Shown: piece after piece, positions 1-39,593 of the stretch | Numbering within the stretch: position 1 is the first letter of the stretch | Layout of the letters: each line of letters opens with the position of its first letter | NCBI GenBank assembly: GCA_017430225.1 | Contig: JAFRNK010000068.1 | Location: 1 to 39,593, forward strand | Length of the DNA stretch: 39,593 bases | Direction of reading: 5' to 3' | Source: Clostridia bacterium | Lineage (GTDB): Bacteria > Bacillota > Clostridia > Christensenellales > Aristaeellaceae | Notes under the pieces: model-generated | Database searches by the model: none | What the model saw: only the letters and a program-made list of their open reading frames with translations | What the model was told of the DNA's origin: nothing | Made by a program: the position numbers and the translations under genes

Positions 1-408
1 ATGAAATGCCGCGGCGTGTACGAGACCCCCGGCGGCACGATCCTCTACAAGGCGCACGAGTACCTGGAAAGCGTCTGCCTGGACAAGATGACCCTGCATG
101 AAAAGCAGCGCCTGTCTATCACCTTTGCGGAACTCGTCTACAACGGTCAGTGGTTCACCCCGCTGCGTGAAGCACTCTCCGCTTTCGTGACCAAGACCCA
201 GGAGCACGTGACCGGCAAAGTCAAGCTGAAGCTCTACAAGGGCAACATTATCAAGGCCGGCGTCTGGAGTCCCTGGAGCCTCTATTCCGAGAACATCGCC
301 ACCTTCGGCGCTTCCGATTACAACCAGAAGGATTCCGCCGGCTTCATCACCCTGTACGGCCTGCCGATCAAGGTACAGGCGAACGTCAATAAGGCGAACG
401 AAAAATAA
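1..408 (+). CDS. argG: Argininosuccinate synthase, C-terminal part (cut by window edge)
   Basis: ArgG ligates citrulline and aspartate using ATP in the cytoplasmic arginine pathway. The 135 visible residues are its C-terminal third: the run [20 protein letters not shown] near the start, the [18 protein letters not shown] block around residues 43-60, [13 protein letters not shown] around 70-82 and the closing [12 protein letters not shown] are all family hallmarks. The ATG at base 1 is an internal methionine, not the true start; the ATP-binding N-terminal domain lies upstream of the window. The gene ends with TAA and is followed by a palindromic gap. No argH is seen downstream. Identification is confident from sequence recall; completeness cannot be judged. 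Confidence 0.93.
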
Positions 409-420
409 GACAATGGCGGC

Positions 421-480
421 AAGTGACGAACGAGGAATTCTTCCACAATTCCTCACCCCCCACTTCCTGACTCCTCACTC
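421..480. repeat. Imperfect palindrome with purine/pyrimidine arms after argG
   Basis: GAGGAATT (432-439) pairs with AATTCCTC (447-454) around a 7-base loop, flanked by AAGTG (421-425) and CACTT (461-465). The left side is purine-rich and the right side pyrimidine-rich, as in the palindromes at 15734-15847, 20313-20390 and 23722-23809. No T-run follows, so a classical terminator is not obvious. Confidence 0.6.
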
Positions 481-547
481 GCCCGAAATTCGATACTCTT
501 TATCACTCAACAAACATAAAACTCAACTTATTTAAGGAGGTTTCCCC

Positions 548-1306
548 ATGAAAAAGCTGATTGCTCTCATCACTGTACTCGCTCTCTCCCTGTCGATCAT
601 CGGCGCGGTCGCCGAAAGCACTTTCACCACCATCGAGCCCGGCAAGCTGAGCTATGCCACGTCCCCGGATTTCCCACCCTTCGAGAGCCGCGACGAGAAT
701 GACAACGTCATCGGCATCGAGCCCGAAATCATGGGTCTGATCGCTGAAAAGCTGGGCGTAGAGCTCGAAATCGTCTCCATGGATTTCACCTCCGCGCTGG
801 CTTCCGCGCAGCTGGGCAAGACTGACATGGTCGTCTCCGGCGTGACCGCTACAGGCGAAAAGTACCTGGAGCGCAGTGCCATGTTTGACTTCACCGATAT
901 TTATACCTACATCCAGCAGGCCGTCGTATTCAAGACAGGCGCGGACGTGACGCTGGCCAACCTGGGCGAAAAGACCATCGGAGTGCAGGCCGGCACCACC
1001 GGTCAGGGCTACGCTGAAGACGACTACGGCGAGGATCACGTGGTTGCCTACGACACCTACGCGCTGGCTTTCCAGGCGCTGCTGAACGGCCAGGTCGACT
1101 GCATCATGCTGGACGACGTGGTTGGCAACGCTTACCTGAAGATTCACCCCGAACTCAGCATCATCCCCACCGAGTACGAGCAGGAAGGCTTCGCCTTCGG
1201 CGTATTCAAGCAGGATACCGGTTTGCTGGAAGCGATCAATGCCGCGCTGAAGGAACTGGTGGATGCCGGTACTGTGGAAGAGATCATCGTCAAGTGGAAC
1301 AACTGA
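548..1306 (+). CDS. Amino-acid ABC transporter substrate-binding protein
   Basis: This 252-residue exported protein should capture a polar amino acid and deliver it to the permease/ATPase encoded next. Residues 1-22 form a Sec signal peptide (MKK, hydrophobic core, AVA end). The mature part has the SBP_bac_3 pattern: LSYATSPDFPPFESRDENDN at about residues 34-53, a GIEPEIMGLIAEKLGVELE segment, and IGVQAGTTGQGYA around 144-156. There is no lipobox cysteine at the signal-peptide end, unlike the other two binding proteins in this window, so it may not be lipid-anchored. The start is set by AAGGAGG at about 534-540 upstream of the ATG. The exact ligand cannot be read from the sequence. Confidence 0.9.
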   Translation: MKKLIALITVLALSLSIIGAVAESTFTTIEPGKLSYATSPDFPPFESRDENDNVIGIEPEIMGLIAEKLGVELEIVSMDFTSALASAQLGKTDMVVSGVTATGEKYLERSAMFDFTDIYTYIQQAVVFKTGADVTLANLGEKTIGVQAGTTGQGYAEDDYGEDHVVAYDTYALAFQALLNGQVDCIMLDDVVGNAYLKIHPELSIIPTEYEQEGFAFGVFKQDTGLLEAINAALKELVDAGTVEEIIVKWNN

Positions 1307-1341
1307 ACAGCCCTGTTCCCCCGACTGAGGAATGAAACCCG

Positions 1342-1372
1342 GGGCGCTGCCGGCAGCAGATCAGCAGCGCCC
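1342..1372 (+). promoter_or_regulatory. Intercistronic hairpin between binding protein and permease
   Basis: GGGCGCTGC (1342-1350) pairs perfectly with GCAGCGCCC (1364-1372) around a 13-base loop, followed by a short T-containing stretch. Hairpins here commonly protect or attenuate mRNA so that more binding protein than permease is made; that role is inferred. Confidence 0.6.
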
Positions 1373-1403
1373 TGATCTTTGTATTTATAAGGCGGTGTAA
1401 ATT

Positions 1404-2168
1404 TTGGAGCAATTTGAAGCCTGGAGGGCTATGCTGTCTGCCAACGAGCCTGTAACGTTCTGGCAGCGGCTGTATGTATATTTTTATCAGGCGTTTATTT
1501 ATAAGGACCGCTGGCAGCAGTACCTGAACGGCGTTAAAACGACACTGTTCGTGACCGCGATCGCGCTGCTGATCGGCGTTATCCTGGGCCTGATCGTGGC
1601 GATCGTCCGCACCGCCCACGATCAGCAGCGGCTCGGACATAAAAACTGGCTTCTGGGCCTGCTGAACAGCATATTCCAGGTGTATGTCACCGTCATCCGC
1701 GGCACGCCCATGATGGTGCAGCTGATGATCATGGGCTTCGTCATTTTCGCCACCAGCAAAGATTTCGCGCTGGTCGGCGCGCTGACGCTGGGCATCAACT
1801 CCGGCGCGTATACCGCGGAAATCATCCGCGGCGGACTCATGTCCGTGGACGCCGGTCAGACAGAGGCCGGCCGCAGCCTGGGCCTGAACTATATGGATAC
1901 CATGCGGTTCATCATCGTGCCTCAGGCAGTCAAGGCCATCCTGCCGTCCCTGGGCAACGAATTCATCGTGCTGCTCAAGGACACCTCCCTCATCAGCGTC
2001 ATCGGTGGCAAAGAACTGATTTACGCGGCCCGCGGCGTTATCAGCCGCACTTACGAGCCCATGTTTCCCTTCCTGGGCGCGGCATTCATCTACCTGGTGC
2101 TGGTCATGGTCTTCACCTGGCTGCTGGGAATCTTTGAAAGGAGGCTGAGGGCCAGTGATCGACGTTAA
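1404..2168 (+). CDS. Amino-acid ABC transporter permease (HisM/GlnP family)
   Basis: An integral membrane subunit of 254 residues with several hydrophobic helices, first at about residues 42-62. The His/Glu/Gln family EAA-loop region is clear: [20 protein letters not shown] followed by EAGRSLGL and the proline-rich [16 protein letters not shown], which contacts the ATPase. The reading starts at TTG 1404, preceded by AAGGCGGTG; a later ATG at 1431 lies only two bases from its GGAGGG, so TTG is preferred. The gene overlaps the next by 14 bases, indicating translational coupling. Together with 548-1306 and 2155-2877 it forms a complete importer. Confidence 0.9.
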
Positions 2169-2877
2169 AAACCTGACCAAGCGCTTCGGCGAACTGCTGG
2201 TGCTGGACGGTGTGTCTGAGCACATCGACAAGGGCGAGTGCGTGGTCGTGATCGGGCCTTCCGGCTCCGGCAAATCGACCTTCCTGCGCTGCCTGAACCT
2301 GCTGGAAACGCCGACCTCCGGCGAGATCATCTTTGACGGCGTCAGCATGACCGATCCCAAGACGGACATCAACCTGATGCGCCAAAAGATGGGCATGGTG
2401 TTCCAGCATTTCAACCTGTTCCCGAACATGACTATCCTCAAAAACTGCACGCTCGCGCCTGTGCGCACCGGCAAAATGAACAAGGCGGACGCCGAAGCCA
2501 AAGCCATGGAGCTGCTCGGCCGCGTCGGCCTGCAGGACAAGGCGACCAGCTATCCCGCCCAGCTTTCAGGCGGCCAGAAGCAGCGCGTGGCCATCGTCCG
2601 CGCCCTGTGCATGGAGCCCGACGTCATGCTCTTTGACGAGCCCACCTCCGCCCTTGACCCCGAGATGGTAGGCGAGGTGCTGGACGTCATGAAGCGCCTG
2701 GCGAAGCAGGGCATGACCATGGTGGTCGTGACCCATGAAATGGGCTTTGCCCGTGAGGTCGCGCACCGCGTAGTTTTCCTGGACGGCGGCAAGCTGCTGG
2801 AGCAGGGCACGCCGGCGCAGATCTTCGGCAACCCGCAGAACGAGCGGCTCCAGTCGTTCCTCGCGAAAGTGCTGTAA
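2155..2877 (+). CDS. Polar amino-acid ABC transporter ATP-binding protein
   Basis: A 240-residue ATPase that drives the adjacent importer. Walker A is GPSGSGKST (34-42), the Q-loop is in VFQHFNLF (82-89), the signature is LSGGQ (137-141), Walker B ends in DE (161-162) and the switch histidine is H194 in VVTHEM. Length and motifs match the GlnQ/HisP subgroup. The GTG start at 2155 lies inside the permease gene, with GGAGGCTGAGG just upstream as its ribosome site. All catalytic motifs are intact. The operon ends at the hairpin immediately downstream. Confidence 0.93.
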
Positions 2878-2893
2878 TCCAATCCCACCAATT

Positions 2894-2943
2894 AACAGGG
2901 CGTCCCGGACTGCCGGTCGGCAGGCGGAACGCCCTGTTTTTCA
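2894..2943 (+). terminator. Rho-independent terminator of the amino-acid importer operon
   Basis: AACAGGGCGT (2894-2903) pairs with ACGCCCTGTT (2929-2938), with an inner GCCGGTCGGC hairpin, then a T-run. It lies between convergent genes and touches the stop codon of the minus-strand NUDIX gene. Confidence 0.85.
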
Positions 2944-3456
2944 TTTTAAATATCCTTCCGCGATCAGGATTTCCAGGATCCTCGCTTCCCGCTCATACCG
3001 CGCCTTGTCTGATTTCTGCATCAGAGCGCGGTTTTTTTGGATCGCCACCCGGGGGTCAGCGTATTCCAGCACGAAGTCTTCCCGCTGCTCGTAATCCTCC
3101 AGTTGCAGCTCGACAGTTTCTTCCCGGGCATCGCAGATATAATAATAATTGTCCTGGACGAAGCACATTTCCGGATCGTCGGCGCTTTTCTGTATCCGGT
3201 GGACACAGCCAAACTCCCGGACCGTTTCGGGGATGACGATCAGCCCGGCCTCTTCACGGGTTTCGCGGATCATCGCGTCGACCCTGCTCTCCCCCTGCTC
3301 GATCCCGCCGCCCGGGAACTTATAGTAATCATACTTCAGGCTGTGGATCATGGCCACCCTGCCGTTCCGGATAATGATGCTCCTCGCGGAATCGCGCACT
3401 ACGGTATAAGTACAATCGGCATAATCGTGCCTGTCCATCTCAAAAAGGAACCGCAT
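2941..3456 (-). CDS. NUDIX hydrolase
   Basis: A 171-residue hydrolase of nucleoside-diphosphate-linked compounds; the substrate is not predictable. The NUDIX box is complete at residues 50-72: G50, E56, R64-E65, E68-E69, G71. The start ATG at 3456 has AGGAG about ten bases upstream. It is last in a minus-strand series with the PPC protein (35-base gap) and three flavin/Fe-S genes, so it probably shares their transcript. The C-terminal third is rich in charged residues and looks soluble. It is unrelated in detail to the MutT-type NUDIX protein at 31317-31715. Confidence 0.85.
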   Translation of the reverse strand: MRFLFEMDRHDYADCTYTVVRDSARSIIIRNGRVAMIHSLKYDYYKFPGGGIEQGESRVDAMIRETREEAGLIVIPETVREFGCVHRIQKSADDPEMCFVQDNYYYICDAREETVELQLEDYEQREDFVLEYADPRVAIQKNRALMQKSDKARYEREARILEILIAEGYLK

Positions 3457-3490
3457 GGCGCCGTCTCCTTTTGTTCTGTTTCCCCAGCTG

Positions 3491-3913
3491 TCAGTCGAAC
3501 CTGAACAGGTTCAGGCCGATGTTCTCGTCCAGCTGGCGCCCCACCTCGCCGGGAATCTCGCGCACGATCATCTCGCAGGTAGCGCCGACCCGAAGCTCCA
3601 AGGCGTGCCCGCCGTGCGCAGCGAGTTTGGTATCACACAGAGTAGCGTGCAGGTGGATGTATACCTCGCCATCCTTGCGGGTCACAGTGCCGCAAAGATT
3701 GCTGATTTCCATGCACTCGTTGAATTCCTTTTTGTAGAAGACCCCGGTCGGGACGTCCAGCACAGTCACCAAAGCATGATCTACGGCACCGAGGGCGTCC
3801 ACCTGCGCCAGACGGATATTCTCCTTCCGGCTCAGTTCGGTCAGGCTCGCGATGATCTCCTCGCCCTTGTCGATGCGCACCACATAGGTGTCCCCGAATT
3901 TGCGGTAGTCCAT
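3491..3913 (-). CDS. PPC/DUF296-domain protein
   Basis: A 140-residue single-domain protein of the PPC (DUF296) family, the fold attached to AT-hooks in plants and found alone in bacteria. The family histidines that bind metal are visible as H87 and H89 (YIHLHA) and H103 (HGGHALEL), as is the early LGAV turn. No AT-hook precedes the domain, so DNA binding is not implied by the sequence. The start ATG at 3913 follows GGGAGG at a seven-base spacing, and the gap to the upstream DUF1667 gene is 13 bases, so it is operonic with the GlpA-like set. Its function there is unknown. Confidence 0.8.
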   Translation of the reverse strand: MDYRKFGDTYVVRIDKGEEIIASLTELSRKENIRLAQVDALGAVDHALVTVLDVPTGVFYKKEFNECMEISNLCGTVTRKDGEVYIHLHATLCDTKLAAHGGHALELRVGATCEMIVREIPGEVGRQLDENIGLNLFRFD

Positions 3914-3926
3914 GAAACGGCCTCCC

Positions 3927-4289
3927 TCAGACTTTTTGTATATTTTTAGTCACAATCACGTCGCTGTCAAGCCCCAAAATGTTTTTGATGACGATATCGC
4001 CGATATGCGTCGGAGCGGTCAGCGTCCGGCCGTTGATTTCCCGCATGACGTCGAAGATGCGGTCTTTGGGGATAGCGTTCGTCAGGCGTACGCTGACCAG
4101 CGGCAGGGTGCCGCCCGTCACGCGTACGCTGGTCGCGATCGTCCGCCTCGGGTCGACCAGTTCCTGGGTCACATAGGTCCTTCCTTTGGGGCAGAGGTTG
4201 CCGGTCACGGTGAGGACTTCCGTGCCCTCATATTCTGCTTCGATCTCGCAGCCGTTCGGGCAGACGATACAGGTAAAGGTACGCTTCAT
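3927..4289 (-). CDS. DUF1667 cysteine-rich protein, partner of FAD oxidoreductases
   Basis: A 120-residue protein with C7, C10, C14 and C33, a spacing resembling the Fe-S site at the N-terminus of molybdopterin oxidoreductases; an iron-sulfur electron-carrier role is inferred. DUF1667 proteins are typically found next to GlpA/GlpB-like flavoproteins, as here. A longer reading from GTG 4298 is possible, but it would sit one base from the GGAGG (4304-4300). ATG 4289 has a ten-base spacing and a classic ATGA overlap with the upstream stop, so it is preferred. The trio probably makes a membrane- or quinone-linked dehydrogenase lacking a standard GlpC. Confidence 0.82.
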   Translation of the reverse strand: MKRTFTCIVCPNGCEIEAEYEGTEVLTVTGNLCPKGRTYVTQELVDPRRTIATSVRVTGGTLPLVSVRLTNAIPKDRIFDVMREINGRTLTAPTHIGDIVIKNILGLDSDVIVTKNIQKV

Positions 4290-5521
4290 TCCACACACAC
4301 CTCCATATCAGCGTCGTCAGTCAGCTTCGCCGCTTTGACTGGCAGCTGGATCATTTCCGCGGGCAGAGCCTTGCGCATCTTTTTGCGCAGCACCTCGCGG
4401 CCGTTCTGACGCACGACCACGCTCACGTTGACGAGCGGCTGGCGCACGCGCAGCGAGAGGGTGAAATCCCTCGTCCCGCTGATACGCTGGGGAATCACGT
4501 GGCCCACGTTGTTCCCCGCCTTCACTTCCAAGGGACAAGCGGGCAGGCTGCCCTGCAGCAGGTATTCCGCCGCGCTGTCGGCCAGCGCTTCGGCTTCGAG
4601 GGAAACAAAGTCGACCAGGTCGTGCACATGCAGTACGTTGCCGGCTGCGAAGATACCGGGCACCATGGTTTGGCAGTGCTCGTCCACGAACGCGCCGCGT
4701 GTGCGGGCATCCAGTTCCACGCCCGCGGCCAGGGAGAGCTCGTTTTCCGGGATCAGACCGACGGAGAGGATCAGCGTGTCACAGGGGATCTCCTCTTCGG
4801 TGCCCGGAATGGGGCGGAAGCGCTCGTCGCACTGCGCCACGACCACGCTGGTCAGGCGCTCGCGGCCGCGGATATCCACCACGGTGTGAGAAAGATGCAG
4901 CGGGATGTGGTAATCGTTCAGGCACTGCTCGATATTGCGCGGCAGGCCGCTTGGATAGGGCTGCACTTCATAGACGCCTTTGACGTGCGCGCCTTCCAGC
5001 GTCATGCGGCGGGCCATGATGAGTCCGATATCACCGCTGCCCAGGATCACGACTTCACGGCCGACCATGATATTCTGAAGGTTGATATAGTTCTGCGCGA
5101 CGCCCGCGGTATAAACTCCTGCGGGGCGAGTGCCGGGGGTCGCCAGCGCGCCGCGGGTGCGCTCGCGGCAGCCCATAGTCAGCAGCACCACGTCCGCCTG
5201 CAGCTGCATGAGTCCATGCTCGCGGCTCGCCGCGGTGACCACTTTATCCGGGGTAATGTCCAGCACGGTGCAATCGGTTATGCACTCGATGCCCGCGTCC
5301 AGGACCCTGTCAATGAAGCGCTGCGCGTATTCCGGGCCGGAGAGGGACTCGCCGAAACGCGTCAAGCCGAAGCCGTCGTGAATGCACTGACGCAGGATGC
5401 CGCCCAGCAGCTTCTCGCGCTCGAGGATCAGGATGTCGTTTACGCCCTTTTCCTTCAGGCGCAGCGCCGCGGCAAGGCCTGCCGGGCCGCCGCCCACAAT
5501 GATTGCCTGCTTGTGCGTCAT
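4286..5521 (-). CDS. NAD(P)/FAD-dependent oxidoreductase (GlpB-position subunit)
   Basis: A 411-residue flavoprotein. The FAD-binding dinucleotide fold is at the start (IIVGGGPAGLAAALRLKE, residues 8-25), a second nucleotide-binding motif GSGDIGLIMARR lies mid-protein, and GIFAAGNVLHVHDLVD near residue 300 is the FAD-closing motif of the pyridine-nucleotide disulfide reductase fold. No CxxC redox pair like that of thioredoxin reductase is visible. It overlaps both neighbours by four bases (ATGA), with AAAGGAGG upstream of the ATG at 5521. It likely passes electrons between the GlpA-like subunit and NAD or a quinone. Assignment as a true GlpB orthologue is not secure. Confidence 0.85.
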   Translation of the reverse strand: MTHKQAIIVGGGPAGLAAALRLKEKGVNDILILEREKLLGGILRQCIHDGFGLTRFGESLSGPEYAQRFIDRVLDAGIECITDCTVLDITPDKVVTAASREHGLMQLQADVVLLTMGCRERTRGALATPGTRPAGVYTAGVAQNYINLQNIMVGREVVILGSGDIGLIMARRMTLEGAHVKGVYEVQPYPSGLPRNIEQCLNDYHIPLHLSHTVVDIRGRERLTSVVVAQCDERFRPIPGTEEEIPCDTLILSVGLIPENELSLAAGVELDARTRGAFVDEHCQTMVPGIFAAGNVLHVHDLVDFVSLEAEALADSAAEYLLQGSLPACPLEVKAGNNVGHVIPQRISGTRDFTLSLRVRQPLVNVSVVVRQNGREVLRKKMRKALPAEMIQLPVKAAKLTDDADMEVCVE

Positions 5522-6984
5522 GCCTGCTCGCCTCCTTTGACATAACCGGTGAACATGTAGGAATCGCCGTTCGTGAGCCGCACGTCCGTGACGGCTTTTT
5601 TGAGTTCTTCACGGATCATAGCGGTGATGCGCGTCTCGCAGTAGCCGCCCTGGCAACGGCCCATACTGGCGCGGGTGCGCACCTTGATGCCGTTGACAGT
5701 GCATACGCCCAGCGGATTATGGATAGCCGCGATGATCTCCGCGCGGGTGATCGTCTCGCAGCGGCAGACGATCTCGCCGTAGTCGGGGTTTTCGGAGATC
5801 AGCTTCGCCTGCTCCTCCCGGCTCGCCTCGTGGAAGCGGGTGATGCCCCTGCGGATGGGATCAAAGTCCGGATTCGGGGCCAGCTCCTCACGCTCGCGGA
5901 TCATGTTCACGACCCGGCGCGCGATCGGCAAGGCGCTCGTGAGGCCCGGGCTCTCGATGCCGACCAGGTTGACCACGCCGGGCACGTCGTCCCGGCACTC
6001 GATCAGGAAGTCCTGGACCTCGCCGGTCGCGGGATCGATCCGCTTGGGCCGCGCTCCGGCGAAAGTGCGGATGTAATAATCGCGCTTCATGTGCTTGAAC
6101 ATCCGCGCACCGCTCTCCTGCAGGCCGTCCATGCCGACCTGGCGGACGCTGTAATCCTCGCCGTCCTCGACGTTGAAGCTGTTCGGGCCGACCAGGACGT
6201 TGCCGTCCACGGTGGGCGTCGCGTGAGTATCGAAGGTGAACTTCGCGGTCGGCGCCGGATAGACCGGGATCTTCGCGAACGCGCCGGCCTTCTTGTCCAG
6301 CACGAAGTATTCGCCCTTCACTGGCTGGATCACATAGCCCGGAATGCCCAGCATGGCGCTGACCTTCGCGCTGTTGAGGCCCGCGCTGTTGACGACCCAG
6401 CGGCAGGAGAAGTCGCCCTGACTGGTATGCAGCACATGCCGCCCGTCGTCCAACCGGTCCACGCCGGTGACCTCGGTATACAGATGGTATTTCGCACCGT
6501 TTTTGACCGCGTTTTCCGCCAGCGCGATGGTGTAGATGAAGGGATCCAGGATGCCGCTGGACGGGCAGTGGATGGCAAAGTTGCCGCCCGCGGACGGATC
6601 GATCTCGTCCATGCGCTTGCGGTCGATGAGTTCCATGCCCGGTACGCCGTTGATCCTACCGCGCTCGATGAAGTATTCGAGGCGTGCTTTGTCTTCCTCA
6701 GTGAAGCCGACGATCAGCTTGCCGGTGCGCTTGAAGGGCACGCCCAGTTCCCGGGCGACTTGATCGAACTCCGCGTTGCCCTCGACCGCGCACTGCGCCT
6801 TGAGGGAACCGGGCTTGTACAGGAAGCCCGCGTGCAGCATGCCGGTGTTCCGCCCGCTGGTCTGGGTGCAGACATCGCTTTCCTTTTCCAGGACAGCGAC
6901 AGAAAGACGCCAGCGCGTCAGCTCGCGCGCCACCGCGCTGCCGACCGCTCCGCCGCCGATGATGATCACATCGTAATTTTGCAT
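5518..6984 (-). CDS. GlpA-like FAD-dependent dehydrogenase with BFD-type [2Fe-2S] tail
   Basis: A 488-residue dehydrogenase, probably glycerol-3-phosphate or a related 2-hydroxy substrate. The DAO fold starts with VIIIGGGAVGSAVAREL (6-22) and continues with TSGRNTGMLHAGF, typical of GlpA/LhgO-type enzymes. The last 80 residues are a BFD-like Fe-S domain with cysteines C407, C409, C444 and C449. AAAGGAGA precedes the ATG at 6984. First gene of a five-gene minus-strand operon; glpK lies at 20422 on the other strand, fitting glycerol use. A 2-hydroxyglutarate-type substrate is the main alternative. Confidence 0.85.
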   Translation of the reverse strand: MQNYDVIIIGGGAVGSAVARELTRWRLSVAVLEKESDVCTQTSGRNTGMLHAGFLYKPGSLKAQCAVEGNAEFDQVARELGVPFKRTGKLIVGFTEEDKARLEYFIERGRINGVPGMELIDRKRMDEIDPSAGGNFAIHCPSSGILDPFIYTIALAENAVKNGAKYHLYTEVTGVDRLDDGRHVLHTSQGDFSCRWVVNSAGLNSAKVSAMLGIPGYVIQPVKGEYFVLDKKAGAFAKIPVYPAPTAKFTFDTHATPTVDGNVLVGPNSFNVEDGEDYSVRQVGMDGLQESGARMFKHMKRDYYIRTFAGARPKRIDPATGEVQDFLIECRDDVPGVVNLVGIESPGLTSALPIARRVVNMIREREELAPNPDFDPIRRGITRFHEASREEQAKLISENPDYGEIVCRCETITRAEIIAAIHNPLGVCTVNGIKVRTRASMGRCQGGYCETRITAMIREELKKAVTDVRLTNGDSYMFTGYVKGGEQA

Positions 6985-7076
6985 GGAACCGTCTCCTTTT
7001 CAATTGTTCCTGCTCAGCTGATCGCTTCGCAGTAACCGCATGGGGACTATCGTCCCCCCTACGGAACCCCCCCCAT

Positions 7077-7180
7077 CAGATTTGCCTCTCGTGCCTGCGG
7101 CACTCCCGGGCGGCAAATCTGCAAGGTAAAAATCGCTATGCGATTTTGTCCTCGCGCCGTACACGCCGCCGCTGCGGATT
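7077..7180. repeat. Structured multi-hairpin element, copy 1
   Basis: CAGATTTGCC (7077-7086) pairs with GGCAAATCTG (7112-7121). Inside are TCTC, a hairpin GTGCC-TGC-GGCAC (7091-7103) and TCCCGGGC (7104-7111). After the linker CAAGG, AAAATCGC (7129-7136) pairs with GCGATTTT (7140-7147) over a 3-base loop, and a conserved 31-base tail follows (7150-7180). Copy 2 lies at 39456-39583 with identical spacing in the first stem and compensated base changes. Confidence 0.8.
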
Positions 7181-7217
7181 TTAACAGAAGGGTTCCCTCT
7201 CTGTACTCCCCTTTTCA

Positions 7218-7315
7218 TGGTATTCAACGCGCTTCCATCCCATCGCCCTAAGGGTGTGCTTCGCACATCCGCCGAATGAATCGGCGGACTCCGGGATTCC
7301 GCTTCTTGAATACCA
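7218..7315. repeat. Cruciform-like palindrome upstream of the GlpA-like operon
   Basis: TGGTATTCAA (7218-7227) pairs with TTGAATACCA (7306-7315). The interior contains TGTGC-TTC-GCACA and an eight-pair hairpin TCCGCCGA/TCGGCGGA. It has the same style as the neighbouring structured element (outer stem, short inner hairpin, CTCCGGGA before the closing arm) but a different sequence. Confidence 0.65.
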
Positions 7316-7412
7316 CATCGTGCACCTCTCACATCTTCCTGGTTACTTTGCTTTTCAAATGCGTGTGACTATGTTTTGGCGGCAGGGGTTGCAAACTTTG
7401 TTGACATGTATT

Positions 7413-7441
7413 ATAGTACAGGGGAATTAACAACTTGTCAA
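7413..7441 (-). promoter_or_regulatory. Predicted promoter of the GlpA-like operon
   Basis: On the minus strand, TTGACA (7441-7436), a 17-base spacer and TACTAT (7418-7413). It overlaps the LysR promoter region, and a GTTGACA/TGTCAAC inverted pair (7400-7406 and 7436-7442) spans it, a plausible LysR binding zone. Confidence 0.5.
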
Positions 7442-7463
7442 CTTACAATAATTTACATATATG
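7435..7463 (+). promoter_or_regulatory. Predicted promoter of the LysR gene
   Basis: TTGTCA (7435-7440), a 17-base spacer and TATATG (7458-7463), 30 bases upstream of the start codon. It overlaps the divergent minus-strand promoter, as expected for an autoregulating LysR gene. Confidence 0.45.
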
Positions 7464-7492
7464 TTAGTACAGCTAATATAAAGGAGACATGT

Positions 7493-8410
7493 ATGGACCT
7501 GCACCTGCTTGAAAACATCGTCTGCATCGCGGACGAAAAGAGCATCACCCGCGCGGCGGAAAAGCGGTTCGTGACCCAGAGCGCGCTCAACCAGCAGCTG
7601 CAGAAGCTGGAAGAGGAGCTGGGCACGCCGCTGTTCGTACGCGCCCGCGGCAACTGGCAGCCCACCGAGGCCGGCGAAGCCTACCTGGCTGCCGCCCGTG
7701 AAATGCTCAGACTCAAAAAGGACGCTTACGCGCGTATCGCCGACGCCGCCGACAGGAACACCCGCCATCTGGCAGTCGGGCTGATCCCCGAACGCGGGGT
7801 GGAGATGTTCACAGCCGTCTATCCCGCCTTCCATCAGGCGTTCCCGCACATGCAGGTCGAGCCTGTGGAATGCAACGTCGCCGCCATGCAGTGCCTGATC
7901 ACCGCGGGGCACCTCGACCTTGGGCTGGCGACGCTGACCGAAACCCAGAAGGACGGCAACGTCTATCATCCCCTGGCGGAAGAAGAGATTTACCTCGCGG
8001 TTCCCGCCGGACATCCCCTGGCGGAGGGCGGAAACCCCGACCCGCGCTTCGCGCCGGAGACCAGCCTCAGCCGCTTCGCGGATGAGCCGTTCGTGCGGAT
8101 CTACCGGCGCTCGACGCTCTTCGCTCTGACCGAAGGCCTTTTCGAAGAGGCCGGTTTCAGTCCGCGCGTCCTGTTTTCGACCGCGAGCAACCTGAGCAAA
8201 TACCGCATCGTCTCCCTCGGCCTGGGCTGCGCGCTCCTCCCGGCAGTCTACGCGGCATCCGACGGCAGTGTCGTCTATTTCCGCCTGCCAGGCAAACCTC
8301 GCTGGCAAATCACCCTCTGCAGCCGCAAGGACGGATACCTGGGCAAACCGGAGCAAATTTATCTGGAACTGTGCCGCGAATACTGGCAGAAAAAACTCTT
8401 TCAGGAATGA
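7493..8410 (+). CDS. LysR-family transcriptional regulator
   Basis: A 305-residue regulator. Residues 1-60 are the winged helix-turn-helix (MDLHLLENIVCIADEKSITR, then SALNQQLQKLEEELGTPLFVR), followed by the coiled linker and a substrate-binding-like effector domain from about residue 90. The open frame extends upstream to 7376, but AAGGAGA at 7481-7487 and the conserved N-terminus fix the start at 7493. It faces the GlpA-like operon, whose promoter overlaps its own, so it likely controls that operon in response to a glycerol-related or other small acid; this is inferred from position only. Confidence 0.9.
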   Translation: MDLHLLENIVCIADEKSITRAAEKRFVTQSALNQQLQKLEEELGTPLFVRARGNWQPTEAGEAYLAAAREMLRLKKDAYARIADAADRNTRHLAVGLIPERGVEMFTAVYPAFHQAFPHMQVEPVECNVAAMQCLITAGHLDLGLATLTETQKDGNVYHPLAEEEIYLAVPAGHPLAEGGNPDPRFAPETSLSRFADEPFVRIYRRSTLFALTEGLFEEAGFSPRVLFSTASNLSKYRIVSLGLGCALLPAVYAASDGSVVYFRLPGKPRWQITLCSRKDGYLGKPEQIYLELCREYWQKKLFQE

Positions 8411-8480
8411 ACCTTTTCCTTCCGATGAACGATCATATCAGTGAAAGGCCGGACAGTGAGGCCTGAAAGGAGGGAAAGCC

Positions 8481-9761
8481 GTGGACGAATTTGAAGCATT
8501 GCTCGCCGCGTATACACCGGCAGTCGAACGCTGGGTGAAATTCCGGGTGCGCAGCCTGCACGACGCCGAGGACATCCTGCAGGAGACTTATCTGGCCGCC
8601 TACCAGGCTTTCCCCCGCCTGGCAGATCACGGCGCTTTCCGGCCATGGCTGCTCGGCATCGCCCGCAACAAATGGGTGAACTGGGTACGCGCCCAATCCC
8701 GGCGGCCCGAACTGTCGGTCGACACCCTGCCGGAACGTGCGGAAGCCCCCCCGCCCGAAACCGCAGTGGAAGAGACGCTGGCGAGCCTGCCCGAGCGCGA
8801 CCGGATGATGCTCAGCCTGTTCTACCGCCGTCAGCTGCCGCAGAAGGCGATTGCGGAACGCCTGGCGATCCCAGAAGGCACCGTCAAAAGCCGCCTGAAC
8901 ACCGCGCGCTCGCATTTCCGTGCCGCCTATCCATACCCACCGAAAGGAGAAAGCATTATGAAGAAGAGTTTACCTGAATATCTGCCTGAATATACGATCC
9001 GCTGGAAGCGTGAAGCTCCCTTCCCCGTCGTGTGGGAAGAACTGATGGGCTGGTTTATCGTACCCAAGCCCGGCGAACAGCTGACCTGGGGCATGTACGA
9101 CCTGCCGTCCCGGAAACTGGACGTCGGATACGACATGCGGGTGACCGGCAAGGCCAGCGTCCACGGTCTCGAAGGCGTATCCATCACCGCGAAAGTGCTC
9201 CCGTCCTCAGCGCCCGCTCAGGACGGCCCGATCGCCGACGCGGTCGAACAGTCCGGCGCGGAGGAAGAGGAATGGACCTTCGTCGCCCAGCTGGCGAACG
9301 GCTATACCCGGTTCCTGTCCGCCGAACGGATGGAGAACGGCGTACGCACGCTGACCACCTTCCTGGACGGCGACGATTTCATGCTCAACTGGGGTTTCGG
9401 CGAAAACAACTGCGGCAATCCCATCCACATTTCGCCGAAGGGCCTCATTACCCGCAAAGGCGCGGACATCCACGCGGAACGTCCTGACGTCGATATGGTC
9501 GGCCGCTGCGGGGTCACGCTGGACGGAAAAACTTATGATACCGTCTGCGTCATGGATCTTGAGCAATATAATGAGGGTGTCGTCTCCGAGCAGTACCTCG
9601 GCCGCGACGGACGCACCGTGCTCTGGCGGCGCTTCAACCGTGACGACTGGGCAATTGACCGATACGGAAAACCCTGGTCCGCCCTGCTGCCGGACAACGA
9701 GCAGATCACTGTCAACGGCCAGCGCTACGTGCACTGGTATGACTGTATCTGCATCAGATAA
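8481..9761 (+). CDS. ECF sigma factor continuous with an unrecognised C-terminal domain
   Basis: A 426-residue open frame. Residues 1-75 are sigma region 2 (DAEDILQETYLAAYQAF, then FRPWLLGIARNKWVNWVR); residues 105-155 are region 4 with the helix-turn-helix (PQKAIAERLAIPEGTVKSRL). From M160 a 267-residue part begins (MKKSLPEYLPEYTIRW) that I do not recognise; it has no membrane helix and no zinc-finger anti-sigma motif. AAAGGAG at 8943-8949, eight bases before the ATG at 8958, could start this part separately. The stretch joining the two halves is simply the translated ribosome site, suggesting two once-separate genes. The start is GTG 8481 after AAAGGAGGG. Confidence 0.75.
   Translation: MDEFEALLAAYTPAVERWVKFRVRSLHDAEDILQETYLAAYQAFPRLADHGAFRPWLLGIARNKWVNWVRAQSRRPELSVDTLPERAEAPPPETAVEETLASLPERDRMMLSLFYRRQLPQKAIAERLAIPEGTVKSRLNTARSHFRAAYPYPPKGESIMKKSLPEYLPEYTIRWKREAPFPVVWEELMGWFIVPKPGEQLTWGMYDLPSRKLDVGYDMRVTGKASVHGLEGVSITAKVLPSSAPAQDGPIADAVEQSGAEEEEWTFVAQLANGYTRFLSAERMENGVRTLTTFLDGDDFMLNWGFGENNCGNPIHISPKGLITRKGADIHAERPDVDMVGRCGVTLDGKTYDTVCVMDLEQYNEGVVSEQYLGRDGRTVLWRRFNRDDWAIDRYGKPWSALLPDNEQITVNGQRYVHWYDCICIR
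8943..8960 (+). promoter_or_regulatory. Internal ribosome binding site and ATG within the sigma-factor frame
   Basis: AAAGGAG at 8943-8949 lies eight bases before an in-frame ATG at 8958. It would allow the C-terminal 267 residues to be made as a separate protein in addition to, or instead of, the fusion. Confidence 0.55.
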
Positions 9762-9768
9762 AACCAAA

Positions 9769-9838
9769 AGCCGTTCCCCCGTCGGACGCGGGGGAACGGC
9801 TCTGTTTGACTGCAGGCTGACTTCCTGCAGTCTTTTTT
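9769..9838. terminator. Paired terminators between convergent genes
   Basis: AGCCGTTCCCCC (9769-9780) pairs with GGGGGAACGGCT (9790-9801); on the minus strand it is followed by TTTTGGTTT, so it suits the minus-strand importer. GACTGCAGG (9808-9816) pairs with CCTGCAGTC (9824-9832) and is followed by six Ts, so it suits the plus-strand sigma gene. Confidence 0.85.
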
Positions 9839-9843
9839 GCTGA

Positions 9844-10998
9844 TCAGTTGCGGTGAGCGATCCAGTAGTCGCGGACGTCTTCGATGTTGTTGTAGATGTA
9901 ATCGAAGTCGATCTCCCAGAGCGGGATATCATTCAGATCAAGGTTGCCTTCGGCATTCGGATTCTCCGGGCGTACGGACCAGGAGCCCAGGGAGACCAGC
10001 GGCGCGTAGCCGGCGCCCTTGCCGTCCTCGCCGCCCAGCCAGAACTTGATGAACAGCTTCGCGGCGTTCGGATGCTCGCACTCGTTGGCGATGCCCACGA
10101 AGTTCAGCGCGGGGATACCGTTGGAAACGCTCATTTTTTCGGGGCCGTAGTTGATGGCATAACCGTCGGCGGCCTTGCGCAGTTTCACGGAAGAGGAGTA
10201 GCCCACAGGCGGCTTCTCCTGGCCCTTGGCGCCGACCAGTTCAATGACCTCGTCAGAGCCGGAAGCCATGATCGGGTTGTTGGCCAGGAAACGCTTGATG
10301 AACGCATAACCAGCGTTGGGCTCGTCCGCGGCCAGCTTGATCGGCTCGCCGAACACGCGCTCATAATCCGCGGCCATTTCATCAGCATGCTGCACCATCG
10401 CGGTCAGCGGCGCGCAGTAAGCGTCATTCTTCGCGGCATCCTGATACACGACCTTGCCGCGCCATTCTTCCTTGGTGAGATCCCACCAAGAGGTGATGGG
10501 GCAGGCGTCGTAGACTTCGGTGTTGTAGAACCAGAGGTTCAGCTCCAGCATGAGGGGCGTGAGGGTCAGGTAGGATTCCGGCACGTTGCCGAAGATGGAA
10601 GCCGGCTCATAGTTGTGCAGCATGCCCTTGCCGAAGATCTCGAAGGTGTACTCGCCGACCTGCTCCTTGGAGTGGATGATGTCCGCATTGTGGCGGCCGC
10701 CGTTGTACTCGGTCACGAACTGGTCCTTCAGCGTGCCGGAGGAGATGTCGTGAACTTCCACTTCGATGCCCGGATAAGCTTCATTGAAAGCGTTCGCGAC
10801 TTTCTGCGTACGGCTGGAGATGGTGTAGATGACCAGCTTGCCTTCCGCTTTGGCCTTCTCGTACAGTTCGTCCATGGGCTCGTCCAGGTTCAGCCCGTTG
10901 TCCTCAGCCCACTTGTCTTCCTTCTCTCCGGCGAACGCCAGGGAGCAGGCGGACAGGACCAGCATGAGCACCATGAGGATTGCCAACAGTTTCTTCAT
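9844..10998 (-). CDS. Extracellular solute-binding lipoprotein (Fe3+/phosphonate-type importer)
   Basis: A 384-residue binding protein for the importer encoded upstream. The signal peptide ends in a lipobox LSAC, making C18 the probable lipid anchor; an AFA site follows. The mature part resembles AfuA/FbpA-like and aminoethylphosphonate-type proteins: KLVIYTISSRTQKVANAFNE near residue 54, VEVHDISSGTLKDQF, NADIIHSKEQ, and ASGSDEVIELV. I do not see the consecutive tyrosines that define ferric-binding FbpA, so iron is not assured. It lies 90 bases after the ATPase gene, last in the minus-strand operon, and ends at the paired terminators. Confidence 0.85.
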   Translation of the reverse strand: MKKLLAILMVLMLVLSACSLAFAGEKEDKWAEDNGLNLDEPMDELYEKAKAEGKLVIYTISSRTQKVANAFNEAYPGIEVEVHDISSGTLKDQFVTEYNGGRHNADIIHSKEQVGEYTFEIFGKGMLHNYEPASIFGNVPESYLTLTPLMLELNLWFYNTEVYDACPITSWWDLTKEEWRGKVVYQDAAKNDAYCAPLTAMVQHADEMAADYERVFGEPIKLAADEPNAGYAFIKRFLANNPIMASGSDEVIELVGAKGQEKPPVGYSSSVKLRKAADGYAINYGPEKMSVSNGIPALNFVGIANECEHPNAAKLFIKFWLGGEDGKGAGYAPLVSLGSWSVRPENPNAEGNLDLNDIPLWEIDFDYIYNNIEDVRDYWIAHRN

Positions 10999-11088
10999 AA
11001 ACAGGTTCCTCCTTTTAGTGATGGTTGATATATGTCAGCCTCTTGCCCGAGGCAAACAGACAGTATTGTGAGTCTCGCATGCGCCTGC

Positions 11089-12219
11089 TCAGAATTCCCC
11101 GGTATCGGCCAACTTGATGAGCGCGCCGCTGCCGGAATCGAAGACGTTCACCAGGCGCTGGTCCAGGGTCAGCCAGACCTCTTCGTCCGCGCGGTAGTGC
11201 CGGATGCCGACCTGCTTGCCCAGGAAGTTGTGACCGCCGATCACGAGCTGGATGAGCGTCTCCGAGCCCGCGGGCATGCCCGAATACACCCGCGCCTTGA
11301 TCGCGCCGGGCTTTTCCGTACGCGAGATATGGATCTGCTCCGGGCGAAAACCCACGCGGCAGGAGAACGCGCTGGATGCGGGCGTCGCGTCCGTGAACTG
11401 CTCCTTGTCGAACACCATCGTACCGAGTGCACTCGTAACGGTCATGCAGCCGTTTTCGACTTTCGCGTCGCCATCGATCAGGTTGATGCGCGGATTGCCG
11501 ATGAATTCCGCCACCCGCAGGGAAGCGGGGTTCTGGTACAGTTCCATCGGCGGAGCGACCTGTTCGATCGCCCCTTCAAAGAAGATCGCAATGCGCGTGG
11601 ACATCGTCAGCGCTTCGACCTGGTCGTGGGTCACATAGATGACCGTGGTGCCCATTTCCTGGTGCAGGCGTTTGAGCTCGCTGCGCATATCGATGCGCAG
11701 CTTGGCGTCGAGGTTGGAGAGCGGCTCGTCCAGCAGCAGCAGGTTGGGCGACCCCGCGATGGCGCGCGCGATGGCTACGCGCTGCTGCTGTCCGCCGGAG
11801 AGTTCCGAGGGATAGCGTTCCGCGTACTTGTCGATCTGCATGCGTTCAAGTGCGCTGTGTACGAGGGTGTTGATCTCCTGCTTGCTCTTTTTCGCCACCT
11901 TCAGTCCGAAAGCCACGTTGTCGAATACCGTCATGTGCGGCCACAGCGCGTAAGACTGGAACACCAGGTTCAGCCCGCGCTTGGCCGGGGACTCGAAAAA
12001 CAGCTCCTCCCCGTTGACGATCACGCGGCCGTCCATGGTAATAATGCCGCTCTGCGGTTTCTCAAGGCCCGCGATCACGCGCAGGGTCGTCGTCTTGCCG
12101 CAGCCGGACGGCCCGAGGAGCGTCATGAATTCGCCGTCCTCGATGGTCAGGTTCACGTCCTTCAGCACACGATTGCTGCCATAGTATTTATTGATGTTTT
12201 TCAGTTCAATGCGGCTCAT
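11089..12219 (-). CDS. ABC transporter ATP-binding protein (FbpC/PotA type)
   Basis: A 376-residue ATPase energising the double permease. Walker A is GPSGCGKTT (36-44), the signature LSGGQ is at 140-144, Walker B ends in D164-E165, and the switch histidine is in YVTHDQ. The region from about residue 240 is a TOBE/MOP-type regulatory domain (RVGFRPEQIHISRTE), as in the spermidine, iron and sugar importers. It starts nine bases after the permease gene stop, with the expected operon order permease-ATPase-binding protein. All catalytic motifs look intact; the ligand of the TOBE domain is unknown. Confidence 0.92.
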   Translation of the reverse strand: MSRIELKNINKYYGSNRVLKDVNLTIEDGEFMTLLGPSGCGKTTTLRVIAGLEKPQSGIITMDGRVIVNGEELFFESPAKRGLNLVFQSYALWPHMTVFDNVAFGLKVAKKSKQEINTLVHSALERMQIDKYAERYPSELSGGQQQRVAIARAIAGSPNLLLLDEPLSNLDAKLRIDMRSELKRLHQEMGTTVIYVTHDQVEALTMSTRIAIFFEGAIEQVAPPMELYQNPASLRVAEFIGNPRINLIDGDAKVENGCMTVTSALGTMVFDKEQFTDATPASSAFSCRVGFRPEQIHISRTEKPGAIKARVYSGMPAGSETLIQLVIGGHNFLGKQVGIRHYRADEEVWLTLDQRLVNVFDSGSGALIKLADTGEF

Positions 12220-12228
12220 ATCGTTACC

Positions 12229-14073
12229 TCACATTCCGCCCGCGATATCGGCGTGGAAGAATTTGTTGGCGATCCAGTAGAAGAAGAACACCATCACGAA
12301 CATGACGATGGACACGGCGCTGGCCGGCTGCTGGAAGCCGCTGTTGGAGTAGGTGTACGCCATGTAGGGCAGCGTCGCCTGGCTGGGGCTCATCAGGATG
12401 ACGATCAGATCCAGTTCCTTCATGATGCTGATCAGGATCAGCATGAGCCCGCTCATGAACCCGTTCTTGGCCAGCGGGAACACGATGCGCGCGAACCTGG
12501 TCACGAAGTTCGCGCCGGCCAGCTGGCCCGCCTCTTCCAGCTCCGTGCTGATCTGCAGCATGTTGCTGGTGCCCGCGCGGGAGGCGAAGGGCAGGTGCTT
12601 GACGATGGACACGAGCACGAGGATGGTGAACGTGCCGTACAGGGAGGGCACGACCGGGATCGACAGCCCGAAGATGTTCAGGTACCGCGTGTTCATGAAC
12701 ATGGCCAGGTACATACTGCCGAAAGCGATCGACGGGATCAGGTAGGGAATAAACACGAGTTGCTCGACGAGCTTGCCGCTGCGCAGCTGCCGGCCGCGGG
12801 AGTTGATATAGCCGAGCATCTGGCCGCAGACAGTCGCGATGATGGACGTGAAGCCCACCAGCATCAGCGTGTTCTTCACATACATCCAGAACTGGTCGTA
12901 TTTGAACACGCCAGGCAGGCCGTCGGCGATGTTCGGGTCCGCGTCTCCGATCCAATAATGCAGGGTAAAGTTAGACAGGCCGTAATCGCCCGCGCGGAGC
13001 ATAAAGGTCTGGTACAGCAGGATGACCAGCGGGAGCACCACCGCGACCAGCAGGAACAGGATCAGCAGCGCCACGATAGGCCATTTCCATTTGCCGAGCG
13101 GCAGCAGGGTCGAACGCCCGCCTTTGCCGCCGATGGTCGCGTAAGACTTCCGGGAGCCGATCAGCTTCTGGTTGATGAAGATATTGATGGACGCGAGCAG
13201 GATCAGCACCAGGCTGATGGCGAAACCAGTGCCCTTCTGCCGCTGGATGGTGGAATACAGGGAGGTGGAGATGGTATAATAATTCACCTTCAGGCCCAGG
13301 AAGGACGGCACACCGAAGGTGCCCATCGACTTGGAGAAGGTCAGGATGAAGCTGGACAGAATCGCCGGCAGCACCAGCGGGAAGGTGATTCTGCGCAGGA
13401 TCAGCGTCTTGCCCGCGCCGATGATCTCACCCATCTCCTCGAGTTCGGAGTTGACAGACCTGAGCGCCGCAGAAACCAGCAGGTAAGCATAGGCGTAATA
13501 GTGGATCGACAGCACGATGATGATTGCCACCGGTCCGTAAGCCAGCCAGTCCGGGGACTGGATGCCCAGATAGCTGAGGAAGCCCGCCGCGCCGCCGATG
13601 GTTTCGTTACGGAACACCGTCAGCCAGGCCATGGACTTGCACCAGGACGGCAGCATATAGGGGATGATGATCGCCAGCGAGAAGAAATTCTTGCCCGGCA
13701 GGTCCGTCCTGACCATCAGCCAGGCGACCAGCGCGCCGATGGTGATTGAGACCATGCTGGTGGTCAGCGCGATGATCAGGGAATTTTTCAGCGGGATCCA
13801 GAACAGGTTGCGCGAAACGTCGCTGAACAGGAGGCGCGTCCAGTAATAGAGCGTGAACTCGCCCTCCGTGCCGCCTTTGACGCGCCGCAGATCCGACGCC
13901 GCCAGCGTCAGCGTGGTTTTGATCATCTCCCCCAGCGGGACCACGATCAGGTAAACCAGCAGGATCAGCGCGATCAGCGTGATGATATTATACGGGTTGG
14001 TAAACGTATTGCGCAGACGGTTTTTGAAGCGCCTTTTGCGTGAGAACGGCTGCTCCAACGCGGTCTGGGTCAT
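12229..14073 (-). CDS. Fe3+/phosphonate-type ABC permease with two fused transmembrane domains
   Basis: A 614-residue membrane protein made of two tandem BPD_transp_1 halves. The first hydrophobic helix is at about residues 32-52. An EAA-type loop appears in the first half (ELEEMGEIIGAGKTLILRRI) and in the second (ELEEAGQLAGANFVTRFARI), each facing the ATPase. Double-length permeases of this kind are typical of the FbpB/AfuB and 2-aminoethylphosphonate groups. AAGGAGGTG stands just upstream of the ATG at 14073. First gene of the operon. Two near-identical EAA loops in one polypeptide argue for an ancient internal duplication, normal for the family. Confidence 0.9.
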   Translation of the reverse strand: MTQTALEQPFSRKRRFKNRLRNTFTNPYNIITLIALILLVYLIVVPLGEMIKTTLTLAASDLRRVKGGTEGEFTLYYWTRLLFSDVSRNLFWIPLKNSLIIALTTSMVSITIGALVAWLMVRTDLPGKNFFSLAIIIPYMLPSWCKSMAWLTVFRNETIGGAAGFLSYLGIQSPDWLAYGPVAIIIVLSIHYYAYAYLLVSAALRSVNSELEEMGEIIGAGKTLILRRITFPLVLPAILSSFILTFSKSMGTFGVPSFLGLKVNYYTISTSLYSTIQRQKGTGFAISLVLILLASINIFINQKLIGSRKSYATIGGKGGRSTLLPLGKWKWPIVALLILFLLVAVVLPLVILLYQTFMLRAGDYGLSNFTLHYWIGDADPNIADGLPGVFKYDQFWMYVKNTLMLVGFTSIIATVCGQMLGYINSRGRQLRSGKLVEQLVFIPYLIPSIAFGSMYLAMFMNTRYLNIFGLSIPVVPSLYGTFTILVLVSIVKHLPFASRAGTSNMLQISTELEEAGQLAGANFVTRFARIVFPLAKNGFMSGLMLILISIMKELDLIVILMSPSQATLPYMAYTYSNSGFQQPASAVSIVMFVMVFFFYWIANKFFHADIAGGM

Positions 14074-14178
14074 CGGCGCACCTCCTTCAACCGAATTCAG
14101 GCTTCATATATTTCCGCTCCGGCCGGGATACATCCTGTCAGGGGCAAAGTTTTCAGTCGCTCATTTGTCATCTGTGAT

Positions 14179-14207
14179 AGAATAGCACAATTCCGACATT
14201 TTCGCAA
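14179..14207 (-). promoter_or_regulatory. Predicted promoter of the iron/phosphonate-type importer operon
   Basis: Minus strand: TTGCGA (14207-14202), 17-base spacer, TATTCT (14184-14179), giving a leader of about 100 bases before the permease ATG. Confidence 0.5.
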
Positions 14208-14323
14208 GCGGTCGGGTCAAACCTTTATGCAGCAAGGAGACGGCTGACTCCGCCTTATACCCTTTGCGCTCTGCCTTTTTCACCCCTCCGCGTTCCTTCT
14301 TTGCTTGTTTTACCATCCCGGAC

Positions 14324-14352
14324 TTGATAAATTCCCACGTTTGTACTATTAT
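14324..14352 (+). promoter_or_regulatory. Predicted asnA promoter
   Basis: TTGATA (14324-14329), 17-base spacer, TATTAT (14347-14352), about 48 bases before the asnA ATG. Confidence 0.6.
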
Positions 14353-14399
14353 ATATCTATTCTGTCGCCGCTTTTATCTGCGGCAGGAGGAAGGTGAAC

Positions 14400-15407
14400 A
14401 TGAGCACGGCCGTCATTCCGCACGGATACCGCTCCGTACTGAACCTGTATGAAACACAGGAAGCGATCCAGACCATCAAGAAACTTTTCCAGGGGAACCT
14501 GAGCCACGCCCTGAACCTGAAACGCGTTTCCGCACCGCTGTTTGTGGACAGCGATTCCGGCCTGAACGACAACCTGAACGGCGTCGAACGCCCAGTTTCG
14601 TTTGACATTCTCGAGACCGGCGACAACGCCGAGGTCGTCCATTCCCTCGCGAAATGGAAGCGCCTGGCGCTCAAGCGCTACGACTTCCAGGTCGGCGCCG
14701 GACTGTATACCGATATGAACGCCATCCGGCGCGACGAGACGCTGGACAACCTGCATTCCATCTACGTGGACCAGTGGGACTGGGAAAAGGTCATCCGCGA
14801 GGAGGACCGCAATATGCAGACCCTCAAGGACACGATGGAGCGCATCGTTTCCGCGATCTGCGTGACGCTCGACATGCTGCGCTGGACTTACCCGCAGCTG
14901 CCCGTCCGCCTCGACCGGAACGTGTCTTTCGTGACCAGCCAGGAGCTGGAAGACCTGTACCCCGCCCTGACGCCCAAGGAACGCGAATACCGCTACGTGC
15001 GCGCGCATCCGACCGCCTGCATTTTGCAGATCGGCGCGCCGCTGCGCTCTGGAAAACCGCACGACGGCCGCGCGCCGGACTATGACGACTGGGCGCTGAA
15101 CGGGGACATCCTGTTCTATCACGAGACGCTCGACTGCGCGCTGGAGATCTCCTCCATGGGCATCCGTGTCTCGCCTGCGTCGCTCAGCGAGCAGCTGACC
15201 GCCGCACACGCGGACGAACGGCGCAGCCTGCCCTTCCACCGCATGCTCCTGAACGGCGAACTGCCCTTCACCATGGGCGGCGGCATCGGCCAGAGCCGCC
15301 TGTGCATGCTGCTGCTCGGCAAGGCGCACATCGGTGAAGTCCAGTCCTCCTACTGGGACGCCGATACCCGCAGGATCTGCGACGAAGCCGGCGTCATCCT
15401 GCTCTGA
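14400..15407 (+). CDS. asnA: Aspartate-ammonia ligase (asparagine synthetase A)
   Basis: AsnA makes asparagine from aspartate and free ammonia with ATP hydrolysed to AMP, in the cytoplasm. The 335-residue length and landmarks match: GYRSVLNLYETQEAIQTIKK at the start, LNGVERPVSFDI near residue 60, VHSLAKWKRLAL (81-92), YVDQWDWEKVI, and the class II synthetase-like C-terminal GGGIGQSRLCMLLL. A GTG at 14394 is in frame, but AGGAGG (14385-14390) spaces correctly to ATG 14400. It is followed 61 bases later by a small FakA-like gene that is probably co-transcribed. Confidence 0.95.
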   Translation: MSTAVIPHGYRSVLNLYETQEAIQTIKKLFQGNLSHALNLKRVSAPLFVDSDSGLNDNLNGVERPVSFDILETGDNAEVVHSLAKWKRLALKRYDFQVGAGLYTDMNAIRRDETLDNLHSIYVDQWDWEKVIREEDRNMQTLKDTMERIVSAICVTLDMLRWTYPQLPVRLDRNVSFVTSQELEDLYPALTPKEREYRYVRAHPTACILQIGAPLRSGKPHDGRAPDYDDWALNGDILFYHETLDCALEISSMGIRVSPASLSEQLTAAHADERRSLPFHRMLLNGELPFTMGGGIGQSRLCMLLLGKAHIGEVQSSYWDADTRRICDEAGVILL

Positions 15408-15468
15408 GGAACAGTTCCCCTTATTTCACGCAATATCCTTACACCACATAAAAAGAGAGGTCAGAAAA

Positions 15469-15720
15469 ATGCTTGAATTCCGTTTTGACACCCAGCTGCT
15501 CATCGAAGGCCACGACCTGGACGAGGACAAGATCAACGATTACATCCGCGAAAACATCAAGGGCGACTGCCTGCTGGCCGTCGGCGACGACGAGCTGATC
15601 AAGATCCATTACCACACCAACGAGCCCTGGCAGGTACTCGAGTACTGCGCCACCCTCGGCGACATTTACGACATCGTCGTGGAAAACATGCAGCGCCAGG
15701 AAGACGGACTCCAGGGATAA
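15469..15720 (+). CDS. Small stand-alone protein like the middle domain of fatty-acid kinase FakA
   Basis: An 83-residue protein starting MLEFRFDTQLLIEG. The pattern DCLLAVGDDELIKIHYHTNE followed by PWQVLEYCATLGDIYDIVVENMQRQ closely recalls the segment of FakA/YloV in which a VGDD-L-K-H-HTN motif precedes a NM-RQ ending. It lacks the N-terminal DhaL-type kinase domain and the C-terminal FakB-binding domain, so it cannot be a kinase itself. The frame is open upstream, but no ribosome site supports a longer start; GAGAGG at 15454-15459 lies upstream of ATG 15469. Role unknown; possible binding or regulatory protein. Confidence 0.65.
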   Translation: MLEFRFDTQLLIEGHDLDEDKINDYIRENIKGDCLLAVGDDELIKIHYHTNEPWQVLEYCATLGDIYDIVVENMQRQEDGLQG

Positions 15721-15733
15721 AACATCAGTGAGA

Positions 15734-15847
15734 AGTGATGAGTGAGGAATGAGGAATTTTGAAGAAATTCCCTGCTTTGCTCAGGATTTCGTTTTTGCGG
15801 CGGCGTTTGTGCCGCAGCTCATCACTCATCATTCTTCACTCATCACT
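15734..15847. repeat. Long purine/pyrimidine-armed palindrome
   Basis: A 21-base purine-rich arm (15734-15754, built from AGTGATG and AGTGAGG words) matches the reverse complement of 15827-15847 at 18 of 21 positions by eye. The interior includes a TGCGGC/GCCGCA hairpin. It occupies most of the gap before the next gene. Confidence 0.7.
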
Positions 15848-15890
15848 CAATAGGTTACTTCCGTATTCCGAATGAATTTGGAGGTTTGCT

Positions 15891-17402
15891 TTGAAACATC
15901 GTTTTCTTTGCTTTGCCGCCGCTCTGATGATGCTTCTGGCGGCCTGCACGCCAGCGCTGGCCGAGACTGCCCAGGCCGATTTTGTGATTGCCGGTTTTGA
16001 CGGTCAGGACACGCAGCGTTCCTGGGCCAACAATGCCTTTTTCGCCGGGATGGCGAGCCGCACCGGCGTGACGCTCGCTTACCAGCAGTACGCGACCGCC
16101 GCGGAATGGCAGGCGGCCAAGGCGGACATGCTCAAGTCCGGTACACAGCTGCCGGACGCCCTTTTCAAGGCGTCCCTTTCGCGCGAGGAAGAGCGGAACC
16201 TGCTCGACGCAGGGGTCCTGATCGACCTGAAGCCGCTCCTTGAAGCGCATTGCCCCAACCTGTGGCAGATCCTGACCGAACACCCTGAAGTCGCCGCCGG
16301 CATCTCGCTGGCTGACGGACAGATCGTTTCCCTGCCCTACATCAATTTCGCGGCAACGCAGAACTGCATGTGGATCAACCGGAAATGGCTCGACCAGCTC
16401 AAGCTCAGCGCGCCGACCGACCTGGAAGGCCTGGAAGCGGTGCTCCGCGCGTTCAAGACCCGCGACCCGAACACCAACGGGCGGAACGACGAGATCCCGC
16501 TGGCTTTTCTCGGCGTGTTCGACCTCAATTTCCTGTCCCACGCGTTCGGTTTCATCATGAACGACTACCACATCTACGCCAAGGACGGACAGGCGGTATT
16601 CGCGCCGATGACCGATGAATGGGTGGAGATGATCCGCTGGCTGCGCGACATGTACGCCGAAGGGCTCCTGGACCACAACGGCTTCTATACCAACGACACG
16701 GTGCGCGCCATTACCCGGTCGGATACAGCCCAGATCTACGGCATTTTCCTGAACACGGCGCTGACCAACCTGGTCCCCGCGGAATGGGTCGCGGACTACC
16801 AGCTGCTGATGCCGCTCGTTTATGACGGTACGCAGCGTTACCGCTCTTTCATGGGCACTCTGATCACCGGCACCTTCGCCGTCACGTCCGCCTGCAAGGA
16901 TCCGGGACGCGTCCTGGAGTGGGTCGACACGCTGTACAGTGAGTCCGGCGCGATCCTGGCCTCCATCGGCAGCGAGAACGTCGACTACGTGATCGACGGC
17001 GACGGCACCTGGCGTCTCATTCAGAACTACAATTCAAGCAACGTGTATTCCGCCGAAACGCTGATCAACAGCGGCAACGCCGCGCCGGGCATCCGCTCGG
17101 ACGAGTTCCAGCTCAGATACTCGGACGCCACGATTTCACGCGTCGTAAAGGACACCCTGCAGGTGAACGAATACTGCGAGCTGCCCTTCCCGCAGTGCTT
17201 CCTGACGACGGAGCAGGCAGATTTCATCGCTCCGCTGCAGAACGCCATCGGTCTGGAAACAGATCTCCAGGCCAGCCGCTGGATCCTGGGTGAGGACAAG
17301 CTGGACGACGGGAGCGTCGCTGCTTTCCGGGAGAAGCTGAACGGGCTCGGGCTCGAAGAATTCATGGGATTCTGGAAGCAGCGGCTCAACGAGATTCAAT
17401 AA
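15891..17402 (+). CDS. Extracellular solute-binding lipoprotein (sugar-type family 1)
   Basis: A 503-residue exported protein. The signal peptide ends in LAAC, placing the lipid anchor at C19. The fold is of the large sugar/oligosaccharide-binding family: a middle segment IVSLPYINFAATQNCMWINR, RKWLDQLKLSAPTDLEGLEA, and DPNTNGRNDEIPLAF, typical of LplA/YtcQ-like proteins. TTG 15891 follows GGAGG (15880-15884) at six bases. No permease or ATPase follows; instead a beta-propeller membrane protein starts 13 bases later, so this binding protein is either an orphan sharing permeases elsewhere or has another sensing role. Confidence 0.85.
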   Translation: MKHRFLCFAAALMMLLAACTPALAETAQADFVIAGFDGQDTQRSWANNAFFAGMASRTGVTLAYQQYATAAEWQAAKADMLKSGTQLPDALFKASLSREEERNLLDAGVLIDLKPLLEAHCPNLWQILTEHPEVAAGISLADGQIVSLPYINFAATQNCMWINRKWLDQLKLSAPTDLEGLEAVLRAFKTRDPNTNGRNDEIPLAFLGVFDLNFLSHAFGFIMNDYHIYAKDGQAVFAPMTDEWVEMIRWLRDMYAEGLLDHNGFYTNDTVRAITRSDTAQIYGIFLNTALTNLVPAEWVADYQLLMPLVYDGTQRYRSFMGTLITGTFAVTSACKDPGRVLEWVDTLYSESGAILASIGSENVDYVIDGDGTWRLIQNYNSSNVYSAETLINSGNAAPGIRSDEFQLRYSDATISRVVKDTLQVNEYCELPFPQCFLTTEQADFIAPLQNAIGLETDLQASRWILGEDKLDDGSVAAFREKLNGLGLEEFMGFWKQRLNEIQ

Positions 17403-17415
17403 GACGAGGGATAAG

Positions 17416-20307
17416 ATGAGTAATTTCGACCAGATCAATTACCGCACGGGCTCTGAGCCCCGGCACCGCCGCATGACCCGCTACGACGGGGACGCGCCTG
17501 CGGCTCCGGAAAACGCCGCGCCTGAAGCGCCTGCCGTGGAAGGCGGGGATACGACCCGCGCGCCCAAGGTGTACGACAGCTACCGGGAGACGGAACCCGC
17601 CGCCCGCAGCGCCAGGAACAATACCGACGCACTCCTCGAGCAGCGCAGCCGCGCATTTGAGAAGCAGGCGCAGCACACCGGCGTATACACCCGCATGACC
17701 CAGACGGGCTATCACCAGACCATCCGTCAGCCGCAGCGCGCGGAATACGAACCCGCTGGCACGGACGCGCCCCAGCCCTATGCCGGGGAGTCCCGCAATT
17801 ACGACGAGTTTCAGCGTCCCGCGCCTTACCGCGGCGAGGAATACGAGCGCCCGGCCGGCCGCACCAACCAGCGTCCCGCGCAGACCGAGCCCGCGCCCGA
17901 TCAGCGCCGCCGCTCGGCAGACCGCGGCAGCGTGCCGCCGGACGACGACGACGGCGAGCGTTTCCCGCTGTTCGCGCGGATCATCCTGATCGTGGTCCTG
18001 GTGCTCATTCTCCTGCTGGCGGGGCTGTATTTCCTGCTGCCTGAGGGCAACAGCGGCATCATCGGCAGCCTGAACAGCGTCAAATCCGGCATCGACGGCA
18101 CCGTCACCAAACTGACCGGCCTGATCCGGCCCACAGAAGAGCCCGCCCAGGTCAAGTCCCTGACCTGCGTGACCGAAAACGGCACCGTGGGCGATATCTG
18201 CCTGTTCAACGTCACCACGTCGCTGAACGTGACCGGCGTCGCCCTCTGCGACAGCGACGGCAGCCGCATCACGAGCACGATCACGAAAGCCCTGACCGAA
18301 GGCGAAAGCCTGCGCATCTGGGAACTTTCCGTCATCTTTGAAAAGCCTTACAGCGGCGATATTTTCGCCTCCATCCAGCAGGGCGACAACGTATGGGTCA
18401 CCTCTGACAAGTATGTGACGGTTTCCTATACCGCGCCCAAGCCGACTCCGAGCCCCGCGCCTGCCGTGATCGTGCAGACGCTCGACACCGAGGACGAAGC
18501 CGCCCCGACCCCCGGGCCGGCGACCCAGGCACCTGAACAGCCTACCGGCGCGCCGTTCACGATGCCGACCGCATACGTCGTGCAGACCGCGGCTCCTGAA
18601 GTGACCGACGACGAGCCCGAACAGGAACCGGAAGAACCGGCGGACGACGCGGAGACGGAAGAACCCGCTGAAGCCGAGGAACCCGCGCCCGAAGCGACTG
18701 AAACGCCTGAACCTACGGCGACGCCGGTGCCCACTGATACCCCGGCACCCACCGCCACACCGCAGCCGACGCCGACGCCGCTGCCGGCCCTGACCGCTTC
18801 CTCCGAAGCGAGCAAGCTGGCCATGACCGACGTCGTCCAGATTGACGGCAAAACGCAGAAGAACTACGAACGCTCCACCCCGCTGGAAGCGCCGAACCCG
18901 GATAATTATACCTGGTGGGAAGCGGGCGTGCTGACCTTCCGCGGCGACAACTTCCGCCGCAACGCCGCTTTCGGCACTGTCGAAGTCGCCGAGGATAAGC
19001 TCAGCGTGGTCTGGAAGAAAGAGCTCGGCCACATCGCGACCAAGGACAGCGGCACACTTTACGGTGTGGGCTGGACCGGCCAGCCGGCCATCGTCAAGTG
19101 GTCCAAGGAAGTCCGCAACATCATGAACCTGAACGAGGAGAAGAAGAACGTCAGCGCACTGCGCGAAGTCATCTTCTCGGCGCAGGACGGCAAGATCTAC
19201 TTCCTCGACCTCACGGACGGCGAGGAGACCCGCGCGCCGATCAACGTCGGCTTCCCGCTGAAGGGCAGCGTGTCCGTCAGCTCCCGTGGCTACCCGATCG
19301 TCGCCTTCGGCCAGGGCATTTCCCAGCTGAAGAACAAGTCCGGCAAGATCGGTTACCATCTCTATAACCTGATCGACCAGAGCGAGCTCTGCTTCATCAA
19401 CGGCCGCCAGACCGACAAGCAGACCCAGTACACCACCAACGGCGCGTTCGACGGCACCGACCTGACACTCTGGAACGGCAACCACATGATCCTGGCCGGC
19501 GAAAACGGCCTCCTGTACACCATCGACCTGAACATCGATTTTAAGACCGACGGCACCCTGACCGCGAACCCCACTACGGTCTACCTGAAGAGCAAAGCCC
19601 AGAAGAGCCAGGACAAGCGAGTGGGCGTCGAAAGCAGCATCGCGATGTACAACCAGTACGTGTACATGGTGGACACCTACGGCGCCATGCGGTGCGTGGA
19701 CACCACCACCATGAAGACCGTCTGGGCCTTCGATACCGGCGACAACACCGACGCGGCCATCGCGCTGGACTTCGACGATTCCGGCAACCTCTGGCTGTAT
19801 ACCGGCAACACCAACAGCTACCGCCTGGGTAAGAAGAACGTCAGCATCCGCCGCCTGAACGCCATGACCGGCGAGGTGGACTGGACTTACGAGGTCACCT
19901 GCGACCAGGACAACAAGACCGAGATGTCCGGCTGCAAGGCCAGCCCGGTGATCGGCCAGAACTCCATCGGCAACCTGGTCATCTTCACCGTGAACATGCT
20001 CAAGGAAGGCGGCAGCAAGGTCGTGGCCCTTGAAAAGACCACCGGCGAAGTCCGCTGGGAGTACAAGATGAGCAGCAACGCCATCTCCTCCCCCGTCGCC
20101 GTGTACAACGGCGTGGGCGACGCCTGGGTAATCCAGGGCGACCGCGACGGCACCCTCCACATGCTGGACGGGCGCACCGGCGCGGACCTGTCCGAGCTCA
20201 AGCTCGACGGCCGGATCGAAGGATCCCCCGCAGTCTACAAGAACATGCTGATCATCGGCACCTGCTCCAGAGACGGAGCGTATATGTACGGGATCAAGAT
20301 CGAGTAA
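17416..20307 (+). CDS. Membrane-anchored PQQ-like beta-propeller protein with proline/threonine-rich stalk
   Basis: A 963-residue protein in four parts: a charged, disordered cytoplasmic N-terminus (1-185); one transmembrane helix at about 191-212 (ARIILIVVLVLILLLAG); an extracytoplasmic spacer with a long P/T/E-rich stalk (about 335-465); and a PQQ-like beta-propeller (about 490-963) with repeated blades such as GAMRCVDTTTMKTVWAFDTG and EKTTGEVRWEY. PQQ-binding residues cannot be assigned, so it may be a structural or ligand-binding propeller. The stalk should lift the propeller through the cell wall. It starts 13 bases after the lipoprotein gene and is probably co-expressed with it. Confidence 0.8.
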   Translation: MSNFDQINYRTGSEPRHRRMTRYDGDAPAAPENAAPEAPAVEGGDTTRAPKVYDSYRETEPAARSARNNTDALLEQRSRAFEKQAQHTGVYTRMTQTGYHQTIRQPQRAEYEPAGTDAPQPYAGESRNYDEFQRPAPYRGEEYERPAGRTNQRPAQTEPAPDQRRRSADRGSVPPDDDDGERFPLFARIILIVVLVLILLLAGLYFLLPEGNSGIIGSLNSVKSGIDGTVTKLTGLIRPTEEPAQVKSLTCVTENGTVGDICLFNVTTSLNVTGVALCDSDGSRITSTITKALTEGESLRIWELSVIFEKPYSGDIFASIQQGDNVWVTSDKYVTVSYTAPKPTPSPAPAVIVQTLDTEDEAAPTPGPATQAPEQPTGAPFTMPTAYVVQTAAPEVTDDEPEQEPEEPADDAETEEPAEAEEPAPEATETPEPTATPVPTDTPAPTATPQPTPTPLPALTASSEASKLAMTDVVQIDGKTQKNYERSTPLEAPNPDNYTWWEAGVLTFRGDNFRRNAAFGTVEVAEDKLSVVWKKELGHIATKDSGTLYGVGWTGQPAIVKWSKEVRNIMNLNEEKKNVSALREVIFSAQDGKIYFLDLTDGEETRAPINVGFPLKGSVSVSSRGYPIVAFGQGISQLKNKSGKIGYHLYNLIDQSELCFINGRQTDKQTQYTTNGAFDGTDLTLWNGNHMILAGENGLLYTIDLNIDFKTDGTLTANPTTVYLKSKAQKSQDKRVGVESSIAMYNQYVYMVDTYGAMRCVDTTTMKTVWAFDTGDNTDAAIALDFDDSGNLWLYTGNTNSYRLGKKNVSIRRLNAMTGEVDWTYEVTCDQDNKTEMSGCKASPVIGQNSIGNLVIFTVNMLKEGGSKVVALEKTTGEVRWEYKMSSNAISSPVAVYNGVGDAWVIQGDRDGTLHMLDGRTGADLSELKLDGRIEGSPAVYKNMLIIGTCSRDGAYMYGIKIE

Positions 20308-20312
20308 GTTAT

Positions 20313-20390
20313 GAATTCGGAGTGCGGAGCGCGGAATTAGAAAGTATTCATCATGAGTATATCTAACTCCAAACTCCGCACTCCGAATTC
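20313..20390. repeat. Perfect 17-base inverted repeat between the propeller gene and glpK
   Basis: GAATTCGGAGTGCGGAG (20313-20329) is exactly inverted at 20374-20390, with a 44-base AT-rich centre. The arms are made of GGAGTGCGGA words resembling the palindromes in other gaps. Confidence 0.8.
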
Positions 20391-20421
20391 CGCATTATCT
20401 TAATCAACGAAAGGAGCCCTT

Positions 20422-21906
<1,485 letters not shown>

Positions 21907-21936
21907 ACAGCTTTCTTCGGCATTGTTCCGTTAAAC

Positions 21937-21988
21937 AAAGACAGGCGCTGCGCCTCCTTACAAAGTGCAGCGACTGTCTTTTGTTTTA
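21937..21988 (+). terminator. Terminator after glpK
   Basis: AAAGACAG (21937-21944) pairs with CTGTCTTT (21974-21981), with an additional CGCTGC/GCAGCG inner pairing, then TTTTGTTTT. Confidence 0.75.
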
Positions 21989-22104
21989 TACTGAGTTGCA
22001 TCTGAAACATGTGAAGACAGGATGGTTTTGCATTGAATCAGGAAGGTGTCCGAAAGCGCACCCGCAGGCGGGCATGGAGAATCCGATCAATTTTGAATAA
22101 ATGA

Positions 22105-22165
22105 TTGACATTTGTTTCTCCGTAGAAGTATACTGTTTCTAACGGAGCAAGCTCCGATGAGAAAC
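22105..22165 (+). promoter_or_regulatory. uxaB promoter with a palindromic operator or leader hairpin
   Basis: TTGACA (22105-22110), 18-base spacer, TATACT (22129-22134). Immediately after comes a near-perfect dyad: GTTTCTAACGGAGC (22135-22148), centre AA, GCTCCGATGAGAAAC (22151-22165), with one unpaired base. It covers the expected transcription start, a good place for a uronate-responsive repressor; the regulator is not in the window next to it. Confidence 0.75.
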
Positions 22166-22186
22166 AATAAAGGAGAGTGTCCCAAT

Positions 22187-23677
22187 ATGGCTCAGCTGAA
22201 TTACAAGGTCCTGAAAGAATCCGGGTACAAAGGCTATATTCTGGAAAAAGCTCCGGAAAAAGTGATGCAGTTCGGTGAAGGCAACTTCCTGCGTGCGTTC
22301 GTGGACGATTTTATCGACATCGCCAACGAAAAAGCCGGTTTCAACGGCAAAGTGGTGCTGGTACAGCCGATCGCGCAGGGCCTGACTGACCTGATCAACG
22401 CGCAGGAAGGCCTGTATACCCTGTACCTGCGCGGTAGCGAGAAGGGCGTCAAAGTGGACGACAAGCGCGTCATTTCCGCCTGCAGCCGCTGCGTGAATCC
22501 CTATGGCGAATGGGACAAGGTATTGGATCTCGCGAAGAGCGACGACCTGGAGATCATCGTCTCCAACACCACCGAAGCCGGTATCGTGCACGACACGGAA
22601 AGCAAGTTTGATCAGGATCCGCCCATCAGTTTCCCGGCGAAACTCACCCGCGTGCTGTACGAACGTTTTACCGCCGGTAAGAAAGGCGTCGTGGTACTTT
22701 CCTGCGAGCTCATCGACAACAACGGCAAAGAGCTGCTCAAATGTGTCAACCAGTACATCGACGACTGGAAACTCAGCGACGAATTCCGCGCCTGGGTCAA
22801 CAGAGAGAACACATTCTGCTCCACCCTGGTGGACCGCATCGTGCCCGGCCGCATCCGCGATCCACAGGAGGTCGCCCGCCTGAACGAGCTGAACGGCTAT
22901 GAAGATCCGCTGACCGACGTGGGCGAAGTCTTCGGCATCTGGGTCATCGAAGGCCCCGCAGGCCTGGAAGACCGCCTGCCCTTCAAGGCCGCAGGCGTGC
23001 CCGTGATCGTGGTGCCGGACGTGACCCCTTACAAGAAGCGCAAGGTGCGCATCCTGAACGGTGCGCACACCGGCTTCGTGCTCGGCGCATACCTGGCGGG
23101 CTTCGACATCGTGCGCGACTGCATGCATGACGATACCGTACGCGGCTTCATGAACAAGATGCTCAATGAGGAAGTCATCCCCACCCTGCCACTGGACAAG
23201 AAGGACCTGAACGACTTCGCTGCGGCGGTGCAGGACCGTTTCAACAACCCCTTCGTGAACCACGAACTGATGAGCATCTCCCTGAACTCCACCTCCAAGT
23301 GGCGCGCGCGCAATATGCCCACCTTCCTCGATTATATTGAAACGAACGGCAAACTGCCCAAGTGCCTGACCACAAGCCTGGCCGCGTACATCGCCTTCTA
23401 TTCCAACGACATCCAGGCGCTGACTGACAAGGGCCTCGTCTGCAAGCGCCCGAAGGGCAACGAATACGTGGTCTCCGACGACCGCTGGGCGCTGGAATTC
23501 TACTGGGAGCACAAAGATGCGTCTGTCGAAGCCCTCGTACACGACGTGCTGACCAACGAGCAGATGTGGGGCCAGGACCTGTCGAAGGTAGCCGGGCTTG
23601 AATCCGAGGTGGTCCGCATCCTGAAGCTCATCCGCGAAAAAAGCGCGCTGGAAGCGTATAAAGAAGCAATTGCCTGA
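22187..23677 (+). CDS. uxaB: Tagaturonate reductase (altronate oxidoreductase)
   Basis: UxaB reduces D-tagaturonate to D-altronate with NADH in galacturonate breakdown. At 496 residues, it belongs to the polyol-specific long-chain dehydrogenase family: QFGEGNFLRAFVDDF at 28-42, SCELIDNNGKELL at 172-184, and the catalytic-region KVRILNGAHTGFVLG at 286-300. The frame is open to 22112, but AAAGGAG before ATG 22187 and the homologous N-terminus decide the start. It is followed by uxaA and eda on the same strand, in pathway order. Mannonate-type UxuB is an alternative, but the adjacent UxaA supports altronate. Confidence 0.9.
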   Translation: MAQLNYKVLKESGYKGYILEKAPEKVMQFGEGNFLRAFVDDFIDIANEKAGFNGKVVLVQPIAQGLTDLINAQEGLYTLYLRGSEKGVKVDDKRVISACSRCVNPYGEWDKVLDLAKSDDLEIIVSNTTEAGIVHDTESKFDQDPPISFPAKLTRVLYERFTAGKKGVVVLSCELIDNNGKELLKCVNQYIDDWKLSDEFRAWVNRENTFCSTLVDRIVPGRIRDPQEVARLNELNGYEDPLTDVGEVFGIWVIEGPAGLEDRLPFKAAGVPVIVVPDVTPYKKRKVRILNGAHTGFVLGAYLAGFDIVRDCMHDDTVRGFMNKMLNEEVIPTLPLDKKDLNDFAAAVQDRFNNPFVNHELMSISLNSTSKWRARNMPTFLDYIETNGKLPKCLTTSLAAYIAFYSNDIQALTDKGLVCKRPKGNEYVVSDDRWALEFYWEHKDASVEALVHDVLTNEQMWGQDLSKVAGLESEVVRILKLIREKSALEAYKEAIA

Positions 23678-23721
23678 CATCGCCAAAATCCTCTTAAACA
23701 GAAGCTGAAATAAAAAGGACA

Positions 23722-23809
23722 AAGTAGGAAGTTGGAAGTAAATCATGTTTATGAAGCAGCAAACGACACGCCATTTGGACAAAGCATATTTACTTCCTAA
23801 CTCCTACTT
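23722..23809. repeat. Long purine/pyrimidine-armed palindrome between uxaB and uxaA
   Basis: A 22-base arm (23722-23743, words AAGTAGGA and GGAAGTAAAT) matches the reverse complement of 23788-23809 at 19 of 22 positions. It sits inside a presumed operon, so it may modulate expression or mRNA stability. Confidence 0.75.
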
Positions 23810-23860
23810 GACTATTTCCTACTTTCCATTACTGATTTCCTTCTTCATCGGAGGTAACGC

Positions 23861-25345
23861 ATGAACAGACTCCTTCAAATCACCCCCCGCGACATGGTGG
23901 CCGTTGCGCTGGAACCGCTGAAGGCCGGGGAAACAGTCTCCTACGGCGCCGGGGAAATCGCCATGCTCGAAGACCTGCCCATGGGGCACAAGGTCGCACT
24001 GCGAGACATCCGCGAAGGCGAACCGGTCATCAAGTACGGCTATCCCATCGGCAGAGCACTTGCGGACATCCCTGCCGGCGCACATATACACACTCATAAC
24101 CTGAAAACGCTCCTGACCGGCGAACTCGAATACACCTGGTCGCCGATCGACGTGCCGGAGAAGCATCTGCCGCCGCGTACCTTTATGGGCTACCCGCGCA
24201 CAGACCGCCGCCCCGGCATTCGCAACGAGCTGTGGATCATTCCCACCGTCGGCTGTGTCAACGACGTAGCCAAGACGCTGGCCGGCATGGCGCAAGACCT
24301 GGTGAGCGGCAGTATCGAAGGCGTATACGCTTTCCCGCACCCCTACGGCTGCTCGCAGCTGGCGCTCGACCAGGACAACACGCGCAAGGCGCTCGCCGAT
24401 TTCGCGATGCACCCCAACGCGGGCGGCGTGCTGCTGCTCGGCCTCGGGTGTGAAAACAGCGGCATCGCACAGATACGCCCCTACATGGAGGGGTGTGACG
24501 AGAGCCGCGTCCGCTCCCTGATCTGCCAGAGCGTGGAAGACGAGCTTGCTGAAGGCATGCGCCTGATCAACGAGCTCGCGGCCCGGATGCGCGAAGACAA
24601 GCGCGTGCCGTGTTCCGCGGATCAGCTGGTGGTCGGCCTCAAATGCGGCGGCTCGGACGGCCTGTCCGGCATCACCGCGAATCCGACCATCGGCGTCTTC
24701 TCCGATCTGCTGACTGCCATGGGCGGCAGCACCATCCTGACCGAAGTCCCCGAAATGTTCGGCGCGGAAACCATCCTCATGTCCCGCTGCGGCACCGTGG
24801 AGCTGTTTGAAAGGACGGTCCACCTGATCAACGACTTCAAGGGCTATTTCGAAAGCTATCATATGCCCGTGTACGAGAATCCCTCTCCCGGCAACAAGCA
24901 GGGCGGCATCACGACCCTGGAAGACAAGGCCCTCGGCTGCACGCAGAAGTCCGGTTCTTCCGCGGTGAAAGGCGTTCTCAGCTACGCGGAACGCGTCACC
25001 ACCCCCGGCCTCAACCTGCTGAGCGCCCCGGGCAACGACCTGGTCGCGTCCACCGCGCTCGCCGCCAGCGGCGCGCAGCTCGTCCTCTTCTCCACCGGCC
25101 GCGGCACTCCCTTCGGCTGCCCCGTCCCGACGATCAAAATCTCCTCCAACACTCCCCTCGCTGTCAAGAAGCATGCCTGGATCGACTTTAACGCAGGCCG
25201 CCTGCTGGACGGCATGACCCTCGACCAGCTCGGAAACGAGCTGATGGATCTCGTCCTCTCAGTCGCCTCCGGCGAAAAGCTCGCCCGCAACGAAGAAAAC
25301 GGCTTCCGGGAAATCGCAATCTTCAAGCAGGGAGTAACACTTTAA
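23861..25345 (+). CDS. uxaA: Altronate dehydratase
   Basis: UxaA dehydrates D-altronate to 2-keto-3-deoxygluconate, an iron-dependent reaction. The 494 residues show the two-part family structure: an N-terminal SAF-like domain with HIHTHN (75-80), then the main domain opening with GYPRTDRRPGIRNELWIIPT and holding VFPHPYGCSQL-like, GLGCENSG, LKCGGSDGLSGI and CGTVE segments. GGAGGT lies before the ATG at 23861. It is between uxaB and eda, so KDG made here would need KDG kinase (not in window) before Eda acts. Confidence 0.93.
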   Translation: MNRLLQITPRDMVAVALEPLKAGETVSYGAGEIAMLEDLPMGHKVALRDIREGEPVIKYGYPIGRALADIPAGAHIHTHNLKTLLTGELEYTWSPIDVPEKHLPPRTFMGYPRTDRRPGIRNELWIIPTVGCVNDVAKTLAGMAQDLVSGSIEGVYAFPHPYGCSQLALDQDNTRKALADFAMHPNAGGVLLLGLGCENSGIAQIRPYMEGCDESRVRSLICQSVEDELAEGMRLINELAARMREDKRVPCSADQLVVGLKCGGSDGLSGITANPTIGVFSDLLTAMGGSTILTEVPEMFGAETILMSRCGTVELFERTVHLINDFKGYFESYHMPVYENPSPGNKQGGITTLEDKALGCTQKSGSSAVKGVLSYAERVTTPGLNLLSAPGNDLVASTALAASGAQLVLFSTGRGTPFGCPVPTIKISSNTPLAVKKHAWIDFNAGRLLDGMTLDQLGNELMDLVLSVASGEKLARNEENGFREIAIFKQGVTL

Positions 25346-25346
25346 G

Positions 25347-25432
25347 TGAGAAGTCAGAAGTGAGGAGTTAGGAGTTACAGAAGAAATCGCATAAGCAATT
25401 TTCTATCGCAATTCATCCCTCCTTACTATGTC
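25347..25432. repeat. Degenerate purine-rich half-palindrome between uxaA and eda
   Basis: The purine-rich arm (25348-25378, words AGTGAGAAG, AGTGAGGAG and TTAGGAGTTA) is like the left arms of the other gap palindromes, but the expected pyrimidine arm is reduced to CATCCCTCCTTA at about 25416-25428. Confidence 0.45.
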
Positions 25433-25465
25433 AATCAGAACTCAAAATCTGAAAGGAGATATACT

Positions 25466-26422
25466 ATGGATATCCTGGAAAAGCTTTCCCTTGCCGGTCT
25501 GGTTCCGGTCATTGCAATCAATGACGCCGAGGACGCGGTGCCGCTGTGCAAAGCGCTGGCAGACGGCGGTCTGCCGGTCGCGGAGATCACCTTCCGTACG
25601 GCAGCGGCTGAAGAAGCCATTCGCCGGGTGCACGAAGCGCTCCCGGAGGTCATCCTCTGCGCAGGCACCGTGCTGACCACCGAACAGGCGGACCGCGCGG
25701 TCAAAGCCGGCGCTGCGGCCATCGTCTCTCCGGGACTCAACCCCGAAGTGGTACGCTGGTGCATCGATCACAACGTGCCCGTCTGCCCCGGCACCGCTAA
25801 TCCCTCGGATATCGAGGTCGCGCTGTCCCTGGGCCTGAAGGCGGTCAAGTTCTTCCCGGCGGAGCCCCTCGGCGGCCTGAAGCTGATCAAGGCCATGGCA
25901 GCGCCGTACGGCAGCGTGCACTTCATGCCCACCGGCGGTATCAATGAGCAAAACATGCTCGACTACCTGAACTTTGACAAGATCCTCTGCTGCGGCGGCA
26001 GCTGGATGGTACCCAGCGACGCCGTGAAGGCGAAGGACTGGCAGAAGATCACCGACCTGACCCGCAGCGCGGTCGACAAGATGCTGGGCTTCGAGCTCCG
26101 CCACGTCGGCATCAACTCCGGCAATCCCGAGCAGGCTCAGAAGGACGCCGAAAAGCTTGCGAAGCTCCTCAACTGGCCCGTGAAACCCGGCAACAGCTCC
26201 GTCTTCGCAGGCGTCGGCTTCGAGTGCATGAAAGAGCCCGGCCGCGGCGAGAAGGGCCACATCGCCATCGCCACCAACTTCATCCGCCGTGCGAAGTGGC
26301 ACCTGGAGCAGCGCGGCTACGAGTTCGACGAGAGCAGCATCAAGGAAAAGAACGGCAAGATGACCGCGATCTATCTGAAGGACGATATCTGCGGCTTCGC
26401 GTTCCATCTGGTTCAGAAGTAA
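25466..26422 (+). CDS. eda: KDPG/KHG aldolase fused to a C-terminal VOC-like domain
   Basis: Eda cleaves 2-keto-3-deoxy-6-phosphogluconate to pyruvate and glyceraldehyde 3-phosphate. The aldolase part (about 1-212) has the catalytic E40 in VAEITFRT, the phosphate/carboxylate region PTGGIN (156-161), and the Schiff-base lysine K128 in VKFFPAE. The last 100 residues (VGINSGNPEQAQKDAEKLAK, then a FAGVGFECM strand and GHIAIATNFI) look like a VOC/glyoxalase-type fold absent from the 210-residue E. coli enzyme. Longer Eda proteins of this size occur in clostridia, to my recollection. AAAGGAGA precedes ATG 25466. It closes the galacturonate gene set. Confidence 0.88.
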   Translation: MDILEKLSLAGLVPVIAINDAEDAVPLCKALADGGLPVAEITFRTAAAEEAIRRVHEALPEVILCAGTVLTTEQADRAVKAGAAAIVSPGLNPEVVRWCIDHNVPVCPGTANPSDIEVALSLGLKAVKFFPAEPLGGLKLIKAMAAPYGSVHFMPTGGINEQNMLDYLNFDKILCCGGSWMVPSDAVKAKDWQKITDLTRSAVDKMLGFELRHVGINSGNPEQAQKDAEKLAKLLNWPVKPGNSSVFAGVGFECMKEPGRGEKGHIAIATNFIRRAKWHLEQRGYEFDESSIKEKNGKMTAIYLKDDICGFAFHLVQK

Positions 26423-26441
26423 ACTTTTAGTTCAACCATAT

Positions 26442-26468
26442 AGACCGCTTAATTCGGCGGTCTTTTTT
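26442..26468 (+). terminator. Terminator after eda
   Basis: AGACCGC (26442-26448) pairs with GCGGTCT (26457-26463) around an 8-base loop, followed by TTTTT. The T-run overlaps the end of the stem. Confidence 0.9.
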
Positions 26469-26516
26469 GTTTCTATAACCAGATTCTATCACTTAATTTT
26501 CAAATGGCATTTATTA

Positions 26517-26546
26517 TTGAAATGCTATTTATTACTATGATATAAT
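26517..26546 (+). promoter_or_regulatory. Predicted promoter of the AT-rich membrane glycosyltransferase gene
   Basis: TTGAAA (26517-26522), 18-base spacer, TATAAT (26541-26546), leaving a leader of about 195 bases before the ATG at 26747. Confidence 0.65.
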
Positions 26547-26746
26547 CTATATGGTTCAAGTGATGCTATGGAAAGGGGCAACTTTATCATGAAACCGCTC
26601 TACTGAAAAACATGCTCAAAGCAATTTTTCTTTTGTCAATAAATATATCGCAGGTTTAACCTTCTTCTTTTGATGCGGTTGGATATATGGGAACAGGAAG
26701 AATTATAAGTAACAAAACAGGCATGTCTATTCGAGGGGTATAAAGT

Positions 26747-28864
26747 ATGAGCATTCAATTAATCAAGAACAATGATAAGACTACACTAAAAGCACAAAAA
26801 GGCATGAAGAATGAAAAAATGAGTGCAACCAAATACCATGGGCATTTGTCAATGCATGTAAAACTGACAATCCTGTTTCTGGCTTCATTTTTAATTCACA
26901 CTATACTCAATATTTGGGTCAATCAAGGTCCGACTGTTGTCATAGATGAAGGATTATACACGAATATTGCGCGGTCACTGGCATGGGACGGAGAGTTGGC
27001 TTTTCGCGGACAACCAGTAAGCTATCCCTACTTGCTCTATCCCTTTCTGCTTGTACCGATCTACTGGTTGAATCGTGTTTTAGGCGGCGACATATATAGA
27101 TTTGTCCAGGTTTTTAATACACTGCTAATCACATCATCGGTTTTTCCTGCATATTATTTTTCAAAAGATTATACGAAAGACGAGAAAAAAGCGTTTATTG
27201 TCGCTCTCATTGTGACGTTAATGCCTGACATGATCATGGGAGGCTATGAGATGACAGAGTGTCTCTTATGGCCTTTAGCATTATGGATGATGTTCTTTAG
27301 CTATCGTTATTATAATGGCACAACATTAAAAGATGGCTTATTGACTGCGCTGTTTGCCGGACTGATGTTTGCTGCAAAGCCTGGTGCTGTTGCTATGGGA
27401 GCAGTTTTATTATTCTTATATCTGCTCAAAACAATTAAAACGAAAAAAGCCTGTCTGCAGGCATTCCTTCCTATACTGCTGCTGTTGGCAGTAATTGGTA
27501 CAGTATATGTTATTTATTTATTTTTCAGTGTGAATAGTTCAATACTTGGGTTATACGTTAAACAGACATCTGAATGGACATCAAAAGATATTCTGGTATC
27601 AATTGAAGCTTGCTTCTTGTTAATGTTTTTGTTTTTGTTCTCCTGCGGAGGAATATTTGGTGTTTATCCATTCTCACATCTAAAAGAAAATGATGATATA
27701 AAAAGGAATTATATCCTTTCTGTAGTTCTCGGAATCCTGACAGTCATTATTGGTACAGCCATATTTGTAGTACCTTATAAATGGGACGGAAGCTTAGGAT
27801 ATCTTCCTTTGCATCTGCGTTATTGCTCTATGTTTATACCTGCGATGATTGTGTTTTCGATTGATCAGGACACGGATTTCAAAAAGAAGTCCAATAAAGC
27901 ATTCATTATTTCGTTAGTTTTGGTTATCATCCTGTCAATATTCCCGGGTGCTCGTGCAGGGTTTGTGAAAGGGCATACAGGAACTATAGACAATGTTACT
28001 CTGAGCGCTTTTGTTCAGACACAGAATCTCAACGGAAATGTTACTGGCTGGATTCTGACCCTTTTTGTTGTAATATCCGTATTATTATATATTTCTCTGT
28101 ACATAGAAAAGAAAAACAGAAATAAAAACGGGATACTTTACAGATTCAGCATTGCATATCTTGTTATATTCACTCTTTTTAATTCGGTTTGCGCCCATGT
28201 TAGTGCAAACGTATATATTGATCCGACTATAGGAGCTGACGTCAACCAATTGAATCACATGATAGGAAATAAGCGCTGTCTGGGAATAACTCAACGTTAT
28301 TATGACGACATCTATTCTTATTGGCTGGACGGTAGGCTAAATGTACCAATGCAACAAGTGACAATTGATCAAATGTTTCTTGAGGCAGAAAAAACCAATG
28401 GATTATATCACCCATTTGTACCAATAGAACAAGCCCCGAATATTAACAACCACGAAACGCCTGATACCAATACTTTCGTATTAGGCATGACTATAGCAGA
28501 GCATCTTGAACTCAGTGATACAACAACAGCAATCAAAACAGATCACGGACATTTTTCTATTGTGGATATCAAACCAGAGACAAGATGGGTTGATACAATG
28601 ATGTACGGTTTAGATGATAATCATTTATATGCAGGCAAAACAGGATACATCCACGTTTTTTCTGACGACCGTAACATAGACGGGAACATATACTTGAGTG
28701 TTACTGCATCAGGCAACGGAACCTTGAAGATAAATCAACACAGCATAAAAATGAGTTCTCAGCCAAAAACATATGAGATAACCATACCTTATAGTAGCAT
28801 TATTACTCTTCTGGCCAATGAAGGAACAATCAGTATCGAAAGCTATTCAACACGAAGAAAGTGA
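26747..28864 (+). CDS. Multi-pass GT-C glycosyltransferase-like membrane protein, AT-rich and probably acquired
   Basis: A 705-residue membrane protein of the ArnT/PMT-like GT-C superfamily. After the first helix (about 39-57) an extracellular loop carries the acidic pair D67-E68 in VVIDEGLYTNIARSLAWDGE, the expected catalytic position. About ten further helices run to roughly residue 490, followed by a soluble extracytoplasmic C-terminal domain of about 215 residues. Such enzymes use polyprenyl-phosphate sugars to modify lipids, wall polymers or proteins. Codon use (many TTA, ATA, AGA) and base composition differ strikingly from all neighbours, suggesting lateral acquisition. GAGGGG lies eight bases before the ATG. 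Acceptor and donor are unknown. Confidence 0.75.
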   Translation: MSIQLIKNNDKTTLKAQKGMKNEKMSATKYHGHLSMHVKLTILFLASFLIHTILNIWVNQGPTVVIDEGLYTNIARSLAWDGELAFRGQPVSYPYLLYPFLLVPIYWLNRVLGGDIYRFVQVFNTLLITSSVFPAYYFSKDYTKDEKKAFIVALIVTLMPDMIMGGYEMTECLLWPLALWMMFFSYRYYNGTTLKDGLLTALFAGLMFAAKPGAVAMGAVLLFLYLLKTIKTKKACLQAFLPILLLLAVIGTVYVIYLFFSVNSSILGLYVKQTSEWTSKDILVSIEACFLLMFLFLFSCGGIFGVYPFSHLKENDDIKRNYILSVVLGILTVIIGTAIFVVPYKWDGSLGYLPLHLRYCSMFIPAMIVFSIDQDTDFKKKSNKAFIISLVLVIILSIFPGARAGFVKGHTGTIDNVTLSAFVQTQNLNGNVTGWILTLFVVISVLLYISLYIEKKNRNKNGILYRFSIAYLVIFTLFNSVCAHVSANVYIDPTIGADVNQLNHMIGNKRCLGITQRYYDDIYSYWLDGRLNVPMQQVTIDQMFLEAEKTNGLYHPFVPIEQAPNINNHETPDTNTFVLGMTIAEHLELSDTTTAIKTDHGHFSIVDIKPETRWVDTMMYGLDDNHLYAGKTGYIHVFSDDRNIDGNIYLSVTASGNGTLKINQHSIKMSSQPKTYEITIPYSSIITLLANEGTISIESYSTRRK

Positions 28865-28872
28865 GCCAACTA

Positions 28873-28906
28873 CAACAGGGCCTGCTGCAATGCATCAGCC
28901 CCTGTT
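28873..28906. terminator. Hairpin between the convergent glycosyltransferase-like and MATE genes
   Basis: AACAGGG (about 28873-28879) faces CCCTGTT with an inner TGCTG/CAGC pairing, then TTCT. Position between convergent genes suggests a shared terminator, although the T-run is short. Confidence 0.5.
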
Positions 28907-28938
28907 TCTGGTAGTAGTATATTGTTTCCCGGGAACGG

Positions 28939-30334
28939 TTACGCGGCCTTGCGCCGGAACCAGTTCTCGGGCTTTTTGTACTCCGGCATCTCCGGCATCA
29001 GGCGGCCGCGCAGCGTCCGGATGACGTGGTGATAGAACGGGAACAGGAACGCGTCCGCCATCACCCATGCGGCGGGATTCGCGAGGCACGCGCCGGTGAA
29101 GCCCACTTTGGGCACCAGGAACAGCGCGACCGCTGTGCGGGCAACCATTTCAAACATGCCCGCGAACATGGCGGGACGGGTGAAGCCCATGCCCTGGATG
29201 CTGAAGCGCACGATGTTGACGAACAGCAACGGGATATAAAACGCCGAGTTGATCATCAGGTATTCCGCGCCCATATCCATGACAGCCGGGTTCGCCTCCG
29301 CGTCCACGAACAGGGACAGCAGCGGGCGTGCAAAGAGACAGACCGCACCGAAAGCCAGCACACAGTATATACAGCCCAGGATGGACGCGGCGCGCAGCCC
29401 CTCGCCCACGCGGTTCAGTTTGCGTGCGCCGATGTTCTGACCCGCATAGGTCGCCATGGTGGAGGCCAAAGAGTCGATGACGCAGCAGAAGAACGCGCTG
29501 ATCTTGACCGCCGCGCTGACAGCCGCCACCGCATTGACGCCGAGGCCGTTGACCGCACTCTGCACGACCACTGATCCGACCGCCGTGATGGAATACTGCA
29601 AGCCCATGGGCAGGCCCACCAGCAGCATATCCTTCGCCAGCGACGGAGAGAAGACACGCTCCTCCCGGCTCATGCGCAGGATCGGGTAGCGTTTGACCAT
29701 CACGATCACGCATCCCAGGCCGGAGACCAGCTGGCTGAGCGCCGTTGCGATGGCCGCACCGGCCACGTCGAGTTTCCAGACGATAATCAGGAACAGGTCG
29801 AGCGCAATATTAACCAGGGACGCCACGACCAGGAAGACGACCGGCGTTTTGCTGTCGCCCAGGGAGCGCAGGATGGCGCTGGCCATGTTATACAGTACGC
29901 AGCAGGGAATCGCCGCGAAGATGATCGAGATATAGCTCACGGAAGCATCGATAACTTCCGCCGGGGTATCCATCAGGGTGAGCATCGGGCGGCAGAACGC
30001 CGCTGCCAGTACCCCAAACGCCACCGAAAACACCGCGCTGAGCACGACCGCGTGGTACACGCAGCGATGAAGGCGTTCCGTATCGTTGGCACCGAAGGCC
30101 TGGGCAATGGGGATGCCGAAGCCTGAGCAGAAGCCCAGGCACAGGCCGATGATCAGAAAGTTGATCGAGCCCGTCGCACCGACGGCGGCCAGCTTATCCG
30201 CCCCCCAGAAACTGGCCGACGATGGCCGTGTCCACAAAACTGTATAACTGCTGGAACAGGACGCCGAAGAGCAGCGGGGCCGCAAACCCTATCACCAGCT
30301 TCATCGGCTTTCCTTCCGTTAAATTCTTCGTCAT
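28939..30334 (-). pseudogene. MATE-family efflux transporter with a one-base frameshift near the N-terminus
   Basis: A 464-residue cation- or proton-driven drug/metabolite exporter if read with one correction. The downstream frame carries the twelve-helix MATE body (for example GADKLAAVGATGSINFLIIG, and ASAILRSLGDSKTPVVF). The correct N-terminus, MTKNLTEGKPMKLVIGFAAP then LLFGVLFQQLYSFVDTAIVG, starts at ATG 30334 in another frame. The two join at QFLG/ADKL, exactly where the minus strand has six Gs (30206-30201) and five would keep frame. Either a sequencing or assembly slip, a real null mutation, or a switchable homopolymer. An intact downstream frame favours a recent event or error. Confidence 0.8.
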
Positions 30335-30399
30335 AGACTGCCTTTCCTGCGAATGCTGTGGGATGAGCGTCTTTGAGAGCCTCCCCGACTCGCGGCGAC

Positions 30400-30428
30400 G
30401 TTATACCACTTTTGGCGGGACTGCGCAA
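30400..30428 (-). promoter_or_regulatory. Predicted promoter of the MATE gene
   Basis: Minus strand: TTGCGC (30428-30423), 17-base spacer, TATAAC (30405-30400), about 65 bases upstream of the ATG at 30334. Confidence 0.5.
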
Positions 30429-30520
30429 GAGGGCAGATATGGTTGTTTTTTGGGCGGGATCAGCGATAACTGTTCTCCCCCGGATACATTTTCACGAGCT
30501 GCGCCATGTTGTATTCCACG

Positions 30521-31258
30521 TTACGCATTGCCCTTCATCTCCGTTTCGGCAGCGAATTCCACACAGAATCCATGATGGCCGCAGGAGGGGCAGGTGAGTT
30601 CGCGCGTGGCGGGCGTATGCTTTGCCCAGAATCCTTCCTTGACGGTCGGCTGGAAGACCGTATGGCATTGCGGGTAGATGTAGGCCATCTTCATGAAATA
30701 CCAGCGTGAAAACCAGATAATATAGGGAATCGTGGCAGCCATCCAGACCAGGAACAGCCACCGGATGCCCTGTGTGATCCAGAGAATAATGGACGACCAC
30801 TGCAGGATACCGAGCGGTATCGCGGTGAGCACGATAAATATGCGGAGATTCCTCAGTTTCTTCCTGTTGGTCATGACATACGCTATGTCGCCGATGGATT
30901 CGACAGAGAATTCACTGACGCTTTTCAGCCCCGCCTTCAGTTCCTCCAGCTTGCGCAGCTGGTCTTCCCGGTCCCCGATCTCCTTTTTCAGCGCCTGTTC
31001 CTGCTGATCGAGCAGCAGAGAAATGACGCTGCCGGGATCGTCCTCGGAAAGCAACTGGCTGATGGCGTCGATCGGCAGGCCGAGGTCACGCAGGAAGCAG
31101 ATGACCTTCATCCGCTTCACGTCGTCTTCGGTATACAGCCGCCGGCCACCCTCGGACAGTTCGCTCGGCGTCAGGAGCCCGCGGGTATCGTAATACTGGA
31201 TCGTACGGACGGTCACGCCGCAGAGTTTCGCAATCTCTCCCGTCGTGTATTTCGACAC
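30521..31258 (-). CDS. MerR-family regulator with two membrane helices and a zinc-ribbon-like tail
   Basis: A 245-residue protein. Residues 1-70 are the MerR winged helix (YTTGEIAKLCGVTVRTIQYY, then DTRGLLTPSE), followed by a coiled coil (about 85-112). Two hydrophobic helices follow at about 138-162 and 165-185, then a short domain with CPSCGHHGFC (223-232). The matching first pair reads YPQC (195-198), so one expected cysteine is replaced and the zinc site may be incomplete. The regulator should therefore sit on the membrane. GTG 31258 is preceded by AAAGGAGGTGAT, an almost perfect anti-16S match. It lies upstream of and in the same direction as the MATE gene, a likely target. Confidence 0.85.
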   Translation of the reverse strand: MSKYTTGEIAKLCGVTVRTIQYYDTRGLLTPSELSEGGRRLYTEDDVKRMKVICFLRDLGLPIDAISQLLSEDDPGSVISLLLDQQEQALKKEIGDREDQLRKLEELKAGLKSVSEFSVESIGDIAYVMTNRKKLRNLRIFIVLTAIPLGILQWSSIILWITQGIRWLFLVWMAATIPYIIWFSRWYFMKMAYIYPQCHTVFQPTVKEGFWAKHTPATRELTCPSCGHHGFCVEFAAETEMKGNA

Positions 31259-31281
31259 AGCGTATCACCTCCTTTGCGCCG

Positions 31282-31312
31282 AGAATAGCATATGACGCAG
31301 CGTCACGAGCAA
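31282..31312 (-). promoter_or_regulatory. MerR-type promoter/operator of the merR gene
   Basis: Minus strand: TTGCTC (31312-31307), a 19-base spacer and TATTCT (31287-31282). The overlong 19-base spacer contains a 13-base palindrome TGACGCTGCGTCA (31305-31293), the classical layout for MerR activators that untwist DNA. It indicates autoregulation. Confidence 0.75.
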
Positions 31313-31316
31313 TACC

Positions 31317-31715
31317 TTACGCAGGAGTATTCTTATCATTTTTCAGTTTTTCGATGATTTCGCTGTCCGCAGGCAGCCAGGCCACCGAATCCAGTTCATC
31401 CGCCCCCAGCCATCGGGCGGATTCGTGCTCCTTCAAAGTCAGGTGCCCGGCGCGGACAGTGCAGAGATAGCAGCCCATGGACAGATGGAATTCCGGATAA
31501 TCGTATTCCACCTGGATGAACTTCTCTCCCACGTCGATCTCCGTGTCCAGTTCTTCCCGGATTTCACGCACCAGCGCCTGCTTAGGCGTCTCGCCCGGCT
31601 CGATCTTCCCGCCGGGAAATTCCCAGCCGTCCTTATATGGCCCGTACCCTCGCTGCGTCGCGAAGATCCTGCCGTTTTCCCTGATGATGGCCGCGACGAC
31701 CTGTATCGTTTTCAT
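31317..31715 (-). CDS. MutT-type NUDIX hydrolase (probable 8-oxo-dGTP diphosphatase)
   Basis: A 132-residue NUDIX enzyme likely cleaning oxidised dGTP from the nucleotide pool. The box is G36, E42, R50-E51, E54-E55; the usual glycine after EEL is D57, a variant I recall as common in Firmicutes MutT proteins. WEFPGGKIEPGE and the QRGYGPYKDG lead are typical. The frame is open far upstream, but AAAGGAG nine bases before ATG 31715 and family length fix the start. Its stop is five bases from the merR promoter -35 box, so read-through into merR is possible. Confidence 0.88.
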   Translation of the reverse strand: MKTIQVVAAIIRENGRIFATQRGYGPYKDGWEFPGGKIEPGETPKQALVREIREELDTEIDVGEKFIQVEYDYPEFHLSMGCYLCTVRAGHLTLKEHESARWLGADELDSVAWLPADSEIIEKLKNDKNTPA

Positions 31716-31755
31716 CTGGATCAGCTCCTTTACTGAAATACAATGTTCCGGATAC

Positions 31756-31784
31756 ATTGTACAATATTTCACGGTGATCTGCAA
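31756..31784 (-). promoter_or_regulatory. Predicted promoter of the MutT-type gene
   Basis: Minus strand: TTGCAG (31784-31779), 17-base spacer, TACAAT (31761-31756), about 40 bases before the start codon. Confidence 0.6.
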
Positions 31785-31846
31785 ACGCAGCCGCAAATCA
31801 CTTCCGGGAAAAGGGAAAAGAAAGCAGCCAAAAATCGAACGATCCA

Positions 31847-31875
31847 TTGAAAAATCATACCCGGTACAGTATAAT
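31847..31875 (+). promoter_or_regulatory. Predicted promoter of the EamA transporter gene
   Basis: TTGAAA (31847-31852), 17-base spacer, TATAAT (31870-31875), about 70 bases before the ATG at 31947. Confidence 0.7.
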
Positions 31876-31946
31876 AAACGCGCGAAAACGCACTTGCCGC
31901 AGCATCCGCATTCATTCTGACCCGACGACAGGAGGAACCGTTCCAG

Positions 31947-32840
31947 ATGGGCTATTTGTACCTGGTACTGGTCGCGCTGTTTTTCAGTTTCGGCGGTACC
32001 AGCGTAAAATTGATCCGCCCGTTCTTCAACGCCTCCATGATCACGTTCATGCGCTTTTTCGTCGGCGTTCTGTGGCTGCTCTGCCTGAAAGCCGTAACCA
32101 AAAAGCGCTTCCGCCCCGACTTCCGGACGTCGCTCAAAGCGCGCTGGAAGTGGCTGGCCGTCGGATCCATCGCCAAATTCCTCGCTTACGCGGCCGAGAA
32201 CACCGCCCTGTCCATCGGCGTTTCTTACGGCAATATCCTGACCCAGCCGTCGCAGATGATCCTGCTCACTATCCTGGGCGCAGCCGTCCTGCACGAGAAA
32301 ATGAACGGTCTCAAATGGGCCGGCATCTGCTGCTGTGTTCTCGGCATACTCCTGATTTCGTGGAACGGCATGCCGCTGGACGCGCTGTTCGGCGCCGATC
32401 TCATGCTGACACTCCTCTATATTTTTGCCGGAGCCTGCGCGGGGCTGTTCATTTTCGCCCAGAAAAAGGTCGCCGGCGATTTCGATATTCTCGACAGCAA
32501 CCTGTGCATGTTCATCGCGTCATCGGCCATGGCCTTCCTCGTACCGCTCAGCCAGGGCACCGTCCTGCCTGCCGCGGCGCCGGACCTCCCCTGCATACTC
32601 GCCATCATCTGGTTCGGCTTCGTCACAGGCATCGGCTTCTACCTGAACGCGAAAGCCATTCCGCTGGTTCCTTTCCAGATGGTCGCCCCGCTGCAGAGCC
32701 TGATGGTCTTTTTCGCGCTGGCATGGGGCATTCTTTTCTTCCATGAGCCGGTCAGCGTCTGGATCGTATCCGGCGCGGTCGTCTTTGTCGCCGGTATCAT
32801 GCTGATGCAGCACCGGCCAAAAGAGCAGCTGCAGCCGTGA
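31947..32840 (+). CDS. EamA/DMT-family transporter
   Basis: A 297-residue inner-membrane protein with about ten helices in two EamA repeats. The first repeat starts YLYLVLVALFFSFGGTSVKL and ends GLKWAGICCCVLGILLISW; the second ends LFFHEPVSVWIVSGAVVFVA, each with the family HE-x10-20-G pattern. AGGAGG lies upstream of the ATG. Substrate is not predictable (amino acids, sugars or nucleotide metabolites are known for this family). It lies 77 bases before the lplD-like gene on the same strand; a link to galacturonate export or import cannot be shown. Confidence 0.88.
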   Translation: MGYLYLVLVALFFSFGGTSVKLIRPFFNASMITFMRFFVGVLWLLCLKAVTKKRFRPDFRTSLKARWKWLAVGSIAKFLAYAAENTALSIGVSYGNILTQPSQMILLTILGAAVLHEKMNGLKWAGICCCVLGILLISWNGMPLDALFGADLMLTLLYIFAGACAGLFIFAQKKVAGDFDILDSNLCMFIASSAMAFLVPLSQGTVLPAAAPDLPCILAIIWFGFVTGIGFYLNAKAIPLVPFQMVAPLQSLMVFFALAWGILFFHEPVSVWIVSGAVVFVAGIMLMQHRPKEQLQP

Positions 32841-32917
32841 AGCTGCGCCCATGAATTCATCAACCCGGCCGAAGACGCTGCCGCCTCCGGCCTGAAGACA
32901 ATCAAGGAGGTTTTACC

Positions 32918-34315
32918 ATGAGTTTTGACGCAAATCCGAAAGCCAAAGAGCTGACGATCGCCTATATCGGCGGCGGTTCCCGCGGCTGGGCCTGGGGATT
33001 CATGATGGACCTGGCCATGGACGAAGCCATGTGCGGCACTGTCCGTCTGTATGATATCGACCGGTCCGCCGCGGAGAGGAACAAAACCATCGGCAGCAAG
33101 ATCAGTGCGCATCCGGACGCCGTTTCCCGCTGGGAATATGTTGTCAGTGATTCTCTCAAGGACGCCCTGACCGGCGCGGACTTCGTGGTGATCTCCATCC
33201 TGCCCGGCACTTTTGAGGAGATGCGCTCCGACGTGCACCTGCCCGAACGCGTGGGCATTTATCAGCCGGTGGGCGATACGGTCGGCGCCGGCGGATTCAT
33301 GCGCGCCATGCGCACCATTCCCATGTATGTGACGATCGCCGAAGCGATCCGCGATTACTCACCGGACGCCTGGATCATCAACTATACGAACCCGATGTCG
33401 CTGTGCGTGCGGACGCTGTACGAGGTATACCCCGCCATCAAAGCCTTCGGCTGCTGCCACGAAGTGTTCGGCACCCAGAAGCTGCTATGCTCCATGCTGA
33501 AGACGGAGGCGGGCATCGACGGCGTGAAGCGCCAGGAACTGTATACCACCGTCACGGGCATCAACCACTTCACCTGGCTGACCCGTGCCAGCTATCAGGG
33601 CATCGACCTCTTCCCCATGTACGAAGCCTTCGTGGACAAGTATTACGAGACCGGCTATGACGAGGGCGGGGACAACAACTGGATGAACTCCCACTTCAAC
33701 TGCGCGCAGCGCGTGAAGTTCGACCTCTTCCGCCGCTACGGCGCGATCGCGGCCGCGGGTGACCGCCACCTGGCCGAATTCACCGCCCCTTGGTATACCA
33801 AGGATCCTGAGACTGTGCGGTCCTGGAAGTTCGGCCTGACGCCCGTCGACTGGCGCATCGAGGACCTGCACGACCGCCTCCGGCGCTCCGACGACCTGAT
33901 CAGCGGCAAGGAAGAACTGAAGCTGAAGCCTTCCGGCGAGGAAGGCCACCTGCTGCTCAAAGCCATCCTGGGCCTGGGCGACCTGGTCTCCAACGTGAAT
34001 ATCCCCAACCGCGGCCAGATCCCCAATCTGCCGATCGGCTCCGTCGTGGAAACCAACGCCCTGTTCGGCCGTGACCGGATCGAACCCGTGTTCGCCGGGA
34101 ACATGCCGGCCAACATTCTCCCGCTGATCGCCCGCCATATCTACAATCAGGAAAACACTCTGACGGCGGCGCTGCACTGCGACCGCAAGCTGGGCTTCTC
34201 CACCTTCATGAACGATCCGCAGCTGGCTTCCGTTTCGATGGCGGACGGACAGAAGCTGTTCGACGACATGCTGGAGAATCAGCGCGCCTATCTGCCGGAA
34301 GCTTGGTTCAAGTAA
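32918..34315 (+). CDS. lplD: GH4 glycosidase, probable alpha-galacturonidase (LplD type)
   Basis: A 465-residue NAD- and metal-dependent GH4 enzyme. The NAD fold opens with IAYIGGGSRGWAW (14-26). Metal/substrate residues include NYTNP (155-159), C180-H181-E182-V183 and GINHFTW (214-220). The run GCCHEVFGTQKLL, SILPG and AAGDRHLAEF match what I recall of Bacillus LplD, whose group was reported as alpha-galacturonidases. It would release galacturonate from short oligogalacturonides in the cytoplasm, feeding UxaB-UxaA-Eda at 22187-26422. AAGGAGG precedes the ATG. An alpha-glucosidase-type GH4 is a less likely alternative. Confidence 0.85.
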   Translation: MSFDANPKAKELTIAYIGGGSRGWAWGFMMDLAMDEAMCGTVRLYDIDRSAAERNKTIGSKISAHPDAVSRWEYVVSDSLKDALTGADFVVISILPGTFEEMRSDVHLPERVGIYQPVGDTVGAGGFMRAMRTIPMYVTIAEAIRDYSPDAWIINYTNPMSLCVRTLYEVYPAIKAFGCCHEVFGTQKLLCSMLKTEAGIDGVKRQELYTTVTGINHFTWLTRASYQGIDLFPMYEAFVDKYYETGYDEGGDNNWMNSHFNCAQRVKFDLFRRYGAIAAAGDRHLAEFTAPWYTKDPETVRSWKFGLTPVDWRIEDLHDRLRRSDDLISGKEELKLKPSGEEGHLLLKAILGLGDLVSNVNIPNRGQIPNLPIGSVVETNALFGRDRIEPVFAGNMPANILPLIARHIYNQENTLTAALHCDRKLGFSTFMNDPQLASVSMADGQKLFDDMLENQRAYLPEAWFK

Positions 34316-34383
34316 GAACCTTGTGCGAAAAGGAACCCATCTCTGTGCTGCTCGCTTAAGCCAGAACTGACAGGAGTACCCCT

Positions 34384-34779
34384 ATGCTCAAAACCGAAAT
34401 CCCGGACCGGCGTTCTTTCATCCTCGGCATGGTGACCGCCTTCTGCGAATGCGTCGCGGGCGGCTGCAAACGGCTCGCGCTTTCGCCGCCGATGACGAAG
34501 GAAGCCTATGACGAGGCCGCTGCCGAAGTTGACGAACTGATTGAAAAGCACGGCCTGATCCATTATCATGAGATGAACGAAGACCAGCCCGAAAGCACCC
34601 GCTTTATCTGGATCCTGATCGCCGCCAGGCAGGAGACCATCGACCAGTACCTGGCCCTGCGGCGGGAAGGCCACAGCACGGTCGAATCGCTCGAACCGTT
34701 TTCCGATCTTCTGAGCTACAATCCTTCCGAAAGCGTCCACACCGGCTTTGACGCGTACAGACAATATTTCCCGATCTGA
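34384..34779 (+). CDS. Hypothetical protein, 131 residues
   Basis: I do not recognise this family. The protein is soluble and acidic, with three cysteines near the start (C21, C23, C28 in CECVAGGCKRLAL) and a helical middle (DEAAAEVDELIEKHGLIHYH). No signal peptide or membrane helix is evident. AGGAG stands eight bases before the ATG at 34384. It lies between the LplD-type gene (68-base gap) and the esterase gene (27-base gap), same strand, so a role in handling pectin fragments or regulating their use is possible but unproven. Confidence 0.75.
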   Translation: MLKTEIPDRRSFILGMVTAFCECVAGGCKRLALSPPMTKEAYDEAAAEVDELIEKHGLIHYHEMNEDQPESTRFIWILIAARQETIDQYLALRREGHSTVESLEPFSDLLSYNPSESVHTGFDAYRQYFPI

Positions 34780-34806
34780 TCAACATGATACAAGGAGGAG
34801 TTCGCC

Positions 34807-35877
34807 ATGCAGAAAACCTGGCCGCTGGATACCGCTGTATCCTTTGATCCTTATTACGGAGAGCCCAGCCGCGACGGCGATCAGGGCTATGAGATCCTGC
34901 CCGACGGGAAAGCCCGCGTCCGCATCAAAGCGCCTGGCGCGAAAGAGGTCGTCCTCGACCAGTTCGGGCACATCCACCCGCTCAGCCGTGTATCGGACGA
35001 GATGTGGGAAGGCGTCGTCGACCTCGGCCGCGGCTTCCAGTACTTTTTCCTGAAGATCGACGGCAGCGACGCGCTCAATCCCTACCTGCCCATCGGCTAC
35101 GGCTGCTGCAGGCCGATGAACTTCCTGGACATCCCCGTGCCCGGCGAAGAGGAATGGGCCACGCTGGACGACATCCCCCACGGGGCGGTAACCAGGCATT
35201 ACTATCCCTCCTCCGTGACCGGAAAACAGGAGATCTGCCTGGTGTACACGCCGCCAGCCTTCGATCCGGCAAAAAAATATCCCGTACTGTATCTGCAGCA
35301 CGGGTACGGTGAAAACGAGACCGGATGGGTCTACCAGGGGCACGTGGGCCGCATCGCGGACCGCCTCCTGCACGACGGAAAGATGAAAGAAATGCTGATC
35401 GTCATGGGCAACGGCATGGTGCAGGGCGACGACATGCGCCAGGGACGCATGCTCTTCCCCCGGGTCCTGCTCGCTGACCTGATCCCCTTCGTCGAAAGCC
35501 GCTATCCGGTATTGACCGACAAATGGCACCGCGCCATGGCCGGGCTCAGCATGGGCAGCTTCCAGACGAGCCTCACCACACTGAGCCATCCCGACATGTT
35601 CGGCTACGCCGGTGTATTCAGCGGCTTCCTGCGAGCCATCCACGGCGATGACAACGCCCATCTCGCGCTGCTTGACGATCCGGAGCGTTTCCAGGAATCC
35701 TTCCGCGTGTTCTACCGCGCGATGGGCACAGGCGACCAGTTCTTCTCCCATTTTCTTGAAGAAGACAAGCTCATTGAAGAAAAGGGCGTTACCGTCACTC
35801 GTCGCACTTTCCCCGGCGGACACGACTGGGGCGTATGGCGCCGGTGCATCCACGATTTCCTGCCGATGATATTCTGA
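34807..35877 (+). CDS. CE1-like alpha/beta-hydrolase esterase with N-terminal beta-sandwich
   Basis: A 356-residue esterase. The first 115 residues resemble an early-set/CBM48-like beta-sandwich (ARVRIKAPGAKEVVLDQFG and FQYFFLKIDG). The hydrolase domain has the oxyanion region YLQHGYGENETGW (162-174), nucleophile S248 in GLSMG and histidine H339 in GGHDWGVW; the acid residue is not assigned. Such proteins remove acetyl or feruloyl groups from plant polysaccharides. No signal peptide, so it acts on imported oligomers. It is next to lplD, fitting removal of ester groups before GH4 action. AAGGAGGAG precedes the ATG. Confidence 0.82.
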   Translation: MQKTWPLDTAVSFDPYYGEPSRDGDQGYEILPDGKARVRIKAPGAKEVVLDQFGHIHPLSRVSDEMWEGVVDLGRGFQYFFLKIDGSDALNPYLPIGYGCCRPMNFLDIPVPGEEEWATLDDIPHGAVTRHYYPSSVTGKQEICLVYTPPAFDPAKKYPVLYLQHGYGENETGWVYQGHVGRIADRLLHDGKMKEMLIVMGNGMVQGDDMRQGRMLFPRVLLADLIPFVESRYPVLTDKWHRAMAGLSMGSFQTSLTTLSHPDMFGYAGVFSGFLRAIHGDDNAHLALLDDPERFQESFRVFYRAMGTGDQFFSHFLEEDKLIEEKGVTVTRRTFPGGHDWGVWRRCIHDFLPMIF

Positions 35878-35918
35878 AGACAGATACAATAAACGGCCGT
35901 TGCACAGTCTATTGAATA

Positions 35919-36107
35919 CCCTCATCCGTCACGCCTTCGGCGCGACACCTTCCCCCGAGATCGGGGGAAGGCTCTAACGTGACATTGTATCAAGGTACTG
36001 TTTCGTATATTTGATCCTCAGACACTTCTTCAATCCGGTGAGAGTACATATAAAAGCCTTCCCCCGATCTCGGGGGAAGGTGAGCCGCGAAGCGGATCGG
36101 ATGAGGG
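35919..36107. mobile_element. MITE-like pair of inverted repeats
   Basis: A roughly 53-base sequence (35919-35971, CCCTCATCCG... ending in the hairpin CCTTCCCCCGAGATCGGGGG) recurs inverted at 36056-36107, with an 84-base AT-rich centre and no coding potential. Both arms contain a C5/G5 hairpin and a short CGCCTTCGGCG-like or CCGCTTCGCGG hairpin. The layout fits a small non-autonomous mobile element or a repeat pair; no transposase is in the window. Confidence 0.7.
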
Positions 36108-36151
36108 CTGTTTTGCTGTTGTACAACAGTCCTTTTTTGTTTTCAGAAATA

Positions 36152-36787
36152 TCAGTTCCAGGGAGAATAGCGCTGCAGCACGCTCTCCAGGTTGCCTTCG
36201 GCATCGAAGGTGATCTCGGTGTTGTTCTCGTCGAGGAAGATCGCGTCGTTGGACACCCGCTCGATCATGTCCTTCAGCGTCAGCGCGACAGGCTGTTCCG
36301 CTTCAGGATTGCTCCAGTCCAAGTACGGCGCGTCAGGATTCGCCAGCACTTCCACCGTCACGGTCCCCAGCCAGAACGGATTGTCCGTTTCATTTGTGGC
36401 AGTATATTCGCCGCTGTCGTTCTTCGTCAGGATCAGGACATCCGCGCCCTGGGAATCGCCCTCGTTGATGAAAAAGCCCCACTCGTCAGCGATAATGGTA
36501 TGCACGGGATAGCTGGTCCCGCCGGCGACGATTTGATCGCCGGGCTGGAGCGCTTCGATTTCCTCGGCGGAATACTTTTCCCGTTCACACAGCAGCCAGG
36601 TCAGCTCGATCACGTCGCCGCCGCCCCAGCCGTAGCCGGTCAGGCGCGCGGTAAAGGTCTGGCCTGCCACCATCTTCTTCAGCAATTCCGAAGGAGCAGG
36701 CTCCGCTGTCTGCGCGGCCGCCGCAGCGGACATGCAGAGCACCAGCGCGCACACGAGCGCAAACAGTTTGATAAGGTTCTTCTTCAT
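36152..36787 (-). CDS. Small secreted protein of unknown function
   Basis: A 211-residue exported protein. Residues 1-25 are a signal peptide (MKKNLIKLFALVCALVLCMS, ending AAAAAQ); a cysteine at 18 is not in a good lipobox. The mature protein is acidic, with aromatic strands (ARLTGYGWGGGDVIELTWLL) suggesting a beta fold, and a tail of helices ending SVLQRYSPWN. I do not recognise it. AAAGGAGG lies before the ATG; the gene starts 21 bases after the GH3 gene, same strand, so it is very likely co-expressed with the beta-glucosidase. Carbohydrate binding is only a guess. Confidence 0.8.
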   Translation of the reverse strand: MKKNLIKLFALVCALVLCMSAAAAAQTAEPAPSELLKKMVAGQTFTARLTGYGWGGGDVIELTWLLCEREKYSAEEIEALQPGDQIVAGGTSYPVHTIIADEWGFFINEGDSQGADVLILTKNDSGEYTATNETDNPFWLGTVTVEVLANPDAPYLDWSNPEAEQPVALTLKDMIERVSNDAIFLDENNTEITFDAEGNLESVLQRYSPWN

Positions 36788-36808
36788 AAATAATATACCT
36801 CCTTTAAT

Positions 36809-39220
36809 TTAGTCCACTCTCAGAATCAGCTTCAGTACGTTCTTGGCGGCTTTCTCCATCTCTTCACGGGAAAGCGCGCCTTTTTCCTTGGCTGCCAGCA
36901 GGCGTTCCGGGAAGCCCGTACCCATCTTCATGTCGTTGCCGGCAGCGACTTCTTTGTAATGCTCGCCTGTCGTCCACCAGTCGGTGGTCACCATGCCGTC
37001 AAAGCCCCACTCCTCCCGGAGGATACCGGTCAGCAGGTCATAATTCTCACTGGAACGGTGGCCGTTGACGGGGTTGTAACTGGTCATGAGTGACCAGGGA
37101 TGCGCTTCCTTGACGATGATCTCAAACTGTTTGAGATATATCTCGCGGATCGCGCGCTCGGAAGCGCGGGCGTCGCATTCACGGCGGTTGGTCTCCTTGT
37201 TGTTGAGCGCGAAGTGCTTCGGCGTCGCCGCGATATGCTCGGACTGCACGCCCCTCACCAGGCTCGCGGCCTGCTTGCCTGCCAGCAGCGGATCTTCGGA
37301 ATAGTATTCAAAGTTCCTGCCGCACAGCGGGTTGCGGTGGATGTTGACGCCCGGCGCCAGCCAGACCATGATGTTGTTCTCCTTCGCTTCGAGGGCAGCC
37401 GCCACGCCGACCTCGCGGACGATCTCAGGATCCCAGGTGCTGCCGAGCAGCGTCGCGCACGGGAAAGCCGTGGTGGTGACGCCCAGGCCCGGGTGGAACC
37501 GGATGCCCGCCGGTCCGTCCGCCGTCATGATATTGGGGATCCCGTACAGCACGTTGTTCCCGTAACCGAAAGTGTTCGCCAGACCCACGTTCGGCTGGCC
37601 GCCCAGCAGACTGGCCAGATCTTCGTCCGGCAGCGCCTCGACGAAATCGTCCAGGCCCGTTTTTCCGTTCGCCACATCCGCAAGCTGAGGGCGGGCTTGT
37701 TTGAGGCTCTGGTGGTCGCGCCGCGGCACGCCGCGCTCCTCCGGCAGGGCAAAGCTCTCTTCCTCCGTCTGGTGCCCGAGCACTGACGCGTTGCGGTCAT
37801 TGCAAGGCGCGGTCGGCAGTTTTTCAAAGGTGCCGTCCGCCAGCAGGCGTTTTTCGAGGCAGGTCGGCGTCATCCGGGCCATCAGCTGCTCCACGATTTT
37901 GTTTTCATCGAGCTGCCAGGTTTCCGGCGCATATTTGCCGTCCCGCACGCTGGTGCCGATGAAGAAACTGTATTCGCCCGCTTCCAGCACCCAGGCAGAT
38001 TTGGCCACCTTGCCCAGGTCGTCATAGCTCGCCGCCGCGCTCAGCGGGAACCGCACGATCACGCGTTCCTCCTCGCCGGGCGCGAGCAGGCGCGTCTTGC
38101 AGTAGCCCACGAGCACCTTCTCCGGCTTGCCGAGCTTCCCCTGCGGCGCGGTGCAATAGACCTGCACGACTTCGCGGCCGGCGCGATCGCCGACGTTCAG
38201 CACGCGCACCCGCGCTTCCGCCCGGCCGCCCGCAACCGTGAGTTCCTCCCCAGACAGGGCGAATTGCGTGTAACCCAGGCCGTAGCCGAAAGGATAGACG
38301 ACCTTTTCCTTCGCACCGGGAATGGTCTCGAAATAGCGGTAGCCGACGTAGATATCCTCGTCGTAGTTGACGTAATCATCGCTGTCATAGAAGTGCTCGC
38401 AGCCCGGATAATCTTCCAGGTCGCGGGCATAGGTGTCTGCCAGTTTTCCGCTCGGCGCGTAGCGGCCGGTCAGCAGTTCCGCGGCGGCGCATCCGCCCTC
38501 CAGGCCGCCCTGGAAGGCCATCAGCAGGCCCTGGACGTTGGAATTGTCCCGGAAGCATGCCGTCTCGACCATGCCGCCCACGTTCAGCACCACGATCGTC
38601 CTGGCGAAAGCACGGCTGACCGTGTCGATCATCGCGCGCTCCGCGTCGGAAAGATAGAAATCACCGTGTTCGAACAGCACGTCGCTCATGCTCACGATGT
38701 CACTCGTGACAGGATCCTTGCGCGTGATCTTCGCGCGGGTGGATTTCCGGTCCCAGCCCTCGCCCGAAAAGCGGCTGATGGAAATGACCGCGGTATCCGT
38801 AAACGCCCGGGCGTCAGCGAGCAGCTGCTCCGGCACTTCAGGCTCCGCCACCATGCCGGGCTCCCAGCCTTCGGCGTAGCGCGCTTTCACATAATCCCGG
38901 TAATAATCCACCGTTCCCGGATACACGGCGTCCTGCCCGATGACCTCCGCGAATCCGTCATAAATGTTCCGGATATAAGGCACTGTCACGTCGCCGCTGC
39001 CGCCGCCGCCCTTGACATAGTCGATGGTCGCCTTGCCGAACAGCGCCACCCTGCAGCCCGCCTCGAGCGGCAGCGCGCCGTTCTCGTTCTTCAGCAGCAC
39101 CATGCCTTCCCGGGCAGCCCTGCGCGACAGCGCAATGTGCTCCGGCCCGGCAGTCACACGTTTCCCGTCCCTGCCCAAGGGCAGGCCAGGCTGAAATCTC
39201 GCGCGAATCCAGTGTTCCAT
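36809..39220 (-). CDS. GH3 beta-glucosidase with swapped domain order
   Basis: An 803-residue glycosidase. The family C-terminal (alpha/beta) domain comes first (AREGMVLLKNENGALPLEAG near residue 36 and GRYAPSGKLADTYARDLEDY near 250), then a fibronectin-III-like part (VYPFGYGLGYTQF onward, about 315-430), then the TIM-barrel domain last (IMTADGPAGIRFHPG, TPKHFALNNKETNRRE, and the nucleophile D747 in VTTDWW). This order is the reverse of most GH3 enzymes but is known from ruminal Butyrivibrio and Ruminococcus. No signal peptide, so it cleaves short beta-glucosides inside the cell. AGGAGGA precedes the ATG at 39220. Confidence 0.9.
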   Translation of the reverse strand: MEHWIRARFQPGLPLGRDGKRVTAGPEHIALSRRAAREGMVLLKNENGALPLEAGCRVALFGKATIDYVKGGGGSGDVTVPYIRNIYDGFAEVIGQDAVYPGTVDYYRDYVKARYAEGWEPGMVAEPEVPEQLLADARAFTDTAVISISRFSGEGWDRKSTRAKITRKDPVTSDIVSMSDVLFEHGDFYLSDAERAMIDTVSRAFARTIVVLNVGGMVETACFRDNSNVQGLLMAFQGGLEGGCAAAELLTGRYAPSGKLADTYARDLEDYPGCEHFYDSDDYVNYDEDIYVGYRYFETIPGAKEKVVYPFGYGLGYTQFALSGEELTVAGGRAEARVRVLNVGDRAGREVVQVYCTAPQGKLGKPEKVLVGYCKTRLLAPGEEERVIVRFPLSAAASYDDLGKVAKSAWVLEAGEYSFFIGTSVRDGKYAPETWQLDENKIVEQLMARMTPTCLEKRLLADGTFEKLPTAPCNDRNASVLGHQTEEESFALPEERGVPRRDHQSLKQARPQLADVANGKTGLDDFVEALPDEDLASLLGGQPNVGLANTFGYGNNVLYGIPNIMTADGPAGIRFHPGLGVTTTAFPCATLLGSTWDPEIVREVGVAAALEAKENNIMVWLAPGVNIHRNPLCGRNFEYYSEDPLLAGKQAASLVRGVQSEHIAATPKHFALNNKETNRRECDARASERAIREIYLKQFEIIVKEAHPWSLMTSYNPVNGHRSSENYDLLTGILREEWGFDGMVTTDWWTTGEHYKEVAAGNDMKMGTGFPERLLAAKEKGALSREEMEKAAKNVLKLILRVD

Positions 39221-39371
39221 AGGAGATCCTCCTTATGCAGTGTTTTGTTCCATCCCGCAATCCCAAAACAAGACAGCGGACAAAGGCGATATGCTGTTCC
39301 TTTGTCCGTAGGATCGCTTCCGCATGGCAGGGCGGATGTTCCGTTCATCCTCTCCCCTTCCCGCTGATGAT

Positions 39372-39400
39372 ATTGTATCGTTTTTTTCCTTGCTTTGCAA
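39372..39400 (-). promoter_or_regulatory. Predicted promoter of the GH3 operon
   Basis: Minus strand: TTGCAA (39400-39395), 17-base spacer, TACAAT (39377-39372). The structured repeat lies upstream of this promoter, so it is not part of the GH3 leader. Confidence 0.6.
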
Positions 39401-39455
39401 GGGGTTGTTGCACAACCCCTTCGATCAAATGGATACTCCATTTGATCGACAAAAA

Positions 39456-39583
39456 CACCTTTTCCTCTCGCACCTACGGTGCTCCCGGGCGGAAAAGGTG
39501 CAAGGAAAGCATTTTTGCTCTCGCAGGGCAAGCTCTGCTTCGCAAAAATGCTCCTCGCACCGCACATGTCGCTGCTGCGGATT
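39456..39583. repeat. Structured multi-hairpin element, copy 2
   Basis: CACCTTTTCC (39456-39465) pairs with GGAAAAGGTG (39491-39500), enclosing TCTC, hairpin GCACC-TAC-GGTGC (39470-39482) and TCCCGGGC (39483-39490), the same geometry as 7077-7121. After CAAGG, AGCATTTTTGC (39508-39518) pairs with GCAAAAATGCT (39542-39552) around a 23-base inner structure. The 31-base tail (39553-39583) matches 7150-7180 at 26 positions. Confidence 0.8.
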
Positions 39584-39593
39584 ACACTTGGAG

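Follow-up and report, generated by a model that had tools for sequence, protein, structure and literature searches.

A mobile family of hairpin-built intergenic repeats with covarying stems in the bacterial order Christensenellales

The stretch of DNA analysed here, referred to as the window, is 39,593 nucleotides long and represents contig C59 of a Clostridia bacterium genome (assembly GCA_017430225.1, here G000; 2.65 Mb, 131 contigs, 82% complete). Two copies of a repeat built from hairpins are present on its forward strand. Copy 1, an element of type A, lies between a FAD-dependent oxidoreductase gene on the minus strand and a LysR-type regulator gene on the plus strand, and is best delimited as a whole insertion of about 7006..7346, on the basis of its absence from the orthologous junction in five congeners (see below); the feature is thus larger than the segment 7077-7180 described in an earlier note. 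Its right end, GTTAC, was placed by analogy with the sharp right end ...TGACTGAATAGTTAC of congener G007, and its left edge is less certain. From left to right, copy 1 consists of a left-end hairpin, GTTcCTGC...GCAGtAAC (7006..7036), that occupies the position of the left-end terminal inverted repeat hairpin of other type A copies; a hairpin H0 (7037..7063), which also has a counterpart in other type A copies; a hairpin H1 (7077..7121), defined by pairing and covariation counts, with a 10-bp stem, a 4 x 8 internal loop and a 5-bp apical hairpin; the linker CAAGG (7122..7126); an optional and hypervariable hairpin H2 (7129..7147) and a hairpin H3 with the loop TACACGC (7154..7172; consensus YRCAYGY), both defined from alignments; a hairpin H4 read from the sequence (7184..7204); and a large 3' stem-loop (GGTATTCAA...TTGAATACC; 7219..7314), again with a counterpart in other type A copies.

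Copy 2 (39401..39593) is an element of type B that is cut off by the contig end, and it was delimited by comparison with a complete counterpart on another contig of the same genome (L011/L069, G000:C42). It comprises the left-end hairpin GGGGTTGTTGCACAACCCC common to type B copies (39401..39419), H0 (39421..39449) and the linker CAAGG (39501..39505), both read from the sequence, H1 by pair count (39456..39500), a long form of H2 found by DNA folding (39508..39552), and H3 with the loop CACATGT (39557..39575), positioned as in the two alignments described below. Ten type B copies with both ends measure 296-339 bp, and eight of these measure 321-326 bp. Elsewhere in the window, positions 26001-28000 have a G+C content of 0.42 against about 0.6 around them, and a 705-aa frame at 26747-28864 gives a weak match to a mannosyltransferase domain (PMT_2), perhaps representing a recent acquisition.

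The earlier note had proposed that the two H1 hairpins share one geometry, and a re-reading of both copies bears this out: all 15 pairs are Watson-Crick in each copy, and exactly five pairs differ between the copies, each being changed on both sides, with 34 of the 45 bases of H1 in common. The conserved tail (7150-7180 versus 39553-39583) matches at 26 of 31 bases and the linker is present in both copies, as had been stated, while H2 is indeed unlike in sequence and length (19 versus 45 nt) and yet paired in both. Folded as single-stranded DNA, both copies fold better than shuffled sequences, with z-scores of -3.41 for copy 1 and -4.57 for copy 2. The likeness of the two copies is not a matter of chance, because about 25 instances of this core are present in the genome. 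In a search of the genome with positions 7077-7185, 35 matches were obtained at E values of up to 10, of which about 25 show the core, although a few of these may be halves of one copy since several are cut by contig ends.

Across these and other copies, the core has the order H1, CAAGG, optional H2 and H3. H1 has a stem of 10-11 bp, an asymmetric internal loop with CCGGGC ending its 3' side, and an apical hairpin, while H3 has a short stem, one mostly mismatched position (often C.C), then a C-G and a G-C pair that close a 7-nt YRCAYGY loop, within which RCATGY is usually self-complementary. Outside the core are the left-end hairpin, H0 and H4, to which type A adds the large 3' stem-loop. In 98 copies found by BLAST only, H1 is followed directly by CAAGG in 66 cases and by TAAGG or AAAGG in 14, and 92 have YRCAYGY farther downstream. 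The idea of a leader peptide initiated at the ATG of the H3 loop was considered and dropped, as copy 1 has ACG at this position and the spacing from AAGG varies. Two type A copies (L213 and L268) have additional G+C-rich sequence (GCGCGCGCACCGCGGGC...) within the 3' stem-loop, resembling a second, nested small repeat. Two partial type B copies (L027 and L028; G000:C130 and C101) are broken by another repeated sequence containing CAATTCGGCATTGTCGC, which also adjoins a copy in G007 (L210).

Further copies, which the earlier note had suggested be sought, are present in all seven congeners searched. The family occupies intergenic positions in uncultured bacteria of the gut and rumen. When one complete type A and one complete type B element were used as queries, matches were found in 13 and 16, respectively, of 60 genomes of relatives, the eight members of the genus all being among them. 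At least 110 stretches of named genomes contain a 17-mer taken from the H3 region, and 62 of the 110 pass a layout test for H1 and an AAGG-like linker. Among the 80 matches listed, 70 bear Clostridia or Bacillota names, some of them Candidatus Limiplasma; the other ten (from Acidimicrobiaceae, Kuenenia, Paracoccaceae, Betaproteobacteria and Myxococcota) all fail the layout test and look like chance matches, and some other failures are incomplete or diverged true copies (for instance, L164 and L178). With a covariance model (R1) built from 20 copies, the family was found in at least 22 of 297 genomes of the order (at least 17 of 126 genera), with a patchy distribution, and across the phylum G000 alone was positive among 299 genomes drawn; these counts are lower bounds because at most 14 candidates were scored per genome under strict filters. 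Two viral scans gave one match each, and the match in L308 has the repeat layout while that in L307 does not. The L308 copy (about 5937-6130 of IMGVR_UViG_3300003155_000022, a contig with a viral classification) is flanked by an open frame on each side, so that either phages can carry the element or the contig is of bacterial origin.

The layout had been said to belong to no named family, and this agrees with the absence of any Rfam match at gathering score in the whole window, and of any description of the family among the search listings of open-licence papers. Permissive Rfam scans of 6980-7420 and of four named loci gave only sub-gathering matches and nothing for the core. Those overlapping copy 1 (mir-19, Acido-Lenti-1, Clostridiales-2 and RsmY) reach 9-15 bits, their gathering scores being at least 37, and the T-box, nhaA-I and ALIL matches lie elsewhere in the named loci. 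An early scaffold pattern, in which the spacing was off, gave 8 matches versus 11 for a backward control, and these look like chance.

The pairing of the core is maintained by compensating changes. Cores were picked for AAGG, the loop pattern and a stem of at least seven pairs (G.T allowed), and those in both alignments had at least nine; thus AAGG is invariant in the alignments by construction, and H1 pairing, the loop and its two closing pairs are partly so, while no selection was applied to the apical stem, H2 or the remainder of H3. In the alignment of 39 type A cores (A1, which includes two L157 copies and omits L050 and L079, of other layout), 95.9% of 1137 cells are paired against a shuffled mean of 78.5%, and double changes occur in 18 of 30 pairs. 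The 192 double-changed cells compare with 59.7 after shuffling, and the covariation score of 0.450 with 0.151, none of 500 shuffles being as high; the signal is destroyed by sliding the partners by 1-3 columns. This is the covariation in a many-copy alignment for which the earlier note had called, although the cells are not independent events, because a single genus contributes many of the rows, with changes in common. The number of further pair types in A1 is not above that in shuffles (470 of 500 as high). In the parts of A1 that were not selected for, the apical stem is 98.4% paired with double changes in all five pairs, and H2 is 96.8% paired with double changes in six of eight.

A second alignment (A2) holds 20 of 26 short or Limiplasma-type cores, three short cores (one of two in L123, L126, L189) and a second L155 copy having been dropped and the two L157 copies assigned to A1, and H2 is missing in 14 of its 20 rows. 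In these distant cores, 93.0% of 573 cells are paired, double changes occur in 24 of 34 pairs, and 114 cells are double-changed versus 32.8 in shuffles (0 of 500 as high). The pair counts cover A1 and A2, the 27 type B cores being left out. Among the 98 distinct BLAST-only copies, 10, 9, 8 and 7 of the 10 H1 pairs are Watson-Crick in 75, 17, 5 and 1 copies, respectively; nine or ten pairs are thus formed in 92 of 98, as opposed to 1 of 490 shuffled sequences.

That the repeats move is evident from empty sites. The copy 1 insertion is absent, and the same two genes are adjacent, in five of the seven congeners searched (G001, G003, G005, G006 and G007), while the gene pair was not shown in G002 and G004. 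Similarly, the 220-bp insertion in L162 has an empty site in two genomes (G394 and G413) with flanks 80-90% identical, and in the other four genomes of that search only one flank was matched; for L007 and L074, homologous flanks yielded no orthologous junction. In the case of G007, the type A right end has 20 exact matches, and at the ten contig ends inspected each is followed by different DNA, the right end being exact or nearly so in nine and changed in one (L266), which suggests a recent burst of type A copies in this genome. Many contig ends in G007 (for instance, L259-L269) fall inside near-identical type A copies, the assembly being fragmented by the burst. When the neighbours of 78 copies were called with a home-made gene caller, 51 of 77 upstream genes (p = 0.006) and 48 of 76 downstream genes (p = 0.03) shared the strand of the element. 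Such a bias fits insertion beside terminators, and it fits a 3'-UTR role as well.

The ends of the elements fall into several types and vary from lineage to lineage. Type A has the terminal inverted repeats GTAACTATTCAGTC/GACTGAATAGTTAC, which are degenerate in copy 1; type B has GGGGTTGTTGCA/TGCAACATCCCC, with one mismatch; and a further class, here called the CAG class, has the ends CAG..TGTCGAAAAA. Direct repeats scoring at least 13 flank 14 of the 133 copies with enough flanking sequence, versus 5 of 665 mispaired controls, among which the top score is 34 and some pairs are probably orthologous loci. Eight copies score 24-35 (L103, L347, L184, L186, L202, L326, L141 and L125), and in each, as judged by eye, the duplication of 24-35 bp includes a complete terminator-like palindrome. 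The left end begins with CAG in seven of these copies, and none of the eight is in the genus of the window. In other cases the repeats are shorter or imperfect but of the palindrome type (L115, L155, L079 and L153), or hold no palindrome (L047 and L175, score 13). In L334 (G510) the element lies, by eye, between two long direct repeats with a terminator-like hairpin, longer than elsewhere. For the window copies and other copies of the genus no target duplication was recognised, bar a possible offset CTTTTCAA repeat at copy 1 seen by eye, and a preference of type B copies for palindromic flanks was unsupported (mean 3.4 versus 3.31 for shuffles, 858 of 2000 as high).

A candidate source of the CAG-class ends is suggested by genome G612, which carries both the repeat and two IS1182-like transposase loci (L367 and L368) with ends CAGCC(T/A)GTCGA(A/G)AAA. 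L368 is bounded by CAGCCTGTCGAGAAA and TTTTTCGACAGGCTG, with a near-identical palindrome, A(G/A)TCA(G/A)TTTCTGCAGAAACTGATT, on both sides, while L367 is bounded by CAGCCAGTCGAAAAA and TTTCTCGACAGGCTG and lies between two different palindromes; its frame scores 262.9 bits to the NCBI IS1182 transposase model, just below the cut-off of 270, and matches PF13751 above the cut-off. Compared with the best of these four IS ends, and without a chance control, the left ends of the eight duplicated copies agree at 13-16 of 20 bases and four of the right ends at 15-17 of 20; the other four right ends, at 4-9 of 20, look out of register. The IS1182-type domain PF13751 was detected in two of the 12 carrier genomes searched (G431 and G612), and no such pair of IS ends was seen at L366 in G431. 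It was not detected in the other ten carriers, assemblies that are incomplete and include G000, and no autonomous partner for type A or type B ends was found. The link to IS1182 is thus supported for the CAG class, and for the window copies it is inferred.

Taken together, the repeat family is real, mobile and built of hairpins, is new as a family as far as the searches show, and is a variant of known non-autonomous transposons. The reading preferred here, with a probability of roughly 0.77, is that the repeats are short, non-coding, non-autonomous, MITE-like mobile elements in which an array of hairpins is arranged around a conserved core. The elements insert between genes, in some instances recently, as the empty sites show, and their core hairpins are kept by compensating changes of the kind counted above. 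In the CAG class, where the duplications are seen, insertion duplicates a terminator-like palindrome of 24-35 bp, and a hairpin-targeting DDE transposase of the IS1182 type may cut on either side of the palindrome and insert the element there; types A and B, with their other ends, were probably moved in the same way by other transposases. The core might act as folded DNA, either as a cruciform or as a single strand, to which a protein would bind, and putative recognition may involve the palindromic RCATGY loop of H3 together with the CAAGG and CCGGGC strands, steps that are put forward with less assurance. The earlier note had attributed the repeat to selection on nucleic-acid structure, as an RNA or as a DNA element such as a REP-like or mobile site; the branch of mobile DNA hairpins is supported by the many copies, the strong covariation, the lack of an Rfam match, the empty sites and the target duplications.

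The role of the core may lie in transposition, or also in the host, given how slowly copies evolve after landing. In a set of 167 copies with long flanks there are five pairs with orthology on both sides. In these pairs the H1-H3 core has 7 differences in 625 positions and the flanks have 368 in 4500, a 7.3-fold contrast (p about 7e-14) obtained from few loci in few related genomes, with flank windows that may include coding sequence. Over a wider unit, 30 of 1200 positions differ, or 3.3-fold fewer, and by eye most changes are in linkers, loops or the 3' tail; the pair L048/L105, with flanks only 54% alike, was left out of the count. Homogenisation does not explain the conservation at the L162 locus, because no other copy in that genome exceeds 86% identity, and the matches cover partial stretches. 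These rates suggest that individual copies are under selection, or that their mutation rate is unusually low, and since the core differs about sevenfold less than its flanks, it may act after landing. Plain transposon copies should drift, and the five conserved pairs count against the MITE-like reading, as do the ten carriers in which PF13751 was not detected, the lack of a recognised target duplication in the genus of the window, the variation of the ends between lineages and the four poorly matching right ends. A possible, if clearly less probable, alternative to the MITE-like reading is that the core (H1-CAAGG-H3) is a folded-DNA device useful to the host, carried between gene ends by several unrelated transposon ends and then under purifying selection at each site. 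Such a device may be, for instance, a cruciform or hairpin to which a protein binds, serving to insulate or terminate transcription or to organise DNA, and would, if true, constitute a new class of dispersed, domesticated DNA-structure element.

The same slow evolution, the strong covariation, and the frequent location of copies close behind the end of an upstream gene on the same strand are also what would be seen if the repeat were a dispersed structured RNA, either a 3'-UTR element or a small RNA, and selected as such. In a strand acting as RNA, however, G.U would be expected to be tolerated far more than A.C. Even though the picking allowed G.T and not A.C, the two mismatches number 15 and 13 in A1 and A2 together, and a set chosen by Watson-Crick pairing only, comprising 66 distinct H1 stems plus the short-form H3 stems, has 11 G.T and 12 A.C beside 769 Watson-Crick cells. 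By comparison, 31 tRNAs from the fetched loci and T5, a small control drawn largely from one phage, have 25 G.T and 3 A.C (Fisher p = 0.0018). Because G.T and A.C are equally rare, unlike in tRNA, the pairing looks like that of DNA, and the data point to pairing at the DNA level or to arm-to-arm correction of palindromes. In addition, no Rfam family matches at gathering score, copies just past a terminator would be poorly transcribed, and copy 1 of the window sits between divergent gene starts. The RNA branch of the earlier proposal is thereby weakened, and selection as RNA is considered unlikely.

Arm-to-arm correction is itself the basis of another explanation, namely that template switching in quasi-palindromes copies one arm onto the other, which would make selection for structure unneeded. 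Paired double changes without an excess of G.T are predicted by this mechanism and are what is observed, but it leaves unexplained the unpaired CAAGG and YRCAYGY motifs that recur in most BLAST-found copies, and the scarcity of changes across the entire unit, including its loops, at orthologous sites. Stems changing in pairs beside freely drifting loops were not seen in the five orthologous pairs, and template switching as the sole explanation is judged improbable.

Least probable is a REP- or REPIN-type repeat moved on single-stranded hairpins by a Y1 (HUH) REP-associated transposase, a reading that is favoured by the palindromic, intergenic and high-copy nature of the family and by the mismatches kept in its stems, but for which strict membership is unsupported because a Y1_Tnp domain (PF01797) is present in only 4 of 12 carriers searched and in neither the genome of the window nor G007, the six Y1 matches have no core or GTAAC-type end nearby (one imperfect CAG-type end each in L369 and L371), some elements have target duplications, and the elements measure about 200-340 bp against the 20-40 bp given for REPs in PMC3733652. 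Of the GTAG (or CGTC) tetranucleotide that precedes the palindrome in REPs, no constant GTAG was noticed in an uncounted reading of A1 and A2, and recognition of REPs, in the excerpted text of PMC8266576, depends on an imperfect palindrome with a bulge.

The MITE-like elements preferred here are of interest for three reasons. Hairpins of a repeat are kept across a bacterial order at what looks like the DNA level; one class of the repeat is linked to hairpin-targeting IS1182-like transposons, with insertion leaving a terminator-like hairpin on each side; and there is the testable puzzle of why individual mobile-element copies should evolve at a lower rate than their surroundings.

Among known systems, REP/REPIN sequences with their transposase TnpA_REP (RAYT) are similar in being high-copy, intergenic, imperfect palindromes that are non-autonomous and for which structure matters, as portrayed in the same part of PMC8266576. 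The present family differs in being much longer, in having several hairpins and, in one class, target duplications, and in the lack of Y1 in 8 of 12 carriers. There is also a likeness to the IS1182 family, and the two IS1182-like elements in G612 have nearly the ends of the CAG class. For a member of that family, IS1272 (TnSha1), the sections of PMC4923244 drawn on describe a DDE transposase that inserts at hairpins, several of them terminators, without a primary-sequence consensus, and that cuts blunt, deletes part of the hairpin and makes no target duplication. Here, in contrast, the palindrome is duplicated, and the repeats lack a transposase gene and have a conserved core of hairpins. The bcr1 repeat of the Bacillus cereus group, compared by its description in part of PMC2267715, is likewise a Firmicute repeat (about 150 bp) with a conserved fold and the character of a mobile element. 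Bacterial MITEs and the BOX and RUP elements are, as far as the partial descriptions used extend, also short non-autonomous or interspersed repeats, from which the present family is set apart by having one core across several unrelated types of ends, with covariation that extends across the order.
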